Source: Tepidisphaeraceae bacterium (lineage in GTDB: Bacteria > Planctomycetota > Phycisphaerae > Tepidisphaerales > Tepidisphaeraceae). Taken from it: a DNA stretch of 64,000 nt. Numbering within the stretch: the stretch's first letter is position 1; each line of letters opens with the position of its first letter. The notes beneath the pieces were generated by a model. The model saw only the letters and a list, made by a program, of their open reading frames with translations, was not told the DNA's origin and did no database searches. Location of the stretch: the NCBI GenBank assembly GCA_035998445.1, contig DASYHQ010000008.1:124001-188000 (forward strand), in the 5' to 3' direction. Below are positions 1 through 64,000 of the stretch, piece after piece. The position numbers were made by a program, and so were the translations under genes.

Positions 1-135
1 GATCGCCCGGTTGAACTTGCCCGGCAGGCCCTGAGTTTGCTCAGCGGCCTGCGTGTGGGCGGCGTGACCGTTGGCGTTGGCCTTGTCCTTCACGGGGGCA
101 AGGCGGCGTTCTTCCTCAACACTAATGGCGGACAT
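1..135 (-). CDS. N-terminal fragment of an unidentified protein, cut by the left edge
   Basis: An open frame starts at an ATG at 135 and runs off the window after 45 codons without a stop. It reads MSAISVEEERRLAPV at the start and ends LPGKFNRAI. An AGGGAAA stretch about nine bases upstream could be the ribosome binding site. The visible part is polar, rich in Ala, Gln and Asn, and has no signal peptide or membrane segment, so it is probably a flexible cytoplasmic N-terminus. It lies directly downstream of the PEP-CTERM gene on the same strand. The family cannot be named from this fragment. Confidence 0.55.
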   Translation of the reverse strand, partial: MSAISVEEERRLAPVKDKANANGHAAHTQAAEQTQGLPGKFNRAI

Positions 136-185
136 TGGAGATTTCCCTGTTTAAGTAACGAACTCGGACGCGCTGCGTGCTCGCG

Positions 186-1136
186 TTACCGGCGACGACG
201 CGCCAGCAACCCACACGCGGCCACGCCAATCAGACCGAGCGACGTAGGCTCGGGGACGGCGGTAAAACTCATGTTGTCCACGTAGATCTGACCCGTGCCG
301 CCCTGCGGAAGCACGATGCCCATTGCGTCGGTCGGCGTCGCGCCGGCGAGCGCGCCTCCCTTGAACTCGAATTCAGACCCCTGGGGTAGCGACCGCGTGA
401 ATGCCACGCTGGACGAGTCGGAGAGCCGGGTAACCGCGCCATCCACCACGCCGCTGCCACCGGTGAAGGTGAGCGAGAAGCGGTAGAACTCGTCGTTCGT
501 GTCGTTGGCGGCGGCGTTGGCCGAGTCATACTGGCCGAAGTTGAAGCCACTGGCGAACGACGTACCGTCCCAACCGATCGCCGACGCCGCCGACGACTCG
601 ATCGTCGAGGCCGACGACAGCGCGTCATCCTTCGCCAGGGCCTTCAGGAACAATTCGTTGCCCGTCACGCCGTCGATGTTGGCGTAGCCCAAGCCGATCG
701 TCATCGTGCGGGCACGGTTGACGCCGGCGAGCTGGTACTGGTCCTGCAACGTGACGCGGAACGTGCTGATGTTCGAACAGACGAACGAGTCGACGCGGAA
801 ATCGAACGTAGCGGTGAACGTCTTCTGGCTCGGCAGGCTGGTGTCGAACGACCCGAAGCGCGAAAAGTTCACGAAGCTGCTCGAGCTGATCGATGTCGAG
901 GTATCCGATCCCGAGTAAGCCAGGCTTCCGGTCGTGTTGGTCACCGTCTGCGATATGCCGGTACCCGTACCCACGCTCCAGTCATTCCCGGCGGTAATGA
1001 CGTAGTTCTGCTTCGGCGCAGATCCAACGGTGTCGTCGGAGAAATCCTCGGTCCACACCGTCGCGCCTTGCGCAACGCCCGTGCCGCTGAGGACGGCGAT
1101 CGTCAAGGCCGCGTGAAACTTGCTCATCTGCATCAT
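186..1136 (-). CDS. PEP-CTERM sorting domain protein
   Basis: Predicted exported protein of 316 residues. The N-terminus is a Sec signal peptide (hydrophobic stretch around residues 8-24 ending VAQGA). The body is Ser/Thr/Gly/Asp-rich and beta-like, with no catalytic motif I recognise. The C-terminus carries the complete PEP-CTERM signal: VPEP, a hydrophobic helix, then RRRR. In this family the signal directs processing by an exosortase and delivery to the envelope or exopolysaccharide matrix; no exosortase gene is visible here. The start at 1136 is favoured by AGGAG nine bases upstream; the in-frame Met at 1127 would be too far from it. The body resembles the jelly-roll-like PEP-CTERM proteins of planctomycetes, but the function is unknown. 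Confidence 0.9.
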   Translation of the reverse strand: MMQMSKFHAALTIAVLSGTGVAQGATVWTEDFSDDTVGSAPKQNYVITAGNDWSVGTGTGISQTVTNTTGSLAYSGSDTSTSISSSSFVNFSRFGSFDTSLPSQKTFTATFDFRVDSFVCSNISTFRVTLQDQYQLAGVNRARTMTIGLGYANIDGVTGNELFLKALAKDDALSSASTIESSAASAIGWDGTSFASGFNFGQYDSANAAANDTNDEFYRFSLTFTGGSGVVDGAVTRLSDSSSVAFTRSLPQGSEFEFKGGALAGATPTDAMGIVLPQGGTGQIYVDNMSFTAVPEPTSLGLIGVAACGLLARRRR

Positions 1137-1367
1137 CGTTCCTGTCTCCTGAAGGGTTGATCGAAAACTTCTTAAGTCGTCGTGATGGCGACGGGCGCAA
1201 GTGCGACGGGTGTGCTTAAATCCGGCTACGGCGCAGGCACGGCCTGTGCAGCGATGGGATGAACCGCTCCGGTCGCCAGGGACGCAGTGGCGGCTTGAGA
1301 GTGTCGGCAGGCAGGTTCAACATTAGCTGGCTGCTCAACCTCATCCATCAACAGTCGGAGGATCTAG

Positions 1368-2150
1368 TTAGGGATTCCGAGCCCGCGACCACCACGAGAG
1401 CCGAGTGTTTTTGTACGCGTCGCGTGGATCTTCGAGCGTCGCGTGACCATCAACCCACAACACGGCCATCCGCTTGCCGTGATGGGAAAACTCGTTGTTC
1501 CCATAGGTGAACTGACCCCCGGGAGCGAGGTCGCCCAGCCCTAAGTAGCCGAGAGTCCCACCATAGGCTTGGGCCCACTGATAGTTTTGCGTGGTGGCCG
1601 TTGAGAGGCGCTCGAAGATGTAAGCGCACTCTGTCGGGCGGCGGACATCCGTCACCTTTACCGGCCGCACACCGGCGTTGTAGTTCGTCTCTCCGAGCAC
1701 CACGCCATCGAATGGCAGCGACGTCGGCTGATTGCGCATGAGGTTGACCGTATACGATCGTGCAAACCGGCCCGGCTCGAGACCGTCGCGCACGTCCCGC
1801 GGGCACTGGAGCACCTTCAGTTCAATTGCCGGAAAGGTGTTGGGCACCGCAACGCTCTGCCACTGCACCTGTTCAACTTTCACACCGAGGAATGGCGCGA
1901 TGGCTCGGTCCCAGTTCGAATGGACCGCTCTGGCGTGCATCGGGAACACGCCCTTATTGGCATTCTGGTACATCGTCGTCGCCATGCCGAGTTGCCGCAG
2001 GTTGCTCACGCACTGGACGTCCTGCGCGCTCTTGCGGGCCTTCCCCAACGCCGGAAGCAAAATGCTGATCAGCAAGGCGATGATACCGATGACAACCAGC
2101 AGTTCCACCAAGGTGAACGCGCTTGAACGGGACGGGTGTCGAGCGGACAT
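1368..2150 (-). CDS. Type II secretion/prepilin-like protein with N-terminal methylation domain
   Basis: A 260-residue pseudopilin-like protein. After a short basic leader ([11 protein letters not shown]) it has the type IV prepilin signature [17 protein letters not shown], with the conserved Glu five residues after the cleavage Phe, followed by [10 protein letters not shown] as in the very large planctomycete family of such proteins. The C-terminal part has the H-x-DG-H pattern ([18 protein letters not shown]) typical of the family. The start at 2150 is chosen because GGAG lies eight bases upstream and it gives a normal short leader; the frame is open upstream to 2228. It is divergent from an AraC-type regulator. 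These proteins are thought to be envelope-anchored, and their individual functions are mostly unknown. Confidence 0.88.
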
Positions 2151-2392
2151 GATGGGAACTCCTCTTACGTACAGACCGACCCAACGCCGCGGATCGAAGG
2201 GAATGAACTTACGGGAAGTATGGGCCATGAATGGTCCATCGGCCAGTCGATATTGCGACCAAAAAATTAGGATTTGCGTCAGAAAAGAGGTACTCTGCGG
2301 GGTAACGAACAGACCGCTCTCTCGCGCGTAAGGACCGTAGCAGTAACGAACTAACGGTTCCCCGCGAGCTGCGGGTTTTCACGGAGGCACGG
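2151..2392. promoter_or_regulatory. Divergent control region between the prepilin-like gene and the AraC-type regulator
   Basis: This 242-base gap must hold the promoters of both divergent genes. It contains an AT-rich stretch near 2255-2275 within otherwise GC-rich DNA, the ribosome site of the minus-strand gene at 2159-2163, and GGAGG at 2383-2387 ahead of the GTG start of the regulator. I could not identify a convincing operator palindrome by eye. Regulators of this architecture usually control an adjacent gene, so the gap is the first place to look for its site. Confidence 0.4.
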
Positions 2393-3556
2393 GTGGCTCA
2401 GGATCATGTGAAGGTCGCGGTACTCGTCGACAGCTCCACCGGCTGGGGTCGGCGGTTGATCCAGGGCATCCTGCAGTACGCGCGGCAACACGGTGAGTGG
2501 AAGATTTGGGTTGAACCGCGTGGCCAGCACGAGCATTTGCGCCCGCCGCCGGGGTGGGTTGGACATGGCGTGATCGCGCGCGTCAGCACGAAGTCGATGG
2601 CCGACGAACTGGCGGCGATGCGCCTGCCGATCGTGAACGTCTCCGGTTTGAAGCTGCCCAGCGTGACGTTCCCCACCGTCACCACCGACCCCGATGCCTC
2701 GACGCGCCTGGCGGCCGACCATTTTCTCGATCGCGGGTTTCAGCATTTCGCCTACTACGGCACGCCGCGCTTCCCCGCGGCGCGGGCGCACTACCAGTCG
2801 TACGCCGACGTGCTGGCGCAGCATGGGAAATCGTGCGCGTTTTACACCCCCTCGGCCGGCATCGCGGGCTTCGAGGCGCACCAAGCCGACCTGGCGCGTT
2901 GGCTGACGACGCTGCCGAAACCGTGCGCCGTCCTCTGCTGGGGCCTGCGTGGCTTGGCCTTGCTCGATGCGTGCGCCTCGGCGAAGCTTGACGTGCCGGG
3001 CGATGTCGCGGTGCTGTCGGGCGATTACGACGACTTGCTGTGCGAGGCGGCCACCCCACCGCTGTCGGGCATCGAGACGCCGTCGGAGTTGATCGGTCAT
3101 GAGGCAGCGTCGCTGCTGGACCGGTTGATGCACGACCGGCCGATCGACCACCAGCGCGTGCTGGTGCTGCCGACGCGCGTCGTCGCACGGCAGTCGTCCG
3201 ACGTGTTGGCGATCGACGACCCGGACATGGCCGCAGCGCTGCAGTTCATCCGCAACCACGCCGGCGAGCCAATCGACGTCGACGCGATCGTCGCCAGCAT
3301 CCCCTGCAGCCGGCGGTCGCTCGAGCGCAAGTTCGAGCGGTGGCTCGGCCGCACGCCGGCGATGGAGATCCGTCGGGTGCAACTGGAACGGGCCAAGCAA
3401 TTGTTGGTGGAGACCGACCTGCCGATCCCCCGCGTCGCCGCGGCGTCGGGGTTCGGCTCGGGCATGTACATGTCGCAGGCGTTCAAGTCGGCGATCGGGC
3501 TGACACCGTTGCGCTACCGTAGCCAGATGCGCGCACGATCAGCGGGTGGGCGGTAG
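2393..3556 (+). CDS. XylR-like transcriptional regulator (LacI-type sensor plus AraC-type HTH)
   Basis: A 387-residue DNA-binding regulator. Residues 1-270 resemble the periplasmic-binding-protein fold sensor of LacI/GalR and XylR proteins (VKVAVLVDSSTGWGRRLI near the start, LAADHFLDRGFQHFAYYG in the middle). Residues about 280-380 are an AraC/XylS double helix-turn-helix (SIPCSRRSLERKFERWLGR, then IPRVAAASGFGSGMYMSQAF). Such fusions normally bind a sugar ligand in the N-terminal domain and activate sugar-use genes; the ligand here is unknown. Translation starts at GTG 2393, with GGAGG five bases upstream. It is divergent from the prepilin-like gene, its most likely target, and is followed after 117 bases by ridA. 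Confidence 0.9.
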   Translation: MAQDHVKVAVLVDSSTGWGRRLIQGILQYARQHGEWKIWVEPRGQHEHLRPPPGWVGHGVIARVSTKSMADELAAMRLPIVNVSGLKLPSVTFPTVTTDPDASTRLAADHFLDRGFQHFAYYGTPRFPAARAHYQSYADVLAQHGKSCAFYTPSAGIAGFEAHQADLARWLTTLPKPCAVLCWGLRGLALLDACASAKLDVPGDVAVLSGDYDDLLCEAATPPLSGIETPSELIGHEAASLLDRLMHDRPIDHQRVLVLPTRVVARQSSDVLAIDDPDMAAALQFIRNHAGEPIDVDAIVASIPCSRRSLERKFERWLGRTPAMEIRRVQLERAKQLLVETDLPIPRVAAASGFGSGMYMSQAFKSAIGLTPLRYRSQMRARSAGGR

Positions 3557-3673
3557 CTGCAGCTTGCGGAAGTCGAAGGCCTGAAACCTCTGGAAACGGC
3601 GCGACTTTCCCCTTGGGACGGGTCGGCGTATCATGCCGCCCCACCTAACCTAACACCAAGGAGCCGATCGAGC

Positions 3674-4093
3674 ATGGCCAGCAGCGACATCAACATCACC
3701 GTCACCCAGCGCGCGGGCCGCGCGACCGCCAGCAGTGGATCGAAGTGGGAGCCGCTGATGGGCTACAGCCGCGCGGTGCGCAGCGGCAACGTGATCGCCG
3801 TCACCGGCACGGTCGGCGTGAACGCCGACGGTACCTATTCACCCAACGTGGGCGACCAGGCCCGCCGGTCGCTGGCGATCATTCAGGCGGCCATCGAGTC
3901 CTTGGGTGGCAAGGTCGAGCACGTCATCCGCACGCGCATGTACGTGACCGATGTGACCCAGTGGGAAGCGGTCGCCAAGGTGCACGGCGAAATCTTCGGC
4001 GAGATCCGCCCCGCCACCAGCATCCTGGAAGTGCCCCGCCTGATCGACGCCGATGCGAAGATTGAGATCGAGGCCGACGCGATCGTCGCTTGA
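3674..4093 (+). CDS. RidA family protein (YjgF/YER057c/UK114)
   Basis: A 139-residue protein of the RidA family, whose best-known members hydrolyse reactive enamine/imine intermediates released by PLP enzymes. Family features seen: the central VIAVTGTVGVNADG, the SLAIIQAAIESLGG helix, VIRTRMYVTDVTQWEAV, and the C-terminal RPATSILEVPRLIDADAKIE with the conserved Arg. RidA is usually about 125-130 residues; the N-terminus here is slightly longer. The ribosome site AAGGAG precedes the ATG by about ten bases. Members of the RidA subgroups other than RidA itself are functionally diverse, and this sequence could belong to one of them. It faces the convergent HEAT/TPR gene, whose end lies 13 bases away. 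Confidence 0.93.
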   Translation: MASSDINITVTQRAGRATASSGSKWEPLMGYSRAVRSGNVIAVTGTVGVNADGTYSPNVGDQARRSLAIIQAAIESLGGKVEHVIRTRMYVTDVTQWEAVAKVHGEIFGEIRPATSILEVPRLIDADAKIEIEADAIVA

Positions 4094-4106
4094 GATGTAG
4101 TGGAGC

Positions 4107-4760
4107 TTACCCTTCGCCCTTCAGCTCTTTGATCGTCTGCTTCACGCAATCCAGGTGCGGGTTCAGCACCAGCGCGCGCTCGTAGGCGGCGATGGCCTCG
4201 TCGGCCTGCTCGAGATGCGCGTAGCAATGGCCAAGGCCAGCCCAGGCGCCGAAGTGTTCGGGCATCAGTTCGACGGTCTTGCGGCAGTCGTCGATCGACT
4301 CGTCGTATCGTTCGCGAAGGTAGTGGACGATCGCCCGCTGGTTGTACGGCTCGGCAAAGTCGGGGGCGATCTCGACGGCGTGGGTGAAGTGGTCGGCGGC
4401 TTCGTCAAACTCGCGGCGGTTCAAGCACTGCAGGCCGTGCATTAGTTCCTTGTTGGCCTGCGGCGGGCCAAGTCGGAACCAGATCGACCAGAGCGCGTGC
4501 TCGGCCATCTGGTTCACGATCGGGTCGACGTCGCGCAACTGGCGGGCCAACTCACCGATACACCGTCGCCCGCCGACCAAGCTCAGCGCCAGTGCCGCAA
4601 CCTTGCGCACGTCGCACTGGTTGCTCGACAGCAGATCGGTGATCTGCCGTGGCGTCCAGCGATCCTTCAGCAGGCCGCACAGGCCGGACAGGTCGCGCGC
4701 TTCCAGCAGCGGCTGGACCGCTTTCACGAAGGTCGCGGGATCGATGGGTTCTACTGTCAT
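4107..4760 (-). CDS. HEAT-repeat plus TPR-repeat protein
   Basis: A 217-residue cytoplasmic protein made of helical repeats. The N-terminal half has HEAT-like helices (DVRKVAALALSLVGGRRCIGEL, PIVNQMAEHALWSIWF). The C-terminal half holds about three tetratricopeptide repeats (REFDEAADHFTHAVEIAPDF, YDESIDDCRKTVELMPEHF, ADEAIAAYERALVLNPHL) with the canonical Gly/Ala and Pro positions. Such repeats bind partner proteins; no enzyme signature is present. The start is taken at the ATG giving MTVEPIDP. A GTG at 4799 in the same frame is possible, but neither has a strong ribosome site. The function is unknown beyond a scaffold-like role inferred from the fold. Confidence 0.85.
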   Translation of the reverse strand: MTVEPIDPATFVKAVQPLLEARDLSGLCGLLKDRWTPRQITDLLSSNQCDVRKVAALALSLVGGRRCIGELARQLRDVDPIVNQMAEHALWSIWFRLGPPQANKELMHGLQCLNRREFDEAADHFTHAVEIAPDFAEPYNQRAIVHYLRERYDESIDDCRKTVELMPEHFGAWAGLGHCYAHLEQADEAIAAYERALVLNPHLDCVKQTIKELKGEG

Positions 4761-4829
4761 CACCGAAGAACGATAGGCAGCGTTTGCCGCCGGTTCCACG
4801 ATTGCCGCAGCGGTTCAACCCGCTTTGGA

Positions 4830-5042
4830 CTAATTCGTGTTCGGCCGGCGATGCATGGGCGCGGCGCGATCGGAATTGGGCACCTGCGCCTCAGGCGAGA
4901 ACGGCGACGCGTAGTACGCCCGCCGCTGCAATTCGCTGTCGCCCAACCGGCGCGGCTTGTAGCCCGTCTCCAGGCGATCACCGCAACCGCAGGCCATCAC
5001 AACGCCCACGCCGATCAAAACATGTCGCAAAATCAATGGCAC
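4830..5042 (-). CDS. Small predicted lipoprotein
   Basis: A 70-residue protein starting at a GTG, with a short basic n-region (PLILRH), a hydrophobic core (VLIGVGVV) and a lipobox VMAC. It is therefore predicted to be lipidated on Cys18 and anchored in the membrane. The mature part is short, polar and rich in Arg and Pro (GYKPRRLGDSELQRRAYY). The open frame extends upstream to 5078, but the longer version puts an acidic leader before the signal peptide, so the internal GTG is preferred. It is on the minus strand, divergent from the Yip1-like gene. No homologous family is recognised. Confidence 0.6.
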   Translation of the reverse strand: MPLILRHVLIGVGVVMACGCGDRLETGYKPRRLGDSELQRRAYYASPFSPEAQVPNSDRAAPMHRRPNTN

Positions 5043-5182
5043 GTTAAAACCATAACCTGCATTGGCGCTATCGTCCACGGCACCGGGTGACCTTGCGACG
5101 AACGAGCCGAATGGCGCTTATCGGACCCGATCGTGAAATTCATCACATTGCGTCGCGCGCAGTGTTGCGACAGAATGCCACG

Positions 5183-5881
5183 ATGGCCAAGTACGAGCCC
5201 CCCGCTCACATCGAGATCGCCGCCTTGCGGGCACAGCAGGTGCAGGACATCGATTTGATGGCATCCGGTCCTGGCATTCCGTGGGAAGACCGCGGCACGC
5301 ACGGTCCCGTCAGTGGATTCTTCAAGACGGCCGGCCAAAGCCTATCAAAGCCGGCCCACATGTACTCGCTGCTGCGCCGCCCGAACACAACCGGCGACGC
5401 GCGCAACTTCATCTTCGCCTGCGGCACGATGTGGTCGCTTGGCGCGCTGCTGCACGGCATCGTGACGGCTACCGGCATTCGCGGTGGTGACGCCGCGCGT
5501 AGCAGCCTGCTGCCGTACGCGCTGCTGATCATCGCGGCGCCGTTCGTGTTGTACGGGCTAATGTCAATCGCGACGGGCATCTTCAGCACGATCATCGAAA
5601 GCGAGCTGAAGAAGGGAACGCCGCGTTCGCTTGCGACCAACGTCTTCGCCTACGCCGCCGGCCCAAGCGTGCTGGCCCCCCTGCTGCTGCCGATCCACTG
5701 GGCCGGCGCGGCAATCGTGGTGCTTTGGATGACGGTGACGGTGATCGTCGGCGCGCGCACGCGCATGCGACTGAGCGTCACCGGCGGCACGATCGGCGCG
5801 GTGCTCAGCATGGCGGCGATCGTCGGCATTACCGTCGGCGCGTACTTTGGACTGAACCGCCTGTGGTGGATCATCTCCTAG
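5183..5881 (+). CDS. Yip1-like integral membrane protein
   Basis: A 232-residue membrane protein. After a soluble N-terminal segment of about 70 residues (MAKYEPPAHIEIAALRAQQ...) comes a motif resembling the start of Yip1-type domains (HMYSLLRRPN), then about five hydrophobic segments (FIFACGTMWSLGALLHG, LLPYALLIIAAPFVLYGLM, NVFAYAAGPSVLAPLLL, AAIVVLWMTVTVIVGA, VLSMAAIVGITVGAYFG). Bacterial Yip1-domain proteins have no settled function. The frame is open upstream to a GTG at 5087; I chose the internal ATG because the upstream part looks non-conserved, but the ribosome site is weak. Its stop codon overlaps the start of the methyltransferase gene by one base. Confidence 0.65.
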   Translation: MAKYEPPAHIEIAALRAQQVQDIDLMASGPGIPWEDRGTHGPVSGFFKTAGQSLSKPAHMYSLLRRPNTTGDARNFIFACGTMWSLGALLHGIVTATGIRGGDAARSSLLPYALLIIAAPFVLYGLMSIATGIFSTIIESELKKGTPRSLATNVFAYAAGPSVLAPLLLPIHWAGAAIVVLWMTVTVIVGARTRMRLSVTGGTIGAVLSMAAIVGITVGAYFGLNRLWWIIS

Positions 5882-6687
5882 TGAACCGCGCCGCCCCCCA
5901 CGACCTCCGGACGCGCCGCGCCCGCCTGCTGGCGCGCATCCAACGCAAGTACGATACGGCCGACGATGTGCTGTCGATCGGGCCGTTGCGCGTGCCGTTC
6001 ACGCGCGTGAAGGACCCGGACGTGGTGCTGGACCAGCTTGCCGAGGCCGCCGACCAACGCGAGCGAGAAACGGGCGAACGCATCGACCTCCAGCACCTGC
6101 CCTACTGGGCCGAACTGTGGGACAGCGCCTACGGCGTCGCCGAGCGACTGGTGGCGCGATCGAATGCATGGGGACTTGGCGACCCGAAGCTCGTGCTCGA
6201 TCTCGGCTGCGGAATGGGGCTGACCGGCACCGTGGCGGCGCAGCTGCGGGCGAGCGTGATGCTAGCCGATCTGGAGGCTGAAGCGTTGCTGTTCGCGCAG
6301 TACAACGCCTCCCAGACCGGCGACGCCCACCTCGTCCCGCGGCACATTACGGGTCGCCATCGCAGGGGGCTGCAGTACAGGAATTACCGCCGATGGGTGC
6401 CGCGCGTGCGCGCCCGGCAGATCAACTGGCAGACCGACCATCTCGGCGAGCAGTTCGACCTGATCCTCGGCGCCGACATCCTCTACGACAAGACGCAGTG
6501 GCCTTTCCTGGACGCATTCTTCCGCGAACACCTCGCGCCCGGTGGCGTCGTTATCTTGGGCGAACCCGGCCGCGCCACCGGCGATCTATTCGTTAACTGG
6601 ATTGTCGAACGCAACTGGTCGCTCGACCGCATCGAAGTGCTCGTGCCGACTCGGGGCAAGCCCATCCGTATTTTTGAATTGCACTGA
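5881..6687 (+). CDS. SAM-dependent methyltransferase (lysine methyltransferase METTL/NNT1-like)
   Basis: A 268-residue class I methyltransferase. Motif I is LVLDLGCGMGLTGTVAA, with the acidic residue ending strand 2 in MLADLEAEALLFAQYN, and a post-motif FDLILGADILYDKTQWPF that matches the D-(I/V)-(L/V)-Y-D signature of family 16 protein methyltransferases. The upstream segment LPYWAELWDSAYGVAERLV is also typical of that family (PY-x2-x-W). The substrate is probably a protein residue but is not identifiable. The start GTG at 5881 shares its first base with the TAG stop of the preceding gene, so the two are likely translationally coupled and may act together at the membrane. Confidence 0.85.
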   Translation: MNRAAPHDLRTRRARLLARIQRKYDTADDVLSIGPLRVPFTRVKDPDVVLDQLAEAADQRERETGERIDLQHLPYWAELWDSAYGVAERLVARSNAWGLGDPKLVLDLGCGMGLTGTVAAQLRASVMLADLEAEALLFAQYNASQTGDAHLVPRHITGRHRRGLQYRNYRRWVPRVRARQINWQTDHLGEQFDLILGADILYDKTQWPFLDAFFREHLAPGGVVILGEPGRATGDLFVNWIVERNWSLDRIEVLVPTRGKPIRIFELH

Positions 6688-6737
6688 AAAGCACTCGCTC
6701 GCGCCCAGCATTTATGCGCGTGCCGGTTCTAAGTCGT

Positions 6738-7016
6738 CCTGAGAGCGTGTCAGATAACGACGCCGCGTCCGCTCCGACCGTAGCATGGGTGTCCCGCCCA
6801 TGGAGCCGCGGTACCCCGCGGTGTCGGGCCGTACTCGGCCCGAGGTAACGAGCGCAAGCGATCTGCTCTTCCATTGATACTGACAACCCCTTCGCTGGCG
6901 CAATTGCTATTCGGATGGTTTACCCTCCGACGTGTCGGCATAACGACACTATGGGCTCTGGCGTCCATGCTACGGTGACGACCGGCCCCGACCGCGTTCT
7001 TTATCACTCTCTGAGG
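6738..7016. repeat. Long degenerate family A element (copy A1)
   Basis: The region is bounded by an inverted repeat: CCTGAGAG-GTGT at 6738-6750 against CACTCTCTGAGG ending at 7016. Inside the left end is the palindrome TAGCATGGGTGTCCCGCCCATG (6781-6802), and near the right end CCATGCTACGGT (6965-6976). The 20 bases GCCGCGTCCGCTCCGACCGT at 6762-6781 also occur on the opposite strand in the copy at 23077-23294. Compared with the 139-bp copies the core here is longer and diverged. Confidence 0.7.
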
Positions 7017-7084
7017 TGCTCCGAAGGATCTCTTTCTTTTTGAGTGAATACGGGGGGGAGATCCTTCTGAGTACCTCAGGATGA
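7011..7084. repeat. Family B palindromic element (copy B1)
   Basis: An imperfect inverted repeat with 22-base arms, 7011-7032 and 7058-7079, two mismatches, ending CAGGATGAC. The arms match the other family B copies (CTGAGGTACTCCGAAGGATCTC-like). It overlaps the right end of the long family A element by a few bases. No coding potential is seen; the short frames across it are translations of the repeat. Confidence 0.8.
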
Positions 7085-7130
7085 CGAACGGCAGTTACGC
7101 GGCTTTCCAAGCAGAATGCGCGTCCAAAGA

Positions 7131-7160
7131 AAACGCCCGGATCAGATGATCCGGGCGTTT
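7131..7160. terminator. Hairpin, possible intrinsic terminator
   Basis: A perfect 14-bp stem (AAACGCCCGGATCA and its complement) with a two-base loop, flanked by A-rich sequence on the left. It is more than 400 bases from any gene end, so if it is a terminator it would act on an unannotated transcript. It may instead be another repeat remnant. Confidence 0.5.
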
Positions 7161-7452
7161 CGAAGACAAAATAAAACAGAGTTCCGCACGTGCCGTGTGA
7201 GAGCGGTTCAGTCAAACCCATGTAAAATAAACGGGGCCAGTTCCGATCCGGAGGGTGCTCCGGTCTATCCCACCGTCAGTTTCCTGTCTATGGCCCAACG
7301 TCGCACAGACCGTTGGACACCGCAGGCTTACATCGGGCAGGCGGAAAGCCTCATGGGTTGATTATAGGTTTAACCAAATATGTGCCCTCAAGCTCGAACA
7401 CTGAAGAACATCCGTTTCATTGAATACTATCGGTGCGAGTCGTCGTTGACAA

Positions 7453-7602
7453 TCAGGAAATACGGCGATTCCCGCGTCGCATCACCGGACGCACCGGGAT
7501 CGGCACCGCCGAGCGCGATCGCATCCGCATGACCGTTTCAAGCCGCACAACCAAGCCCACAAACAGGACGGCGGCCGCGATGAAGTACGAGGTGATAAGC
7601 AT
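7453..7602 (-). CDS. Small single-pass membrane protein, 49 residues
   Basis: An ATG at 7602 opens a 49-codon frame ending in TGA at 7453-7455. The product starts MLITSYFIAAAVLFVGLVV, a clear membrane segment from residue 2 to 19, followed by a strongly basic tail with many Arg residues (RMRSRSAVPIPVRPVMRRG) expected to stay in the cytoplasm. A perfect TATAAT lies only five bases upstream of the ATG, so the transcript would begin at or next to the start codon and no Shine-Dalgarno is present. It stands alone in an otherwise repeat-filled 1.1-kb gap. The function is unknown; similar short basic membrane peptides often modulate larger membrane complexes. Confidence 0.5.
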   Translation of the reverse strand: MLITSYFIAAAVLFVGLVVRLETVMRMRSRSAVPIPVRPVMRRGNRRIS

Positions 7603-7607
7603 GTGAG

Positions 7608-7613
7608 ATTATA
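7608..7613 (-). promoter_or_regulatory. Perfect -10 element for a leaderless small gene
   Basis: TATAAT on the minus strand, five bases before the ATG at 7602. Given the usual 6-8 base distance from the -10 to the start site, transcription should begin at the start codon itself. The -35 region is not well conserved. Confidence 0.5.
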
Positions 7614-7700
7614 CGCCTGCTACATGCACGCGTTCGAGCGGGAACGGCGGATTTGAAAGAGAAAGTGGGATTTATTTTTTGGCTGCTGCAAGGCTCAATC

Positions 7701-7784
7701 CGTCATCCTGAGATACTCCGAAGGATCTCCCCCCGTCTTTGGCTGTGGGGCGGAAGAGATCCTTCGGAGTACCTGAGGATGACG
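7701..7784. repeat. Family B palindromic element (copy B2)
   Basis: Best-preserved copy of family B: arms of 29 bases at 7701-7729 and 7756-7784 with two mismatches, starting CGTCATCCTGAGATACTCCG. The loop of 26 bases is not conserved. It lies 41 bases downstream of the stop of the receiver-GAF gene and could act as its transcription or mRNA 3' end structure. Confidence 0.85.
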
Positions 7785-7825
7785 GTGGTACGTGGGTGGC
7801 GCTGGCGGCTTGCCTTTGATCAGGC

Positions 7826-9001
7826 TTAGAACGGTGGCGCTTCGCCGCGCTTCCACCAGTCGGCATCGGCCTTCTTTTCGCGGGCCTTCTTCTCGCCGCT
7901 GTTGCTCTTGGTTGGCGGCTCGTTGGAATCGGGCTCAACGTCGAAGCCTTCGCCACCGTCGTCGCCCTCGTCGCCACCATTGACCATGCTGGCCAGAGAC
8001 AGCGCGAACAGCGGGCCGATGCCCTTCATCGCGTCGACGTGCTCGTCCTTGAACGGCACCGACGCGTCGCGGAAGAAGACGATCGACGCGAGCGATTCGC
8101 CGAGGTACGTGCAGTTCATCGCCACCAGCGACTGCTTGTCGATGTAGTGGAACGCCTCCGGACTAACGCGTCCCTTCAGCTCGCTGGCCTGCAGTTGCAC
8201 GAAGCCCTCACGGGTGGCCATGGGCAGCACGACGTCGCGGATCGCATCGGTCAGGGTGGCGTCGCCGGGCGTGGTGTACTTCATGTAAGCGCCAAGCTGA
8301 AATTCGCCTTCCTCGCTGGCGAGCCAGACGGCGCAATTGGCGTAGCCAAGCTGGCGAAGCAGCCAGTCCATGCTGTGACAGAGCAGTTGCTCGAGATCCT
8401 TCGAGCCTTCGATGGCCTTGCGGAAGCCTTCCTCGGTGCGAACGCTGCCCATCTGCCGGGAGAGTTCGCCATATGCGCCGATCAGGTCGTTGCAGAGCAG
8501 GTCGACCTTCTTGCTGATCGTCTTGCGCGCCTTGCTGAGCCGGCGGACGGCCAGCTTCAGGCGCTCGAGCTTGCGCTCGTGCTTGGCAGCGGCGTTCTGC
8601 CGCACCAGGGCAAGCTTCACGCGGTCGACCAGTTGTTCGCCGGTGAACGGCTTGGGCATGAAGTCGACCGCGCCCTCGCGCAGTGCCGAGACCGCGGTGG
8701 CGACCGTGGCGGCACCGGTGATGACGATCGCGCTGGCGGCCGGCGCGTTCCTGCGCAGGGCGGGCAGCAACGACATCCCATCGCCATCGGGCAGGTTCAG
8801 GTCGGTCAGCAGCAGGTCAAATGGTTCGTTGTCGGCCATGGCGGCGTGAGCGGCGGTAACGGAGTCGGCAATCGTCAGATCGCACGCGACGCCGGCGCTC
8901 ATCACGTCCACGATGGCCTCTGAGACCGCTGGCTCGTCGTCAACGATCAGCACGCGTGGGCGGACTGCCTTGGTCTTGGTCGTGATCGTCGCGTTTGCCA
9001 T
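7826..9001 (-). CDS. Response regulator with receiver and GAF-like output domain
   Basis: A 391-residue protein. Residues about 15-130 form a receiver domain with the acidic pair D21/D22, phospho-acceptor D67 (LLLTDLNLPDGDG) and K117 (MPKPFTG). A coiled-coil linker of about 40 residues follows (RQNAAAKHERKLERLKLAVRR region), then a GAF-like domain (residues about 180-330). The acidic/Lys-rich tail looks disordered. No HTH is seen, so the output is probably protein-protein or ligand-driven. The start is the ATG at 9001, with GGAG six bases upstream; the longer frame to 9097 lacks a site. It is 97 bases downstream of the HDOD histidine kinase on the same strand and is its likely phosphorylation partner. 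Confidence 0.88.
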   Translation of the reverse strand: MANATITTKTKAVRPRVLIVDDEPAVSEAIVDVMSAGVACDLTIADSVTAAHAAMADNEPFDLLLTDLNLPDGDGMSLLPALRRNAPAASAIVITGAATVATAVSALREGAVDFMPKPFTGEQLVDRVKLALVRQNAAAKHERKLERLKLAVRRLSKARKTISKKVDLLCNDLIGAYGELSRQMGSVRTEEGFRKAIEGSKDLEQLLCHSMDWLLRQLGYANCAVWLASEEGEFQLGAYMKYTTPGDATLTDAIRDVVLPMATREGFVQLQASELKGRVSPEAFHYIDKQSLVAMNCTYLGESLASIVFFRDASVPFKDEHVDAMKGIGPLFALSLASMVNGGDEGDDGGEGFDVEPDSNEPPTKSNSGEKKAREKKADADWWKRGEAPPF

Positions 9002-9098
9002 TGCGTCTCCGAACAAATGGTGATTGGTCTCGTCTGCTACTGTCACTCGATCCGCTTCTCGCCACTTCCGACGTCCGCGTTCCCACTTCCACTTCACC

Positions 9099-11399
9099 TC
9101 ACGCCAGCCTGCGCGTCTCCTGAACGGGCTCGGCGTGCGCCTGAACCGCTGGCAGCAGCACGGTCATGCGCGCCCCTTGCCCCGGGCGGCTTTCCAGGTG
9201 GATGGCACCGCCCGAGCATTCAACCCAGCGCATCGCCTTAGCCAATCCCATTCCGCGCCGGCGGCCAGCTCGGCGGCTGCTGAAGAAGGGGGCGAAGGCG
9301 CGCTTGAGCGTCTCGTCGTCCATCCCGCAGCCGTTGTCGGCGATCGTCAGCACCACGCGGTTCGACAGCGCGTCGAACGCGGCGTGAACGTCGATCCGAC
9401 CGGCGCCTTCCTCGGTCGCCTGAATCGAATTGCCGATCACCTCCCGCAGCGCGGCCGACACCTGCTCGGGGTCCACCTCGACCTGCGGCACGTCGCCGAT
9501 CGTGATCTCAATGTCTCTATCGGGCGTTTCGTCCAGCAACTTGGCGTCATGAATCGCACGACCGACAAGATCGGAAATCTCGCAAACCGTCGGCTTCGGC
9601 GGCACGGGTTTGGCGAAGTCCATCAGTTCGGTGATGATCTCGCTGAGCCGATGCGACTGGTCGTAAATGAGGCTGGCGGCGTGCTTCTGCTTCGGGTCGG
9701 TCAACTGCATCGCCAGAAGCTGCGATCGACCACTGATGACCGCCAGCGGGTTGTTCATCTCGTGCGCCGCCCCACCGGCCATCTCACCGACGCTGATCAT
9801 CGCCTTGCCGCGCACGATCTCGGCCTGCGCGTTGTGCAGGCGGCGGTTGGCGTCGGCCAACTGCTCGGCGAGCGTGCGGGCCTCTTCGCGAATCTGAGCG
9901 GTGCGGAGCGCGAGGCTCCAGCCACCGGCGATCGCGGTGATTTCCTGAACTTGCGTGGATAGTCGTTGGGCTTCGCCCACGCCAGCGCCCCACACCACGC
10001 CGCCGACGCATTGGTTGTCGGCGCCTAGGCAGATCCAGAATCGATCGCTGCCGGGCAGGCGCGGCGAGACGGCTTCGGTGAGCCAGTCGAGCTGCTTCGG
10101 GGCGGCCATTACCGGGCCGTCGCCGGGGTCGGGATGCGTAGGCCGGGGGCCGGTGCAGTCGATGAACGTCGTATCGAAGACCTGCCCATCGGCGTTCAGC
10201 AGCAGCGTCTCGGCGAAGGCCTGAGTCGGGGGCAGCGAGAAGACGCCGACGCACGACAGGCCGAGCACCTCGACGGCGATCTGGCCGATCGCGCGCAGAA
10301 TCATCTGCGGCGGCGCATCGGCACGCAGTTCCGATTGAAAGGTCGACAGGGCATCGAAAAATTTGGCCCGGATCGCCAGCTTGCGGTTGCGCGTCGCCAG
10401 TTGACCGGTCACCCGGCCCAGTTCGCGATTGGCGCGCGACAGCGATTCGCGGTACAGCTCGTTGCTGGTTTCCTCGCCAAGGCCAAGGCTCTTGGCGCGC
10501 GGCTCGACGCGGCCCATCAGGCGCAGCAGACACTTCTCGACCGACTCGGCGGTCAGGCCGACCGCGTCCAGCAGTGCGGCGCGCCCGACGGTGAACGTGT
10601 AGTTGCCGCTGTAACCGATGTGCTGCTCGCGCACCAGCACGTCGGCGAGCGTGACCAGGCTGACCAGGCGGGCATGTTTCACGTTGGCTGGCAGCGCTTG
10701 CGGCAGTTGGCCGTGGAGCCAGATCGATTCGCGCACGTTCAGCGGCAGCTGCCACTTCTCGGCCAGCCGTTTGCCGGCGATCGTGTGGTCCAGGCCGATC
10801 ACGGTGCGCTCGAGGTCGGCGATGTTGCCGCGCAGCAGGTCGACCGCCTCGATTACCCGACCGAAGCTCTTGGGCAACGCCGCGTCGAGCGCGACCTTGC
10901 CCATGTCGTGCAGCAGCCCGCAGACGAACGCCTCGGATGGCGACGCCTCGCGCACCGCCGCCCCACCACCGCTGGGCTGTTCCATCAGCGCCTCGGCCAG
11001 CAGTTCGGCGCAGCACGCGACTGCGATCGAGTGCTTCCAAAATTCGTCTCGGTTTAGTTTGCTTTCCTTCGACTGGGCCGACAGCGCGTCGAACACGCTG
11101 ACCGCCAGCACGGCGCTCCGCACCGCGTCGAACCCCATCAGCACGACCGCCCGCTCGACGGTGTTCACCTCACCCCGCGCCCCCACGTCGGCCCGGTGGA
11201 CGAGCTGCAGGATGCGCGTCGTCAGCGCGACGTCGGCCTCGATCAGCTTCACGAGGTCCTTGGAGTGCGTCGATTCGCTGCCGGTCGCCTCCAGCACGCG
11301 CACCGCCACCGTCGGCAGCGTCGGCAGTTCCTCCAGTTGCTGGAGGATCAGCTCAACGCGTTTGCTGCGGAGATTGTTGACTGCGTCTGATGATTCCAT
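9099..11399 (-). CDS. HDOD domain / GAF-like sensor histidine kinase
   Basis: A 766-residue hybrid signalling protein. Residues about 15-220 form an HDOD domain (LPTLPTVAVRVLEATG at the start, GLLHDMGKVALDAA with H164-D165 and ALPKSFG). A middle segment of about residues 340-500 looks GAF-like. A coiled coil follows, then HisKA with the phospho-acceptor H546 in GGAAHEMNNPLAVISGR, and the HATPase with N-box EVIGNSIQATEEGAG and G-boxes DNGCGMDD and RRGMGLAKAM. There is no membrane segment, so it is a soluble sensor. HDOD domains are regulatory relatives of HD phosphohydrolases, and their fusion to a kinase suggests a stress or cell-cycle input. The following receiver-GAF gene probably completes the pathway. 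Confidence 0.9.
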   Translation of the reverse strand: MESSDAVNNLRSKRVELILQQLEELPTLPTVAVRVLEATGSESTHSKDLVKLIEADVALTTRILQLVHRADVGARGEVNTVERAVVLMGFDAVRSAVLAVSVFDALSAQSKESKLNRDEFWKHSIAVACCAELLAEALMEQPSGGGAAVREASPSEAFVCGLLHDMGKVALDAALPKSFGRVIEAVDLLRGNIADLERTVIGLDHTIAGKRLAEKWQLPLNVRESIWLHGQLPQALPANVKHARLVSLVTLADVLVREQHIGYSGNYTFTVGRAALLDAVGLTAESVEKCLLRLMGRVEPRAKSLGLGEETSNELYRESLSRANRELGRVTGQLATRNRKLAIRAKFFDALSTFQSELRADAPPQMILRAIGQIAVEVLGLSCVGVFSLPPTQAFAETLLLNADGQVFDTTFIDCTGPRPTHPDPGDGPVMAAPKQLDWLTEAVSPRLPGSDRFWICLGADNQCVGGVVWGAGVGEAQRLSTQVQEITAIAGGWSLALRTAQIREEARTLAEQLADANRRLHNAQAEIVRGKAMISVGEMAGGAAHEMNNPLAVISGRSQLLAMQLTDPKQKHAASLIYDQSHRLSEIITELMDFAKPVPPKPTVCEISDLVGRAIHDAKLLDETPDRDIEITIGDVPQVEVDPEQVSAALREVIGNSIQATEEGAGRIDVHAAFDALSNRVVLTIADNGCGMDDETLKRAFAPFFSSRRAGRRRGMGLAKAMRWVECSGGAIHLESRPGQGARMTVLLPAVQAHAEPVQETRRLA

Positions 11400-11629
11400 C
11401 GCGAGACGGTGGGTGCGACTTCCGGTCGTGCCCGTTATCCGTTCTATCGTGAGGATTGATGCGAGCGCTTAAGACGATCTCCCCTACCCAGTTCGCGCCA
11501 CTTAACATTCGGCGATTAATGCAGGTCCGATAACGAGACGCTGGCGTGGTTAACTGTGTTGGCCAAGCCGATCGCGGCTCCCAGCACCGCGCGGTTCGGA
11601 CGAATTATCAGACGGTGGGATCATGCCTC

Positions 11630-11657
11630 TTGAAATATAACCATATAGGCATATCAT
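11630..11657 (+). promoter_or_regulatory. Leaderless promoter with overlapping palindromic operator of the ArsR/SRPBCC operon
   Basis: TTGAAA at 11630-11635 and TATCAT at 11652-11657 form a good housekeeping promoter with a 16-base spacer. Between them, 11635-11654 is an imperfect palindrome (ATATAACCATATAGGCATAT, 14 of 20 positions symmetric) that resembles ArsR-family operators. The start codon at 11666 is only eight bases past the -10, so the transcript is likely leaderless, and an ArsR dimer bound here would block polymerase. Confidence 0.6.
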
Positions 11658-11665
11658 GCATCGAC

Positions 11666-12034
11666 ATGGCAAGGGCTGCGACAACTTCAGACACCTATAA
11701 CGCGATCGCTGAGCCAAGGCGTCGGCGGTTGCTAGAAGTGATCGCGGGCGAGCAGCTGGCCGTAAACGACATCGTTACGCGCCTCGGTTGGTCGCAACCG
11801 TTGGTCTCCAAGCACCTACGGGTGTTGCGCGAGGTCGGCCTCGTCGACGCGCGACATCAGAACCGGCAGAAGATCTACTCGTTGAATGCCCAAGCCCTGA
11901 AGCCAGTACACGAGTGGGTAGGCGGCTTCGAGCGGTTTTGGCGCGACCACCTGCACAACATCAAGACGAACGCGGAGCACCGCGCGGAAGCGCGCGCAGA
12001 GAAGACCCAAACATCCAATCCACCGACCAATTAA
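11666..12034 (+). CDS. ArsR family winged-helix repressor
   Basis: A 122-residue DNA-binding protein. The ArsR winged helix covers residues about 8-90: YNAIAEPRRRRLLEVIAGEQ, then the recognition region VNDIVTRLGWSQPLVSKHLR, then LREVGLVDARHQNRQKIYSL. It lacks the CxC metal motif of classical ArsR, and belongs by context to the type paired with SRPBCC proteins. The C-terminal tail is polar and charged. The ATG at 11666 is chosen over the upstream frame because a palindromic promoter ends eight bases before it. The SRPBCC gene follows after 21 bases, so the two form an autoregulated operon. Confidence 0.9.
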   Translation: MARAATTSDTYNAIAEPRRRRLLEVIAGEQLAVNDIVTRLGWSQPLVSKHLRVLREVGLVDARHQNRQKIYSLNAQALKPVHEWVGGFERFWRDHLHNIKTNAEHRAEARAEKTQTSNPPTN

Positions 12035-12055
12035 CCCTACGAAGGAGAGATATTC

Positions 12056-12502
12056 ATGATCGAGACAGCCGACCGTATTGCTGAACTCCAGTTCCGCGTC
12101 CACCAGGAGATCGACATTGCCGCGCCGCGGGCCGACGTGTTCGAGGCGATCTTTGAGGAGATCACCACGGGCATCAAGGACGCCAACGGCGGGTCGATGA
12201 ACTTGCGCATCGAGCGGTGGCCAGGCGGCCGTTGGTACCGTGATCTGGGCAAAGACGTCGGGCACTTCTGGGGCCACGTGCAGGTCATCAAGCCGCCGGT
12301 GGTGCTGGAGATCTGTGGCCCGATGATGATGTCCTACCCCGTCGCCGGCCACATCGCGTACCGTTTGACCGAGACGCCCACCGGCACGCGTCTTACGCTC
12401 ACGCACCGCACGTTCGGCGAAATCGACCCGGCGCACCGGGAGGGTGTGAACCAAGGCTGGGACGTGATCATGAAGGCCATCAAGACGAGGGCCCAGGGTT
12501 AA
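12056..12502 (+). CDS. SRPBCC (AHSA1-like) domain protein
   Basis: A 148-residue START/Bet v1-fold protein. It begins with the typical strand VHQEIDIAAPRADVFEAIFE and contains RWPGGRWYRDLGKDVGHFWG, then VLEICGPMMMSYPVAGHIAYRL and the C-terminal helix REGVNQGWDVIMKAIKTRAQ. The fold encloses a hydrophobic pocket; ArsR-linked members are often of unknown ligand. The ribosome site AAGGAG is eight bases from the ATG. The gene lies directly after its ArsR regulator, and a very strong hairpin terminator ends the operon. Its role is inferred to be binding or conversion of a small hydrophobic compound that also relieves repression. Confidence 0.9.
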   Translation: MIETADRIAELQFRVHQEIDIAAPRADVFEAIFEEITTGIKDANGGSMNLRIERWPGGRWYRDLGKDVGHFWGHVQVIKPPVVLEICGPMMMSYPVAGHIAYRLTETPTGTRLTLTHRTFGEIDPAHREGVNQGWDVIMKAIKTRAQG

Positions 12503-12509
12503 GCGATCG

Positions 12510-12571
12510 CTTCAACTTCAAACACAATGCCCTCGCGCGACAGCGCGAGGGCATTGTGTTTGAAGTTGAAG
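12510..12571. terminator. Bidirectional terminator with a perfect 29-bp stem
   Basis: Arms 12510-12538 and 12543-12571 are exact complements with the four-base loop GACA. The stem has an AT-rich base (CTTCAACTTCAAACACAA) and a GC-rich top (TGCCCTCGCGC), so it offers a U-rich tail in either direction. It lies between two convergent genes and should end both transcripts. Confidence 0.9.
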
Positions 12572-12592
12572 GTTTCCAGCCGTGCCGAGCGA

Positions 12593-13156
12593 TTAGATCG
12601 CCAGCAGTTCCCCGATGCGCTCGATGAGCTTCTCGATGTTGAACGGCTTCTTCACGAACTCGTCGGCGCCGGCCTTCAGGAGGTCGTTGACCTCGTCCTG
12701 ATTCACCACGCCCGAGACGATGATGATCTTCATGTGCTCGAAGTTGGGGTTCTTCCGGATCGTCTGGCAGACCACGTTGCCGTTGATGTCGGGCAGCATG
12801 TAGTCCAGGATGACCAGGTCGGGCATGAACTCCTGCGTCATGATGCCGGCGTCGTACCCGGTGCCCGCGGTCTTCACATCGAAGCGGCCGTCGCGCTCGA
12901 GGACGTCGACGAACAGTTCCACGATCTCCGGATCATCGTCAACGACCAGGATCTTGTGCTTGCCGCTGTCCAGCGCGTCCGGCGGGATGCCGTTGTCACG
13001 CATGAACGCGATCAGCGCCTCACGCGGAATGCGACGGAAACGGCTGCCCGGCACGCGGAATCCCTTCAACCGTCCGCTGTCGAAACAGCGGATGATCGTC
13101 TGCTGCGAGACCTTGCAGATCTCCGCCGCCTCGCCCGTGGTGAACACTGTCTTCAT
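12593..13156 (-). CDS. Response regulator with N-terminal excisionase/MerR-like HTH and C-terminal receiver
   Basis: A 187-residue protein in reversed domain order. Residues 1-60 form an excisionase-type helix-turn-helix (TTGEAAEICKVSQQTIIRCF, then LKGFRVPGSRFRRIPREALI). Residues about 65-187 form a receiver domain (ILVVDDDPEIVELF with the acidic pair, DLVILDYMLPDING with the phospho-Asp, IIIVSG, and FVKKPF with the conserved Lys). Phosphorylation of the receiver is expected to control DNA binding. The ATG at 13156 has AGGA six bases upstream. No kinase is next to it, so it is an orphan regulator. The architecture is common in planctomycetes. Confidence 0.92.
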   Translation of the reverse strand: MKTVFTTGEAAEICKVSQQTIIRCFDSGRLKGFRVPGSRFRRIPREALIAFMRDNGIPPDALDSGKHKILVVDDDPEIVELFVDVLERDGRFDVKTAGTGYDAGIMTQEFMPDLVILDYMLPDINGNVVCQTIRKNPNFEHMKIIIVSGVVNQDEVNDLLKAGADEFVKKPFNIEKLIERIGELLAI

Positions 13157-13746
13157 GGGTTCCTACCTTGGTCCAAGCCGTTCAATCCTTTACGGCTACG
13201 CGACACAACAAAATGCGCCATTTTATCCAAACTACCCATCTTCCATCGGGCGTGTTTCGGGGAGACTTGAGGTAGATGGTCGTCGCACTATCAAAATTGG
13301 TGCGGTTCGCTCGCTATCTGACGATTTTCGCAAACAATCGACACAAAACCACTCGCGCATCCTCTATATCCACTAAATCGGGCGGCACACCGCCCCCCTC
13401 GTGCACTGTTCTATGACACTTGATACAGCGGGATGTCAGTCACAGGAGGGCGATCCGCACACCATATTGTAGTCGACCATTGCCCGCGCGGCGTCTCCTC
13501 GCCGCGGTCGATCCATCAATACGGGGTGGCGCAGAGTAGCGTGGGGCAGGAATTTGCTCAAGTGCTGTTGGGATGGGGGTGCGCGTAATTCCGGAGGAAT
13601 GCGCATGTAAGGACCCATGCAATAACGCAGTCCGAGATATAGCCACGGACTTGCCCGCGGACATGGTGTGGAGTTGCGAAACCTCCCGGGCAGGCCCGGG
13701 GTTATGTAAGTGCGATCAAGGTTGTTGTGTTCGACGCGACCCCCGG
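13157..13746. other. 590-base gene-free region with a degenerate palindrome
   Basis: No convincing reading frame is seen on either strand. The part next to the HTH-receiver gene (13157-13380) is AT-richer and should hold its promoter. At about 13628-13705 there are two facing imperfect arms (ATATAGCCACGGACTTGCCCG and CCGGGCAGGCCCGGGGTTAT), a worn copy of the palindrome at 35901-35968. Confidence 0.5.
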
Positions 13747-14346
13747 TCACGCGCCGGTTAAGGCCCGCCCGATGAGTTCGCGGGCTTTGTCGGGCAGGGA
13801 GAGCGTCATCGCGGCGTTGTGACCGTGGGGTGACATTTTCACCCATGTCCGCCGGACGATCTCGATGACTTTCTCGTCCTCGTGCCCAGCCGCGAAGCCC
13901 GCGAAGTAGTTTTCCAGAAAGACGAGGCAGGCGATGTCTTCCAGCGCTTGCGTCTCGGGATCGGACTTGAGCTTCTCCTTGCGCAGCAGCGCCCGCACGC
14001 GCTCGATCGTGCGGTCTTCGTACCCCACTTGCCGCAAGATTCCCTCGGCGACGTCGGCGTGAAACGTGTAGAGCCGCGTCCGCCAGCGGTGGTAACCGGC
14101 GCGGTCCATCGGGAACGAATCGCGCGGAATCTCCCATCGCCGAATGTGCTGGGCGCGAGCCGCGAGCTTTAAGGCTTCGCTGGCGCTGGGGTAAAGCTGC
14201 TGCTGCCATGCGGTCATCTGCTGCGCGTACAGCAGGGCCTTGGCGGTCTCGACACCGTCGATAATGGTGACGCTGGGATCTTCGGCATTGGCGGCATCGA
14301 AGCGGTCGAAAGCGCGTGACAGGCGGATACGGTCATCTTCGGTCAT
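13747..14346 (-). CDS. DUF4202 domain protein
   Basis: A 199-residue soluble protein matching DUF4202 over its whole length: RAFDRFDAANAEDPSV near the N-terminus, ALLYAQQMTAWQQQLYPSAS, LAARAQHIRRWEIPR with the His/Arg/Trp cluster, GYHRWRTRLYTFHADVAEGI, and the C-terminal VFLENYFAGFAAGHEDEKVI. The conserved His and Asp residues suggest an HD-like metal site, but the reaction is unknown. The ATG at 14346 fits the family start. It is divergent from the yggS-like gene with about 140 bases between. The assignment to the domain is firm; the function is not known. Confidence 0.88.
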   Translation of the reverse strand: MTEDDRIRLSRAFDRFDAANAEDPSVTIIDGVETAKALLYAQQMTAWQQQLYPSASEALKLAARAQHIRRWEIPRDSFPMDRAGYHRWRTRLYTFHADVAEGILRQVGYEDRTIERVRALLRKEKLKSDPETQALEDIACLVFLENYFAGFAAGHEDEKVIEIVRRTWVKMSPHGHNAAMTLSLPDKARELIGRALTGA

Positions 14347-14486
14347 GTCATCCTGAGTATATCAGCGTGAATGGGTTCAGAGGGATGAACCATGAAGACT
14401 CGAATGGGAGCCCTTTGTTCTCCAAAGCCCTTCATTTACGTATACTAGCGTGACAAGGCAGGATGGGAGCAGGGAAGGAGCCGTGC

Positions 14487-15257
14487 GTGGCTAAGAGATC
14501 GCCGTTACTGGAAAAACTGGATGAGGTCCGCGAGCGGATCGCCGCCGCCGCCATCAAGGCCAAGCGCGAGCCGGCGGAGGTGACGCTCGTCGCCGTCACG
14601 AAGACCGCAGGCCCGGAGCAGATCCGCGAGATCCTGCAGCTGGGCGTCGCCGACCTGGCCGAGAACCGCGTGCAGCAGCTGACCCAGCGGGCCAGCCAGC
14701 TCAACGAGTTCCTCACGCGCCGCCTGCAGCACGGCGACGCCACGGTGCCGCAGAAGATTCGCTGGCACATGATCGGTCACCTGCAGCGCAACAAGGTCAA
14801 GCCGATCCTGCCGCTCGTCAGCCTGATCCACAGCGTCGACAGTTTGCGCCTGGCTGAGGAAATCGACGCCGCCGGCGCCAAAGTCGGCCGGAAGATCCCC
14901 GTGCTGCTCCAGTTGAACGCCAGCGAGGAATCGCAAAAGTCCGGCGTCGCCGTCGGGGCCGCGGTTCACCTGGCAGAGCAGATCGACTCGATGGAGAACG
15001 TGCAGTTGACCGGCCTGATGACCATGGCCGCGTTCGAAGCGACCGAGGCCGAGGTGCGCCAGACCTTCAGCCGCACGCGCGAGATCTTCGAAGAGATGAA
15101 GTGGAACAAGATCGGCGGGACCGCCCTTCGCCACCTCAGCATGGGCATGAGCAACGACTTCGAACATGCCATCGCCGAGGGCAGCACGATGGTGCGCATC
15201 GGCAGCCTGCTGTTCGGTGGCAAGAGCTGGGACGGGGCCGCGGAAGACGAAAAGTGA
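14487..15257 (+). CDS. YggS family PLP-binding protein
   Basis: A 256-residue PLP homeostasis protein with an alanine-racemase-like barrel and no racemase domain. The cofactor Lys is in VTLVAVTKTAGPEQI. Other family motifs: LGVADLAENRVQQL, WHMIGHLQRNKVKPIL, LIHSVDSLRLAEEID, PVLLQLNASEE, GLMTMAAF, and the phosphate-binding end LRHLSMGMSNDFEHAI followed by GSTMVRIGSLLFG. Translation is taken from the GTG at 14487, because GGAAGGAG lies six bases upstream; an ATG at 14463 in the same frame lacks a site. It is followed by a composite repeat rather than by the proC or yggT genes often found beside yggS. Confidence 0.93.
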   Translation: MAKRSPLLEKLDEVRERIAAAAIKAKREPAEVTLVAVTKTAGPEQIREILQLGVADLAENRVQQLTQRASQLNEFLTRRLQHGDATVPQKIRWHMIGHLQRNKVKPILPLVSLIHSVDSLRLAEEIDAAGAKVGRKIPVLLQLNASEESQKSGVAVGAAVHLAEQIDSMENVQLTGLMTMAAFEATEAEVRQTFSRTREIFEEMKWNKIGGTALRHLSMGMSNDFEHAIAEGSTMVRIGSLLFGGKSWDGAAEDEK

Positions 15258-15263
15258 TGATCT

Positions 15264-15506
15264 GGTCCCTCTCCCATGGACTCGTGGGAGAGGTGAGGAT
15301 GATTTGAAGTAACCAATAACCAATGACCAAACCCGAATGACCAATCAAATCCCAATGAACAATGTCCAATGGGAAATCTTCATTGGACATTGGTGCTTGG
15401 GCATTCATTGGTCATTCGGGTTTGGTCATTGGTCATTGGTCATTGTCATCGCTCGTCGTTCGAAGCACCCTCACCTAACCTCTCCCGGCGTACCGGGAGA
15501 GGGACC
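15264..15506. repeat. Nested repeats: family E palindrome inside a family D palindrome
   Basis: The outer arms are family D: GGTCCCTCTCCCATGGACTC at the left, and CCTCTCCCGGCGTACCGGGA with GAGGGACC at the right. Inside, 15320-15345 and 15407-15432 form a perfect 26-bp inverted repeat of family E (CCAATGACCAAACCCGAATG...). Its loop holds a further palindrome around CATTGGACATTGG. The whole separates yggS from the small membrane protein gene. Confidence 0.85.
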
Positions 15507-15532
15507 GGATCGCCGATGACGCATACCACCCC

Positions 15533-15838
15533 ATGCCCGACGTCGATTTCTTCACCTTCTTCCGCTACACGCTCGGCACGGTTGTGACGATCTACGCGTC
15601 GATCGTCACGCTGCAGGGCCTGTGGGGCTGGTGGGTCTGGCTGGCGGGCGATGATAAGCACATCTCGATGCTCCGGCGGTACATCCTCGTGCACGGCCTG
15701 CGGTTACGCTTCAAAACCTTCTGGGGTGACGTCATCATCTGCGGCCTGCTCTGCGTGACATTTATCATCATGTGGCGGGCGCACCTGAAGCTGGAGGAAC
15801 TGGCAGAGGCGTTGCGCGGCATTTCCACGGTATACTGA
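15533..15838 (+). CDS. Small two-pass membrane protein
   Basis: A 101-residue protein with two hydrophobic segments: residues about 10-38 (YTLGTVVTIYASIVTLQGLW then WWVWLAG) and about 66-80 (DVIICGLLCVTFIIMW). The basic stretch between them (RRYILVHGLRLRFKTF) should lie on the cytoplasmic side. The C-terminal tail KLEELAEALRG is amphipathic. No family is recognised. The codon use and GC-rich third positions match real genes nearby. It lies between repeats on both sides and has only a weak ribosome site, so the exact start is uncertain. Confidence 0.7.
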   Translation: MPDVDFFTFFRYTLGTVVTIYASIVTLQGLWGWWVWLAGDDKHISMLRRYILVHGLRLRFKTFWGDVIICGLLCVTFIIMWRAHLKLEELAEALRGISTVY

Positions 15839-15885
15839 GCAACGACGAAGCGCTGGTCGAACCAGCGCGGTGGGATGTGGAATCC

Positions 15886-16006
15886 GGTCCCTCTCCCATG
15901 TACTCATGGGAGAGGCTAGGTGAGGGTGATTTCGTTCTGACTAAAGCGGTCAGCAGTTCGAAATCACCCTCACCTAGCTTCTCCTAGAGCATGCGGGAAA
16001 GGGACC
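15886..16006. repeat. Family D palindromic element (copy D2)
   Basis: The left arm GGTCCCTCTCCCATGTACTC with GGGAGAGG and TAGGTGAGGGTGATTTC faces a right arm GAAATCACCCTCACCTAGC with a worn hairpin ending GGGACC. Each arm carries its own small hairpin. The core of about 25 bases is not conserved. Confidence 0.8.
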
Positions 16007-16121
16007 AGAGGGCTTTCTTCCGACCCTAGGAAAACTGCACACGATTAGAATGCGAGCCCGCAAGCGAATTGCCTAACGGACCGATAAGATCGACAGGCGA
16101 CCCGACTGAACCAACCTCCCA

Positions 16122-17054
16122 ATGTCCCCAGTTCCCAGCAATCCGAACGATCTGAAGATGCTTCCCGAAAGCACGCCTGCGCGTCCACCCGTAACGCCCG
16201 CCGAGCCGGTCAGCCTGGCATCGTTGCCGACGGCGGTGCGGCAACTGGTCGAGTTGCCACGCGAGGAACTGGATCATCTCGCGGAAGATTTCGGGCTCGA
16301 CCCGACCCGCTTCAAGACGCGCCAGCACTTGGTTGCGGCGCTGCACGACCGCAGGCAGATGATCGCGGGGCTCAATCGCGAGGCGATGCTCGACGTCATC
16401 CGCTGGGGCCGCCGGCCGATCGCCCAGAACGCCAGCAACGAGCAGATCGCCCAGGAGATCGCCCGCATCACGTCGATGCGCTTCCACGGCCTCAGCCAGC
16501 GCGGCCTCATCGTGCTGTCGCGCATGCGCGGCGTCGATGCGCGCGACGACGACCCCATTCCCCTGCTCGTGCGGCAACTGAAAAAGCAGGAAGGCTTGTT
16601 CCAGAAGTTCGCGCGCAAACGCCGGGCAATGGTCGGCTCGATCGTCGCCAATCTCGTGGGTGAAGCGGAACCGACGACCGAATACCAGTACCTGCCCCCC
16701 GCTGCCCCCAATGGTCAGCAAGGCCAGACCGGTGGCACCACGAACGTGCCGCCACCCCGACCGGCCGCGGCGCAACCGTCGTTAAAGCGAGACATCGAGG
16801 ACAGTGGCCTGTTCGGCGGCATCAGCAACCGCATCAAGAAGACGGCCGACAACTACCTGAACCAGAAGCTGGACGAGGTGGAGGCCCGCATCGACCGCAA
16901 GCTCGACGAGATCGACCGCCGGCTCGCCGAGTGGCGCGACAAGGAAGTCGCCAACCGCATCCGCATCCTCAAGATCACCCTCTGGGCCAGCGTGATCGTG
17001 GCGGCGGTTTCGCTGATCTACTCGTACATCAAGATTTATTTTGTTGGGCCGTAA
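16122..17054 (+). CDS. C-terminally membrane-anchored protein with Rho_N/SAP-like segment
   Basis: A 310-residue protein of unknown function. Residues about 35-75 (VELPREELDHLAEDFGL, RFKTRQHLVAAL) look like a Rho termination factor N-terminal or SAP-like helical motif, which can bind nucleic acid. A helical region follows (to about residue 170), then a Pro/Gln-rich linker (residues about 185-215). Next is a heptad-rich coiled coil with the repeats LDEVEARIDRKLDEIDRRLAE, and last a membrane segment at the C-terminus (ILKITLWASVIVAAVSLIYS). It would be tail-anchored with the bulk in the cytoplasm. The start could also be the Met 12 codons later. Confidence is high that it is a gene, low on its role. 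Confidence 0.75.
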   Translation: MSPVPSNPNDLKMLPESTPARPPVTPAEPVSLASLPTAVRQLVELPREELDHLAEDFGLDPTRFKTRQHLVAALHDRRQMIAGLNREAMLDVIRWGRRPIAQNASNEQIAQEIARITSMRFHGLSQRGLIVLSRMRGVDARDDDPIPLLVRQLKKQEGLFQKFARKRRAMVGSIVANLVGEAEPTTEYQYLPPAAPNGQQGQTGGTTNVPPPRPAAAQPSLKRDIEDSGLFGGISNRIKKTADNYLNQKLDEVEARIDRKLDEIDRRLAEWRDKEVANRIRILKITLWASVIVAAVSLIYSYIKIYFVGP

Positions 17055-17161
17055 TTTTCTGTAGAACTTACGGCCGCGTTCCCCGTCGTTCTGTCTAATA
17101 CGGTTTTGGGGTGCCGACGTTCTTGTCGGTGTGTGATGTCTCGCAGGACGGGGATTCCACA

Positions 17162-17296
17162 CGTAGCATGGGCGTCTCGCCCATGCCCGTTATGAGGCCA
17201 GACTTGATTGCCAGCGAACCGCTTCGTCGGCGCAGGCCGCCACTAAAGATACTCCTCGTTCCAATCCACAGTCATGGGCGAGACGCCCATGCTACG
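17162..17296. repeat. Family A element (copy A2)
   Basis: Perfect 24-bp terminal inverted repeats at 17162-17185 and 17273-17296; each arm is itself a hairpin (CATGGGCGTCTCGCCCATG). The 87-base core shares GAGGCCAGA near the left and CCAATCCAC near the right with the copies at 23822 and 42090, in the same orientation. Confidence 0.9.
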
Positions 17297-17358
17297 TGCG
17301 GAACGGCTACAGACCTGCTTCTGAGACAGTCGGAATCTCGGACGCACCCCACTCATCG

Positions 17359-17415
17359 CTTGCGGTTTCGCGGGCGAACACGTTCCAGAACGTGCAACTT
17401 CCGCGAAACCGCAAG
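17359..17415. repeat. Short palindrome with nested hairpin
   Basis: Perfect 15-bp arms (CTTGCGGTTTCGCGG at 17359-17373 and its complement at 17401-17415). The loop holds a second small palindrome (ACGTTCCAGAACGT). It is 80 bases downstream of the stop of the minus-strand YciG-like gene and might serve as its 3' structure. Confidence 0.7.
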
Positions 17416-17495
17416 TGACGGGCGCGAGCGTTGGCGATGGTCGATCGAGCAGGACGCCCCTGCTGAGACGCGTTTGGGGCAACAACCGATCGTCG

Positions 17496-17828
17496 TTACG
17501 TCGGGTTGCCTTCTTCGGCCTCCACGCGTTCCGTACCGGGGTTTTCCGGCGCATCGGCTCCTGGGTTCGGCTTCGTCTCTGCCGTCGCGTTGCTCCCGCG
17601 ACGGCCGGCGGAACGGCGGCCACCCATCCGGCCGATCGTGGCCATGTGGTTGCGGTCCTGGCTCACGCGCTCGCCACCCTTGCGGCCGGCGGCACGCGCC
17701 TCATCGCTGGTAAACTGGTGCGCGGTGCCCTTCTCGTGGGCGGCGCGACCCCCCTTGCGGGCGATCTCACGCTGGCGCTCGGCATTCATTGACGCGAATC
17801 CTCGATTTTGGCGATTGGTCTGCTGCAT
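17496..17828 (-). CDS. YciG-like general stress protein (KGG repeats)
   Basis: A 110-residue, highly charged and probably disordered protein. It has the KGG-type repeat units REIARKGGRAAHEKGTAHQF, DEARAAGRKGGERVSQD and MATIGRMGGRRSAGRRG. The tail is rich in Pro, Glu and Asn. Related KGG proteins (YciG, GsiB) are induced in stationary phase or stress; the mechanism is not settled. The start at 17828 is supported by AAGGGAG five bases upstream; the frame to 17882 lacks such a site. It is a single gene, divergent from the sucA region. Confidence 0.85.
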   Translation of the reverse strand: MQQTNRQNRGFASMNAERQREIARKGGRAAHEKGTAHQFTSDEARAAGRKGGERVSQDRNHMATIGRMGGRRSAGRRGSNATAETKPNPGADAPENPGTERVEAEEGNPT

Positions 17829-18370
17829 GGCGACTCCCTTCTGGCCTACACCCACCATCGTTGTTCGGCCAGTCGATAACATCTCGACGGCAACGCCGCG
17901 GTGACCGAGGCAACAATTTCCTTACCCTCCGCGTGCCGGGGTCGACACGTCCGATAAGTCCGTTCAAAGCAACTTACGTACCATCGGCAACATCCGGCAA
18001 CGCTTGGGCTCGGATTAGCATTTTAGCCACCGAACGCGGCCATTCTCCTGATGCCCAGCCTCCTTCGGCAACATGCAAAACGGCCAAAATGGCAAACCAA
18101 ACCGTCGCGGTGCGCGTCCTATGCATTGACGCTGCCGCGCGCTGCGGTACGCTCATACGACTTGGACGAAACGTCTTTTGGTGACATTTCGCGGATTGCG
18201 ATTGTCGCTGGCGCGTGGTACGGGTTGGCATCGTATGGTGTACCTGCCTACAATCTGCGAGAGACGCGACGCCAACGCCCCCGCCTCACCATGCGGCCCC
18301 GACCCGAAATCATCACGGGGCCAGTTCATGCCGATAACAGGTTAACGCACCCAACCCGGAGCTGACTCCG
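17829..18370. other. 540-base gene-free region before the 2-oxoglutarate dehydrogenase operon
   Basis: No convincing coding frame or palindromic element was seen. It must hold the promoters for the KGG protein (minus) and for sucA (plus). The last 15 bases before sucA contain GGAG at an acceptable distance from the ATG. Base composition is lower in GC around 17950-18060 than in the flanking genes. Confidence 0.4.
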
Positions 18371-21286
18371 ATGCACATGTTCGACTTCGTGAACCGATCC
18401 AACGCCGACTACATCGACCGCTTGTACCAGCAGTACCAGAAGGACCCTCGGTCCATCGACGAGCCCTGGCTCAGCTACTTCGCCGGCTTCGACGCCGGTG
18501 TCGGTCGGTCCGGCGTCGTCTCGCCCGCCAGCACCCTTCCCTCGGGCAACGGCGCCGATGGTGAGGCCGCGGCGCATCCGGCAATCCAGCTCGGTGACAT
18601 CGGCGTGCAGAACCTCGTGCACACCTACCGCGAGCTCGGGCATACCGTCGCCAAGCTCGACCCGCTCGGTCACGATCGCCCGAACCACCCGCTGCTGGAA
18701 CTGTCGCAGTTCGGCATCAGCCCCGCCGACCTCGATCGCAAGGTCAGCAACACGATGTTCTACGGCCAGTTCGACGGCACGCTGCGCGACCTCGTGCAGA
18801 AGCTGCGCGACACATACTGCCGCTGCATCGGCGTCGAATATCAGGACATCCCCGACAAGACTCAGCGCGAGTGGCTCGCCCAGCGCATGGAGCCGGTGCT
18901 GAACAAGCCGACCGTCTCCCCCGACCGCAAGCGCGAGATCCTCTACCAGATCACCGCCGCCCAGGGCTTTGAGGAGTTCCTGGCGACGAAGTACGTCGGT
19001 GGCAAGCGATTCAGCGTGGAAGGTGGCGAGGCGGTCATCCCGCTGCTGAACACGGTGATCGACGAGGGTGCCAACCATCAGGGCGTCGAGGAGTTCGTCA
19101 CCGGCATGGCCCACCGCGGCCGGCTGAACGTGCTGGCGCACGTGATGAACAAGCCTTACGAGCAGATCATCAGCGAGTTCGAAGGCACCGCCCAGAACGG
19201 CAGCGACGAGGGCGACGGTGACGTGAAGTACCACCTGGGCTACAGCCAGGAACGCACGACCGCGGCCGGCAAGAACGTCCACCTGGCGCTGTCGTTCAAC
19301 CCCAGCCATCTCGAGCTGGTCAACCCGGTCGTCGAGGGCATCGTGCGCGCCAAGCAGTACATGCGCGGCGACGACAAGCGCACGAAGGTCGTCCCGATCC
19401 TGATCCACGGCGACGCCGCGTTCGTCGGGCAGGGCATCGTGCAGGAAACCCTGGCGCTGTCGGAGATGCCCTACTGGCGCACCGGCGGCACGATCCACGT
19501 CATCGTGAACAACCAGATCGGCTTCACGACGATGCCCAAGCAGGGCCGCTTCACGCCCTACCCGACCGACATCGCCAAGGCCATTCAGGCCCCGATCTTC
19601 CACGTCAACGGTGACGACCCCGAGGCCGTCGCCTGGGTGGCCAAGCTGGCGATGGAGTTCCGCCAGCAGTTCCACGTCGACGTGATCATCGACCTCTGGT
19701 GCTACCGCCGGCACGGTCACAACGAGACCGATGAGCCGTCGTACACGCAGCCGCTGATGTACAAGGAGATCGATGCCCACCCGCGCCTGCGCGAGCTGTA
19801 CGGCCAGCGCCTGGTCGGTGAGAACGCGATGAGCGAGACCGACCTCGACGAGATGAAGGCCGCCGCCCGCGCGCGCTTTGACAAGGCCTACGCGATCGCC
19901 AAGGAGAACCGCCCGCGCCCCGGCACCGGCACGTTCGGTGGCGTGTGGAAGGGCATGACCCGCGCCGGTGGGGACTGGACCGCCAAGACCAACGTCAGCG
20001 CCGACGTCCTCCGCCAGATCGCCGACGCCACCAGTAAGATCCCCGACGGCTTCACGGTCCACCCGAAGCTCAAGAAGCTCGTCCAGAACCGTGGCGACAT
20101 GGGCCGCGGCAAGTTCCCGATCGACTGGGGTGGCGCTGAGCAGTTGGCAATGGCCAGCCTGCTGCTGGAGGGCACGCCGATCCGGTTTACCGGCCAGGAC
20201 GCGCAGCGCGGGACGTTCAGCCATCGCCACGCCTGCCTGCACGACTACGAGACCGGCGCCAAGCACTACCCGCTGGCCAACATCAGCCCGAAGCAGGCGC
20301 CGTTCATCATCGTCAACACGATGCTGAGCGAGCTGGCCGTGCTCGGCTTCGAATATGGCTTCAGCAGCGCCGACCCGCGCAACCTGGTGATCTGGGAGGC
20401 GCAGTTCGGCGACTTCGTGAACGGCGCGATGCCGATCATCGACCAGTTCCTCGTGGCCGCCGAGAGCAAGTGGGGCAAGATGTGCGGCCTCGTGATGCTG
20501 CTGCCCCACGGTTACGAGGGCCAGGGTCCCGAGCATAGCAACGCCTACGTTGAGCGCTGGCTGCAGCTGTCGGCCGACAACAACATCCAGGTGGTCTACC
20601 CGTCGACGCCGGCGCAGTACTTCCACGTGTTGCGCCGCCAGATGAAACGCAGCTTCCGTAAGCCGCTGGTCATGTTCATGCCCAAGAGCATCCTGCGCTC
20701 CGACCAGTACGCGTCGCAGCTGGAGGAACTGACGCAAGGCGGCTTCCAGAACGTGATCGACGACCCGAGCGCCACCGACGCCAAGAAGATCAAGCGGCTG
20801 CTGCTGTGCAGCGGCAAGGTCTACTACACGCTGGCCAGCGCCCGGGCGAAGGCGAACATCACCGACACGGCGATCGTTCGCGTCGAGCAGCTCTACCCGT
20901 TCCCGCGGAAGGAGGTGGCCGCCATCCTGACCAAGTACGGCGCCGCCGAGGAGATCGGCTGGGCCCAGGAGGAGCCGAAGAACCGCGGCGCCTGGACGTA
21001 CATCGACCCGCTGTTGCGTGAGATGCTGCCCGACTGGGCCACGCTGACCTACTTCGGCCGCGAAGAGGCCGCCAGCCCGGCGACCGGCTCGATGAAGATG
21101 CACAAAATTGAAGAGGAAGAGCTGATCGACCACGCGCTCGACCTGACGGGTCGCAATCGCGACGACGATGGCGGCGACGGTGCCAGCGCCACCCAAGGCG
21201 GTCCCAGCGGCGGCGGCAACGTCGCCAAGCAGGTGGCCGCCCAAGTGCCCGCGACGGCGCCGAAGAAGCAAGGCGTGAGCGGTTAA
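18371..21286 (+). CDS. sucA: 2-oxoglutarate dehydrogenase E1 component
   Basis: The thiamine diphosphate-dependent E1 of the 2-oxoglutarate dehydrogenase complex (TCA cycle). It decarboxylates 2-oxoglutarate and succinylates the lipoyl arm of E2. At 971 residues it is slightly longer than the usual ~930. Features: the N-terminal E2-binding segment (SNADYIDRLYQQYQKDP), EEFVTGMAHRGRLNVLAHVM, FNPSHLELVNPVVEGIVRAK, HGDAAFVGQGIVQETLAL, NNQIGFTT, DLWCYRRHGHNETDEPSYTQ, and in the transketolase-like half GQDAQRGTFSHRHACLHD and LLPHGYEGQGPEHSNAYVER. The C-terminal extension is Gly/Ala-rich and poorly conserved. sucB follows after 281 bases containing a strong palindrome. Confidence 0.97.
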   Translation: MHMFDFVNRSNADYIDRLYQQYQKDPRSIDEPWLSYFAGFDAGVGRSGVVSPASTLPSGNGADGEAAAHPAIQLGDIGVQNLVHTYRELGHTVAKLDPLGHDRPNHPLLELSQFGISPADLDRKVSNTMFYGQFDGTLRDLVQKLRDTYCRCIGVEYQDIPDKTQREWLAQRMEPVLNKPTVSPDRKREILYQITAAQGFEEFLATKYVGGKRFSVEGGEAVIPLLNTVIDEGANHQGVEEFVTGMAHRGRLNVLAHVMNKPYEQIISEFEGTAQNGSDEGDGDVKYHLGYSQERTTAAGKNVHLALSFNPSHLELVNPVVEGIVRAKQYMRGDDKRTKVVPILIHGDAAFVGQGIVQETLALSEMPYWRTGGTIHVIVNNQIGFTTMPKQGRFTPYPTDIAKAIQAPIFHVNGDDPEAVAWVAKLAMEFRQQFHVDVIIDLWCYRRHGHNETDEPSYTQPLMYKEIDAHPRLRELYGQRLVGENAMSETDLDEMKAAARARFDKAYAIAKENRPRPGTGTFGGVWKGMTRAGGDWTAKTNVSADVLRQIADATSKIPDGFTVHPKLKKLVQNRGDMGRGKFPIDWGGAEQLAMASLLLEGTPIRFTGQDAQRGTFSHRHACLHDYETGAKHYPLANISPKQAPFIIVNTMLSELAVLGFEYGFSSADPRNLVIWEAQFGDFVNGAMPIIDQFLVAAESKWGKMCGLVMLLPHGYEGQGPEHSNAYVERWLQLSADNNIQVVYPSTPAQYFHVLRRQMKRSFRKPLVMFMPKSILRSDQYASQLEELTQGGFQNVIDDPSATDAKKIKRLLLCSGKVYYTLASARAKANITDTAIVRVEQLYPFPRKEVAAILTKYGAAEEIGWAQEEPKNRGAWTYIDPLLREMLPDWATLTYFGREEAASPATGSMKMHKIEEEELIDHALDLTGRNRDDDGGDGASATQGGPSGGGNVAKQVAAQVPATAPKKQGVSG

Positions 21287-21321
21287 GGGCGTAGGGGATC
21301 GGACCCGGCGAGGGGCCAATT

Positions 21322-21420
21322 GTCATCCCGAGGGGAGCGGTAGCGACTCGAGGGATCTCGAACGACGGACCTTTCCGTCACTGAGATCCCTCAGGTCGCT
21401 ACCGCTCCCCTCGGGATGGC
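21322..21420. repeat. Family B-like palindrome between sucA and sucB (copy B3)
   Basis: Arms of about 38 bases at 21322-21359 and 21383-21420 (GTCATCCCGAGGGGAGCGG... facing its near-complement). It ends in the family's GTCATCC/GGATGGC termini, but the middle of the arm differs from B1 and B2. It starts 36 bases after the sucA stop and 148 bases before sucB, so it could stabilise the sucA mRNA or attenuate sucB. Confidence 0.85.
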
Positions 21421-21567
21421 ACATTAGAACTGGCGGCCTCTAACTTCATTCTGTCTTCGGACTTCTCCGCTATCTCGGCCTCTTCATTCGGGCTTCCCAA
21501 CCTTCCCCGTTGACAACGGCGCCCCCGCGCCCGACAACAACATCTGGACTTATCAAGGATTACCGAA

Positions 21568-22902
21568 ATGCCGACCAATGTCGTTGTGCCATCGATGGGC
21601 GAGAGCGTGACCGAGGCCGTCCTGCTGCGTTGGATGAAGAAGGACGGTGACACGGTCGCGGCCGACGAGCCGATCGCCGAGCTCGAGACCGACAAGGCCA
21701 ACGCCGACCTGCCCGCCCCGGCCGCCGGTGTGCTGCGCACGGTGAAGAATCCGGGCGACACGGTGCACGTGGGTGAGACGATCGCGCGCATCGACGAGGG
21801 CGGCGCCAAACCGGCCGCCAAGGCCGCGCCGGCCGAAGCTGCCAAGCCGCAAGCCGCCGCCGCGGGCGCATCGCCGAAGGGGCAAGGCTACGGCGACGGT
21901 GGCGCGACCGCCGCCCCACCATCGCTTGAGAAGGCCGGTGGCACGACCAAGCCCGAAGACCTCTCGCCGGCCGTCCGCAAGGCGGTCGCTGAGGGTGGGC
22001 TCGACGCGTCGAAGATCAGCGGCACTGGTCCTGGGGGTCGCATCACGAAGGAAGACGTCGCCGCCACGATCGCCGCCGGCACTGGCGCGGGTGGCAACGG
22101 TAGCGTCGATGCCACGAAGGACATCGCCCCGCCCGCCACCCCCAAGGCCGCGTCCCCGTCCCCCGGACCGCAGTCGCAGCCGCCGTCCAGCGGCTACGAG
22201 TCCGACGGCACCAAGCGCGTGCCGATGAGCAAGATCCGCAAGAAGATCGCCGAGAACCTCGTGCGCGCCCAGCAGACGGCCGCCATCCTCACGACGTTCA
22301 ACGAGGTCGACCTCACCGAGATCATGGCGATCAGGGGCAAGTACAAGGAACGCTTCAACGAGGTCCACGGCATCGGCCTGGGCCTGATGAGCTTCTTCGT
22401 CCGCGCAACGGTGCTGGCACTGAAGGAGTTCCCCCGCGTCAACGCCTTCCTGGACGGCGACGACATCCTGTACCACGACTACGTCCACATGGGCATCGCC
22501 GTCAGCACCGACCGCGGCCTGGCCGTGCCGGTGATGCGCCACGCCGAGCAACTGTCGTTCGCCAAGATCGAAAGCGAGATCAAACGCCTCGCCGGCGCCA
22601 CCCGCGAGGGCAAGCTGGCGCTGTCCGAACTGGGTGGCGGCACGTTCACGATCACCAACGGTGGCGTGTTCGGATCGATGCTCAGCACGCCCATCATCAA
22701 CCCGCCCCAAAGCGGCATCCTGGGCATGCACAACATCGTCAAGCGCCCCATGGTGATCGGCGACAAGATCGAGATCCGGCAGATGATGTACCTCGCGCTG
22801 TCGTACGACCACCGCATGGTCGACGGCAAGGAATCGGTCAGCTTCCTCGTCCGCATCAAGCAATACCTGGAAGACCCGTCGCGCCTGATGCTGGAGATTT
22901 AA
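21568..22902 (+). CDS. sucB: Dihydrolipoyllysine succinyltransferase (E2 of 2-oxoglutarate dehydrogenase)
   Basis: Core E2 of the 2-oxoglutarate dehydrogenase complex, 444 residues. Residues 1-75 form the lipoyl domain ([20 protein letters not shown]; lipoylated Lys in [11 protein letters not shown]). An Ala/Pro-rich linker follows. The E3/E1-binding domain is at about 130-170 ([30 protein letters not shown]). After a second linker comes the catalytic domain ([20 protein letters not shown] to the end), with the active-site motif [15 protein letters not shown]. The ribosome site AAGGA lies eight bases before the ATG. It follows sucA; no E3 gene (lpd) is nearby, so E3 must come from elsewhere. 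A terminator hairpin begins 29 bases after the stop. Confidence 0.97.
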
Positions 22903-22931
22903 AAACGTCGAAAGATCGATGTGAAACAAAC

Positions 22932-22961
22932 CGGGCGTGCTCAATCAATTGAGCACGCCCG
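22932..22961 (+). terminator. Terminator hairpin after sucB
   Basis: A perfect 13-bp stem (CGGGCGTGCTCAA and complement) with a four-base loop, 29 bases past the sucB stop. The tail is not strongly U-rich, so termination may be moderate. Confidence 0.7.
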
Positions 22962-23006
22962 CTGTTCGTTACGGACAATGCGATTGACGCAGCCAATCCA
23001 GGCATC

Positions 23007-23082
23007 GTCATCCGGAGGTACACCGAAGGATCTCGCCCTGTATTCACACGTAAAGCGAAAGAAGTTCTTCGAACTACCTCAG
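23007..23082. repeat. Family B element, degenerate (copy B4)
   Basis: The left arm GTCATCCGGAGGTACACCGA continues to GGATCTC at 23034; the right arm (23061-23082) is worn. It overlaps the left end of the family A element that follows, the mirror image of the arrangement at 6738-7084. Confidence 0.65.
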
Positions 23083-23294
23083 AGGGTGTTAAAGAACACG
23101 GTCGCGGCTGCCTTGCCGTGGCATGGGCGTCTCGCCCATGCATGTGGACTGGAATGCGAAGCTTCATTTGTTGGCCGCTGCGCCGACCAAGCCGCTGCAA
23201 CCAATGCTGTCTTCTGGCCTCACCACACGCATGGGCGAGACGCCCATGCCACGGTCGGAGCGGACGCGGCATTGTTCTTTAACACCCTCTCAGG
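23077..23294. repeat. Family A element with extended ends (copy A3, inverted orientation)
   Basis: The inner element has perfect 25-bp terminal repeats at 23116-23140 and 23230-23254 and is exactly 139 bp. It is embedded in a longer inverted repeat, CCTCAGAGGGTGTTAAAGAA at 23077 facing its complement at 23274-23294. The core is in reverse orientation relative to the copies at 17162, 23822 and 42090. Short frames reading MGVSPM or HGRDAHAT across it are translations of the repeat, not genes. Confidence 0.9.
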
Positions 23295-23330
23295 ATGACC
23301 ACATTCTGTCGAGTACGCAGATCGGTTTCA

Positions 23331-23684
23331 TTATCTCCGCGGCGCGTCGAAGAACTCGACCGTCTCGGCGTTTCCATTGCTGAACCGAATCGCCATGCCC
23401 ATGCGTCCGACGCGCGGAATCGGGTAGTACCAGACGTCGGCGTCGCGGTAATCGCGTACGGGCCGTTCCGATCCCACGAACGTCGCGATGCGCGGCGGAC
23501 CCAGCACCGCCGCCACCACCGTCCGGCTGTTGCCGACGATCGCCTTGGCCAGTTGCGGCAGTGACATCCGCGCGTCGGCGATGCGCCGGCTGCCGAGGCG
23601 CATCATCAACCCCGCCACTACCCCCGCGGCCAGCATGGCGCCGCCGAGGCAGGCAATCAGGACATCGACGTTCGGTCGTCGCAT
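23331..23684 (-). CDS. Small membrane-anchored protein, possibly BamE/SmpA-like fold
   Basis: A 117-residue protein. The N-terminus MRRPNVDVLIACLGGAMLAA is followed by further hydrophobic residues to VAGLMMRLG, one membrane segment with a short basic cytoplasmic end. The exported part has AIVGNSRTVVAAVLGPPRIAT, then VWYYPIPRVGRMGMAIRFSNGNAETVEFF. A short helix ending in LGPP, followed by W-Y-Y and a terminal strand with FSNG-x-AE-x-V, resembles the BamE/SmpA-type small lipoprotein fold; this is inference. The start at 23684 avoids reading into the repeat upstream. It sits between two family A copies. Confidence 0.65.
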   Translation of the reverse strand: MRRPNVDVLIACLGGAMLAAGVVAGLMMRLGSRRIADARMSLPQLAKAIVGNSRTVVAAVLGPPRIATFVGSERPVRDYRDADVWYYPIPRVGRMGMAIRFSNGNAETVEFFDAPRR

Positions 23685-23821
23685 GTACTCAATTATCGCG
23701 CGGGCCGGTGCTTCCGTACAAGTCGAAAATTCACGGCGGAGCGGTCGAGATGGTGGAGCGATCTTCCGCAAGCACCGTCATAGTAGTGGGCATGTACGAA
23801 GCGAGCACGGGATCGCTCCGA

Positions 23822-23960
23822 CCGTGGCATGGGCGTCTCGCCCATGCGTGTAGTGAGGCCCAATTGATGGATTTGAGCCAACGGCTTGATCAGCGCGGCA
23901 GCCCACAAATCGCGTTCTCTGTTCCAGTCCACATGCATGGGCGAGATGCCCATGCCACGG
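23822..23960. repeat. Family A element (copy A4)
   Basis: 139 bp with 26-bp terminal inverted repeats (23822-23847 and 23935-23960), one mismatch. The core carries GAGGCC, CAGCGCGGCAGCC and CCAGTCCAC blocks shared with A2, A3 and A5. It lies in the 366-base gap upstream of the FAD oxidoreductase gene, which is otherwise empty. Confidence 0.92.
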
Positions 23961-24050
23961 CAAAGGCGAACGGGAACGTGCTACTGTGAGTCGTCCATGT
24001 ATTGACGCGTTCGACTTTGCCAAGCTCATCCGCCGCGCCAATAATGACCC

Positions 24051-25271
24051 ATGGATCTCCGTTCCGGTCGCCTCTTCTGGCCCAGCGTCAACGAACCGGC
24101 CCCCGACTTTCGCGCGATCGAATCGGATACCGCGTGCGACGTGGCGGTCATCGGCGCAGGCATCACCGGCGCGCTTTTGGCCGATCGGCTATCACAGGAC
24201 GGCCACCGCGTGGTCGTGCTCGACCGCCGGCCAGTCTGCAGTGGCAGCACGCCGGCGAGCACGGGGTTGCTGCAGTACGAGATCGACACGCCGCTCATTC
24301 GATTGCGAAAGCTCTTCGGCGACGACCGCGCCAAGCGCGCCTACCGCGCTTCGTTCCGCACGCTGGCCGACTTTCGTGACCTGATCGCGGGGCTGGATGA
24401 CGACTGCGGCCTCACCGGGCGGCCCAGCCTGTACCTCGCGTGCGAGCCGGACGATCTGGACGAGTTGCGCGCCGAGTGCAACGCCCGCCGATCGATCGAC
24501 ATCGCGGTCGACACGATCGATGGCGAAATGCTTCGGCGATCGTTCGGCATTGATCGGCCCGGGGCGCTCTGGTCGACGCAGGCGATGGAGGTCGACCCGC
24601 TGCGCCTGTCGCTGGCGCTGCTTCGTCGGGCCGTGTGCAACGGAACGCGCATCTTTCCCGGCACGGAAGTCGCGCAGTACGAGCCCGATGCCGACGGCGT
24701 CACGCTTCGCACCAGCCGTGGCTTCACCGTTCGCGCCGCCCACGTCGCCTTCGCCACGGGCTACGAGACGCCGGCGTTCCTCGACCAATCCGTCTGCACG
24801 CTCAAAAGCACGTATGCGCTCGCCAGTAAGCCGCTGGACGGCTTCCTTCCCTGGCGCGAGCGCTGCCTGATCTGGGAGAGCGGCCAGCCCTACTTCTACG
24901 CCCGCACCACCGGTGACGACCGCATGATGATCGGCGGCGAGGACGACGACTTCGCCGACCCAGTCGCCCGCGACGCGCGCATCGGCAGTAAGGCCGACAA
25001 TCTCGTCGGCAAGTTTCGCGACCTGTTCCCCGCGCTCCCAATCGAGCCCGAGTTCCGCTGGGCCGGCACATTTGCTGAGACGAAGGACGGCCTGCCCTAC
25101 ATCGGCACGACGCCCCAGTTCCCCCGCGGTTACCTCGCGCTCGGCTACGGTGGCAACGGCATCACCTACAGCCTGATCGCCAGCCAGATCATCGCCGACC
25201 GCCTGGCCAGCCGCCCCAACGCTGATGCCGAGCTGTTCGCGTTCGACCGGGCCATCGCGCAACAGGACTGA
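24051..25271 (+). CDS. FAD-dependent oxidoreductase (D-amino-acid oxidase/glycine oxidase family)
   Basis: A 406-residue DAO-type flavoprotein. The dinucleotide-binding motif is at about residues 30-45 (VAVIGAGITGALLADRL), with the Glu/Asp-type strand end VVVLDRRPVCSG and STPASTGLLQYEID after it. The C-terminal FAD contact is FAETKDGLPYIGTTPQFP followed by YLALGYGGNGITYS. These enzymes oxidise amines or hydroxy acids and reduce oxygen or quinones; the substrate cannot be told. There is no signal peptide, so it is cytoplasmic. The glycosyltransferase gene follows closely, but no link in function is evident. The ribosome site is weak. Confidence 0.88.
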   Translation: MDLRSGRLFWPSVNEPAPDFRAIESDTACDVAVIGAGITGALLADRLSQDGHRVVVLDRRPVCSGSTPASTGLLQYEIDTPLIRLRKLFGDDRAKRAYRASFRTLADFRDLIAGLDDDCGLTGRPSLYLACEPDDLDELRAECNARRSIDIAVDTIDGEMLRRSFGIDRPGALWSTQAMEVDPLRLSLALLRRAVCNGTRIFPGTEVAQYEPDADGVTLRTSRGFTVRAAHVAFATGYETPAFLDQSVCTLKSTYALASKPLDGFLPWRERCLIWESGQPYFYARTTGDDRMMIGGEDDDFADPVARDARIGSKADNLVGKFRDLFPALPIEPEFRWAGTFAETKDGLPYIGTTPQFPRGYLALGYGGNGITYSLIASQIIADRLASRPNADAELFAFDRAIAQQD

Positions 25272-25321
25272 CGCGCGCGCGTCCCTTGTTCCAAGGGTCG
25301 GCCTTCTGCACAATCGCGTGC

Positions 25322-26986
25322 GTGCCCCAGACCGAACTTTCCCCCACGCATCGCCGGTTCATGCTGGCCACCATACTCGTGCTCGCAGCGCTCATGCGGC
25401 TGGTGGGCAGCGCGCCGCCCGGCGTGCACGTGGACGAGGCATCCAACGCCTGGAACGCGTGGTGCCTTCTGAACCTTGGCACCGACGAGCACTTCCAAAC
25501 GCTTCCCACCTTCTACACCGGCTCGTTCGGCGACAATCGCAGCGCGCTGTACCTCTACTTCCTCATGCCGTTTCAGGCGGTCTTCGGGTTCAGCGCGTAC
25601 ACGACGCGCCTGCCAGCGGTGTTCGGGGGCATCGCGTCGGTCGGGCTGATGTACGTCGTGGGCAAGCGCCTGTTCGACGCGCGGGTGGGCCTGGCCGCGG
25701 CGTTCCTGATGGCGCTGACACCGTGGCAGGTCTTCAGCAGTCGCTGGGGCCACGAGTCCAGCATCGCGCCGCTGCTCGTGCTAAGTTCCGTCGCTGCGCT
25801 GTTGTGGGCCGGCGCGCCGTTCACGGGTCAGGCACGGCCGATGACGCCGATGCGCGGCTTCGTCGCCGGCGCGATCTGCGGCCTGGCCTGTTACGGCTAC
25901 GCCGCGGTGCGGATCGCGCTGCCGGTGCTGCTGATCGCGATCACGCTGGCGACGCTGAAGCACTGGATCGACGCGCTGCGCGACCCGACGCGCCGCTGGG
26001 GCGTCGCCGCGATGGCGCTGGGCGTGCTGGTGACGTTCGCGCCGCTCGTTCATCGTCATCTGACCGATGACGGCATCAACACGCGCGGCAACCTCACGTG
26101 GGTCTGGGACGCGTCCGACCCGACCACCACGCGCATCGCGAAGGTCGTCGACCGCTATCCCGCCCACTTCGGCCCGACGTATTTGTTCCTGGACCGCAAC
26201 GACGATCCGACCCAGTCGATGCCGCCGGGCTTCGGCGTGCTGCACTGGTACGCGCTGCCGTTCCTGCTGGTGGGCGTGGTGGTGCTGGCCCGGCGAACGT
26301 GGTCTTCGCCGGCGGCGCGGGTGGCGGTCGTCGCGCTGCTGGCGTACCCGGCCGGTGACCTGCTCAGCAGCCACGCCGGCCCGAACACGCTGCGCTCGCT
26401 GGCCGGCCTGCCGTGGATGGAATTGACCACCGGCGTCGGCCTTGTGGCGTGCTACGTGCTGCTGCGCGAGCGATGGCGCTGGCCGGCCATCGCCACGATG
26501 GGCGTCGTGGGCATCGCGTTTGGCGGCCTGTTCCTGTGGCAGTTGGACCGCGATTTCCGCACCGACCCGGCCCGCTGGAGCGTCCGCACGATGGACATCG
26601 CCGCTGCGGTCGACTGGCTGCAGCCGCGGCTGCGCGATTGCGATGCGGTCTTCTGGACGCAGAAGGACACGTCGTTCGTCTACGCGCCGATGCTCGTCTA
26701 CCTGCAGGCGTCGCCTCGCATGTGGCTGGACGAACCGGTGGCCCGCTCGCGCAGCGTCGGGGAACGTTTCCAAGCCGCCGACCTCGTGTGGCAGGTGGGC
26801 AAGCACCACTTCATGTTCACGCACGAGTTCGTCGGCCCCGCCGTCGCCGGCCTCGGTCGCGGTCCACGCGTGGCGTACATCGTGCGGCCGGGCGAGCTCG
26901 ATCTGGACAAAGACGTCAAACCCAGCGCCGAGATTCTCGGCCCCGATGGGAAGGTGAGCCTGCAGCTGTTCGACCTGCAGTATTGA
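25322..26986 (+). CDS. ArnT/PMT-like glycosyltransferase family 39 membrane protein
   Basis: A 554-residue multi-pass membrane protein. After the first membrane segment (FMLATILVLAALMRLVG) comes the conserved first loop PPGVHVDEASNAWNAW with the Asp-Glu pair used by GT-C enzymes. Then FGDNRSALYLYFLMPF and RLPAVFGGIASVGLMYVVGK precede about ten hydrophobic segments and a soluble C-terminal domain of about 150 residues outside the membrane. Such enzymes transfer sugars from polyprenyl-phosphate donors to lipids or proteins. The start is uncertain: TTG 25286, GTG 25322 (chosen) and ATG 25361 are all in frame, and none has a clear ribosome site. It follows the oxidoreductase after 50 bases. Confidence 0.85.
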   Translation: MPQTELSPTHRRFMLATILVLAALMRLVGSAPPGVHVDEASNAWNAWCLLNLGTDEHFQTLPTFYTGSFGDNRSALYLYFLMPFQAVFGFSAYTTRLPAVFGGIASVGLMYVVGKRLFDARVGLAAAFLMALTPWQVFSSRWGHESSIAPLLVLSSVAALLWAGAPFTGQARPMTPMRGFVAGAICGLACYGYAAVRIALPVLLIAITLATLKHWIDALRDPTRRWGVAAMALGVLVTFAPLVHRHLTDDGINTRGNLTWVWDASDPTTTRIAKVVDRYPAHFGPTYLFLDRNDDPTQSMPPGFGVLHWYALPFLLVGVVVLARRTWSSPAARVAVVALLAYPAGDLLSSHAGPNTLRSLAGLPWMELTTGVGLVACYVLLRERWRWPAIATMGVVGIAFGGLFLWQLDRDFRTDPARWSVRTMDIAAAVDWLQPRLRDCDAVFWTQKDTSFVYAPMLVYLQASPRMWLDEPVARSRSVGERFQAADLVWQVGKHHFMFTHEFVGPAVAGLGRGPRVAYIVRPGELDLDKDVKPSAEILGPDGKVSLQLFDLQY

Positions 26987-27090
26987 TTGGGCGCGCCGTT
27001 GGTAACCCCTGATCCGCCGTTCGGAACCGGGACGCCGACGAGTTCCACCCCCGTCGGCGATCACGTCGCCCATTGCGACACCGCTCGCCC

Positions 27091-27684
27091 CTCTTCTGTA
27101 GGACAGGCATTCCTGCCTGTCTCTCCCCCCGCTCTCCCCCCGTATTCTCTTTGCCTCTCTTCTGTGGCACAGGCATTCTTGCCTGTGTGGCGCTAGCCGC
27201 GATAACGAAGAGGCAGAGACGCGAAGGCGCGAAGGAGGACACGAAGAAAAGTGCAGCGCGTTGCGCGGGTTTCACCGCAACTGCGCAGCGCGTCCGTAGA
27301 GATGGATAGTTGGCTCTTTGACAATTGAATAGGCGATGCCGCGGACAAGGCCATAACCCGTCGTCGTCACCCGATGGTGCACAATGGTGCAAAATGGTGC
27401 ACGAAATCGCGTTCTGCCTTACCCAAACCGCCGCCAGGGTATTGTGTTGCGGTTTCCTTCGCGCTTCCTTCGTGTCTTCGCGCCTTCGCGTCTCTTAAAT
27501 CCTGTCGATGGGAGCGCAACGCAAAGAGAGAGAGAGAGAGAGACAAGAATGTTCGTCCCACCCTATGAAGGGCAAAGGCAGAAGAGACACAGGCAGGAAT
27601 GCATGTGCCACAGAAGACAGAATACGGGGGGAGAGGCAGACGGGGGGAGAGACAAGCAGGAATGCCTGTCCTACAGAAGAACGA
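27091..27684. mobile_element. Family C element (copy C1), 594 bp with ~100-bp terminal inverted repeats
   Basis: The ends are inverted copies of a block containing TGTAGGACAGGCATTCCTGC and TGTGGCACAGGCATTC. The interior 27208-27684 matches the reverse complement of 34565-35041 over its length. Shared landmarks, in order: GCGAAGGCGCGAAG repeats, GTAGAGATGGATAG, a boxA-like GCTCTTTGACAA-TGAATAG (27313-27332), a triple ATGGTGCA repeat (27373-27402), TTACCCAAACCGCCGCCA, and TTCGCGCCTTCGCGTCTCTT. No open frame is conserved between the two copies, so it appears non-coding. It fills the gap between the GT39 and mutS genes. Confidence 0.8.
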
Positions 27685-27692
27685 CGCCACGG

Positions 27693-30344
27693 TCACTTAC
27701 CGTACTTGTCCTTCCACGCGCGCAGGAGTTCGTGGGCCTGCAGGGGAGAGAGCGAATCGAGTTGGGTTCCCGCCAGCGTCGTCAGCAGCTCTTTCGCGGG
27801 GTCGACGAACAGGGTGAGCTGCGAATCGTCCACCTCGCGGTCGGCCTTCTTGCCGCGGCTGATGCGGGGCTTGCCGACGTGCTGGACGGCCAGTTCACCC
27901 AGCAATTGGCGGGCGCGTTCGAGGACGGGCTTCGGGACGCCGGCGAGGCGGGCGACGTGAATGCCGTAGCTGCGGTCGGTGCCGCCTTCGACGATGCGGT
28001 GCAGGAAGATCACCTGATCCTCCCACTCGCGCACGGCCACGTTCAGGTTCTTCACGCCGGTGAAACGGTTGGCCAGGTCGGTCAGCTCGTGATAGTGCGT
28101 CGCGAAAAGCGTGTGGCACTTCACGGTGGCCGCGACGTGCTCGCTGATCGCCCAAGCGAGGCTCAGGCCGTCCAGCGTGCTCGTGCCGCGACCGATTTCG
28201 TCTAAGACGACGAGGCTGCGATCGGTGGCATTGTTGAGGATGTTGGCCGTCTCGGTCATCTCGACCATGAAGGTCGATTGGCCGCCATGCAGTTCGTCGC
28301 TCGCGCCGATGCGGGTGAAGAGGCGATCGCGTAAACCCACTGTTGCGCTCTTGGCCGGCACGTAGCTGCCGACGTGCGCCAGCAGCGTGATGAGCGCAAC
28401 CTGGCGGATGTACGTGCTCTTACCGGCCATGTTCGGCCCGGTGATGAGCGAGAGCGAGTCCCGCTCGCCGAACGTGGTGTCGTTGGCGACGAACTCGCTG
28501 CCGAGTTGTTGTTCCAGCACGGGATGGCGCCCATCGATGATCGACAGCACGCGGTCTTCCGTCACCATCGGTCGGCAGTACTTGCGTTCGGCTGCCAGAG
28601 AAGCGAGCGCGCTTAGCACGTCGATGCGCGCCAAGGCCAGCGCCATCTCTTGGAACGTCGCGACATGAGGCAGGAGCGTTTGCCGGACGTTCTCAAAGAG
28701 TGATTGCTCGAGCGCGATCGCCTTGTCCTGCGCGCCGAGGGCCTCGCTCTCGAAGGACTTTAGCTCGGTCGTGATGTAGCGTTCGCTGTTGGTCGTGGTC
28801 TGCTTGCGGGTCCAATTGGCCGGCGCCTTGTCCTTGTGGACGTTGGTTACCTCGATGTAGTAGCCGAAGACCTTGTTGTACCCCACTTTCAGGTTGGGGA
28901 TGTTCGCCTCGGTCGCCAGTTGCGATTGGTAACGGGCGAGCCATTGCTGGCTGTTGGTGCCGATGTCGCGCAGGCGGTCGAGTTCGGCATCGAACCCGGT
29001 CGCGATGACGCCGCCCTCGCGCAGGTGTGGGGCGGGTTCGGGCTGGATCGCGCTGCGAAGGTAGGCCGCCTGCCCTTCCACGAAGGGTCGCAGTTGGGCC
29101 AGATCCGGCGCGACGGTCTCGGCGGCCCGCAGGGCGGCCAGGCGGTCGATCAGCGCCGGTAGCGATTCGAGGCAACGCCCCAGCGACGCCAGATCGCGCG
29201 GGTTGGCCCGCCCCACCGCGATCCGGCCGACGATGCGCTCGATGTCGCAGACGTCGTCCAATGCCGCGGCGATCTCTTTCAATGCGGTCGGCTCGTCCAA
29301 CAGCGCCGCGATGGCGCTCTGCCGCGCCAGGATGTGTTCCAGATCGCGCAGCGGTGTGCGCAGCCATTGCCGGAGCAACCGGCCACCCATCGTCGTGCGT
29401 GTGCGGTCGATGGCGGATAAGAGCGATCCCTCGGTTCCACCGCTGCGCACGGTGCGGTCGATCTCCAGGCTGCGCCAACTGGCGGGGTCGATCAGCAGAT
29501 GATCTTCAATCGCGTGACGGCGCATCGGGCGGATGTGGGCCAGCGCCGACCGCTGGGTTTCTTCGAGGTACGTTAGCACCGCGCCACAGGCGAGCACGGC
29601 GGCGTCGTCGTCGGTGAAGCCAAAGCCACCAGCGGTCTTGGCCTGCCATTGCCGCTGCAACTGCTCGCGCGCATGGTGCGGCGTGAACTGCCAGCCGGGT
29701 CGGGTGGTTACGGTACCGATGCCCAGCTTGCCGATCGCCGCCCCCACCGCGTGCGGTTGGCCACTGGGCAACTCGGGGATCAGCACCTCCGCGGGCCGCA
29801 GGCGGGCGATCTCGTCGATCACCTGCCCCTCGTTGCCGCTCATGGCGACGCAGGCACCGGTCGACAGTTCGACCCAAACCAACCCGGCCCGGTAACCGTC
29901 GCTCTTGCTGACGCCAAACGCGACGGCGGCCACGAAGTTGTCGTTGCGGCCGTCCAGCAGCGCGTCGTCGGTCAGCGTGCCGGGCGTCATCAGCCGCACG
30001 ACCTCGCGCTTCACCAGACCCTTGGCCAGGGCGGCGTCTTCCATCTGCTCGCAGATCGCCACCTTATGACCGGCGGCGATCATCTTGCGCAGGTAGTTCT
30101 CGACGGCGTGGAACGGGATGCCCGCCATCGGGATCTCGTCCGGCGAACCCTTGTTGCGACTGGTGAGCGCCACGCCCAGCACCTTGGCGGCGGTCTTAGC
30201 GTCCTCCCAGAACATCTCGTAGAAGTCGCCCATGCGAAAAAACAGCACGTAGCCCGGGTGCTGGGCCTTGAACTGCTGATACTGCCGCATGGCTGGCGAC
30301 AGCGCTTTTTCCGGGGCTGGAGTTGGTACGGCGGCGTCGTGCAT
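27693..30344 (-). CDS. mutS: DNA mismatch repair protein MutS
   Basis: A full-length MutS of 883 residues. It recognises mispaired bases and recruits MutL. Mismatch-binding domain I carries the F-x-E motif in FFRMGDFYEMFWEDAK. The connector, lever (SLLSAIDRTRTTMGGRLLRQ) and clamp domains follow. The ATPase has Walker A in TGPNMAGKSTYIRQ, Walker B in SLVVLDEIGRGTSTLDG, and the downstream FATHYHELTDLA. The C-terminal segment after the ATPase ends HELLRAWKDKYGK. The ATG at 30344 is chosen over an upstream in-frame codon at 30407, because the extra residues (HPLFLDRKPRPAYPRS) look non-native. It is transcribed alone and ends at the family C element. Confidence 0.97.
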   Translation of the reverse strand: MHDAAVPTPAPEKALSPAMRQYQQFKAQHPGYVLFFRMGDFYEMFWEDAKTAAKVLGVALTSRNKGSPDEIPMAGIPFHAVENYLRKMIAAGHKVAICEQMEDAALAKGLVKREVVRLMTPGTLTDDALLDGRNDNFVAAVAFGVSKSDGYRAGLVWVELSTGACVAMSGNEGQVIDEIARLRPAEVLIPELPSGQPHAVGAAIGKLGIGTVTTRPGWQFTPHHAREQLQRQWQAKTAGGFGFTDDDAAVLACGAVLTYLEETQRSALAHIRPMRRHAIEDHLLIDPASWRSLEIDRTVRSGGTEGSLLSAIDRTRTTMGGRLLRQWLRTPLRDLEHILARQSAIAALLDEPTALKEIAAALDDVCDIERIVGRIAVGRANPRDLASLGRCLESLPALIDRLAALRAAETVAPDLAQLRPFVEGQAAYLRSAIQPEPAPHLREGGVIATGFDAELDRLRDIGTNSQQWLARYQSQLATEANIPNLKVGYNKVFGYYIEVTNVHKDKAPANWTRKQTTTNSERYITTELKSFESEALGAQDKAIALEQSLFENVRQTLLPHVATFQEMALALARIDVLSALASLAAERKYCRPMVTEDRVLSIIDGRHPVLEQQLGSEFVANDTTFGERDSLSLITGPNMAGKSTYIRQVALITLLAHVGSYVPAKSATVGLRDRLFTRIGASDELHGGQSTFMVEMTETANILNNATDRSLVVLDEIGRGTSTLDGLSLAWAISEHVAATVKCHTLFATHYHELTDLANRFTGVKNLNVAVREWEDQVIFLHRIVEGGTDRSYGIHVARLAGVPKPVLERARQLLGELAVQHVGKPRISRGKKADREVDDSQLTLFVDPAKELLTTLAGTQLDSLSPLQAHELLRAWKDKYGK

Positions 30345-30506
30345 CGGGGGCGAGCGAGGGTACGCCGGGCGTGGTTTGCGATCAAGAAACAGAGGATGAA
30401 CCGCCAAGAACGCCCAGGAAGAAGAGCGAGGATGGAGGAATGAGAAACGAACGTCCGCACTCCGGTTGCCGCTTGCGGCTTAGGAGTGGTTTCAAGACGT
30501 CTCGTT

Positions 30507-30574
30507 ACCCGTACCACGGGCGGCTCGCCCGTGGTCATTTGCGAAGAAACGGGCGGGCCGCCCGTTGTACGGGG
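30507..30574. repeat. Palindromic element with two nested hairpins
   Basis: The left half CCCGTACCACGGGCGGCTCG facing GAGCCGCCC-type complement, and the right half CGGGCGGGCCGCCCGTTGTA, form two adjacent hairpins that also pair with each other (CCGTACCACGGGCGG against CCGCCCGTTGTACGG). It is the only copy in the window. The rest of the 420-base gap before the ATP-grasp gene shows no gene. Confidence 0.7.
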
Positions 30575-30764
30575 GGTTTTGAAAGAGCTTCTTAGCCGTC
30601 CGCGCTTTCCATCCTCCATCCTAAATCTTCCATCTTCGTTTTTTCTTTCTCTTTAGCGTCCTTGGCGGTTCGATCGCTTTTTCCTTTCCCCCTGCCAATG
30701 CATCCCTTATGATCCGACTTCCCGGTGGATGGAGTGAAACGAGGAACTCACGAGGGCCTCCGGG

Positions 30765-32213
30765 ATGTTTGAAGGATATGAATCTGACGGCCTGTACGAC
30801 GAGATGTTCGCGTCGGCGGGGGTTCCGCGCGAACATTACGGGCCCGTCACCACCCGCCTGCAGAGCATGGGTCACGACGCCGTCACCCGACGGCTTCGCA
30901 TGGCCGACGTCTCGTTCCGCAATCAGGGCATCACGTTCGCGGTCTACGGCGACAATCGCGGTGTCGAGAAAACGATGCCGTTCGACCTCGTGCCCCGCAT
31001 CGTGCCATCGGACGAGTGGGCCACGATCGAAAAGGGCCTGGCCCAGCGCCTGACGGCGCTCAACATGTTCTGCCAGGACATCTACCACGAACAACGAATC
31101 CTGCGTGAGGGCGTGATTCCGCCCGAGCTGATCTACGGCGCCCAAAGCTTCCGCCGGGAAATGTTCGGCGTGAACGTGCCGAAGAACGTCTACATCCACA
31201 TCTGCGGCACCGACCTGATCCGCGGCGCCGATGGCCTCTACTACGTGCTGGAGGACAACGGCCGCACGCCCAGCGGCGTGTCGTACGTGCTGGAGAACCG
31301 CGCGGTGATGAAGCGCGTCTTCCCCGCCCTGTTCAGCGCCTACCGCGTGCGGGCGATTGAAGATTACCCCTACAACCTGCTGCAGTGCCTGAAGTACGTC
31401 GCCCCGCCGCACGCTGAGAATCCGCACATCGCGGTGCTGACGCCGGGCATCTACAACAGCGCGTATTTCGAGCACAGTTTCCTCGCGCGGCAGATGGGCG
31501 TGGAACTGGTGGAAGGGCGCGACCTGCTGGTCGACAACGCCTTCGTCTACATGCGCACCACCAGCGGCCTGCGGCGGGTGGACGTGATCTATCGCCGCGT
31601 GGACGACAATTTCTTGGACCCGCTCGCCTTCCGCCCCGACAGCGTGCTCGGCGTGGCCGGCATTATGAACGCCTACCGGCTGGGCAACGTGGCCCTCGTG
31701 AACGCCCCCGGCACCGGCGTCGCCGACGATAAGGCGATCTACCCGTTCGTGCCGGACATGATCAAGTTCTACCTGGGCCAGGACGCCATCCTGCCCAACG
31801 TGCCGACCTACATCTGTGCCCGCGATCAGGACCGCAAGTACGTCCTGGACAACCTGGACAAACTCGTGGTGAAGGCCACCAACGAGTCCGGCGGCTACGG
31901 CATGCTCATGGGCCACCAAGCAACCAAGGACGAACGCGCGAAGTTCGCTGAGAAGATCAAAGAGGACCCGCGAAACTACATCGCGCAGCCGATCATCCAG
32001 CTCAGCCAGCACCCGAGTTTGGTCGGTGACCATTTTGAAGGTCGACGGATCGACCTGCGCCCATATCTACTGTACGGCGAGAAGGTCATCGTCATGCCGG
32101 GCGGCCTGACGCGCGTTGCGCTGCGAAAGGGCAGCCTTGTCGTCAACAGCAGCCAAGGGGGTGGCAGCAAGGATACCTGGGTGCTGGACGATGGGTCGGA
32201 GGATGAGGAGTAA
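30765..32213 (+). CDS. Circularly permuted ATP-grasp protein
   Basis: A 482-residue protein of the circularly permuted ATP-grasp type 2 family. It starts [21 protein letters not shown], as this family typically does. Other family-typical stretches are [59 protein letters not shown], and the Gly-rich loop [10 protein letters not shown]. The C-terminus has [20 protein letters not shown]. These proteins are predicted amide- or peptide-bond-forming ligases; the substrates are not known. The downstream genes encode an alpha-E protein and a transglutaminase-like protease, the usual partners, so the three act together. The 153-base gap to the next gene holds a family D palindrome. Confidence 0.92.
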
Positions 32214-32219
32214 GCAAGT

Positions 32220-32336
32220 TCCCTCTCCCGGTACTCCGGGAGAGGGTTAGGGTGAGGGTGATTTTGATGGACGGGCGTCGCCAGCCGTTCGAAATCACCC
32301 TCACCCAGCCTCTCCCGGAGTACCGGGAGAGTGGCC
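32220..32336. repeat. Family D palindromic element between ATP-grasp and alpha-E genes (copy D3)
   Basis: The left half TCCCTCTCCCGGTACTCCGG with AGGGTTAGGGTGAGGGTGAT faces CGAAATCACCCTCACCCAGC with a second hairpin ending GGGAGAGTGGCC. The outer arms pair over about 45 bases with few mismatches. It starts seven bases after the ATP-grasp stop. Confidence 0.88.
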
Positions 32337-32366
32337 GGAACAAGCCAGCAGCGCCGATGAAGCGTT

Positions 32367-33410
32367 ATGAACATGAACAGCCCACAATCCCAACTCACCT
32401 CCGGCCCGGCGACAGCGTACGGGGCGAAGGTGAACCAGCACTCGCGGCCGATCCTGGCGCGCGACGCCGACTCGATCTATTGGATGAGCCGTTACGTCGA
32501 GCGTGCCGAGCACGTCGCGCGGCTGCTGCTGATCAACACGAACCTGCTGGTCGACGTCGGCGACCTGGCGCCGGCGCTGGAGCAGCGCATGTGGCAGAGC
32601 ATGCTGACGATCATGCACTTGCCGCCGCTGGAGATCGCCGAGGACGACGAGCGCAACGTCGGCCAGCTGATCGCGCGGCACATGACCTTCGACCGCGAGA
32701 ACCCCAACAGCCTCTACAACTGCATCTGCCGGGCCCGCGACAACGCGCGCGGCATTCGCGAGCACATCTCTTCGGAGATGTTCGAGAACATCAACACGCT
32801 CTACTGGTTCATCCGTTCCGACGAGGCCGTGGCCCGGTTCGAGGAATCGCCCGAAGAGATCTACCGGCAGGTGATGGCCGGCGCGATGCTGTTCGAGGGC
32901 CTGACCGATCAGACGCTGGCGCACGACCAGCGGTGGCAGTTCGCGCAGCTGGGCAAGTTCCTGGAGCGCATCGACGTGACCACGCGCGTGATCGACACGA
33001 AGTTCGCGATCCTCAGCAGCGCCGAGGCCTCGCTGGAAACGCCGCTGCGCAACATCCACTGGATGGCGGTGCTGCGGTGCTGCTGCAGCATCGAACATTA
33101 CCGCCGCATGTTCGTCGGTGACATGGATCCGCTGAACGTCGCGGCATTCCTGATTCTGCAGCGGAACTTCCCGCGCAGCATAAGGTACTGCGTCGAAGGC
33201 GCCCACGAGGCGATCGCCGGCATTCGCGGCGACGCCAACCCCGGCAGCATCGACCCCGCCGAGCGCATCCTCGGTCGCCTCGATACCCAACTGGAGTACG
33301 CCGAGCTCCAGGAGATTCTCGCCGAAGGCCTGCCGGCATATTTGCAGCGCATCCAGGCCGCGGTGAACGACACGGCGCTGGCGGTGCAGAAGACATACTT
33401 TTTACATTAA
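32367..33410 (+). CDS. Alpha-E domain protein
   Basis: A 347-residue, mostly helical protein of the alpha-E family. The conserved start is ILARDADSIYWMSRYVERAEHVARLLL. Other marks are the E-rich helices RARDNARGIREHIS, MFENINTLYWFIRSDEA, LGKFLERIDVTTRVIDTKF, and the C-terminal IRYCVEGAHEAIAGI. The family is defined by conserved Glu and Arg pairs on helices and is nearly always linked to the permuted ATP-grasp gene, of which it is thought to be a partner or a second subunit. The true start may be at the Met of MNMNSPQ (used) or at a later codon; the first 28 residues are variable. A family E palindrome separates it from the transglutaminase gene. Confidence 0.92.
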   Translation: MNMNSPQSQLTSGPATAYGAKVNQHSRPILARDADSIYWMSRYVERAEHVARLLLINTNLLVDVGDLAPALEQRMWQSMLTIMHLPPLEIAEDDERNVGQLIARHMTFDRENPNSLYNCICRARDNARGIREHISSEMFENINTLYWFIRSDEAVARFEESPEEIYRQVMAGAMLFEGLTDQTLAHDQRWQFAQLGKFLERIDVTTRVIDTKFAILSSAEASLETPLRNIHWMAVLRCCCSIEHYRRMFVGDMDPLNVAAFLILQRNFPRSIRYCVEGAHEAIAGIRGDANPGSIDPAERILGRLDTQLEYAELQEILAEGLPAYLQRIQAAVNDTALAVQKTYFLH

Positions 33411-33420
33411 GCCCTAAACC

Positions 33421-33540
33421 CCAAGCCCCAATGACCAACAAAGGCTCAATCACCAATGACCAAGAAAGCCACGCCACAGAGATGGTGCCTGGCCTGATTG
33501 GGATTTGGTCATTGGTCATTTGTTGGTCATTGGGGCTTGG
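33421..33540. repeat. Family E palindrome between alpha-E and transglutaminase genes (copy E2)
   Basis: Perfect 19-bp terminal inverted repeats, CCAAGCCCCAATGACCAAC at 33421-33439 and complement at 33522-33540. Inside are extra CCAATGACCAA and TTGGTCATTGG blocks. It begins ten bases after the alpha-E stop and ends 17 bases before the next start. Confidence 0.88.
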
Positions 33541-33557
33541 TCATTGAGTCGTCCAAC

Positions 33558-34550
33558 ATGCTTCTCAAGATCAAACATCAAACCGACCTCCTCTACTCCG
33601 ACCTGATCAGCGAGAGCGTGATGGAGCTGCGCATGGGGCCACGGCAGGAGAACGACCAGCATCGGTTGTCGTTCAGCCTGGCGATCGGGCCGGCGTCGCC
33701 GGCGGCCAGTTACTTCGACTGGCTGGGGAACATCGTGCACGCGTTCACCGTCAACGCGTTCCACGCGAGCATCCGCATCGTCGCCACCAGCGTCGTGGAG
33801 ATCGATCGACCCAAAGCCGAGGTCGAACGCTTCGCCGACCAATGGCCGTTGCCCCCCGGGGCGGCCGGGTACACGTGCTACGACTACCTGCACTTCGGCG
33901 GGCCGATCGTCGACTCGCCGGCGCTAAGGCAACTGGTCGAGATGATCAACCCGAAACCGGGCGCGTCGCTTGGCGAGTTGGCGCTGCGCATGCTGCATTT
34001 GATTGACGAGAAGTTCGTCTACAAGACCGGCGTCACCAACTTCGCCAGCCCGATCACCGACGTGCTCGACAGTGGCGCCGGCGTCTGCCAGGACTTCACG
34101 CACCTGATGATCGGCATGAGCCGTGCCATTGGCGTGCCGGCGCGGTACGTCAGTGGATACGTGCACCCCGACAGCGACAACTTCCGCGGGTTCACGCAGA
34201 CGCACGCCTGGTGCGAACTGTTCTTCCCCTCGGCCGGCTGGGTGGGGTTCGACCCGACGAACAAGTGCGTGGTCGGCCCCAACTTCATCAAGGTCGCCAT
34301 CGGCCGCGACTTCCGCGACGTGCCACCCAACCGCGGCGTCTACCGTGGCAAGGCGAGCGAGTCGATCGACGTGAAGGTGCACACCGAGGTCCTACCCGCC
34401 ATTCCCGGTGAGCTCGCCGCCGAACGCGTGCACTCGTTGCCCGTCCCCACCTACCCCGCCGGCTACAACATCCACCGCGAGATGATCAACCAACAGCAGG
34501 AACAGCAGCAGCAACAAAACAGCGGCGTCCACTTCGCCCGCACGGTCTGA
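33558..34550 (+). CDS. Transglutaminase-like cysteine protease
   Basis: A 330-residue protein. The N-terminal beta-sandwich (about residues 1-150) is the bacterial transglutaminase N domain (KHQTDLLYSDLISESVMELR). The transglutaminase core has the catalytic Cys in DSGAGVCQDFTHLMIGMSR, His in GFTQTHAWCELFF, and Asp in VGFDPTNKCVVG. The tail is Gln-rich (QQQEQQQQQNSG) and disordered. In this three-gene cluster the protein is usually taken to cleave or remodel the peptide made by the ATP-grasp protein. The start at 33558 (MLLKIKHQTD) avoids the repeat translated upstream. No signal peptide is seen. Confidence 0.92.
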   Translation: MLLKIKHQTDLLYSDLISESVMELRMGPRQENDQHRLSFSLAIGPASPAASYFDWLGNIVHAFTVNAFHASIRIVATSVVEIDRPKAEVERFADQWPLPPGAAGYTCYDYLHFGGPIVDSPALRQLVEMINPKPGASLGELALRMLHLIDEKFVYKTGVTNFASPITDVLDSGAGVCQDFTHLMIGMSRAIGVPARYVSGYVHPDSDNFRGFTQTHAWCELFFPSAGWVGFDPTNKCVVGPNFIKVAIGRDFRDVPPNRGVYRGKASESIDVKVHTEVLPAIPGELAAERVHSLPVPTYPAGYNIHREMINQQQEQQQQQNSGVHFARTV

Positions 34551-34564
34551 CCCTCGCGCGTCCC

Positions 34565-35041
34565 CACTCTCTCTTCTGTAGGACAGGCATTCCTGCCTGT
34601 CTCTCCATCCCGTCTGCCTCTCCCCCCCGTATTCTGTGGCACAGTCATTTCTGCCTGTGTCTCTACCTTTTCGTGGGACGGGCATCTTTGTCTGTCGCTC
34701 TTTGCGTTGCGCTTCTATCGACAGAGAGTAAGAGACGCGAAGGCGCGAAGACGCGAAGGCGCGAAGACGCGAAGCAAACGCGAAGGACATCACAACCTGC
34801 TGTCGTGGCGGCGGTTTGGGTAAGCCGAAACGCGAATCCGTGCACCATTGTGCACCATTTTGCACCATCGGGTGAACGGGACAGGGCTGGCGGGTTCTCG
34901 GGCGTCGGCTATTCACTTGTCAAAGAGCACACTATCCATCTCTACGCTCGCGCTGCGCGATTGACGTGCAGCAGGCGCAACACCCACTGATTTCCTTCGC
35001 GTCCTCCTTCGCGTCTTCGCGCCTTCGCGTCTCTGCCTCCC
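34565..35041. mobile_element. Family C element (copy C2), inverted relative to C1
   Basis: About 477 bases whose reverse complement aligns to 27208-27684. It has the boxA-like motif on the minus strand (34909-34931), the triple TGCACCAT repeat (34840-34868), the GCGAAGACGCGAAGGC repeats, and one terminal block TGTAGGACAGGCATTCCTGC (34577 onward). It lacks the second terminal block found left of C1. No conserved reading frame was seen. Confidence 0.78.
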
Positions 35042-35086
35042 CCTCTCACTCAATCGCCCTACCGCATCCTCCACGATCGCCGTACC

Positions 35087-35878
35087 ATGCGAACCATGGC
35101 GGACGTTTCCCTTCAATCCTTGTGCGAGTTGGGCCAGGCGCAGCTCGTTGAGACGCAGTATTTGACCTCGATCGCCACGTTCGTGCAGGCCGAGCGGATC
35201 GCGTGGGAGTCGGGCGATCTGGAGACGCTGTCGCGGCTGTACTTTCCCCTGCAGGAAGCCCGGCGACAGGCACGGCAGCGATGCGGTGAAGGCATCGTCA
35301 AGCTGGACCTGATCGCCAGCGGCCCGAACGACGCTTCGATCGATGCCGACCGAATCGTCGGCCAATGCCCGCACGGCCAACTGCTGGTGGCGGGTTGGGG
35401 AAGCATTCGACCCGCGATGGACGTGCGCAACCTCGCGATGGCGCGCGGGCTGTACCTCGAGACCTTCCTCGGGGCCGTCTACCCAATCACCGGTGGCGGG
35501 CGTGCGGTGGCGATCGTACCGCTGGACGACGCGAAATTGCCGGAGCCGACCGAGCGGTCGATCGACGCCCTGCTGCCGTTGCTGCCGCCGCACAGCATGG
35601 TGTTGCCAGCGTCGCAGTTGCCCGCCGGCGAGCGTCGCGGCACCACGCAGACGTTCGCCGAGACGATGGCGATGTGGGAACAACTTCACGCGCCGTTCCT
35701 GGCCGCGGCCGACGCGAGCGTGGATCTGCTGCAGCGCATGCAAGGGTATCGAAAGACGCTGCGCGTGGATGGCGGGTGCGAACTGGCGCATCAGCGCCTG
35801 GCGATCACGGCGCGCGAGCTCGATCGGACGCGACGATCGCAACAGGCCTCGCGACACGTCCCGTTCGATGCGGATTAA
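35087..35878 (+). CDS. Hypothetical protein downstream of the ATP-grasp cluster
   Basis: A 263-residue soluble protein of no recognised family. The N-terminal 70 residues look helical (LCELGQAQLVETQYLTSIAT, LEALSRLYFP-like), resembling a TPR-style repeat. A middle alpha/beta part follows (CPHGQLLVAGWGSIRPAMDV, GRAVAIVPLDDAKLPEP). The C-terminal helices end LAITARELDRTRRSQQ. The start could be the ATG at 35087 or the one three codons later. It follows the transglutaminase gene in the same direction, with a family C element between, so a role in the same pathway is possible but not shown. Confidence 0.75.
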   Translation: MRTMADVSLQSLCELGQAQLVETQYLTSIATFVQAERIAWESGDLETLSRLYFPLQEARRQARQRCGEGIVKLDLIASGPNDASIDADRIVGQCPHGQLLVAGWGSIRPAMDVRNLAMARGLYLETFLGAVYPITGGGRAVAIVPLDDAKLPEPTERSIDALLPLLPPHSMVLPASQLPAGERRGTTQTFAETMAMWEQLHAPFLAAADASVDLLQRMQGYRKTLRVDGGCELAHQRLAITARELDRTRRSQQASRHVPFDAD

Positions 35879-35900
35879 TTTGGGATTCAGTTTCCTCCTC

Positions 35901-35968
35901 ATATAGCCCCGGGCTTGCCCGGGTTCTTCTTGCGAGAACGAATTCCCCGGGCAAGCCCGGGGCTATAT
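35901..35968. repeat. Perfect 23-bp inverted repeat
   Basis: ATATAGCCCCGGGCTTGCCC with GGG at 35901-35923 and its exact complement at 35946-35968, loop of 22 bases. Each arm has an internal CCCGGGC-GCCCGGG hairpin. It starts 23 bases after the hypothetical gene and may end its transcript. A worn copy is at about 13628-13705. Confidence 0.85.
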
Positions 35969-36078
35969 CGCGCCACGAACAGACGCCCGTCATCCCGATC
36001 ATCGTGCCCCACCACTTCTCGCGTTAACGCCCAAGCTCGCCCGTGCTACAACGGTTGCCGATCTACAAGGAGCGGACG

Positions 36079-36954
36079 ATGCGATTCGGCATGGGTGGCC
36101 TCGGTGGTTTCGGTCGTCGGCCTCGCGGAGGTGGCGGTGGGCGCGGGCGGTTGATGATCGGCGTGGTCATCGCGATCGTCGCGCTCGTGAGCTACTTCGG
36201 CAAGGAGAAGATCACCAATCCTGAAACCGGCGAGTCGTACCGCAGGGCGATGAACGAGGACCAGCAGAAGGCGCTCGGCCTGCAGGCGGTGCAGGAGATG
36301 GTGCCCCAGATGGGTGGCGAGATCGACCCCGCGCGCGACCCCGCTGCCGCGCTCGTGGACGAGGTGGGCGCCAAGCTGGTGCGAGAGAGCGGCGCTTCGA
36401 AGACACCGTTCGCCGACAACTTCAACTTCTTCCTGATCAACGACCCCAACACGATCAACGCCTTCGCATTGCCCGGCGGGCAGGTTAGCATCACGCGCGG
36501 CCTCTATGACCGATTGGAAGACGAATCTCAGGTCGCCGGTGTGATCGGTCACGAGATCGGTCACGTCGTTGCCGAGCACAGCGCCCAACAGATGGCCAAG
36601 GGCGAACTCGGCCGGACGTTGGCGGTGGCGGTTGGTGTGGGCAGCGAGGATAACCGCGTCGCCATGGCCAGCATGATGGCCAACCAAATGCTCCAACTAA
36701 AGTATGGCCGCGACGACGAACGCCAGAGCGACGAGCTCGGCCTGAAGTACATGGTGCAAGCCGGCTACCACCCCGAAGGCATGCTTGGCGTGATGAAGGT
36801 TCTGCAGGAAGCCAGTGGCGGCGGCCGCCAGCCGGCGTTCATGGCGTCGCACCCGCATCCTGAAGAACGGCTGAAGACGATTCAGAAGTTCCTGGATGAG
36901 AACAAGGAGAAGTTAGCTGAGATGAACCTCACCCGCGGGCGGAAGCTGCGGTGA
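36079..36954 (+). CDS. M48 family membrane metalloprotease
   Basis: A 291-residue zinc protease. A short Gly/Arg-rich N-terminus precedes one membrane segment (LMIGVVIAIVALVSYFG), so the catalytic domain faces the periplasm. The zinc site is HEIGH in VIGHEIGHVVAEHSAQQ, with the third ligand Glu in DDERQSDELGLKYM. Upstream LINDPNTINAFALPGGQVSI and downstream FMASHPHPEERLKTI are typical of M48 proteins of the BepA/LoiP type. The ATG at 36079 has a perfect AAGGAG six bases upstream. It is predicted to act in envelope protein quality control. It stands as a single gene between repeats. Confidence 0.93.
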   Translation: MRFGMGGLGGFGRRPRGGGGGRGRLMIGVVIAIVALVSYFGKEKITNPETGESYRRAMNEDQQKALGLQAVQEMVPQMGGEIDPARDPAAALVDEVGAKLVRESGASKTPFADNFNFFLINDPNTINAFALPGGQVSITRGLYDRLEDESQVAGVIGHEIGHVVAEHSAQQMAKGELGRTLAVAVGVGSEDNRVAMASMMANQMLQLKYGRDDERQSDELGLKYMVQAGYHPEGMLGVMKVLQEASGGGRQPAFMASHPHPEERLKTIQKFLDENKEKLAEMNLTRGRKLR

Positions 36955-37009
36955 GCGTTCGTCCCAATGTTTGATCCAGCAGTCAATACGCCTTTGGCAA
37001 CAAGCCACT

Positions 37010-37491
37010 CCCTCTCCCTCCGGGAGAGGGCAGGGGTGAGGGCCGTCGTTACGAGCGGCTCTCGGTACCGCACGCTTCGCTCCCACGTTCGCACTCCGAT
37101 AAGATCGCTTCCAACACCGCGACCAGGTGCAGCCTCACATCGACGTTGAGAAATCGAACCACCCGCATCCCATTTCGTTGCAAGTACGCAGTTCGCGATG
37201 CGTCGTACGCCTCGCGCTCGTAGTGCGACGCCCCATCCACTTCTACGATCAGCTTTGAACCATGACAGTAAAAGTCCGCGATGAACGGTGGATGGGGATG
37301 CTGCCGGCGAAACTTGAACCCGTTCAATCGGCGGTTGCGCAGACAGGACCAGAGCTTTGCCTCCGCGGGGGCTTGCTCGTGGCGCATTGAGCGGGCGAAA
37401 GCTAAAGCCTCTTCATTGAGTGCGGGCTTGCGAAGAAAGTCCACTTCTGTAACCCCGCCCCTCACCCCTGCCCTCTCCCGGAGGGAGAGGG
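37010..37491. mobile_element. Possible mobile unit: DUF559 gene between perfect 33-bp inverted repeats
   Basis: 37010-37042 (CCCTCTCCCTCCGGGAGAGG...) and 37459-37491 are exact complements over 33 bases. Each is itself a family D hairpin. The only gene between them is the DUF559 nuclease, whose stop lies seven bases inside one repeat and whose start lies 14 bases inside the other. No target-site duplication is evident in the flanks. Other family D palindromes (15264, 15886, 32220, 62551) share the CCCTCTCC hairpin but carry no gene. Confidence 0.65.
37049..37444 (-). CDS. DUF559 (Vsr/REase-like fold) endonuclease
   Basis: A 131-residue protein of the DUF559 family, related to very-short-patch repair nucleases. 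Marks: ARSMRHEQAPAEAKLWSCLR, NGFKFRRQHPHPPFIADFYC with the Asp of the active site, KLIVEVDGASHY with the Glu-x-Asp-Gly, and the C-terminal LQRNGMRVVRFLNVDVR. These are the PD-(D/E)XK-type catalytic residues. The frame is open up to 37525, but that part reads through the repeat (LSLRERAGVRG), so GTG 37444 is preferred; the longer form is possible. It lies within a unit bounded by perfect 33-bp inverted repeats, which suggests movement together with them. Confidence 0.85.
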   Translation of the reverse strand: MDFLRKPALNEEALAFARSMRHEQAPAEAKLWSCLRNRRLNGFKFRRQHPHPPFIADFYCHGSKLIVEVDGASHYEREAYDASRTAYLQRNGMRVVRFLNVDVRLHLVAVLEAILSECERGSEACGTESRS

Positions 37492-37529
37492 GGGAAGGTT
37501 CTAGAAGAAGCGACGCTTCGCCCACGTCC

Positions 37530-40325
<2,796 letters not shown>

Positions 40326-42080
40326 ATGCCACCATGGCCCGCCGTGCGTCGTAAGTCCCGATTTGTCGCCGTCCTGTTGCTGGCCTGCATGGCCGCTGCG
40401 CCCACCACCCGGCCGGATGTGGCGGGGCTGATTGACAATCTCGCCAACCGCGACCCCATGGTCCGCGCCACGGCGACAAAGCAACTTCAGGAGATCGGCC
40501 CACCGGCGCGCGAGCAACTTCTGGTGGCGACGCAGGACTTGGACCCGGAAACCCGCGCCCGGGCGGCGGCGATTTTGGCGGGCATGTCGCTGGCCAGGCC
40601 GGGCGATCTGCCACAGGTGCGGGCGCGGCTCGAGCAGTACCGCAAGGCCGAGCCCTCGGAACGGCAAAGCATCATCGAACGCCTGGCCCGCCCGGGCGAC
40701 GTGACGGCGGCGACGGTGCTGATGCGCATCCTCGCTGAGGCCACGAGCGAGGAGGACCGCTGGGCCGCCAGCAACGCGCTGATATCGCCGCCGTCCCCCT
40801 ACCGGCTCAACGCCGACGTGCAGCGCAGCATTCGCGAGTTGGACACCACCGGCCGCAATGTGCCGTTGCTGGTGGCGGTGGGCATCGCGTGGCAGGGGCG
40901 CGATTCGACACGGTCGAACGCGATCCTGCGCCGCGCCGTCGACATCGCCGCCGAGCGCGGCGCGCCGGCGGACGAGGAAGTGCTGTCGGTGCTCGATTCG
41001 CTGCTGGACCACGCGATGATGGCCGCCACCTACGACGACGCGGCCCACCTGCTGCGCACGCAGATCAGCCTGGGCATGCCGTACATCCCGGGTCGCCCGT
41101 CACCGGCCGTCGAACTGCTGGGCCTGCATGCAGCCGTCGGACCGTTGGACGGCATCGCCGGTGATGTGCGCTCGCTGAACCGCCAGCAACGAACCGGCCC
41201 CCACGCGCTCTACGCCGTCGCCCATTTGCTGCAGCGCAGCCGTCGACCCCTGCTGGCTGAGGGGGTGGCGCTGATCGCATCGCAGGTGGGCGAGCAGACG
41301 CCGACGCGCCGTCTGGAGGTGGGCCAGCTGCTGTCCTCGCACCGCCACGACCGCTGGGCCCGCCGTGAGCTGACGCGGGCGCTGGAACGATCGCCCGACG
41401 CCGACGAGTACGATGGTCAGTCGATCGACGCGGCGATGCGGCTGGCGCTGATCGCGATCGACCGTCTCGCCTATTCCCGCGCCGCCGAGTTGCTCGATCA
41501 AGCCATCGAAGAGCTGCCGGCCGGGTCGCGCATGGTGCGCACCGATCGCACGGGCCGCCAACAGTGGGTGGACGTCGACCAGCTTCGCGTGGAGGCCGCC
41601 TACAACCGCCTGCGCGCCGCGCGGCTGGCGGGCGACGCCGCGGGGGTGAAGCAGCAGCTGGACGAGCTGATGCGCCTTCCGCTGGACGACATGGACATCG
41701 TCTGCGACCTGCTGCCGGTGCTGCGCAAGCACAAGCGTGACGCCGAGGCACAGGACCTGTTCGACCGGCTGTACGCGGTCTACAAGTCGGCTCTGGACCT
41801 CGACCCCGAGCACCCCGAATACCTGAACAACGTCGCCTGGTTCTGCGCCCGCAGCGGCGAGCGGCCGCAGGAAGGCGTGGAACTGGCGACGAAGGCCATC
41901 GCGACCGACAAAGACAACGGCGCCTACCTCGACACCGCCGCCGAGGCCCACTTCCGCGTCGGCAACCCCGCCGAAGCGGTGCGGCTGGAACGCCGGGCGC
42001 TGGAACTGCGCCCAAACGACCGATTCATGTGGGGCCAACTGCGGCGGTTCGAACGGGGTTTAGCGCAGAATCCCCAGTAA
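40326..42080 (+). CDS. Exported HEAT/TPR repeat protein
   Basis: A 584-residue protein. It begins with a basic n-region and a signal peptide (RKSRFVAVLLLACMAAAPT), possibly with a lipobox-like LLAC, so it may be exported or lipid-anchored. Residues about 30-90 look like HEAT repeats (DPMVRATATKQLQEIGPPAR, DPETRARAAAILAGM). The rest is TPR-like and helical, ending with clear repeats (LDLDPEHPEYLNNVAWFCAR, GAYLDTAAEAHFRVGNPAEA, RLERRALELRPNDRFMW). No enzyme motif is present. Similar large TPR proteins act in protein complexes at the envelope; the partner is unknown. The ATG at 40326 is used. Confidence 0.82.
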   Translation: MPPWPAVRRKSRFVAVLLLACMAAAPTTRPDVAGLIDNLANRDPMVRATATKQLQEIGPPAREQLLVATQDLDPETRARAAAILAGMSLARPGDLPQVRARLEQYRKAEPSERQSIIERLARPGDVTAATVLMRILAEATSEEDRWAASNALISPPSPYRLNADVQRSIRELDTTGRNVPLLVAVGIAWQGRDSTRSNAILRRAVDIAAERGAPADEEVLSVLDSLLDHAMMAATYDDAAHLLRTQISLGMPYIPGRPSPAVELLGLHAAVGPLDGIAGDVRSLNRQQRTGPHALYAVAHLLQRSRRPLLAEGVALIASQVGEQTPTRRLEVGQLLSSHRHDRWARRELTRALERSPDADEYDGQSIDAAMRLALIAIDRLAYSRAAELLDQAIEELPAGSRMVRTDRTGRQQWVDVDQLRVEAAYNRLRAARLAGDAAGVKQQLDELMRLPLDDMDIVCDLLPVLRKHKRDAEAQDLFDRLYAVYKSALDLDPEHPEYLNNVAWFCARSGERPQEGVELATKAIATDKDNGAYLDTAAEAHFRVGNPAEAVRLERRALELRPNDRFMWGQLRRFERGLAQNPQ

Positions 42081-42089
42081 TCGCTGCGA

Positions 42090-42228
42090 CCGTGGCATGG
42101 GCGTCTCGCCCATGCTCGCAGAGAGGCCAGAAGATAAGATTTGATTCAGCGGTTTGGTCAGCGCGGCATCCACTAAATCGGATTTCCCATTGCAGTCCGC
42201 ACGCATGGGCGAGACGCCCATGCCACGG
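42090..42228. repeat. Family A element (copy A5)
   Basis: 139 bp with perfect 26-bp terminal inverted repeats (42090-42115 and 42203-42228). The core has GAGGCCAGAAGA, CAGCGCGGCATCCAC and GCAGTCCGC in the same order as the other copies. It starts nine bases after the TPR gene stop. Confidence 0.93.
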
Positions 42229-42254
42229 TTAAACGTTCACGCCCCCGCCCGCTT

Positions 42255-43064
42255 GTGCCTATACTTCGAAACGTGCTGCGCCTCACCCGACAGGTTCGCT
42301 TTGCGATCAACGCGACGCCCGACGATCAGCGGTCGCACGCGCCCGCGAACTCGCACGCGGGGTACCCGGCGCTGACCGGGCTCGGTTACCACTTCGCGCT
42401 GGACGTCACCCTGGTCGGCGAGCCGGACCCTAAGAGCCAATACCTGCGCAACATCAAGGACATCGACACCGTCGTCCGCGACCGCGGGATCGACATCGTC
42501 GAGCGCCATGTTGCGCGTGGCACGTTTGGCGGCGGTGGGCGTGTGGTGGCCGAGTTGTTTACCAAGATGGCGGACGCATGGCCGGGCAGCAGGCTGGCGT
42601 CGATTGAGTTGTCGCTAAGCCCCTTCCTCTCGCTTTGCGCCGCGGCGCCGGAGTTACACATGGTCCGACTCAGCCAGCGATTCGAGTTTTCCGCGACACA
42701 TCGCCTGCACAACCCGACGTTGTCGGACGACGACAATCGCCGCACGTTCGGCAAGTGCAACAACCCGCTCGGCCACGGGCACAACTACGAGGTGCAGGTG
42801 ACCGTGGCGGCCGAGCCGGACGCAGCGGGCAAAGTGGTCGACGTGACGGCGATGCAGCGAACGGTTGCGCAGCACGTGATTGACCGCTTCGACCACAAGA
42901 ACCTCAACGCCGAGGTGCCGGAGTTCGCGTCGACCATCCCCAGTGTCGAGAACATCGCCAAGGCGGCCTACGGCCTGCTGAAGCCGCACTTCGCGACGCC
43001 GGTAAAACTGGTATCCGTGACCATTTGGGAAACGCCCAAGACGTGGTGCGAGTACAGCGAGTAG
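42255..43064 (+). CDS. Two-domain 6-pyruvoyl-tetrahydropterin synthase / QueD-like protein
   Basis: A 269-residue protein with two T-fold (PTPS) halves. The C-terminal half (from about residue 135) is a complete 6-carboxy/pyruvoyltetrahydropterin synthase: FEFSATHRLHN with the first His, FGKCNNPLGHGHNYEVQVTV with the catalytic Cys and the other two zinc His, and the Glu of SVTIWETP. The N-terminal half (VRFAINATPDDQ, GLGYHFALDVTLVGEPDP, YLRNIKDIDTVVRDRGI) resembles a PTPS half that has lost the zinc histidines and Cys. The family makes pterins for queuosine or tetrahydrobiopterin. The start is GTG 42255, or GTG 42273. It may form a pseudo-symmetric oligomer. Confidence 0.85.
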   Translation: MPILRNVLRLTRQVRFAINATPDDQRSHAPANSHAGYPALTGLGYHFALDVTLVGEPDPKSQYLRNIKDIDTVVRDRGIDIVERHVARGTFGGGGRVVAELFTKMADAWPGSRLASIELSLSPFLSLCAAAPELHMVRLSQRFEFSATHRLHNPTLSDDDNRRTFGKCNNPLGHGHNYEVQVTVAAEPDAAGKVVDVTAMQRTVAQHVIDRFDHKNLNAEVPEFASTIPSVENIAKAAYGLLKPHFATPVKLVSVTIWETPKTWCEYSE

Positions 43065-43162
43065 CGACCGCCCCTTGGCCACGCATTAAGACGGGCACGC
43101 GGCCGCCCCACCCCTGTTGATCGATGGCACTGCCGGAACAAGCGGGCGATAACGTCGAACGG

Positions 43163-43363
43163 CTATCGCTTGGGGCTAGCCACGGGCTCGATCAGGCGGT
43201 CGCCGAACCGCGTGTTATCAGTCAAGAACGGACACCGCCGATTGATCGTTTCGCTGCGGGCGAGCAGCTTGTCGGATAGCGCCCGAAGCGCTTTCACCTC
43301 TCGCCGTAACCGCTCGAGTTGAAGATCGTCGCCCTCCCACTCTTGAGGGTGTTGTTGATCCAT
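43163..43363 (-). CDS. Small charged protein, 66 residues
   Basis: A 66-residue soluble protein beginning MDQQHPQEWEGDDLQLERLR, followed by helical VKALRALSDKLLARSETINR and RCPFLTDNTRFGDRLIEP. It is hydrophilic with a predicted coiled-coil helix and no known domain. The start at 43363 is chosen because a perfect TATAAT lies nine bases upstream, which would give a leaderless or nearly leaderless mRNA. The open frame extends to 43414 through the promoter. It lies between the PTPS gene and the histidine kinase, in a gap otherwise without genes. Confidence 0.5.
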   Translation of the reverse strand: MDQQHPQEWEGDDLQLERLRREVKALRALSDKLLARSETINRRCPFLTDNTRFGDRLIEPVASPKR

Positions 43364-43372
43364 GATGCATCC

Positions 43373-43378
43373 ATTATA
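43373..43378 (-). promoter_or_regulatory. Perfect -10 element upstream of the 66-residue gene
   Basis: TATAAT on the minus strand, nine bases from the ATG at 43363, leaving at most about three bases of 5' leader. No clear -35 was found at the expected distance. Confidence 0.45.
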
Positions 43379-43521
43379 CCCGCGCATTCCTACCACGGCA
43401 CACAAATTTAGCAATTAACGATTACGCTGTGGTTGCGAATGGCTAACAGAACCACAAAGTTTACATCTGAAGCTGATGCACGTTCAGGCACGTGTGAACG
43501 TTTTTGAGTTGGCCAGTAGGC

Positions 43522-44979
43522 CTACTTCTTCATCGGCATGTCCGCCGGCGCGGAGTTGTGCAGCGCCACCGTGACGGTCGTGCCGACCCCGACCTTCGAC
43601 CGAAGGCTCAGCGCCCCACCGAGCCCGGCGACGGCGTGCTTTACGATCGCCAGGCCCAGCCCGGTGCCGCGACCGGCGCTGCCGCTGCGGGCGGGGTCGA
43701 CCTGGTAGAAGCGCTCGAAAACGCGCTCCACATGTTCGGGGGGAATGCCAATGCCGGTGTCGATCACCGAGATGCGCGTCTCGTCACCGCTCTGGCGAAA
43801 CTCGAGCGTCACGCTGCCGCCGGGCGGCGTGAACTTGATGCTGTTCTCGACCAGGTTCTTCAGCACCAGGTTCAACAGGCGCTCGTCGGTCTCGAACGCT
43901 GCCGGCGTGTCGGGCGAGTCGGCCAGCTTCAGCTCGACCAGCTTTTCCCGCGCGAACGCGCCCAGCCCGGAACGCAGCAGCGTGAACACGTCGACCGTCT
44001 TCACGCGCTGCAACTGCGGCTTGAGGTCGGGGCTTTCCACGCGCGACAGATCGAGCAGATCGCGCAGCATCTCCTCGAGCCGGTTCAGGTGCCCCTCGAT
44101 GATGTTGATGCAGCGCATCGTCTGCTTGGCGTCGTCGTCGTACACCTCGCGCAGCGTCTCGAACGCCATCTTGATGGCGGCCAGGGGCGTGCGCAGCTCG
44201 TGGCTGGCGTTGGCGACGAAGTCGGTCTTCATCTGCACGGTTGCGCTGAGCTGCGTGATGTCGCGCAACACCAGCAGCACGCCCCCACCGGCCGTGCGTG
44301 TGGCGAAGGCCTGGAAGGTCAACCGCTGGCCGGAGCGCATGAGCTGCATCGTCCGCTGAACTGACCGCGACACCGCCAGCGCGGCCGTCAGTTCCTCACT
44401 GGCGGGCAAGGGGTCGTGGGCGTTCTGGATCGCGGCGTCGAAGAGCTCGACGATCGCGTTGTCGTGAACCACCGCCACCAACTGCATGCCGCGCGCCATG
44501 TCGACCGCCACGCTCAGCAGCTGCGATGCCGGCTGGTTGATGAGCACGATGCGGCCGGTGGCGTCGGTGGTGATGATGGAATCGGGCAGCGTGTCGACGA
44601 GCGTCTGCAGGTCGGCCCGCTGCATGCGCAGGCCGCTCAACTGCGTTCGCACCTGCCGCGCCAGGTCGTTCAACCGCCCGGCCATCTGCTGTAGTTCGGG
44701 CGCGCCCTGCGGCGCGGCGCGCAGCTTCCAGTCGCCCTCGGTCAGCTGATCCATCGCGCGGTTCAGTTCGTCGACGGGCCGCGTCCAGCGGATGTGCCGC
44801 CACGCGAACCAGATCCCGGTGACAACGAGGCCGACGATGATGGCCGTCAGCCAATACGCGCTCTCGGTAAACCCCTGCCGCCGTTCGTACGCCGCCACGG
44901 CACGCAACGCGCCGCCGCACACGAGCGAGACGATGACGAAGAACAGGAGTTGTCGAAACACCGACGATCGCGCGTTCAT
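43522..44979 (-). CDS. Membrane sensor histidine kinase (PhoR-like)
   Basis: A 485-residue sensor kinase. Two membrane segments near the N-terminus (LLFFVIVSLVCGGALRAV and WLTAIIVGLVVTGIWFA) leave only a short periplasmic loop. A HAMP-like linker follows (PVDELNRAMDQLTEGDWKL), then a PAS domain (LVDTLPDSIITTDATGRIVL), HisKA with NASHELRTPLAAIKMAFETL, and HATPase with ENSIKFTPPGG, DTGIGIPPEHVERVFERF and GRGTGLGLAIVKHA. This layout is that of PhoR. The response regulator gene lies upstream, separated by 254 bases that contain a palindrome. No phosphate transporter is nearby, so the signal is not assigned. ATG 44979 is preferred over GTG 44988. Confidence 0.9.
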   Translation of the reverse strand: MNARSSVFRQLLFFVIVSLVCGGALRAVAAYERRQGFTESAYWLTAIIVGLVVTGIWFAWRHIRWTRPVDELNRAMDQLTEGDWKLRAAPQGAPELQQMAGRLNDLARQVRTQLSGLRMQRADLQTLVDTLPDSIITTDATGRIVLINQPASQLLSVAVDMARGMQLVAVVHDNAIVELFDAAIQNAHDPLPASEELTAALAVSRSVQRTMQLMRSGQRLTFQAFATRTAGGGVLLVLRDITQLSATVQMKTDFVANASHELRTPLAAIKMAFETLREVYDDDAKQTMRCINIIEGHLNRLEEMLRDLLDLSRVESPDLKPQLQRVKTVDVFTLLRSGLGAFAREKLVELKLADSPDTPAAFETDERLLNLVLKNLVENSIKFTPPGGSVTLEFRQSGDETRISVIDTGIGIPPEHVERVFERFYQVDPARSGSAGRGTGLGLAIVKHAVAGLGGALSLRSKVGVGTTVTVALHNSAPADMPMKK

Positions 44980-45097
44980 GGAGACCACATCCTAGCGAAG
45001 TGATAGTGAAATGCGTGGTTGCGCCACATTTCCTGGCCCCCGGTAGAAGGCTAGGTGCAGCCTCGCCGATCAGATACGGCGCCCAAACGACCAAGTT

Positions 45098-45199
45098 GTC
45101 ATTCCGATGGGAGCCTCAGGCGACCTGAGGGATCTCGAACACGTACGGTTCGCGGCCATGGGAGATGGGTCAGGTCGGCAAGCCTCCCATCGGGATGAC
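45098..45199. repeat. Family B-like palindrome between regulator and kinase genes (copy B5)
   Basis: Arms 45098-45136 (GTCATTCCGATGGGAGCCTC...) and 45162-45199 pair over about 38 bases with several mismatches and end in the family's GTCAT/ATGAC termini. It lies within the regulator-kinase operon and could reduce kinase expression. Confidence 0.8.
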
Positions 45200-45233
45200 A
45201 CGTCACTGATCAACGCAGGGGTTTTGCCGCCCC

Positions 45234-46034
45234 TTACTCCTCCGCGTCCGGCGACTCCTGCAACCGGTAACCAACACCGCGGACGGTGTGAACCATCCAG
45301 CTGGCGACACCGAGCTTCTTGCGGATGGCGGTGATGTGCACGTCGATCGCGCGATCGGTGACGAACACGTCGGTACCCATGGCCTTGTCCATCAGCTGGT
45401 CGCGCGTCAGCACGCGCCCGCGAGCGGTCACCAGGGCGCTGATGAGCTTGAACTCGGTCAGCGTCAGTTTGATGCTCTCGCCGTTCACCGTCACGTCGTG
45501 CTTGCTCGTGTCGATCGTCAGCGGCCCGGCCTTCAGGATGGCCCCCTCGGCGATCGGTTGATTGGCGGTCTCCGTCCGGCGGAAGACGGCGCTCATGCGG
45601 GCCAGGAGAATCTTCGGGCTGGCGGGCTTGGTCACGTAATCGTCTGCGCCCAGCGTGAGGCCGACGACCACGTCGGTCTCTTCCGCCTTGGCGGTCAGCA
45701 TGATGATCGGGATGCCGGCCGTGCGCGGGTCGCTCTTCAGGCGGCGCGTGACCTCGGTGCCGTCCAGGCCGGGCAGCATCAGGTCCAGCAGCAGCATGTC
45801 GGGCAGCTCGCGCTGCGCGATCTCGACGGCCTGCAGACCGTTGCCGCTGGAGAGCACGTCGTACCCGTTGCGCTGCAGGTTGTAGGTGATGAGTTCGAGG
45901 ATGTCCTTCTCGTCGTCCACGACCAGAACGGTCTTCTTGCCACTGCCGCGCGAGGCATGAGCCGATCCAACGGCCGCTGGGGCATGGGCGTTGGCGCGGG
46001 ACGGTTCGGATGGACGGGAATCGGCGCTGCGCAT
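45234..46034 (-). CDS. OmpR/PhoB family response regulator
   Basis: A 266-residue regulator. After a variable N-terminal tail of about 33 residues (MRSADSRPSEPSRANAHAPA), the receiver has VLVVDDEKDILELI with the acidic pair, MLLLDLMLPGLDG with the phospho-Asp, IIMLTAKAEETD with the Thr, and VTKPASPK with the Lys. The winged-helix DNA-binding domain follows (LTLTEFKLISALVTARGRVL, TRDQLMDKAMGTDVFVTDRA, VHITAIRKKLG, TVRGVGYRLQE). The start at 46034 has GGAG 11 bases upstream; the frame extends to 46148. It is the first gene of the pair with the PhoR-like kinase and the likely target of its phosphorylation. Confidence 0.92.
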   Translation of the reverse strand: MRSADSRPSEPSRANAHAPAAVGSAHASRGSGKKTVLVVDDEKDILELITYNLQRNGYDVLSSGNGLQAVEIAQRELPDMLLLDLMLPGLDGTEVTRRLKSDPRTAGIPIIMLTAKAEETDVVVGLTLGADDYVTKPASPKILLARMSAVFRRTETANQPIAEGAILKAGPLTIDTSKHDVTVNGESIKLTLTEFKLISALVTARGRVLTRDQLMDKAMGTDVFVTDRAIDVHITAIRKKLGVASWMVHTVRGVGYRLQESPDAEE

Positions 46035-46264
46035 CGTGGATAAGCTCCCGGAAAACCTGGGCCGGAACGAGTAGGATGGGCTGACGGTCGAACTGGTCAT
46101 CCGTGTCATGCCCGCACAGCGTCGTCGCGGGCCGCGCATCGTCAACAACTTAACAAGGGCTTAGCGCACTCTGAAGACGAGGCTTACGCGCCACCACCGG
46201 CGTTGCGGAATGTGCGGATTGTACCCTTGATCTGCCGAGATTCGCGATCAATCATTTGCAACAG

Positions 46265-46807
46265 ATGAAGATCTACACGAAAACCGGGGACGACGGAACG
46301 ACGGGCCTGATCGGTGGCGACCGCGTGCGCAAGTGCGACCCGCGCATCGAGTGCTACGGCACGGTCGATGAACTGAACGCCGCCATCGGCATGGCAATGG
46401 TGACCGCCACCGGTGAGCAACACGGTCACATGGCGGCGATCCAGAACGACCTGTTCGTCATCGGATCGCATTTGGCGATGCCGGAGGTGGGCGCCAAGTC
46501 GAGCCACCTGCCAGCGCTGGACGACGCGATCATCGCGAGGCTGGAGATGCAGATCGACGCCGCCGACGCCGCCCTGCCACCGCTGCGCAACTTCATCCTG
46601 CCCGGTGGTGGTGAGACGGCAGCCCGGCTGCACCTGGCCCGCACGATCTGCCGCCGGGCCGAGCGGCTGTTGGTCGACTTCGCGCTGGACCGCCCCGTGC
46701 CGGGATTGATCGTCACCTACATGAACCGTTTGAGCGATTGGCTGTTCGTGCAGGCCCGGCTGGCGAACCAATCGGCCGGCATCGCCGACGTGCCCTGGCG
46801 CCCGTGA
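46265..46807 (+). CDS. Cob(I)alamin adenosyltransferase, PduO type
   Basis: A 180-residue PduO-type ATP:corrinoid adenosyltransferase, which converts cob(I)alamin to coenzyme B12. Marks: IYTKTGDDGTTGLIGGDRV for ATP binding, RIECYGTVDELNAAIG, LFVIGSHLAMPE, and the corrinoid/ATP region FILPGGGETAARLHLART followed by CRRAERLLVD. The C-terminal YMNRLSDWLFVQARLAN is the last conserved helix. It is the full length for the family. The ATG at 46265 is preferred over TTG 46256. No B12-dependent enzyme is next to it, although a B12-binding radical SAM gene lies at 60.2-61.6 kb. Confidence 0.95.
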   Translation: MKIYTKTGDDGTTGLIGGDRVRKCDPRIECYGTVDELNAAIGMAMVTATGEQHGHMAAIQNDLFVIGSHLAMPEVGAKSSHLPALDDAIIARLEMQIDAADAALPPLRNFILPGGGETAARLHLARTICRRAERLLVDFALDRPVPGLIVTYMNRLSDWLFVQARLANQSAGIADVPWRP

Positions 46808-46934
46808 TCCTGTTCTAACGCTCAATTTCCTCTCACCCGTCGCCTCAGTCACGCGCATTTTCTGCCGATGGACCTAACTAGTGGCGCAATCCCGTTACCA
46901 GGGGTGCAGCCACGTTTGTTATCGGTCCTTCAGA

Positions 46935-47747
46935 ATGCAACCTGGCGATCTTTATCACCTGCTGGCCATCGTGATGTTGCTGGCGGCATCGGTCTGTGCC
47001 ATTCAGATACGAGCCCAACGCCCCGACGCCGCGGCGAAGCGGCGGGTGGACTTTTGCCTGGGGATGCTCTGCCTGATTGCATGGCTAGGCGTGGTCGCCA
47101 GCGATCTGCTGCCGTCACGATTAAGCTGGTCGGATTCGTTGCCGCTTCACATTTGCGACTTCGCCGGGATATTTGCGGCGTTGTCGTTACTGACCAACTG
47201 GCGGTGGGCGAGGTCGCTGTCGTTGTTCGTGGGCTTGGGATTGTCGGCGCTGGCGTTCGTATGGCCGGTGGTGACGAAGGGACCGTGGCGGCCAGACTAT
47301 TGGGTGTATTTCGGTGGCCACGGCGCGATCGTGCTGGCGGCGATCTACGACCTGACGGCACGCGGTTTCCGCACCACCGCGGCCGACCTGCGCGTCGCTG
47401 TCACGTCGATCCCGATCTACGCGATCATCGTTGTGCCCCTGGATGCAGGGCTGGGCGTCAACTACGGCTATCTCGGAGATGTCTCGACCAGCGCGCGGCC
47501 CATTTTCGAGGCGTTTGGGCCGTGGCCGTACCGCATTCCCTCCCTGCTGCTGGTCGCGGCGAGCATTATGTGCGGCCTGCACCTGCTGACGAAGGTACGA
47601 CGTGCCCAACCGTGGCAGACCGCCCCCGAACCGGTCACCGCGACGACCGGCCGACCCTCACGCGCGCGCTCGCCGCTACCCTACGTCGTCACAGCGCCCG
47701 GTCCCGCCTGGCGTGGCCACGGGGCTGGCGCTGATCGCCTTTCCTGA
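46935..47747 (+). CDS. YwaF/TIGR02206-like integral membrane protein
   Basis: A 270-residue membrane protein with about six hydrophobic segments. The conserved family core is SLPLHICDFAGIFAALSLLT, then PDYWVYFGGHGAIVLAAIYDL with the conserved GGHG, and LDAGLGVNYGYLG. The C-terminal tail is Arg/Pro-rich and hydrophilic. Members have no established function. A GTG at 46881 in the same frame would add 18 residues; the ATG at 46935 (MQPGDLYHLLAIVMLL) gives a natural start close to the first membrane segment. It lies between the adenosyltransferase and dxs genes in the same direction. Confidence 0.85.
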   Translation: MQPGDLYHLLAIVMLLAASVCAIQIRAQRPDAAAKRRVDFCLGMLCLIAWLGVVASDLLPSRLSWSDSLPLHICDFAGIFAALSLLTNWRWARSLSLFVGLGLSALAFVWPVVTKGPWRPDYWVYFGGHGAIVLAAIYDLTARGFRTTAADLRVAVTSIPIYAIIVVPLDAGLGVNYGYLGDVSTSARPIFEAFGPWPYRIPSLLLVAASIMCGLHLLTKVRRAQPWQTAPEPVTATTGRPSRARSPLPYVVTAPGPAWRGHGAGADRLS

Positions 47748-47917
47748 ACGCATCCAGCAGCGATAGGCGATTCCAAGGTTTACATCCGAGGTTCGCACGG
47801 CATCGGACAAACCCCGAACGCTCCCAAGTCTTGATCCACGCGCCCATTTCGTTTGCAATATCTCCTGCAACCGGAGACGGATTTCCGGCGTATGATCTCA
47901 CCAGGAGTCCCAACCGA

Positions 47918-49873
47918 ATGCCATTGCTCGACAAAGTTCACACGCCGGCGGATCTGCGGAAGCTGTCCCTCACGGAACTGCCGGTCTTGGCGAGCGAACT
48001 GCGCGAGCGCATCATCGCGGCCGTCAGCACCAACGGCGGGCATCTGGCATCGAACCTCGGCGTGGTCGAACTGACGATCGCGCTGCATTACTGCTACCAG
48101 TTCGGCCCCTATCCGACCGGCCCAGACCGGCTGCTGTTCGACGTGGGTCACCAGTGCTACCCGCACAAAATGCTCACCGGCCGGGCGAACGATTTCACGA
48201 AATTGCGAAAGAAGGGGCACGTTAGCGGGTTCCCGAACCCGGATGAAAGCCCCTACGACCTGTTCGCGGTGGGCCACGCCGGCACCGCCATCAGCACCGC
48301 CGTCGGCATGGCGCGGGGTGATGCGGCCGCGGGCAGACGCAACCACGTGGTCGCGGTGGTGGGCGACGCATCGATCGTCAACGGGTTGGCGTTCGAAGGG
48401 CTGAACAACGCCGGCACGCTCAAGCGGCAGATGCTGATCATCCTGAACGACAACGGCATGAGCATCAGCTCGCCCCAAGGCGCGTTCAGCGAGTACCTCG
48501 AGCGCGTGCGCGTCAGCACGACCTACGAAGAATTCAAGCGGTTCAGCGAAAAGCTCGTGCACGCGCTGCCGAACCCCATCGGGCACCCGATCGAGCAGGC
48601 GTGGAACGCGCTCTGTTCCGGCGTGAAGGGCGCCATGTGGGCCGGGCAGATGTTCGAGGCCATGGGCATTAAATACATGGGCCCGATCGACGGCCACGAC
48701 CTGCCGGGGCTGGTCAACTTCCTGTCCGAGATCAAGCACGTCGACAAGCCGGTGCTGCTCCACGTAAAGACCAAGAAGGGCCAGGGTTACGAGATTGCCC
48801 TGAACGAGCCGACGCGATTCCACAGCCCCGCGAGTTTCCAGGTGAACGGCTGCCGGGTGGAGATGAAGGCCGGCGGGGGCAAGTCGTGGACGACCGCGTT
48901 CGCCGACGCCATGATCGAGCTGGCCAACACCGATTCGCGCGTCGTCGCGCTGACGGCCGCCATGCCCGACGGCACGGGCATGAGCAAGTTCCAGAAGTCG
49001 CACCCGACCCGCTACATCGACACCGGCATCTGCGAATCGCATTTGGTTGCAATGGCCGCCGGCATGGCCAAGGCGGGCCAGCGACCGGTGGCGGCGATCT
49101 ATTCGACGTTCATCCAGCGGGCGTTCGACCAGGTGTGGCAGGAAGTGGTGTTGAACGGCCTGCCGGTCGTGTTCGCGATGGACCGGGCCGGCTTCGTCGG
49201 CGACGACGGGGCCGTGCATCACGGGTTCTGCGATCAATCGTTCCTGCGCCCGCTGCCTGGTATGGTCCTGATGGCGCCCAGCGACGAGGCGGAACTGAAC
49301 CGCGCCCTGCGGCTGGCCATGTCCCTCGACACCGCCAGCGCCCTGCGCTACCCGCGCGATAACGTGCCGGCGTGCAACTTCGAGGCGATCGTCGACCAGT
49401 CGCTCGCCGGCTTGGCCACCGCCGAATGGAAGCTGGGCCACAGCCGCACGCTGCGCGACTTCGACGAGCCGGATGCCACCTTGATCGTCTACGGCGCCCT
49501 GATGGAAAGCGCCCTCGCCGCCGCCGACGCGCTGCTGCTGGAGGGGTTGAACGTGCGCCTGATCGACGCGCGCTTCTGCAAGCCCTTGGACGCCGCGATG
49601 CTCTCTCGCGTCCTGCGCGACGGCCACCCGGTGCTGACGATCGAAGACCACAGCCTCCAAAACGGCTTCGGCACCGCCGTGCTCGAACACGCGATCGCGA
49701 ACCACCTGTCGACTGATTCGATCACCCGCCTCGGCATGCCCGACCGGCTAATCAGCCACGCGACGCGGCAAGAGCAGTTGACGGAGATTGGCTTGGACCC
49801 CGCGGGCATCGCCCGCAGCGTCCGTGAGGTCTTGCAGACGAGTCGCCCAGCCGCGTCACGGCTGTTCACCTGA
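47918..49873 (+). CDS. dxs: 1-deoxy-D-xylulose-5-phosphate synthase
   Basis: First enzyme of the methylerythritol phosphate isoprenoid pathway; it joins pyruvate and glyceraldehyde 3-phosphate using thiamine diphosphate. It has 651 residues, close to the usual 620-640. Marks: HLASNLGVVELTIALHYCY, FDVGHQCYPHKMLTGR, FAVGHAGTAISTAVGMA, VVGDASIVNGLAFEGLNNAG with NDNGMSIS, YMGPIDGHDL, and in the transketolase half RYIDTGICESHLVAMAAGMA, DRAGFVGDDGAVHHG and RYPRDN. The usual GDG of the cofactor loop reads GDA here. The ribosome site AGGAG is ten bases before the ATG. Confidence 0.95.
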   Translation: MPLLDKVHTPADLRKLSLTELPVLASELRERIIAAVSTNGGHLASNLGVVELTIALHYCYQFGPYPTGPDRLLFDVGHQCYPHKMLTGRANDFTKLRKKGHVSGFPNPDESPYDLFAVGHAGTAISTAVGMARGDAAAGRRNHVVAVVGDASIVNGLAFEGLNNAGTLKRQMLIILNDNGMSISSPQGAFSEYLERVRVSTTYEEFKRFSEKLVHALPNPIGHPIEQAWNALCSGVKGAMWAGQMFEAMGIKYMGPIDGHDLPGLVNFLSEIKHVDKPVLLHVKTKKGQGYEIALNEPTRFHSPASFQVNGCRVEMKAGGGKSWTTAFADAMIELANTDSRVVALTAAMPDGTGMSKFQKSHPTRYIDTGICESHLVAMAAGMAKAGQRPVAAIYSTFIQRAFDQVWQEVVLNGLPVVFAMDRAGFVGDDGAVHHGFCDQSFLRPLPGMVLMAPSDEAELNRALRLAMSLDTASALRYPRDNVPACNFEAIVDQSLAGLATAEWKLGHSRTLRDFDEPDATLIVYGALMESALAAADALLLEGLNVRLIDARFCKPLDAAMLSRVLRDGHPVLTIEDHSLQNGFGTAVLEHAIANHLSTDSITRLGMPDRLISHATRQEQLTEIGLDPAGIARSVREVLQTSRPAASRLFT

Positions 49874-50382
49874 TGCAGTATGCAGAATCCGCTGCGCCCT
49901 TCATCCGACGACAGCTTCGGTCGCAGTAGATCGGTTACCGGTTCCATACGCATCGACTCGATCCGTTTGGAAACGCTTACGCGCGATTCTCGATGAGGCT
50001 CACCTGCCACGTAACAAAGCACTCCTCAAGGGTTTCCCCGTACGATAAGTCGCGCATCTCATGGGTTACCCTCAATTTATCGCTGCCAGCGGAGTCGTCG
50101 CTGCTGCTTAGAAATGCGGCGTGAGAAAGCCAGAAACGCGTCGCATGCTAGAATGATGCGCGATGCGATGACCAGAAACTGATGCTGGGTGATTCGGCAC
50201 GTCTTTTGTTAATGAACGTTACCAGCTGCACATTGAAAATACGGTGCCTTACTCATCGAAGCCTAACACGGGCCGAAGATAAGTAGCCTGTCGAGGATCA
50301 ATAAAATACTCGCAGTGGATTGTTGAGCTGATAGCCTGAGTGAACATCTGAGAGATTGCGATGGGGCTCGCTGGAGTGATCA
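49874..50382. other. 509-base gene-free region, AT-richer than its surroundings
   Basis: No credible frame on either strand and no palindromic repeat of the families seen elsewhere. A promoter-like TAGAAT lies at about 50150. The AT content rises from 50200 to 50340, ahead of the small membrane protein gene, whose promoter is presumably here. The DNA composition differs from the flanking dxs gene. Confidence 0.4.
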
Positions 50383-50817
50383 ATGGGCATTCGTGAGTTC
50401 ACGGAGTCTCGACGGGGTAAGCAAAGTGCTGCGTTGCTGCTGGTTGTTGCGATCGGCATCCTGTTGGTGTCGATCCGGGGCAACCTGGGCCAAAGTGAGG
50501 CGGCGTCAACTTCACGGACCGGCTATTTCATCTGCACCGAGACTGGGAAGACCTTCCAGTACCAACTCAGCGAAGGTGACACGGTCCCGGTGATGTCGCC
50601 CTACAGCGGTTCGAAAACTGGAATCATGGGAGAGCTCTGTTACTGGAACGTGGACGGGTCGATTGGGGAAACTCCTACGGTCGTGTTGCACAACAGTGAC
50701 GCACGCAAAGCAGGCCCCACCTTCTGTCCCACATGTGATCGGTTGGTGGCCAAAGACAACCCGCCGCCAGTTCCGAATTATGCACCCGTTAAACGATCCG
50801 AGTATAGGGCTAACTGA
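50383..50817 (+). CDS. Membrane-anchored small protein upstream of a prepilin gene
   Basis: A 144-residue protein. It has one N-terminal membrane segment (SAALLLVVAIGILLVSI) after a basic start. The exported part has TGYFICTETGKTFQYQLSEG and later GPTFCPTCDRLVAKDNPP. The C-x-x-C pair near the C-terminus, and the single earlier Cys, could bind a metal. The repeated CTETGK and CPTCD motifs look like halves of a zinc ribbon placed outside the membrane. No known family is recognised. It is followed after 22 bases by a prepilin-like gene, and the pairing suggests joint function, perhaps in pseudopilus assembly. Confidence 0.78.
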   Translation: MGIREFTESRRGKQSAALLLVVAIGILLVSIRGNLGQSEAASTSRTGYFICTETGKTFQYQLSEGDTVPVMSPYSGSKTGIMGELCYWNVDGSIGETPTVVLHNSDARKAGPTFCPTCDRLVAKDNPPPVPNYAPVKRSEYRAN

Positions 50818-50839
50818 CGCGCAACTAAGGGACAGCAAA

Positions 50840-51925
50840 ATGAAGACTTCACTTAACGGACGAGCCGCCGGCTTCACGCTGGTAGAGTTGCTGGTCGTTA
50901 TCGGGATCATCGCACTCCTGATCTCGATCCTCCTGCCGTCATTGAACAAGGCGCGTGCCGCGGCCAACACAGTCGCATGCTTGGCAAACCTTCGATCGCT
51001 CGGCCAAGCGATGGCGATATACTCTACGGAGAACAAGGGGGCGATCCCTGGGTCGCCTCACACGACCGGACGCAACCTTTGGCGGGTGACTGGAACTGCA
51101 TATTCCAATACCTTCCTTTGGAACACGAACCCGGGCCCTGCCTTGGAGTTTTTCGATTTTTATGGTCCACTGGCATCCCTGACCGGCACCAAGCTGCCAG
51201 CTCGTACGAACAATGGGGAACGCTGGAACGACTATCGGCAGGTCAAGTCCTTTCGTTGCCCCTCAGCTGCCGACATGCTTTCGATCTCAGGTAGCGGCAC
51301 TTATGATGTCGGCGCAGGACCGGTGAACACCTACGTCAGTGCATTAAGCTTCATGCTCATGCCTTATGCCAGCATGCCCAGCGCGTCGTTCAACGGCTCA
51401 ACCAGTGACATGAACGGCCGACTCCGCATGAACGACGCGCCGTATTGGGTTCTACCGGGCGGCTATTCACCCAAAGTCAGCAAAGTCGGACCGGCTTCTC
51501 GTAAGGTTTATATTGCTGATGGGCTGCGCGTGTATCGATACAATCGTCCGCCCACCTACTACTTGTTCACCGACCAAGACTATACGAATTCGAACTTCAC
51601 GGACTACGGACCGTTCTGGGGCTTTAGTCGCTCATGGGACCGCCAGGTATATCTTGGCACCCAGAACGGCTATGACGGACGTGTCCTATCGTTCCGGCAC
51701 GGCACGACGAAATCCGGCCAGAAGGCAGGCGTATATCGTATGAATATGGTCTTCTTCGATGGTCATGCAGAGAATATGGCGGAGATGGACGCCTGCAATC
51801 CGGAAATGTGGGTGCCACGCGGTACAACAATGTCCAACACTTCTGCGGGCACGGGTGGCGTGAATTACATCGCGGCTGACGTTAAGGTTCACTATAATAT
51901 GCCAACCAACTGGACGGCCCCCTAG
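50840..51925 (+). CDS. Prepilin-like protein with N-terminal methylation domain
   Basis: A 361-residue protein. The leader MKTSLNGRAAG is followed by [20 protein letters not shown] and LPSLNKARAAANTVACLANL, the type IV prepilin signature in its planctomycete form. The C-terminal part has the variable domain ending FRHGTTKSGQKAGVYRMNMV with FFDGHAENM, the H...DGH motif of this family. It has the ribosome site AAGGGA seven bases before the ATG. The upstream part of the open frame (from 50663) is not used. It is co-transcribed with the preceding membrane protein and ends at a good terminator. Confidence 0.88.
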   Translation: MKTSLNGRAAGFTLVELLVVIGIIALLISILLPSLNKARAAANTVACLANLRSLGQAMAIYSTENKGAIPGSPHTTGRNLWRVTGTAYSNTFLWNTNPGPALEFFDFYGPLASLTGTKLPARTNNGERWNDYRQVKSFRCPSAADMLSISGSGTYDVGAGPVNTYVSALSFMLMPYASMPSASFNGSTSDMNGRLRMNDAPYWVLPGGYSPKVSKVGPASRKVYIADGLRVYRYNRPPTYYLFTDQDYTNSNFTDYGPFWGFSRSWDRQVYLGTQNGYDGRVLSFRHGTTKSGQKAGVYRMNMVFFDGHAENMAEMDACNPEMWVPRGTTMSNTSAGTGGVNYIAADVKVHYNMPTNWTAP

Positions 51926-51963
51926 TAAACAAGGGGTCGCTGCCACAACTTTTCGATCGAATC

Positions 51964-51999
51964 AAAGGTCCAGTCCGGAAGGATTGGACCTTTGCTTTT
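51964..51999 (+). terminator. Intrinsic terminator after the prepilin gene
   Basis: A 13-bp stem (AAAGGTCCAGTCC with GGATTGGACCTTT, one G-T pair) and a GGAA tetraloop, followed by GCTTTTC. It is 39 bases beyond the stop codon. Confidence 0.85.
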
Positions 52000-52033
52000 C
52001 TTCCCCTGCGGCTCCGGTACTATCTCCAGCACG

Positions 52034-53464
52034 ATGCAATCCGACACCTACGAATCCCCCCTCGCCTCCCGCAACGCCAGTCCCGAGATGCTCCGCCTCT
52101 TCTCCCCCCGCTACAAGTTCGGCCTGTGGCGGCGGCTGTGGGTGGAACTGGCTAAAGGGGAACGGGAACTGGGGCTCGAGCGCATCTCGGTTGAGGCGAT
52201 TGGCCAGATGGAGGCCCATCTCGATGACATCGACTTCGACCTGGCGGCCAAATGGGAGAAGCGGCTTCGCCATGACGTGATGGCGCACGTGCACACGTTT
52301 GAGGAAGTCGCCCCGGCGGCCAAAGGATTGATTCACCTGGGGGCCACCTCGCAGTACGTCGTGGACAACGCCGATCTCATCATCATGCGCGAGGGCCTGC
52401 GCCTGCTGGCCGGCAAGCTGGCGGCGGCGATCGATGCGCTGGCGACGTTTGCGGTGCAGTGGAAGGATTTGCCGACGCTGGGGTACACGCACTACCAGCC
52501 GGCGCAGCTGACGACCGTCGGCAAGCGGGCGACGCTGTGGGCGCAAGATCTCGTGCTGGACCTGGAGGAATTCGAACACCGCATCGAATCGCTCGCGTTC
52601 CGCGGCGTGAAGGGGACGACCGGCACGCAGGCGTCGTTTTTGTCGCTGTTCGATGGGGACCACGCCAAGTGCGATGCGCTCGATCGGCGGGTGACCGAGC
52701 GCTTCGGCTTCAAGAAGTCGTTCGACGTCACCGGGCAAACCTACCCGCGCAAGGTCGATGCGTTCATCGTCAGCGCGCTCGCCGGCGCGGCGGCCAGCGT
52801 GCACAAGTTCGCCAACGACGTTCGGCTGCTGGCGGGCATGAAGCAGGTCGAGGAACCATTCGAGGCCGAGCAGGTCGGGAGCAGCGCGATGGCGTACAAG
52901 CGCAACCCCATGCGTTGCGAACGCGCGACCGGTTTGGCGCGGTTCGTCATCACGCTGGCCAGCAGCCCGCTGCAGACTGCCGCCGAGCAGTGGTTCGAGC
53001 GCACGCTGGACGATTCGTCGAACAAACGGCTGAGCATCCCCGAGGCGTTCCTGGCGCTCGACGGCTGCCTGCAGATCGTCATCAACGTCGCGCGCGGCTT
53101 GGTCGTCTACCCGAAGACGATCGAGAACGCCGTGATGGCCGAGCTACCCTTTATGGCGACCGAAGAGATCCTGATGGCCGCGGTGCGCGCCGGTGGTGAT
53201 CGTCAGGAACTGCACGAGGTCATCCGCCAGCACTCGCAGGCCGCGGCCCAGCAGGTGAAGCAACACGGTAAGCCCAACGACCTGATGGACCGCCTAGGCA
53301 ACGAACCGGCCTTCAAGTCGATCAACCTCAGCCAAGTGCTGGCGCCGGCGGCATACGTGGGCCGGGCGCCGCAACAGGTGGAGCGGTTCGTGGAGACCGT
53401 CGTCGGTCCGATCCGCGACCGCTACCGCGCCAGCCTCGGTCAGACCCCGACGCTGAAGGTGTGA
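52034..53464 (+). CDS. purB: Adenylosuccinate lyase
   Basis: A 476-residue enzyme of the fumarase/aspartase superfamily. It cleaves adenylosuccinate and SAICAR in purine synthesis. Marks: [39 protein letters not shown] with the catalytic His, and the signature loop [20 protein letters not shown] with the Ser, Lys and Asn. The N-terminal [20 protein letters not shown] is typical of the eukaryotic-like/planctomycete branch. The ATG at 52034 is used; the open frame upstream (from 51992) reads through the preceding terminator. Downstream is a 690-base gap. Confidence 0.96.
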
Positions 53465-54151
53465 TGCCGGCAATGTTTGGACAATGCGGCGTGTTCGTGT
53501 GGGTTTCGGGGCATGGGAAGCTCGAATCGAAAGCAGCACGTGCAAGGCGCATGCATTTCGTAAGGAATGTTACATCCCCTGCGTATGTTCCCGCCCGATA
53601 ACTCGCGACTGTTGCACGAGATTATTTAGCATTCAATTCATCTTGCGATAGGACCGCACAAACCACCTATTTACCCAAGAAAAACAATGAATTTTGCAGT
53701 TGTTGATGGGCCAGGTTAGGGGTAGATTCCGTAGCGTTAGCCGTCAGGCTATGAAGTGGGTAGAGGCGGGTAGATCTTCATTTCGCGTTGCGATCGAAGT
53801 TTTACTTAGCATGCGTCGGAACGTTGGACGCTTGAACCGCTACGGGAATGCGGTTGGAGCGAGGTGTCGCGGTAAGGTGAGACCTACCGCACGACACATC
53901 CATTTCCGCGTGGCATGCGTAGCGTCGGCAGATGCCAGCCTCGACACGAAGCGATGGCGACTTGCGATGATGGGATATCGTCGGGGTCGCGTGTGCGTCA
54001 GTGGGTATATTCGGCCGGTTTGTTTGACCTGTCCCGAATCGTCTGACGCCATTGGCTTGTTTCGGTGAATGTATTGTAAATCGTGTTATCGATGTTCTGG
54101 TGCGACGTCCCAATGGTTGTGACGGCGCATCAGTCCGATAAAGGGGAAAAG
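53465..54151. other. 687-base gene-free region before the PEP-CTERM gene
   Basis: The open frames here have poor codon usage and no recognisable features. The part 53690-54000 contains several short local hairpins, for example TAGCC-GTCA-GGCTA near 53740 and GGTAAGGT-GAG-ACCTACC near 53870. It might encode a structured RNA or a long leader; no known riboswitch motif was recognised. AT content is higher near 53580-53690. Confidence 0.35.
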
Positions 54152-55264
54152 ATGCCTGTTGTTTCCAAGTCTGTGTCTGTTGCTTCGTTGAACCGCGCGG
54201 CGTTGGTCGCCGTCGCGTTGATCGCCTCGCCCCTGTCGGCGGCGACGACCATCACCGGTCTGACCGTGACGAACCTGTCGGGTACATCGTCGAGCCAGAA
54301 CGGTGTCGATGGTAATGGCGCGCCGATCACCGGTGGCATTTCGGGTGAGAACGAATACGACCTGAACTACACCGGCGACATCCGCCGGGTCGATTCGATC
54401 ATCGCCGGTGGGCTGAGCTATCAGCCCGGCATGTCGGCGACCCATGTCTACCGCCGCACGGCGACGCCCGACACCGATATCGTCTTCTTCCGTGGCAATG
54501 GCAACGCGTCCAGTCCGTCGCTCGACCTGTACGGTGAAGAGGCCCAGAGCCTGGCCGACATGTTCTCCGGCAACAACCTGAACGTCGGCGTCGACAACAT
54601 GTTCGCCAACCGTGCTGACGCGAACTCGAACTTCAGCAACATCGAACGCGTCGACTTCGTCTTCGCCAACGGCATCTCGGTCAACACGGGCCGTGGCTTT
54701 GCCGTGATCGAGCGCGGCAACAAGGGCGATCACGACGAGTTCGGCATCGTGGCGATCACCGGCATCGATCAGGATGGCAACCCGACGTCGTTCGGGTCGA
54801 TCCTGAACTTCGGCCTGGGCAACTGGGGCAACACCGACCTGAGCGAAAAGCAGGACTACATCGTCCTTCGCCGCGATAACTACGAGGGCTCCGACGCCGA
54901 GTTCGCCCCCAGCGCGGTTGTCCGCAACTCGCTCGGTGGCGTGTTCGTGTCGCTGACCGACCTGGCCCAGCTGGGTTCGACCATCTACGGGTTCGCGCTG
55001 GTCGGCGGTGACGTCACCGGTTCGGGCACCGAACTGGTCGACTGGACCAACCCGAACGTCTTCCCGACGGACACGCTGCAGGACAACACCAACTACGACT
55101 CGAACGGCGTCAAGATCAACCGCAGCCCCGGTGGTCTTGATCCGACCGGCACGCTCGCGTTCCTATACGAGAGCCCGACGGCCGTCCCCGAACCCGCCGC
55201 GATGGGCATAATCGCCCTGGCCGCCGGTGTGCTGGGCTTCGGTCGTCGCCGCAGCGCCAAGTAA
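54152..55264 (+). CDS. PEP-CTERM sorting domain protein
   Basis: A 370-residue exported protein. The signal peptide is MPVVSKSVSVASLNRAALVA through LIASPLSAA. The body is Thr/Asn/Asp-rich with repeated beta-like segments (LSGTSSSQNGVDGNG, YDLNYTGDIRRVDSII). The C-terminal VPEPAAMGIIALAAGVLG followed by FGRRRSAK is a full PEP-CTERM signal. It is probably anchored or released at the cell surface after exosortase processing. AGGGGA lies shortly before the ATG. The open frame from 54083 upstream is not used. No catalytic motif is recognised. A terminator follows 44 bases after the stop. Confidence 0.9.
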   Translation: MPVVSKSVSVASLNRAALVAVALIASPLSAATTITGLTVTNLSGTSSSQNGVDGNGAPITGGISGENEYDLNYTGDIRRVDSIIAGGLSYQPGMSATHVYRRTATPDTDIVFFRGNGNASSPSLDLYGEEAQSLADMFSGNNLNVGVDNMFANRADANSNFSNIERVDFVFANGISVNTGRGFAVIERGNKGDHDEFGIVAITGIDQDGNPTSFGSILNFGLGNWGNTDLSEKQDYIVLRRDNYEGSDAEFAPSAVVRNSLGGVFVSLTDLAQLGSTIYGFALVGGDVTGSGTELVDWTNPNVFPTDTLQDNTNYDSNGVKINRSPGGLDPTGTLAFLYESPTAVPEPAAMGIIALAAGVLGFGRRRSAK

Positions 55265-55307
55265 CTAAGCGGGCGACCAATGGGTCGTTCGAAGATCCTC
55301 ATCGTTC

Positions 55308-55354
55308 AACGCCTGCTGTGGTCTATCCAAGACCGCAGCAGGCGTTCTTGTTTT
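55308..55354 (+). terminator. Intrinsic terminator after the PEP-CTERM gene
   Basis: A 17-bp stem with one mismatch (AACGCCTGCTGTGGTCT facing AGACCGCAGCAGGCGTT), five-base loop, followed by CTTGTTTT. It has the classical form. Confidence 0.9.
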
Positions 55355-55460
55355 GCCCATGCTCATCTGGCGCAGCATCGTCGTTCTGAAAAAGAGCGAC
55401 GACCAGGCAAGCCCAGCCCGATAACACCCGCACTTTTTGCATAAATCGCCCGGCTTCGCT

Positions 55461-55489
55461 TTCGGATGTGCCCACCGTGCGCATATAAT
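55461..55489 (+). promoter_or_regulatory. Promoter candidate for the GH15-ferredoxin gene
   Basis: TATAAT at 55484-55489, with TTCGGA 17 bases upstream at 55461-55466. It lies 181 bases ahead of the ATG at 55671, leaving a long leader. The remaining part of the 405-base gap has no visible gene. Confidence 0.4.
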
Positions 55490-55670
55490 CGCGCGGAACC
55501 GGGCCAACCTGCCGCGCTGTACATGCAAAGAAACCAACCCGCGTCATCCTGATCGCGTTAAGCGAGTGGCCCGATTCTGCCGAAGAAATCGATTGCCCGG
55601 CCTCCTCATTGCCCGCTTGGGGCAGGTTGCGCTCTCGGTCTGATAACTTTTGCACTGAAAGCGAAGACGC

Positions 55671-58163
55671 ATGCCCCGTGACATCCCCGTTGGTAATGGC
55701 AAGCTGCTGGTCACCTTCGACCACCAGTACCAGATCCGCGATTTCTACTTCCCCCACGTCGGTCAGGAGAACCACGCCGGCGCCGGGCCGTGCCGATTTG
55801 GTGTCCACAGCGACGTGCCGGGCACGGGCAAGGAACAGCTCTCCTGGACCAGCGACGGCTCGTGGATCGTCCGCCAGCGCTACCTGCGCGACACGCTGAC
55901 CACCAGCGTCAGCCTCGAGCATCGCGGCATGAAGTTGGCGATGTATTGCAACGATGTCGTCGACTTCCACCGCAACATCCTGATCCGCAAGATCAAGGTC
56001 AAGAACCTGACGAGCAACGAGCGCGTGGTGCGCATCATGCACCACCAGGACTTCAACATGTGGGGCACGAAGATCGGCGACACCGCCTACTTCGATCCCG
56101 AGCTGCGCTCGATGGTCCACTACCGCGGCAAGCGGTACATCAGCGTGACGTTCTACAGCCAGGGCGAGCAGCGCATCGACGAGTACGCCACCGGCACCAG
56201 TGGCTTCCACGGCGCCGAGGGCACCTGGCGCGACGCCGAGGACGGCCACCTGCAGGGCAACGCGATCGCGCAGGGCGCGGTCGACAGCACGATCAGCCAT
56301 CACGTGAACCTTGAGCCCGACGGCGAGCGCACGATCTACATGGCCTTCACCGCCGCCGAGAGCCGCGAGGAGCTGATCGAGCTGCACAAGTGGCTCGTGA
56401 AGATGGGCCCGCAAGGCGTCATCGACCGCACGGGCAGCTACTGGCGTCTGTGGGTGGGTGGCACGAACATCAACTTCGGCAATTTGCCGGCGAAGGTCGT
56501 GGAACTGTTCAAGCGCAGCCTGCTCGTGCTGCGCACGCAGATCGACAACGGTGGCGCGATCATCGCGGCCAACGATTCGGACATCATGCAGTTCTCCCGC
56601 GACACGTATTCCTATATGTGGCCGCGCGACGGTGCGCTTGTCGCTGACTCGCTTGATCTGGCCGGCTTCCCCGACGTGGCGCGCGGGTTCTACAGTTTCT
56701 GCCAGCGCGTGATCACCGACGAGGGCTACTTCTATCACAAGTACAACCCCGACGGTTCGCCGGCGTCCAGTTGGCACCCCTGGGTGATGAAGGGCCAGCG
56801 GGCGATGCCCATTCAGGAGGACGAGACCGCGCTGGTCGTCTGGGCGATGTGGCGGCACTACTACCGCTACCGGGACATCGAGTTCATCCGCCCGCTCTGG
56901 GTCGACGTGGTCCAGAAGGCCGCCGACTTTATGTGCAAGTATCGCGACGAGCGCACGGGCCTGCCTTTGCCGTCGTACGACCTTTGGGAAGAGCGCTGGG
57001 GCGTGCATGCCTTCACCGTCGCCACGGTCTACGGCGGCCTGAAAGCCGCCCGCAACTTCGCCGTCTGCTTTGGTGACCGCGAGCGTGCCGAGAAGTACGC
57101 CAAGGCCGCCGGTGAGATTAAGGCGGGCGCCGCAAAGTATTTGTTTAGTGAGAAGCTCGACCGCTTCGTTCGCCGGCTGGTGCCGAAGGACAGCCCGACG
57201 CCCCCCACCAACGCCACGCAGAACGGCGACACGCCATACGCCGAGAAGGTGCCGCTGTCGCACGACGAGGCGATCGGCGAGTTCTACGAGGTGGACGAGG
57301 TGATTGACGCCTCGCTCTACAGCATCTTCAAGTTCCACCTGTTCGAGGCCGACGACCCGCGCGTCGTCAGCACGATGACGCAGGTCGAGCAGAAACTGTG
57401 GGTGAAGACGCGCGTGGGCGGCGTGGCGCGCTACGAGAACGACTACTACCACCGCATCAGCAACGACATCGCCGCCGTGCCGGGGAACCCGTGGTTCATC
57501 TGCACGCTGTGGCTGGCCGACTACTTCATCACGCGCGCCCAGAACGCCGCCGACCTGAAGCTGGCGTTGCCCATCTTCGAGTGGACCGCCGGCCACAGTT
57601 TGGAATCCGGCGTGCTGGCCGAACAGGTGAACCCGTACACGAACGAGCCGATCAGCGTGTCGCCGTTAACGTGGAGCCACGCGACCGTCGTCAGCACCGC
57701 CATCAAGTACCTCGAGAAGCTCGAGAGCCTGCAGCTGTGCGACACCTGTCACCAACCCGTCTACCGCCTGCGCCGCCCCGGCCCGGTGGAGGTGAAATCG
57801 CAGGCGACCTTCGACCGGTTGGAAGCCGAGTTCGAGAACGTCGAGAGCCGCGAGACGATGAGCCCCATCGGCCACTTCCAGCGCGTCGACCCGCGCAGCA
57901 AGCAGCCGATGAAGGCCACGCTCGCGATCGACATAAGGGACTGCATCGGCTGCGACGTCTGCGTCGCCAACTGCGAGCCCGGCGTGCTGAAAATGGTCGA
58001 CGGCAAGGCACTGATCGACCTAAGGCACCTCAACAAGTGCGATTTGAACGGCCAATGCGTCGAGGTCTGCCCGACCGACGTCGTGTCGCTGAAACTGCAA
58101 CCCGCCAACGACCCTAACGCCGCGCCGACGGTGCTGAACAACGCCGAGGCAGAGCTGGCGTGA
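55671..58163 (+). CDS. GH15 glucoamylase-like enzyme fused to a C-terminal ferredoxin domain
   Basis: An 830-residue protein. Residues about 1-250 form the GH15 N-terminal beta-sandwich (PVGNGKLLVTFDHQYQIRDF). The (alpha/alpha)6 barrel follows: FSRDTYSYMWPRDGALVADS, YDLWEERWGVHAFTVATVYG with the putative general acid Glu, and SVSPLTWSHATVVS with GVLAEQVNPYTNEP holding the putative base. A CDTC pair comes next. Residues about 750-805 form a ferredoxin domain: C758, C761, C764, C768 (RDCIGCDVCVANCEPG) and C790, C796, C800 (CDLNGQCVEVCP). The expected fourth Cys of the second cluster, at 793, is Asn. No signal peptide, so cytoplasmic. The DNA is continuous across the join. Glucoamylases act on alpha-glucans; the redox role is unknown. 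Confidence 0.85.
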   Translation: MPRDIPVGNGKLLVTFDHQYQIRDFYFPHVGQENHAGAGPCRFGVHSDVPGTGKEQLSWTSDGSWIVRQRYLRDTLTTSVSLEHRGMKLAMYCNDVVDFHRNILIRKIKVKNLTSNERVVRIMHHQDFNMWGTKIGDTAYFDPELRSMVHYRGKRYISVTFYSQGEQRIDEYATGTSGFHGAEGTWRDAEDGHLQGNAIAQGAVDSTISHHVNLEPDGERTIYMAFTAAESREELIELHKWLVKMGPQGVIDRTGSYWRLWVGGTNINFGNLPAKVVELFKRSLLVLRTQIDNGGAIIAANDSDIMQFSRDTYSYMWPRDGALVADSLDLAGFPDVARGFYSFCQRVITDEGYFYHKYNPDGSPASSWHPWVMKGQRAMPIQEDETALVVWAMWRHYYRYRDIEFIRPLWVDVVQKAADFMCKYRDERTGLPLPSYDLWEERWGVHAFTVATVYGGLKAARNFAVCFGDRERAEKYAKAAGEIKAGAAKYLFSEKLDRFVRRLVPKDSPTPPTNATQNGDTPYAEKVPLSHDEAIGEFYEVDEVIDASLYSIFKFHLFEADDPRVVSTMTQVEQKLWVKTRVGGVARYENDYYHRISNDIAAVPGNPWFICTLWLADYFITRAQNAADLKLALPIFEWTAGHSLESGVLAEQVNPYTNEPISVSPLTWSHATVVSTAIKYLEKLESLQLCDTCHQPVYRLRRPGPVEVKSQATFDRLEAEFENVESRETMSPIGHFQRVDPRSKQPMKATLAIDIRDCIGCDVCVANCEPGVLKMVDGKALIDLRHLNKCDLNGQCVEVCPTDVVSLKLQPANDPNAAPTVLNNAEAELA

Positions 58164-58235
58164 CGGGCACGCGAGGTGCCGGAGGGCCGTTCGGGGTAAT
58201 AGCGGCCGCCCGATGACGTTGGCCCCAGCGCGCGT

Positions 58236-58964
58236 TCACGCGCGCCGCATCCTCGCGACATCGCCGAACGGCGCGACGTGAACGTCGGCCTCGCGCCGTC
58301 GTAGCTCGGCCAGCAGGTGCTCGTGGCGCTCGTTTGCCAGCGACAGCCACCCCCCGCCGATACCGTGGAAGACGTAGATCAGCCAATCGCCGCGCGCGAT
58401 GGCGTCGTCGATGTAGCCGATGATCGTCTCCTGTGGCGTGGCGTCGGTCACGCCGCGGCCGGCGAAGAACTTCTCGCGATGTGCGGGCACATCATCCGGC
58501 ACGCCACCCCCTCGGCACGCTGCGAACATACGTGCGGTGGCACGGCGATAGCTGGTGCGTTCAGGACCCACCCAACTTACCCCGCACGGAAACGCGAACG
58601 ACCGTGACCCTGCCGGGACCGGCACGATCGCGTCCAAGTCCTTTTCGGCGTCCACCAGTTCCTGTTCGATCTGGGCCAGTGAGTACGCCTCGCTCGCCCG
58701 CGGGTTCGGCGGTTGTCCAGGTTTCTGCGGGCACGGGTGGTACTGCGTATGGTTGCCCAACTCGTGCCCGCTGGCCGCCGCTTGCCGCCATTCGTCGGCC
58801 CGTTGGGAAATGCACTCGCCCGACCGCGTGTTGATGAAGAACGTGCCACGAAAGCCGGCGCGATTGAGTTGTGGGATCGCGTGGTCCAACTGTGCGTGCA
58901 TGGCGTCGTCGTACGTCAAACTGACTGCGGCGCGCTTGCCGGCGAAACGGTTTGGTGGTGTCAT
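58236..58964 (-). CDS. Polysaccharide deacetylase (NodB homology) protein
   Basis: A 242-residue carbohydrate esterase family 4-like enzyme. Motif 1 is AAVSLTYDDAMHAQLDHA, with the Asp pair, and motif 2 is GHELGNHTQYHPCPQ with the two metal His. Later motifs include RSFAFPCGVSW and YIDDAIARGDWLIYVFHGIG with the last His. These residues hold a divalent metal and remove N- or O-acetyl groups from glycans. No signal peptide was found, so it acts inside the cell or is exported otherwise. The ATG at 58964 is 44 bases from the divergent C45 gene, so both promoters overlap. It converges on the GH15 gene. Confidence 0.9.
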   Translation of the reverse strand: MTPPNRFAGKRAAVSLTYDDAMHAQLDHAIPQLNRAGFRGTFFINTRSGECISQRADEWRQAAASGHELGNHTQYHPCPQKPGQPPNPRASEAYSLAQIEQELVDAEKDLDAIVPVPAGSRSFAFPCGVSWVGPERTSYRRATARMFAACRGGGVPDDVPAHREKFFAGRGVTDATPQETIIGYIDDAIARGDWLIYVFHGIGGGWLSLANERHEHLLAELRRREADVHVAPFGDVARMRRA

Positions 58965-59008
58965 ACGTCCGCTAAGAATGCTCGCAACGGCCGACGGATA
59001 CAATCGCC

Positions 59009-60112
59009 ATGGACGGATCCACGCCCACTACACCACGCGACCCCGCGAAACTGCTTACGCTACAGTTGACCGGCACCGACCCGCGCGCGTGGGGCGCTCA
59101 ACACGGCGAGGCATTCGCCAGCGAGATTCGCGAACTGGCGGCGATTCGTTCGGACCTATTGGCGACCGCGCTGCGCGGCTGGACGACCGCGCAGGTCGAG
59201 CGGCTGTGCGACGATCACTTGCACACGCTGGCCACGCGTTACCCGGCGACCTTGGCGGAACTGGAAGGCATCGGCGCCGGATCCGGCACGTCGCTGCGTG
59301 AGCTGATCATCCTGAACGGATACACGGATCTGCGCGACTTCTCCGCGAGCGACCGACCCGCAGTCGAGGACGGTTGCTCGGCGATGGCGATCAAGGGCCC
59401 CCACATCAACTTCGCGGCTCAGACGTGGGACATGCACGCATCGGCCGAGCCGTTCACCCTACTGCTCGACCTTCCCAACGCCACCGTGCCCGCACGGGTG
59501 CTGACCCTAACCGGCTGCCTCGGCCTGTGCGGTGTGAACGCGGCCGGCGTCAGCGTGATGATTAATAACTTCCATTGCCGCCAGACGAACCGCGGTGGCA
59601 TTGTCTGGCCCGGCCTGGTGCGGCAAATGCTCGACCAGCGCACCGCTCACGCCGCGGTCGCGACGCTGAAGGCCAACCTGCCCAGTTCGGGCCATAACTA
59701 CCTGGTCAGCGATCGAGATGAGGCATTCAACATCGAGACGACCGGATTGCGGCACGAGCAGACCGGTCACGTCGCGCGCGAGATGGTCGCCGCCATCGGC
59801 CACACGAACCACTTCGTTGGCGCACTGAATTCCGAGGAGATTGTCGCTCGCCGGAGCACGTCGACCGACGCGCGCCTGGCCGCGCTCGACGCGTTCTTCG
59901 CCGACCATCCCGCCGCCGAGGTAACGGGGACCGTCGCCAGGGCCGCTTTCTTCGAAGCGGGCGCCTTATGCGACTGCGTTTGCTTTCCGAAGCCCCAGGA
60001 CCCCGCCGCCGCCTGCACCTGCGGCGGCATCGCGGTCGATTACGCCACGGGGACGGCGATGGCGTTCAGAGGGCTTTACGACAAAGCGCACGCGATCGAG
60101 TGGCGATTCTAG
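59009..60112 (+). CDS. C45-like autoproteolytic acyltransferase/hydrolase (NTN fold)
   Basis: A 367-residue protein of the acyl-CoA:6-aminopenicillanate acyltransferase family. The cleavage/nucleophile site is C123 in VEDGCSAMAIKG, preceded by LNGYTDLRDFS. After it come FAAQTWDMHASAEPF and LTGCLGLCGVNAAGVSVMIN with the NNFHC that lines the pocket. The family activates by cutting before the Cys. The C-terminal part has a Cys-rich segment (ALCDCVCFPKPQDPAAACTC) not seen in typical members. The substrate is unknown; related proteins hydrolyse amides or acyl-amino bonds. It starts at ATG 59009 and is divergent from the deacetylase. A strong hairpin follows its stop. Confidence 0.9.
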   Translation: MDGSTPTTPRDPAKLLTLQLTGTDPRAWGAQHGEAFASEIRELAAIRSDLLATALRGWTTAQVERLCDDHLHTLATRYPATLAELEGIGAGSGTSLRELIILNGYTDLRDFSASDRPAVEDGCSAMAIKGPHINFAAQTWDMHASAEPFTLLLDLPNATVPARVLTLTGCLGLCGVNAAGVSVMINNFHCRQTNRGGIVWPGLVRQMLDQRTAHAAVATLKANLPSSGHNYLVSDRDEAFNIETTGLRHEQTGHVAREMVAAIGHTNHFVGALNSEEIVARRSTSTDARLAALDAFFADHPAAEVTGTVARAAFFEAGALCDCVCFPKPQDPAAACTCGGIAVDYATGTAMAFRGLYDKAHAIEWRF

Positions 60113-60131
60113 CGATGGTTCCCGCACGTAC

Positions 60132-60168
60132 GCAGAAAACGGGACGGGTCACCCGTCCCGTTTTCTGC
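60132..60168. terminator. Bidirectional terminator with a perfect 17-bp stem
   Basis: GCAGAAAACGGGACGGG at 60132-60148 and its complement at 60152-60168, three-base loop. The U-run (TTTTC) works in the plus direction and the A-run (GAAAA) in the minus direction. It lies between the convergent C45 and radical SAM genes. Confidence 0.92.
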
Positions 60169-60199
60169 CCCCGTCAGCTGGGCGAGCGGTGCCGTGCGT

Positions 60200-61637
60200 T
60201 TAATCCAACACGACGAGTTCGTGCTTCGGCTTGGCCGCGTCCGGTGACGTGCTTGCTGGTCTCACGTGTTTCAGCACGCCTTCCAGCAACGGGCGCATGA
60301 CGCGCAGCTGCTTCGTCTTGATCGCTGCGTTCCACAGCGGCTCGAACTTCTTCCACCCCGCGGCATACGCGAAATGCTTGGCCGACCGTCCCACCGTTGC
60401 GTGGTGCGTCGCGGCGGTGGCGATGTTGTGCCACGAGTAGAACTCGCGGTACGCCCAGCGGTAGCCGGCCTCCAGTTGGTCAACCGACATGTGCGCCGGC
60501 CGGAACACCGCGTGCCGCGTGTCGTAGCGGTCCCAATCGCGCGTCAGCAGTCGCCCCTGCGACTCAATTCGCTTGAAGAACCCCGTGCCCGGGTACGGCG
60601 TGGCGACGTGGAACGTCGCCGTCGTGATGCCGCTGCGCACGGCCCAATCTACGGTGCGGCGGAACACGTCCGGGCCGTCGTTGTCCAGGCCAAACACGAA
60701 GCTGCCGTTGATCATGATGCCCAGATCATCCAGCCGACGGATCGCGGACGTAATCCTTGCCAAGGTTTTGCCCCTTGTTCGTCTCCCGCAGGTTTGCCTC
60801 ATCCAGCGATTCGAATCCGACGAAGATCGACCGCAATCCCGCAGCGGCCGCCTGCTCGATCGCGGGCCCCTTGAGGATGGAATCGACGGTCGCTGCACCC
60901 TGGAAGATGCGGTTCATCCCCTTCATTCCGGCAAACAGGTCGCGCGCGAAGGCGCGGTTGCCGAGCAGGTGGTCGTCGAGGAAGTAGAGGTGCCGCCCCG
61001 GCAGCCGCGCGATCTCGGACAACGCATCGTCGACCGTCTGCGTGTAGAAGGTTTTGCCCCCTTCGAAGAACGCGTCCTTGTAGCAGAAGTCGCAGTGGAA
61101 CGGGCAGCCGCGCGTCACCACGATCGAGTTGGGCACGAGGTAGCGCTGTCGATGGATCAAATCGCGCCGCACCGGCGGCAGGCCGACGAGCGTGCGCGGG
61201 TGGTCGGCCGAGTTGTACTGCGCGCGCACCGCGCCGGCGCGCCGATCGCGCAGGAACTGCGGGAACGTGTGCTCGCCGGGCCCGAGGAAGATCACGTCGG
61301 CATGTGGCCGTGCTTCATCTGGCAGGCTGGTGACGTGCAGGCCGCCAAGCGCCACGAATGCCCCCTGCGCGCGATAGTAGTCGGCCAGCCGATAGGCCCG
61401 TCGTGCATTGGTAATGTAGACCTGGATCACGACCAGATCCGGCACGTCCGCCAGCGGACGGTCGATTGGCACGTCGCCTTCAACGTGTTCGTCGATGATC
61501 TGCACCTGATCTAGATCGCGGTCGAGGTAGGCCGCCAGCGTTGCCAATCCTAACGGGGGAAACAGCGAGTACTTAATCGGTCGCCAGAACGGCCCTTTCG
61601 CCTCGGTCAGTGCTGGCAGGATCATCAGAACATTCAT
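60200..61637 (-). pseudogene. B12-binding radical SAM protein, interrupted by a frameshift
   Basis: Two overlapping frames encode one protein. Residues 1-150 of the first frame form a cobalamin-binding domain (VLMILPALTEAKGPFWRPIK). The radical SAM core follows with RGCPFHCDFCYKD (CxxxCxxC) and SIFVGFESLDEANLRETNK. This frame stops near 60726, after QNLGKDY. The second frame picks up at AIRRLDDLGIMINGSFVFGL and continues through a DUF4070-like region (TRDWDRYDTRHAVFRPAHM, YRWAYREFYSWHNIAT) to 60200. The shift lies at about 60747-60752 and equals one extra or two missing bases. The whole gene would be about 478 codons. It could be a sequencing error or a recent loss. Confidence 0.85.
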
Positions 61638-61716
61638 TCACGGCCCCAAAAGTGGTGGGAGTCATGCTACTCCATGTCCGAGCGGTGAGAATGTTGCAGT
61701 CGCGGTGGGCCGGCCG

Positions 61717-62445
61717 TCAGGTCGTCTGCGCGGAGACCAACTGAAAGTCACGCAGCGAATGAAGTTGCCGTTCCACGTCGTAGTAGTGGCGGCGCCTCGA
61801 GAAGACGACGCGCAGCTGGATGTCGACCGAGCTAAGATCGCCCGTGCGCTCGAAGCTGGTTTCAACCACCTCCACGAGCGTGTTCTTAAACAGGTCGACC
61901 GCCTCCGGCACGCGCTCGGGCGTCCAGGTCGAGCGCAGCTTGACCGTGCGGTAACGGCGGCGTGGGAAGGCGTCGCCGACGTAGTTGAACAGCCAGAGCG
62001 TCAGGACGATCAGCGTCGCCGCGATGATCGTCAGCGAGTACATCCCGAAGCCGGCGGCCAGCCCAACGGCGGCGACGGACCACATGGCGGCGGCGGTCGT
62101 CAGGCCGCGCACCGAACCCTTCGTCTGCAGAATCGTGCCGGCGCCCAGGAAGCCGATGCCCGTCATCACCGCGTACCCGATGCGGATCAGATCGACGTTG
62201 ACATGCACACCCGCCCCGGCGCCGCCCCAGTCGGTGCGCGTCATCTGGATCGACACGACCATCACCAGCGCGCTGGCCATGCAGACGAGGATGTGCGTGC
62301 GGAACCCCGCCTCGCGGCCACGGATCTCCCGCTCGGCCCCCACCAGCCCACCGGCAGTGGCGGCCAACAGCAGGCGAAAGATCGCTTCGGCGGTCCAGCC
62401 GATATCGGACAGGAACTGGTGCAGGTACTGATCGAATGGGTTCAT
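61717..62445 (-). CDS. MgtC/SapB family membrane protein
   Basis: A 242-residue MgtC family protein. The N-terminal membrane domain has LLLAATAGGLVGAEREIRGR, RTHILVCMASALVMVVSIQM, GYAVMTGIGFLGAGTILQTK, and TTAAAMWSVAAVGLAAGFGM, with four to five segments. The C-terminal soluble domain (residues about 165-242) includes FKNTLVEVVETSFER and HSLRDFQLVSAQ, resembling an ACT-like fold. MgtC modulates F-type ATP synthase and magnesium-stress survival in enteric bacteria; in planctomycetes the function is not known. It lies 79 bases upstream of the interrupted radical SAM gene on the same strand, and 146 bases beyond the stop of nadB. Confidence 0.92.
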   Translation of the reverse strand: MNPFDQYLHQFLSDIGWTAEAIFRLLLAATAGGLVGAEREIRGREAGFRTHILVCMASALVMVVSIQMTRTDWGGAGAGVHVNVDLIRIGYAVMTGIGFLGAGTILQTKGSVRGLTTAAAMWSVAAVGLAAGFGMYSLTIIAATLIVLTLWLFNYVGDAFPRRRYRTVKLRSTWTPERVPEAVDLFKNTLVEVVETSFERTGDLSSVDIQLRVVFSRRRHYYDVERQLHSLRDFQLVSAQTT

Positions 62446-62550
62446 TGAGGGCGTTACCGCAGGTTGGAACGGCGGATCTTAACGAGTTCTTAACAATTGG
62501 AGAAGAGGAAGGAATGTCTGGAGTTGAGCGGCCGAACTTCGGGGCGCTCC

Positions 62551-62580
62551 GGTCGCTCTCCTGCATGCTTCGGGAGAGGG
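62551..62580. repeat. Worn family D half-palindrome
   Basis: GGTCGCTCTCCTGCATGCTT with CGGGAGAGGG gives a short hairpin of about seven bp in the stem. The match to the family D arm is clear, but no partner arm is present. It is 12 bases downstream of the nadB stop and may serve as its 3' structure. Confidence 0.65.
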
Positions 62581-62591
62581 AAAAGAGGCCG

Positions 62592-64000
62592 CTACTCAAT
62601 CGGTTCTGGAATCGGCGTCTCCATCGGCCGGCGCCACAGCAGGTGAAGGCGCCAGTGGTCGTCGAGGCGCTCGGGGTAATCCAAGCGATAGTGCGCGCCG
62701 CGGCTCTCGGTGCGCGTGTAGGCGGCGGTGGTGACGAGGAAGCAGACCGTCAGCATGTTCTGCAACTCCCAACCCGCGACGGCGGCGGGTTGGCCGAGCG
62801 TCGTGGGGTTGAAGGTCTTGTCCATCACGTAGCGGCTCCAGAACGCGATGATCTCGCGCGTCTCGGTCAGGCGGTCGCCGTCGCGCTCAATGCCGACGTT
62901 GCGCCACATCACGCTGCGCAGGGAGCTCTTCACGTCGACGATGTCCAGCTCGGTCTTGTTGCTCTTGTCAATCTTGTATTCAAGGTGATGCGGGAACTTC
63001 ACGGCGTTTGCCGTCGCCTCGCGGGCGGCGTCCTCACCGGCGCGGGCGCCGAAGGTCAGACCTTCCAACAGCGAATTGCTTGCCAATCGATTGGCCCCGT
63101 GCAGGCCGCTGCAACTGGCTTCGCCGACGGCGTACAAACCGTTGAGGCTCGTGCGGCCCATCTCGTCGGCGTCCACACCGCCGATCATGTAGTGCGTCGC
63201 GGGGTGCGTGGGGATGAGGTCCTTGGCGGAGTCCAGTTCGAAGTCGGTCAGCAGCTTCTGCAACTGCGGGAAGCGCTCGCGGAACTTTGTTTGTTCCAGG
63301 TGTCGCGCGTCGAGGAAGACGTGCGTGAAGTGCGTGCGACGGATCTGTTCGACGATCGCCCGGCTGACCACGTCGCGCGGCGCGAGCTCGCCGTCCTTGT
63401 GGTAGTCGAACATGAAGCGGTAACCGTTGCGATCGACGAGGTACGCGCCCTCGCCGCGCACGGCTTCGGTGATCAATGCACGGCTGGCACCGGCGATGTA
63501 GAGCGTGGTGGGATGGAACTGCACCATCTCCATGTCCTGCAGTTTCGCCCCGGCGCGGTACGCCATCGCGTGACCGTCAGCGGTGGCGATCTTCGGATTC
63601 GTGCTTTCGCGATACAGCTGGCCCGCCCCGCCACTGGCCAAGATCGTCCGCTGGGCCCAGATGAGCGTTTCTTTGCCATCGATCAGCGCCAGTGCCCCTA
63701 CGCAACGGCCATCGTCGGTGACGAGGTCGATCGCGAAGGTGTTCTCGCTGATGCGGATGTTGTCGCTGGATCGCACCTTGCGGATGAGCGTCTGAGCCAT
63801 CTCCTTGCCCGTCGCGTCACCGTAGGCGTGCAGGATGCGCGCGTAGCTGTGGCCCCCTTCGAGGCCATAGGCCAAGTCGTACGCATTGCCGGCCTGCTTA
63901 TCGAAGTTCGCGCCCCACTGAAGCAGTTCGAGGACGCGCTTGGGCCCCTCTTCGACGGTGATGCGGACTGCCTCTTCATCGCACAATCCGACGCCAACGA
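62592..64000 (-). CDS. nadB: L-aspartate oxidase, cut by the right edge
   Basis: Most of a flavoenzyme that oxidises L-aspartate to iminosuccinate in NAD synthesis. The N-terminal FAD-binding motif lies beyond the window; the frame enters with GLCDEEAVRITVEEGP. Visible marks: LEGGHSYARILHAYGDATG, ILASGGAGQLYRESTNP, MEMVQFHPTTLYIAG, FLITEAVRGEG-like region, the catalytic THPATHYMIGGVDADE, and SGLHGANRLASNSLLEG for FAD. The C-terminal domain ends TTAAYTRTESRGAHYRLDYP, as in NadB (the RTESRG element binds the carboxylate). It is minus strand; nothing after the stop except a worn repeat and MgtC. NadB rather than succinate dehydrogenase is supported by the C-terminal motif. Confidence 0.95.
   Translation of the reverse strand, partial: VGVGLCDEEAVRITVEEGPKRVLELLQWGANFDKQAGNAYDLAYGLEGGHSYARILHAYGDATGKEMAQTLIRKVRSSDNIRISENTFAIDLVTDDGRCVGALALIDGKETLIWAQRTILASGGAGQLYRESTNPKIATADGHAMAYRAGAKLQDMEMVQFHPTTLYIAGASRALITEAVRGEGAYLVDRNGYRFMFDYHKDGELAPRDVVSRAIVEQIRRTHFTHVFLDARHLEQTKFRERFPQLQKLLTDFELDSAKDLIPTHPATHYMIGGVDADEMGRTSLNGLYAVGEASCSGLHGANRLASNSLLEGLTFGARAGEDAAREATANAVKFPHHLEYKIDKSNKTELDIVDVKSSLRSVMWRNVGIERDGDRLTETREIIAFWSRYVMDKTFNPTTLGQPAAVAGWELQNMLTVCFLVTTAAYTRTESRGAHYRLDYPERLDDHWRLHLLWRRPMETPIPEPIE

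Follow-up and report, generated by a model that had tools for sequence, protein, structure and literature searches.

Two copies of a composite repeat in the window

Two convergent genes, an ORF at 25286-26986 (+) and a mutS-like ORF at 27693-30407 (−), face each other with their 3′ ends, and the kind of element that occupies the space between them is the question raised by this locus, which belongs to a stretch of 64,000 nucleotides analyzed as a whole (the window). According to a preliminary description, a non-coding sequence found there has a second, inverted copy nearby, carries a boxA-like motif and a triple repeat, and might be a structured RNA element, the remains of a mobile element, or a transcribed locus needing antitermination. 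The inverted relation of both copies was indeed present: positions 27209-27541 are homologous to 34685-35032 in inverse orientation, and the arms of this homology (132, 127, and 75 nt) are 78-85% complementary.

Copy 1 is a whole REP-bounded element of about 590 bp (27091-27684, +). It starts with a left outer REP-A, a GTAG-tagged palindrome TGTAGGACAGGCATTCCTGCCTGTC that also flanks a RAYT gene (27092-27131, +), followed by a left REP-B GTGGCACAGGCATTCTTGCCTGTG (27158-27188, +) and a left arm of the (CGCGAAGG)n type (27209-27245, +), the inverted copy of which forms the right arm (27465-27495, −). Further to the right are REP-D GGTGGGACGAACATTCTTGTCTCTC (27538-27562, −), a second REP-B (27584-27617, −), and the right outer REP-A (27641-27680, −), which is 98% complementary to the left one. 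The terminal inverted repeats previously ascribed to this copy are real (I5, 40 nt, 98%; I10, 34 nt, 91%). Between the arms lies a conserved core of 178 bp (27256-27433, +; R1 match C8:151256-151433), which contains a 5′ stem-loop made of GTTGCGC, a 16-nt loop, and GCGCAGCGC (27260-27291, +), a GTAGAGATGGATAG block (27296-27309, +), an extended boxA GCTCTTTGACAATTGAATAG (27313-27332, +), the motif of which is also present in the host 16S and 23S leaders, three ATGGTGCA units with a period of 10 (27374-27403, +), and a 3′ conserved block CTTACCCAAACCGCCG (27418-27433, +).

Copy 2 (34565-35041, −) is located between tandem genes (33498-34550, +, and 35087-35878, +). Its core of 177 bp (34809-34985, −; R1 match C8:158809-158985) contains the boxA GCTCTTTGACAAGTGAATAG (34909-34928, −), in which the central NN is GT, like in both rRNA leaders, and the same triple ATGGTGCA with period 10 (34839-34868, −). 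The right arm, (CGCGAAGG)n, is at 34722-34774 (−) and its partner at 35006-35039. REPs are present on the 3′ side only, i.e., an outer REP-A at the 3′ end in element orientation (34571-34618, +) and a REP-B (34629-34664, +); since those of the 5′ side are missing, the element is bounded on both sides in copy 1 only. An unrelated inverted repeat of 54 nt (CCAATGACCAA type, 80%) was also noticed between two genes at 33421-33540.

The element is dispersed in the host genome and contains a constrained core

The two copies are not a pair, as had been supposed, for the planctomycete host genome (5.84 Mb, 64 contigs) contains at least 74 dispersed non-coding copies of the element. A DNA search scored 40 copies with an identity of 71-81%, a core-model search gave 44 full-length matches, this being the number that was scored, and a 37-base pattern spanning GTAGAG...boxA had 70 matches, against none in the reversed control. 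Four more diverged copies, beyond the list of 70, were reached via the decamers. These copy numbers, which are derived from searches of the host genome, are lower bounds. An alternative role of the decamer, that of an operator of a neighboring regulator, was rejected, as the four decamer sites fetched outside the 70-copy list turned out to be diverged copies of the element.

Alignment of the copies revealed two layers, namely a core inside, and (CGCGAAGG)-type inverted arms with up to three REP palindromes per side. The order of blocks in the core is GTTGCGC, 16 nt, GCGCAGCGC; GTAGAGATGGATAG; YTCTTTGACAANNGAATAG; a spacer; three ATGGTGCA units; and CTTACCCAAACCGCCG, and its length is nearly constant at 178 bp. 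The loop of the stem measures 16 nt in each of 70 copies and the boxA-decamer spacing 57-61 nt, a single copy excepted; the distance to the right arm is variable (30 to 47). Among 74 copies, the stem has a mean pairwise identity of 97-98%, and the corresponding values of the other blocks are high as well (boxA, 98%; GTAGAG block, 93%; decamers, 92%), whereas the loop reaches 53% and the spacer 41%, with 26% expected by chance. This contrast means that the core is under constraint and that the copies are old enough for their neutral parts to be nearly saturated, while the blocks have been kept. A naked core with neither arms nor REPs was found at one locus (L289), which makes the core a unit of its own. 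At another one (L290, G000:C18 ~413.4 kb), a decayed boxA is separated from intact decamers by the insertion of a different REP palindrome.

A coding role was considered, since in some copies a frame starts with ATGGATAGCGTGCTCTTTGAC, and was rejected. In agreement with the earlier remark on reading frames, none is conserved, because a central NN of CT, TT, or GT gives TGA. We regard the boxA-decamer core as new cargo that bears strong signs of selection, and its putative mode of action is considered below.

The core motif matches the boxA of the host rRNA leaders

Known settings of boxA are rRNA operons, phage operons, and CRISPR arrays. The extended boxA of the core reads TCTTTGACAANNGAATAG, and TCTTTGACAAGTGAATA is present in the leaders of the host 16S and 23S genes (16S, TTCTTTGACAAGTGAATAGTCGG; 23S, ATCTTTGACAAGTGAATACGAGG), so that what had been described as boxA-like matches the host's own rRNA leaders. 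Compared with the boxA/Nus signal of rRNA operons (PMC4807359, PMC10250234), the TCTTTGACAANNGAATA of the element is identical to both host leaders but for NN, with at least 15 matching positions outside it; NN is mostly CC or CT in the element. One 16S and one 23S gene (L031 and L040) were found in the searched assembly, on different contigs. Unlike the rRNA boxA, that of the element resides in a dispersed repeat of more than 70 copies, not before rRNA, and no pairing trailer was found for it. In L031 and L040, bases in the 3′ part of the rRNA boxA (GTGAATAGTCGG, AGTGAATACGAGG) are complementary to the trailer.

In other genomes, L231 has the exact 18-mer in front of a CRISPR array, L232 in front of a 23S gene, and L284 in front of phage genes. 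The array and the phage genes represent long non-rRNA RNAs, whereas neither an array nor an operon follows the boxA of the element. The genome in which the exact extended boxA lies directly upstream of the CRISPR array is a deltaproteobacterial MAG. Taken together, the host rRNA leaders and the occurrence of the same 18-mer before a CRISPR array, 23S, and phage genes make the identification of the motif as boxA well supported, and it would presumably act as such within the element.

The outer layer is a REPIN-like repeat with a RAYT partner

REP-A (TGTAG+GACAGGCATTCCTGCCTGTC) occurs at 186 places of the genome with no more than two mismatches (control, 0), many of them as inverted pairs, and it is found inverted at both ends of 44 out of 75 copies, with a median length of 604 bp. 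An intact RAYT ORF was identified between an inverted pair of the same REP-A about 600 bp apart (L035). Its product matches NF047646 REP_Tyr_transpos (E 2.5e-21; 76.1 bits, slightly below the NCBIfam cut-off of 80) and Pfam Y1_Tnp (34.4 bits, above the cut-off of 23), and it contains the HUH motif MPDHVHML. Whole units were also found duplicated at unrelated loci: L092 and L115 are 95.6% identical, and L092 and L114 88% identical, over about 595 bp, and the homology stops at REP-A. No target-site duplication was detected at the copies (0.80 observed versus 0.84 shuffled).

REP ends common with a RAYT gene, a ~595-bp unit at three loci, and no target-site duplication mean that the outer shell is REPIN/BIME-like and non-autonomous. 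The suspicion that the locus holds remains of a mobile element is supported in substance by the REP termini common with the RAYT gene and the whole-unit duplication. The outer layer, being REPIN-like, belongs to a known kind of repeat: REPINs are inverted REP doublets thought to be spread by RAYTs (PMC3116915), and GTAG-tagged REPs have previously been reported in Planctomycetes (PMC3733652). The element resembles REPINs and BIMEs with RAYTs (PMC3116915, PMC2817692, PMC3733652) in its inverted GTAG-tagged palindromes, extragenic location, high copy number, cognate RAYT bounded by the same REP, absence of target duplication, and long predicted hairpin. However, REPINs are usually ~100 bp long with an unconserved spacer, whereas the boxA element measures ~600 bp, has three nested REP types, and holds boxA and decamers in a constrained cargo of 178 bp; owing to its median length of 604 bp and the conserved core inside, it is REPIN-like rather than a typical REPIN. 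MITEs of DDE transposons share with it a short non-coding form, terminal inverted repeats, and many copies, but this identity was rejected because the element has no target-site duplication; its partner transposase is the HUH RAYT.

Inverted REP-A pairs also surround other nested palindromes (L313-L316), and nested REP cargo is apparently common in the host genome. In L042 (1440-1960; G000:C43 ~7.5-8.1 kb), a GxxExxY/PDDEXK_3 (PF13366) gene is placed inside the same inverted (CGCGAAGG) arms as those around the boxA core, so the arms also exist as a gene-carrying inverted-repeat unit. This gene was rejected as a mobile partner of the whole unit, since it is located between the arms and outside any REP-A pair.

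RNA structure and genomic context

The whole unit folds 15.6 standard deviations below shuffled sequences (z −15.6), which is due to the nested palindromes. The core alone folded no better than shuffles (z −0.45), and this held for either strand. Compensatory changes were looked for among the element copies and no significant covariation emerged; for the second predicted hairpin, there was none among 33 distinct sequences (joint shuffle p 0.31). The first stem is nearly invariant, and its variable pair is either C-G or U-G; this would fit an RNA of the boxA strand, but also a plain C-to-T change. A hairpin predicted by RNAalifold, in which AGAGAU masks boxA, was rejected, as it shows no covariation and is not consistently folded in a related family (G021, see below). 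Rfam gave no match in the window at gathering thresholds and none at the element with E up to 5. With a nearly invariant stem, a core fold at z −0.45, and no covariation, the proposal of a structured RNA element was not demonstrated.

The orientation of neighboring genes was scored with our own simple codon-score gene finder. Convergent genes flank 49 of 71 copies and divergent ones 2, against a window baseline of 9 convergent pairs among 40 neighboring pairs; an earlier run of the gene finder placed 47 of 68 copies between convergent genes. Among tandem neighbors, boxA runs along the genes in 10 cases and against them in 10. A function in read-through RNA predicts an orientation bias, hence this 10:10 ratio counts against such a role. 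Sites between convergent genes are what one expects of REP-type repeats; the distribution of the copies therefore fits tolerance and a DNA-level role alike, and the gene context gives no support for a read-through RNA role. Neither a promoter nor a terminator consensus was recognized in the core. A putative promoter, TTGGCA-N17-TATATA, present in two copies of another family (G008), was rejected, as it is not kept in other G008 copies or in G000. The element may still be a transcribed locus needing antitermination, although no promoter was identified for it and its orientation relative to the neighboring genes is unbiased.

Families of the same architecture in other genera

The core itself is genus-level, with only weak matches among 25 other genomes of the family. 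Further copies in relatives, the absence of which was to count against the idea, do exist in kind: at least two other genera (G021 and G008) have families with this architecture, though with other sequences and other decamers. G021 (JAICTV01, Phycisphaerae bacterium GZL_ISSM_2_bin.34) contains 48 copies of the hairpin TTGCA-TTCGTGATCAC-TGCAA followed by GGGATATAGGGAGAC, about 15 of which add an extended boxA and period-10 triple repeats. These repeats comprise at least three unrelated unit sequences (TGCAACNCCA, TTCAGAAAYC, and AAATGTCCGG), with the period of 10 being kept, and the boxA-decamer distance ranges from 5 to 164 nt. In G008, about ten copies have TATATAGAGAGAC and boxA, and four have TGTCACACTT-type decamers.

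Decamers were present in 18 of 20 G021 copies with a boxA-like motif; nine copies in which boxA is replaced by a Shine-Dalgarno-like block and a start codon had none, this grouping being post hoc. The boxA-less hairpin copies (L294, L297, L299, L301, L303-L305, L310, and L311) contain GGGGAG-N6-10-(A/G)TG in place of boxA, their frames are rich in CKTNPIEANEKPRF or KRTQ repeats, and the AAAACGAACCCAA module downstream is the same as that behind boxA. In E. coli, translation shields RNA from Rho, and boxA with Nus factors can block Rho-dependent termination in a reporter (PMC4807359). Speculatively, translation and boxA might be alternative ways to keep the downstream RNA from Rho in the G021 copies.

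Several other repeats were met in these searches. In JAPLNA01 (LacPavin_0419_WC90_MAG_66_8; L245, L254, L256, L259, L263, and L282), a planctomycete dispersed repeat, of the CGAGGCGATGGAAGG type in most copies read, has the exact extended boxA behind it but no decamers. JABMRB01 has four copies of another boxA-bearing repeat (L260, L262, L275, and L278); its bin label, Nealsonbacteria bin.20, is probably wrong (high G+C). In G011 (L044, L050, L053, L056, L058, and L060), there is a related hairpin GCGCTGCGC...GCGCAGCGC, followed in several copies by GTTGAGATGGA, without boxA; in L050 the gene downstream of it is FtsW-like (named by eye), and in L044 long tandem repeats of ~19 bp stand behind it.

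Discussion

The reading that we favor, and to which we would give even chances, is that of a composite two-layer repeat, in which a REPIN/BIME-like shell, presumably copied by the RAYT, surrounds a constrained boxA-decamer core that would recruit Nus factors when transcribed. The outer layer would consist of nested inverted REP palindromes ending in the GTAG-type REP that also bounds the RAYT gene, and the ~600-bp unit would be copied whole, presumably by the RAYT of L035 acting on single-stranded hairpins, without target duplication. The inner layer would be a constrained non-coding core made of the stem-loop, the GTAGAG block, the rRNA-type extended boxA, the spacer, and the triple decamer. 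It would most likely act as RNA: in a transcribed copy, boxA may bind NusB-S10 and bring the Nus complex onto RNA polymerase, which could then escape Rho-dependent termination in the long untranslated palindromic RNA. Any benefit of this process is likewise conjectural.

The element might instead be a selfish REPIN/BIME-like repeat in which boxA has no cellular role and the core is kept since only copies with an intact core propagate or gene-convert. The REP/RAYT boundaries, the unit duplication, and the lack of orientation bias agree with it, as does the whole unit of L092, common to L114 and L115 at different identities, which is consistent with copying or exchange. However, copies this old should decay evenly unless each is selected, and a nearly saturated spacer (41%) is found beside boxA and stem at 97-98%; moreover, cores free of REPs exist at L289 and in G021, and we find this explanation rather unlikely. 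Somewhat less probable still is a DNA-level element, in which the palindromic stem and three helically phased 10-bp decamers would be binding sites for a nucleoid protein, a topoisomerase, or a direct-repeat-binding regulator, where positive supercoils meet between convergent genes, and the boxA likeness would be secondary. The match of the extended boxA to both rRNA leaders at 15 or more positions outside NN is difficult to reconcile with that, as are the co-occurrence of boxA and decamers in G021 (18/20 versus 0/9, a post hoc grouping) and their distance of 5 to 164 nt in that genome; on the other side are the enrichment between convergent genes (49/71 versus 9/40 window pairs), the neutrality to orientation, and the period of 10 that is kept in G021 while the unit sequence changes.

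We consider it improbable that the copies form a multi-copy family of small-RNA genes, each with its own unrecognized promoter and the core RNA as its product. The core has neither a recognized promoter nor terminator consensus, no covariation, and no Rfam relative at gathering thresholds or with E up to 5, even if its fixed length and constrained blocks, the naked core at L289, and convergent intergenic sites suited to independent transcription units would be expected of such genes. Finally, a relic of a duplicated rRNA operon leader is very improbable: judged by eye only, the 16S leader is similar at boxA and in the bases that directly follow it (GAATAG-TCGGAATGCCGCGAGGA), but neither the sequence upstream of boxA nor the decamers nor the 3′ block show any leader similarity, and the core stem differs from the rRNA processing stem.

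Beyond the host genome, we tentatively propose, at a little less than even chances, a new class of dispersed boxA-decamer RNA elements of Phycisphaerae. It would comprise independent families in several genera, composed of a stem, a purine block, an rRNA-type boxA, and three exchangeable units with a 10-nt period, which occur alone or as REPIN cargo and use or titrate the rRNA antitermination machinery. The triple decamer, with its fixed period and changing sequence, is directly testable. In E. coli, nut RNA at a high level titrates Nus factors (PMC4807359). No part of this 70-copy repeat is better conserved than boxA, and the genome described here yielded one 16S and one 23S gene; more than 70 boxA sites in repeats stand against two in rRNA. 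If the copies are transcribed, the element would either show how mobile non-coding DNA stays transcribed or constitute a large sink for the Nus factors needed by rRNA synthesis.

Follow-up and report, generated by a model that had tools for sequence, protein, structure and literature searches.

The 482-bp feature at positions 37010 to 37491 of the window, the 64,000-nt stretch of DNA that was analysed, is most readily interpreted as a minimal mobile element in an autonomous copy, consisting of a DUF559 gene and two inverted TM-type repeats. DUF559 is probably the gene that makes such a REP/MITE-like mobile unit autonomous, and pairs of the hairpins that lack the gene are best explained as non-autonomous, MITE/REPIN-like derivatives, standing to DUF559 as REPs do to RAYTs. 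A preliminary description of this DNA had proposed an autonomous unit with non-autonomous copies, resembling REP/RAYT systems and using a Vsr-like nuclease. The anatomy of the unit and the comparative genomics described below support that proposal, with the exception of the descent that it gave to the gene-less copies within the window.

The terminal repeats, CCCTCTCCCTCCGGGAGAGGGCAGGGGTGAGGG, are located at 37010 to 37042 on the + strand and at 37459 to 37491 on the - strand, and the second is the exact reverse complement of the first (0 mismatches), as had been described. No further match to this sequence at 3 or fewer mismatches was found in the 64,000-nt window, and none in 100 dinucleotide shuffles. 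The extended arms are 43 nt long and 93% complementary, with 396 nt between them. In each repeat a 9-bp stem closed by a 3-nt loop is followed by a tail rich in purines (CCCTCTCCC-TCC-GGGAGAGGG-CAG-GGGTGAGGG), with the hairpin on the outside and the tail directed toward the gene. The whole unit is intergenic, between convergent M48 peptidase and gyrB genes. The only gene between the arms, as also noted earlier, is a DUF559 nuclease gene on the - strand (37049 to 37444). Both of its ends were originally placed within 15 bases of the repeats, which is correct on the stop side, where the stop codon ends 6 bases inward of the left repeat (gene end 37049, repeat end 37042), while the distance between the 5' end and its repeat varies with the start codon chosen. 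The longest ORF starts at GTG 37525 and passes through the right repeat, and an in-frame GTG at 37442 to 37444 (codon 28 of the long ORF) offers a possible, and likely, start inside the repeats. Since this internal start is available and residues 1-28 of the long ORF are disordered in the structure model (pLDDT <50), the repeat read-through LSLRERAGVRG, once suggested to be part of the protein, is confined to the long ORF and probably falls outside the real protein.

The protein matched the DUF559 family (PF04480) with 121.4 bits against a gathering cut-off of 20.6 (E=2e-35), with the domain encoded at 37091 to 37405. DUF559 was the sole Pfam family matched at E<=0.001, and Vsr (PF03852) was not matched. 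Residues E55, W59, Q75, D84, F85, E95, D97, H101, D108, R111, R124 and N127 are invariant across an alignment of 31 relatives, and would fit a nuclease active site. A fold search with the structure model gave 3HRL, a DUF559 protein of N. gonorrhoeae, as the nearest structure (Z 14.7). The nearest solved fold outside DUF559 was the homing endonuclease I-Bth0305I (PDB 3R3P; Z 11.0 over 94 residues, 18% identity), a resemblance that by itself shows no function, followed by Vsr (PDB 1CW0; Z 8.6), and the matches past these three were at or below the level that the tool rates as common. The unit is not an insertion sequence in the accepted sense: terminal repeats are present, but the only gene belongs to a Pfam family of unknown function.

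The source genome (G000; 5.84 Mb in 64 contigs) contains exactly two DUF559 matches, both of which lie between inverted hairpin repeats, and beside them approximately 70 gene-less units. These repeats form two subfamilies that are related yet separate, called A at the window unit and B at the DUF559 unit on contig 41. TM-like matches to GGGAGAGGGNNNGGGTGAGGG at no more than 1 mismatch numbered 73 in this genome, versus 2 for the reversed pattern. When 40 further sites were read, nearly all proved to be paired-hairpin elements of ~110 bp with the consensus TCTGGTCCCCTCTCCCGGTACTCCGGGAGAGGGTTAGGGTGAGGGTGATTTCGA...GAAATCACCCTCACC..., which past the tail runs on with TGATTTCGA. Because TGATTTCGA is also present at both inner ends of DUF559 unit B, these elements most plausibly arose from B-type units by internal deletion, as MITEs, and the gene-less copies share their terminal inverted repeats with those units. 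Two of the gene-less palindromes in the window, located at 32221 to 32331 (L296; hairpin-tail ... tail-hairpin) and at approximately 15888 to 15999 (given earlier as 15886; right arm partly decayed), also carry subfamily B repeats. The other two, both on the + strand, are a lone hairpin-tail unit, truncated but belonging to the same superfamily, at approximately 15264 to 15305 and a decayed single hairpin that has lost its tail at approximately 62551 to 62590. All four had been grouped as "family D" copies of the window's repeat, and their derivation from the window copy is not supported. Other parts of the genome do contain gene-less copies that share the repeat core of the window unit (C17, C26, C41, C47, C56, C61 and C64).

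Other palindromic sequences were observed in this genome. A second family, TGTCATCCCGAGGGGAGCGGTAGCGACCTGAGGGATCT...AGATCCCTCAGGTCG...GGGATGACA, lies ~60-150 bp from TM units (L297, L301, L009 and L010; G000) and resembles the CGTC-type REPs, for which we know of no transposase. The window also contains, at 15300 to 15410, a large inverted repeat (CCAATGACCAATGAACAATGTCCAATGGG ... CATTGG...CATTCATTGGTCATTCGGGTTTG) that may be another MITE.

Flanking repeats were assessed across genomes by an arm score, obtained by local alignment of the left flank with the reverse-complemented right flank. Arms scoring at least 15 were present at 106 of the 142 scorable full-length DUF559 domains, drawn from all loci sets and several phyla, and at none of 30 canonical Vsr genes of the same phylum, for which the top score was 13. 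In a multi-phylum set of 80 loci (76 scorable), which is the one scan covering phyla outside Planctomycetota and is biased to close relatives of the query, 54% scored at least 15 and 32% at least 18, the corresponding proportions among 1,493 displaced control intervals being 0.3% and 0%. A comparison of DUF559 flanks with those of random genes had been proposed as a check, and a chance origin of the arms was rejected on the shuffles and control intervals. Within the family to which the window gene belongs, stand-alone genes of full length were flanked, with one divergent exception (L182); in large proteins, DUF559 matches that were weak, partial or C-terminal were unflanked. All 23 DUF559 genes of a set that we call Brocadiaceae-type, a name inferred from the genome set, were flanked. 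Some observations count against a mobile unit. Arms occur in two orientations, with either the hairpin or the tail outside, and 36 of the 141 rows of the DUF559 tree had no detectable arms. Relatives with bare DUF559 genes, which the preliminary description had named as grounds for doubt, therefore do exist, but flanking is far above the controls. On the tree the unflanked genes are interspersed among flanked ones, a scatter that fits repeated decay of an old association.

Arm similarity averaged 0.81 within one unit versus 0.37 between units, and it followed protein identity (Mantel r=0.52, 0/2,000 permutations; 0.36 for pairs below 60% identity). This bears on the simplest explanation of the hairpins, that they are only terminators or mRNA-stabilising elements whose arms are identical through constraint or chance. 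The window unit does sit between convergent genes, a common place for a terminator, but the arms match each other beyond what a terminator needs and covary with the protein, similar units interrupt coding sequences in frame (see below), and Vsr genes have no such arms. Earlier work cited by Holder et al. (PMC4666352) likewise describes TM motifs as having no promoter or terminator activity. We consider this explanation highly improbable and have rejected it.

At least 10 units were found in 15 of 64 planctomycete genomes with a strong DUF559 match versus 15 of 328 without one (392 genomes; odds ratio 6.4, p=7e-6, uncorrected for phylogeny), using a single-pattern count in which divergent repeats, for example the CCCCTC type found in Brocadiaceae-type genomes, go undetected. 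Repeat abundance is thus related to the presence of the gene, as expected earlier, but not strictly, and the 15 genomes with at least 10 units and no strong match require one to suppose that the gene was lost or missed, or that a different mobiliser is at work. Genomes G381, G373, G205, G145, G272 and G004 carry 43-202 TM-like units but no strong DUF559 match, and G381 and G373 are single-contig assemblies that are 99-100% complete. In genome G084 the TM-like units form long tandem arrays (C1 569368-570562, C1 798935-804286 and C2 420359-421723), with periods of ~84 or ~173 bp in two of the three.

The repeats might be mobilised by RAYT-type (Y1/HUH) transposases, with DUF559 genes carried as cargo, and Y1_Tnp genes were indeed detected in 15 of the 17 genomes examined, mostly repeat-rich ones. 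However, no TM-like unit lay within ~1.5 kb of the Y1 loci examined, at which flanking repeats were different or absent, and no Y1 match was found in two repeat-bearing genomes, G084 (379 units, DUF559 gene present, 77% complete) and G172 (20 units). The first of these results and the Y1-free genomes make RAYT mobilisation very unlikely, and it also leaves a DUF559-repeat association far above controls to be accounted for. The window repeat has neither a GTAG nor a CGTC tag at its base, by the definition in PMC3733652. Many Y1/RAYT genes of the same phylum (L334-L363) were seen to be flanked by different inverted repeats of their own, for example GTCAGCCCCAAAGGGGCGACCGTTAATAGCCAGGGGCGGAAGCCCCTGG.

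Comparison of syntenic loci, as had been proposed, revealed both empty and occupied sites. In G397, which belongs to the same family as the source genome, the M48 peptidase and gyrB genes are adjacent, with ~50 bp between them and no unit, representing an empty site. In a methylase gene of a Brocadiaceae-type genus, four genomes carry a paired-repeat insertion that two others, with alignable flanks, lack; relative to the empty allele the four insertions measure 93, 99, 120 and 129 bp, all multiples of three, and no clear target-site duplication was found in this alignment. The window copy is intergenic, and in-frame palindromic insertion, a trait of Rickettsia palindromic elements, was seen only in relatives of other lineages.

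Complete DUF559 units were found in frame within MmeI-type, HsdR, HsdM and N6/N4 methylase genes, and every host that could be confidently identified is a restriction-modification gene (L046, L049, L054, L056, L052, L072, L087, L065, L114, L069, L113 and L098). This bias could reflect target choice, tolerance or a sampling effect. Insert boundaries were placed at the arms from alignments to solved proteins and from residue counts. In HsdM L052, the arms enclose residues 392-538, and host homology extends to residue 390 and resumes from 540. In HsdR L046, the unit at 379-528 lies between host residues 353 and 533, and 30 host residues remain outside the arms versus 31 in the solved HsdR. The MmeI-type protein L065 has its unit at 503-671, between residues 459 and 682, leaving ~54 host residues versus 47. 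By these alignments the insert extends from arm to arm in the HsdM and HsdR cases. Locus L175, in which DUF559 lies upstream of Sua5 in one open frame, was left out of the in-frame invasions, as it may be a read-through from a neighbouring gene.

The hosts raise the possibility that DUF559 has been domesticated as a nuclease that works together with methyltransferases in restriction or mismatch repair, and that the repeats are incidental. The Caulobacter protein VsrA, a DUF559 protein with a functional tie to a methyltransferase (PMC12907096), is in keeping with such a role. We regard it as unlikely, since only 7 of 88 flanked stand-alone genes had restriction-modification neighbours, no enrichment for the families tested (which omit C5 methylases), and since it leaves the flush arms and the gene-less copies unexplained.

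A stronger alternative is homing alone, whereby DUF559 would cut gene-less alleles or repeats and spread by gene conversion, the hairpins providing homology for recombination and no transposition taking place. The closest fold outside DUF559 is that of a homing endonuclease, and the in-frame insertions look like invaded host genes. In addition, Nitrospirota and Ignavibacteriota hosts (L069, L113 and L098) carry the unit at one shared position of the N6/N4 methylase, as do three Brocadiaceae-type genomes (L049, L054 and L056) at one shared position of HsdR. Common host sites could also result from horizontal transfer of an already occupied gene, which is possible for the methylase site in two phyla, and homing to a fixed site does not explain MITEs at dozens of unrelated sites in one genome. 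We hold homing alone to be a real but lesser possibility than a REP/MITE-like mobile unit with DUF559 as its autonomous gene.

For the mobile unit, we suggest that the nuclease, which has a PD-(D/E)XK-type fold, would recognise the fold-back repeat and cut at or near it, and that repair of the break would then copy the repeat-bounded unit into the broken site. This cut-and-repair route, judged by itself, is put forward tentatively and falls somewhat short of an even chance. It supposes that DUF559 itself catalyses the movement and acts on the repeat, and that copying occurs by break repair and not by true transposition.

The window repeats match, letter for letter, the TM_ECO motif CCCTCNCCC N3-6 GGGNGAGGG N3 GGGNGAGGG described by Holder et al. 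2015 (PMC4666352). That study counted 3,610 occurrences in 262 proteobacterial genomes, 23 of them in MG1655 and some in inverted pairs, demonstrated an intrastrand triplex in vitro, and never found mobility genes surrounding the sites in E. coli. As a simple mirror-symmetry score of tail versus stem, averaging 0.57 across the parsed units, did not convince, triplex folding is here considered possible only for units fitting the published pattern.

E. coli K-12 has its own DUF559 gene, ycjD, located between sapF and fabI, and downstream of it are one TM_ECO-type unit and one decayed inverted unit. Among 5,426 complete E. coli genomes, 3,365 had a sequence match to ycjD, the median being one place per genome; the single locus and the presence of TM units on one side only count against the mobile-unit reading. 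The ycjD-fabI stretch, in which the TM unit lies, had a median of 20 similar places in genomes with ycjD versus 5 in those without it, an indirect count in a spread strain sample that is confounded by phylogroup. No clean empty site was found in the three ycjD-less E. coli strains examined (L395-L397; L394 has ycjD). In these three strains sapF is followed instead by efflux genes (MFS, outer-membrane and RND components). A gonococcal DUF559 gene (L199) also lies among TM-type repeats and, from its species and annotation, is presumably the gene of 3HRL.

It may be, and we judge the matter evenly poised, that DUF559 nucleases, YcjD included, are the missing mobility enzymes of bacterial TM/triplex repeats. 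The mobile elements based on them would then be a class of their own, with one protein of homing-endonuclease fold acting on fold-back, possibly triplex, DNA and producing both MITEs and the in-frame insertions into restriction-modification genes. In the open-access DUF559 literature we found no account of repeat-flanked genes, the nearest being that of Caulobacter VsrA; an earlier report in the subscription journals, which lay outside this search, is possible. The present results offer a candidate enzyme for TM repeats, which are abundant in many bacteria, and the first for a spread that had no prior explanation; with ycjD in K-12, the question of TM mobility can be tested in a laboratory strain. 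They also suggest what a large domain of unknown function may do biologically, and present a nuclease unit that sits in frame within restriction genes and leaves their reading frame open.

Several known systems share features with this unit. Vsr (PF03852) has the same general fold as the window protein, but the latter matches only DUF559 in Pfam, and Vsr genes of the phylum lack flanking repeats. The EDxHD homing endonucleases, which propagate their own reading frame, include I-Bth0305I; unlike them, the window unit has no intron or intein, and it has palindromic ends and MITE derivatives. Rickettsia palindromic elements (PMC10969869) are also tolerated in frame in protein genes, but the DUF559 unit brings its own nuclease, whereas no partner gene is named for those elements in the part of that paper considered here. 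The parallel with REP/REPIN sequences and their RAYTs (PMC3733652, PMC8266576) extends to a hairpin with a conserved tail, inverted pairs, and few copies of the gene beside many gene-less ones. It is a parallel with an unrelated enzyme, a DUF559 nuclease in place of a Y1/HUH transposase, and with the tail GGGTGAGGG in place of GTAG. This earlier proposed likeness is upheld by the flanking of DUF559 above controls, the unflanked Vsr genes and the different repeats at Y1 loci. YcjD of E. coli and NGO0050 of N. gonorrhoeae (PDB 3HRL) are likewise DUF559 proteins adjoining TM-type repeats, although YcjD has repeats on one side only and one fixed locus. As for TM_ECO itself, the window repeat fits its 9+9+9 nt pattern and inverted pairs occur in E. 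coli too; TM_ECO was described without a partner gene, whereas here the repeats bracket DUF559 and the gene-less pairs appear to derive from such units.

Follow-up and report, generated by a model that had tools for sequence, protein, structure and literature searches.

A glucoamylase-family hydrolase with a C-terminal dicluster ferredoxin domain, conserved in Phycisphaerae and anammox planctomycetes

Enzymes of glycoside hydrolase family 15 (GH15) are usually viewed as hydrolases that work without a cofactor. Dicluster ferredoxins, on the other side of the fusion described here, bind their two iron-sulfur clusters crosswise: motif 1 supplies cluster I with its first three Cys and motif 2 adds its last one, and cluster II is bound by the reverse arrangement. 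Ferredoxin III (FdIII) of Desulfovibrio africanus and the ferredoxin of Pyrococcus furiosus have a site of the C-x2-[D/N]-x2-C-x3-CP kind, which also occurs in the protein reported below. FdIII contains a stable [4Fe-4S] cluster together with a reactive [3Fe-4S] cluster (PMC13111528), and in the P. furiosus protein the Asp ligand goes with a labile iron (PMC4070099). We found no published description of a GH15-iron-sulfur fusion in the open-access literature, as judged from titles, abstract starts and checked passages, most subscription journals lying outside that scope.

The window, which is the whole stretch of 64,000 nucleotides from a Tepidisphaeraceae contig that was analysed, encodes such a fusion, here called GH15-Fd. 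A preliminary description made from the sequence had placed a GH15 enzyme and a ferredoxin-like domain in one frame, and this is borne out by the 830-aa ORF at 55671-58163, which contains both Pfam domains (Table 1). On the source contig the frame at this locus runs uninterrupted through 834 codons, and the gene is present in a single copy in its 5.8-Mb genome. From N- to C-terminus the protein consists of the GH15 enzyme, a C690-x2-C693 knuckle, a linker and the dicluster-ferredoxin domain. GH15-Fd is probably cytosolic, because its N-terminus (MPRDIPVGNG) has no visible signal sequence. An AlphaFold2 (AF2) model built on a 58-row alignment has a mean pLDDT of 88.6 and a pTM of 0.90. The residue numbers given earlier for the Cys (C758/761/764/768 and C790/796/800), for N793 and for the CDTC pair between the domains are all correct.

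Table 1. Coordinates of the GH15-Fd gene, its domains and motifs, and two upstream genes, counted from the first nucleotide of the window.
Feature	Position	Strand	Remarks
GH15-ferredoxin fusion ORF (P0001)	55671..58163	+	complete, 830 aa, ATG to stop
N-terminal super-beta-sandwich domain of bacterial GH15 enzymes	55671..56474	+	residues ~1-268; mostly beta in AF2 model; alignments to 1lf6, 9ju0 and 1ug9 start at residue 1
GH15 catalytic (alpha/alpha)6 domain	56475..57728	+	residues ~269-686; Pfam PF00723; VIA Z 38 to 1lf6 and 5z3a
Catalytic-acid region WEERWG, E440/E441	56988..56993	+	aligned to WEE of 1lf6; nearly invariant in homologue alignment
Catalytic-base region LAEQ, E651	57621..57623	+	aligned to ISEQ of 1lf6; invariant in homologue alignment
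CDTC knuckle, C690/C693	57738..57749	+	between GH15 and ferredoxin domains
Linker, residues 694-732	57750..57866	+	partly disordered, pLDDT <50 at 710-724
Ferredoxin-like dicluster domain	57903..58106	+	residues ~745-812; Fer4_7; 9sfi match; pLDDT ~90-95; Foldseek dicluster ferredoxins
C758-x2-C761-x2-C764-x3-C768	57942..57974	+	three predicted ligands of cluster I and one of cluster II
C790-x2-N793-x2-C796-x3-C800-P	58038..58070	+	rest of predicted cluster II (N793 for Cys) and C800 of cluster I
Adenylosuccinate-lyase-like gene (PurB)	51992-53464		upstream of GH15-Fd
PEP-CTERM-type protein	54083-55264		between PurB-like gene and GH15-Fd

The hydrolase part matches Pfam Glyco_hydro_15 (PF00723) over residues 283-676 (E 4.6e-28, 98.7 bits against a curated cut-off of 22). 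Its best NCBIfam match is the oligosaccharide amylase TIGR01577 (residues 12-679), although the score of 353.4 bits stays below the curated cut-off of 820.7, so that equivalog status is not reached. VIA-align superposed the AF2 model on bacterial glucoamylase 1lf6 with Z 38.1 (rmsd 3.0 over 594 residues), on dextran dextrinase 9ju0 with Z 38.4 and on glucodextranase 1ug9 with Z 37.0. Both catalytic Glu regions are present, as had been noted before, with E441 and E651 as the catalytic residues; 1lf6 has counterparts of E440/E441 and of E651 in the alignment, and the regions WEERWG and LAEQ are invariant or nearly so across 58 homologues. GH15-Fd thus has the marks of a GH15 enzyme, namely PF00723 above cut-off, the two catalytic Glu and the (alpha/alpha)6 fold with an N-terminal super-sandwich. 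Our best guess for the substrate is an alpha-glucan cut from the non-reducing end, and trehalase or another GH15 specificity may also be considered. Genes of alpha-glucan metabolism coexist with GH15-Fd, a member of the phosphorylase family being found in 9 of 11 genomes and glycosyltransferase-5-like genes in all 11, with only weak synthase matches in Phycisphaerae. One anammox genome also has a second glycogen-phosphorylase-like copy (G144:C1:4273870-4275867) that contains several stops and frame changes and is apparently a pseudogene. The C690/C693 knuckle is kept in nearly all fusion tails and is missing in L016. A CxxC knuckle, often CPxCG, also ends many GH15 proteins of several phyla that have no ferredoxin domain (tails of L050, L061, L065 and L083), and it is possible that this knuckle is a zinc or dimer site.

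At the C-terminus, Pfam Fer4_7 covers residues 758-804 with a score barely above its cut-off (27.7 against 27 bits, E 3.7e-6). In a sequence comparison with the PDB the tail matched dicluster ferredoxins, including polyferredoxin 9sfi_O (E 6.5e-15), and AF2 modelled residues 745-812 at pLDDT ~90-95. Foldseek with the tail model returned the dicluster domains of HydABC and tungsten formylmethanofuran dehydrogenase, PsaC, ferredoxin 1xer and ABCE1, at modest E-values (best only ~1e-3), a consequence of the moderate confidence of the tail model. The Fer4_7 score above cut-off and the dicluster matches from Foldseek together identify a dicluster ferredoxin fold. The protein has seven Cys, with N793 in the sixth place, and so departs from the eight-Cys pattern of 2[4Fe-4S] ferredoxins, which is complete in relatives from two other Phycisphaerae families, f11 and f7. 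Its C-x2-N-x2-C-x3-CP sequence is a motif of the 7Fe type, and most members from its own family read C-x2-D-x2-C-x3-CP.

Comparison of the fusions shows that the ligand positions vary cluster by cluster. No fusion examined, those of anammox bacteria included, lacks any of the four predicted ligands of cluster I (C758, C761, C764 and C800). The f11 and f7 proteins also have the whole of cluster II (C768, C790, residue 793 and C796), for eight Cys in total. Within the window's own family residue 793 is Asp in most proteins and Asn in three fusion proteins, the window's among them. In anammox fusions cluster II has gone as a block, with Cys at none of the four aligned places, the last three of which are occupied by Trp, Lys/Glu/Gln/Pro and Phe. 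Ligands of a real cluster would be expected to disappear together in this way. The tail of GH15-Fd very likely binds iron-sulfur. The [4Fe-4S] and [3Fe-4S]-like clusters suggested in the preliminary description fit the motif and the Asp found at position 793 in most close homologues; the grouping of their ligands needed refinement, the full site comprising C758/761/764 with C800 and the altered site C790/N793/C796 with C768. The second cluster may be a [3Fe-4S] cluster, which requires no fourth ligand at N793.

The ferredoxin module is under purifying selection. Pairwise dN/dS of this segment is ~0.07-0.3 and lies well below 1 in all pairs with finite dS, the linker being looser in most pairs. 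Relative to the GH15 part, the ferredoxin value is up to ~2-fold in Phycisphaerae and ~3-5-fold in anammox bacteria, whose GH15 part evolves very slowly.

We then looked at how far the domain order extends. Within the window's own family, Tepidisphaeraceae, 16 of 26 genomes carry the fusion tail, a count that takes in one genome (G002) whose contig ends before the cysteines, and the junction is repeated in ~15 genera of that family; named records of close relatives include Tepidisphaeraceae and Humisphaera MAGs. Two further Phycisphaerae families contribute seven genomes (six from f11, one from f7), and no other genome among the 397 sampled from the class has it. A phylum-wide scan found long GH15 matches in family f61. 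Hydrazine synthase alpha was detected in 7/7 tested genomes, six of f61 and one of the neighbouring family f106, and on this ground we take these families to be anammox bacteria. GH15-Fd occurs in 27 of the 33 f61 genomes, most of which have, in addition, a GH15 paralogue that lacks the ferredoxin domain. Long ORFs (717-871 codons) from other members of the phylum have no C-terminal ferredoxin domain. Several of the assemblies that carry the fusion are single contigs (G013, G144, G268, G299 and G309). The fusion is real and beyond chance, since it recurs in many independent genomes and its ferredoxin segment is under purifying selection. The search for this domain order in other planctomycetes, proposed in the preliminary description, therefore succeeded in both Phycisphaerae and anammox bacteria; many homologues carry the domain, and where it is present its Cys are kept, so that both refuting conditions set there failed.

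The module is missing in some close relatives, among them several Phycisphaerae families. Apparent losses were seen in one genome of the window's own family (G017) and in an anammox genome (G359), in which the tail is missing and the last residues are retained. In this anammox protein (L129) the ferredoxin part appears to have been deleted in frame, leaving the end residues KKHEDQA. Outside Planctomycetota one candidate was found in a Myxococcales MAG (palsa_1153, L042, 6001-8508) and was not counted, as it is a mosaic: residues 1-300 are myxococcal and the remainder is 78-100% identical to L036 from a Tepidisphaeraceae-like MAG, so that L042 is probably a chimeric assembly or a recombinant. 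Searches with a tail profile found no fusion in 47 genomes of the phylum of L060 (Eisenbacteria). Two larger searches covered the phylum of L067 (Nitrospirota) with 245 genomes and that of L068 (Desulfobulbaceae) with 297, and gave none among the part of the first-look candidates that were scored, which speaks only weakly for absence. Viral contigs searched for the fusion also yielded none.

A GH15 tree gathers all fusions in one region (SH-aLRT 97), which they share with non-fused Phycisphaerae, two Myxococcales and three archaea of the ethane-oxidiser type. An exclusive single clade of all fusion proteins was rejected (p-AU 1.7e-54) because Phycisphaerae proteins without the ferredoxin domain and other rows sit among the fusions. 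The history of the fusion may accordingly comprise one gain with losses, transfer, or more than one event. Proteins of f11 and of anammox bacteria have similar linkers (CxxCGRSIFRxDRxGRxQ), a resemblance that favours a shared origin or transfer. The GH15 proteins of ethane-oxidising-type archaea (Ethanoperedens and Argoarchaeum; L049, L051 and L052) group with anammox GH15-Fd (SH-aLRT 87), which hints at a transfer.

The gene in the window belongs to no operon visible in the surrounding window sequence, and the gene directly downstream lies on the opposite strand. PurB is found again 1-4 kb upstream in several relatives, and apart from this distant gene the loci of the window's family have no conserved partner of GH15-Fd. 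A Pfam scan of f11 neighbours with crude gene calling gave no informative context. In anammox bacteria a hybrid histidine kinase lies downstream of GH15-Fd in 21 of 28 loci, and in 14 of these 21 it abuts or overlaps the GH15-Fd stop codon; two response regulators usually follow. The kinase of L174, the one that was scanned, contains a Tll0287-like domain (PF11845), HAMP, HisKA, HATPase and two receiver domains, and six anammox kinases that were read have CxxCH in the sensor domain. This c-heme kinase was found next to GH15-Fd in anammox bacteria only, with none near the window's gene or at own-family loci, and it adjoins the anammox paralogue without a ferredoxin domain in 0 of 5 loci examined. 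Upstream of anammox GH15-Fd lie Lon, a universal stress protein, archease, RtcB and often PCMT. The full order Lon - Usp - archease - RtcB - (PCMT) - GH15-Fd - c-heme hybrid kinase - two response regulators is seen in L174-L177, L194-L196 and others, and places an RNA-repair/stress block beside a glucan hydrolase. At one anammox locus (G176, L181:11511-13732) GH15-Fd is followed by NifS-/NifU-like genes of Fe-S cluster assembly in place of the kinase.

Redox or NO control of alpha-glucan breakdown by the ferredoxin module is our best guess for the function of the fusion. Specifically, we propose with a probability of roughly 0.45 that GH15-Fd is a cytosolic, exo-acting alpha-glucan hydrolase whose Fe-S module tunes its activity or placement according to redox, NO or oxidant state. 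The GH15 part would carry out glucoamylase-type exo-hydrolysis of a glycogen-like store glucan or its maltodextrins. The module would hold one stable [4Fe-4S] cluster on C758, C761, C764 and C800 and, in the window's protein, a second, incomplete and labile [3Fe-4S]/[4Fe-4S] cluster on C768, C790 and C796, with N793 as the weak site. As an element sensitive to redox, NO or oxidants it would adjust how active the hydrolase is or where it is placed, and breakdown of the carbon store would thereby track the electron or NO status of the cell. Like the metal binding and the substrate, the direction of this control is our reading of the sequences. Redox regulation, a role raised in the preliminary description, is supported only indirectly, by the anammox operon, which pairs GH15-Fd with a c-heme sensor kinase. 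Two observations count against a regulatory role: close relatives without the module (G017 and several Phycisphaerae families) indicate that the hydrolase functions without it, and the kinase neighbour is limited to anammox bacteria. According to a 2026 preprint (PMC12889525), Tll0287-type domains bind c-heme and act as NO sensors when joined to signalling modules; NO is an intermediate of the anammox reaction (PMC7438415). A bolder proposal, which we hold to be unlikely, is that an Fe-S cluster inside the hydrolase switches alpha-glucan mobilisation in planctomycetes, and that in anammox bacteria cotranscription with an extracytoplasmic, NO-sensing c-heme kinase would bring both expression and enzyme under the NO/redox state of the anammox reaction.

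A chimeric assembly or a mis-called read-through of two genes could also produce such a fusion, and MAG chimeras do exist, as the appearance of L042 illustrates; this reading is already refuted, however, by the recurrence of the junction across own-family genera and in separately assembled, including single-contig, genomes. It is also quite improbable that the ferredoxin domain of this lineage is a degenerate remnant, a passive tail that no longer binds metal. One Cys is indeed absent in the window's protein and all of cluster II in anammox bacteria, but the four cluster I ligands are invariant, selection on the segment is purifying, and Asp in the position of the missing Cys is a known iron ligand of Pyrococcus ferredoxin (PMC4070099).

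Two further readings accept that the clusters form. In one, which is conceivable though on the unlikely side, the module would leave catalysis unregulated and would tether the hydrolase to an oxidoreductase that depends on ferredoxin, or to a membrane complex, so as to channel glucose or electrons. The ferredoxin domain most resembles dicluster domains built into electron-transfer complexes, and the flexible linker suits a tethered module; yet neither the Phycisphaerae nor the anammox loci examined have a conserved oxidoreductase neighbour, and the anammox proteins keep a single cluster, which is less apt for electron wiring. In the other, the clusters would stabilise the fold or a dimer with no redox chemistry. 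Structural roles have been proposed for several Fe-S domains of non-redox enzymes, the nearest familiar parallel being the essential ferredoxin domain of ABCE1. The appearance of ABCE1 among the fold matches, a GH15 chemistry that needs no electrons and the confinement of strict conservation to cluster I are all consistent with this, but in most relatives the GH15 core persists without the ferredoxin domain, and replacement of a cluster II ligand by Asp/Asn, with loss of that cluster elsewhere, seems unlike what pure stability would favour. We consider a structural role doubtful.

If the cluster does control the enzyme, as we propose, glucan breakdown would receive a direct redox/NO input for which no separate regulator is needed, and nitrogen chemistry would have a concrete, testable tie to anammox glycogen use. 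The natural series on one scaffold, with eight Cys, seven Cys plus Asp/Asn, or four Cys, is a ready test set for the role of each cluster.

Compared with known systems, GH15-Fd is a conserved and apparently undescribed variant of GH15, not a new kind of system. With bacterial glucoamylase 1lf6 and glucodextranase 1ug9 it shares the super-beta-sandwich, the (alpha/alpha)6 barrel and both catalytic Glu (Z 37-38 over ~594 residues), whereas the match to those chains is confined to residues 1-684 of the model and they have no ferredoxin module; the TIGR01577 model likewise has no Fe-S module. D. africanus FdIII and P. furiosus ferredoxin are free electron carriers, in contrast to a ferredoxin domain that is carried on a hydrolase and has Asn at the variable position. 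The sCache_heme (DUF3365/Tll0287) sensor histidine kinases are separate proteins that adjoin GH15-Fd in anammox bacteria and are not near the window's gene. ABCE1 is similar in bearing a dicluster ferredoxin domain on a non-redox enzyme, with a weak fold match, and differs in being a ribosome-recycling ATPase whose ferredoxin domain is N-terminal.
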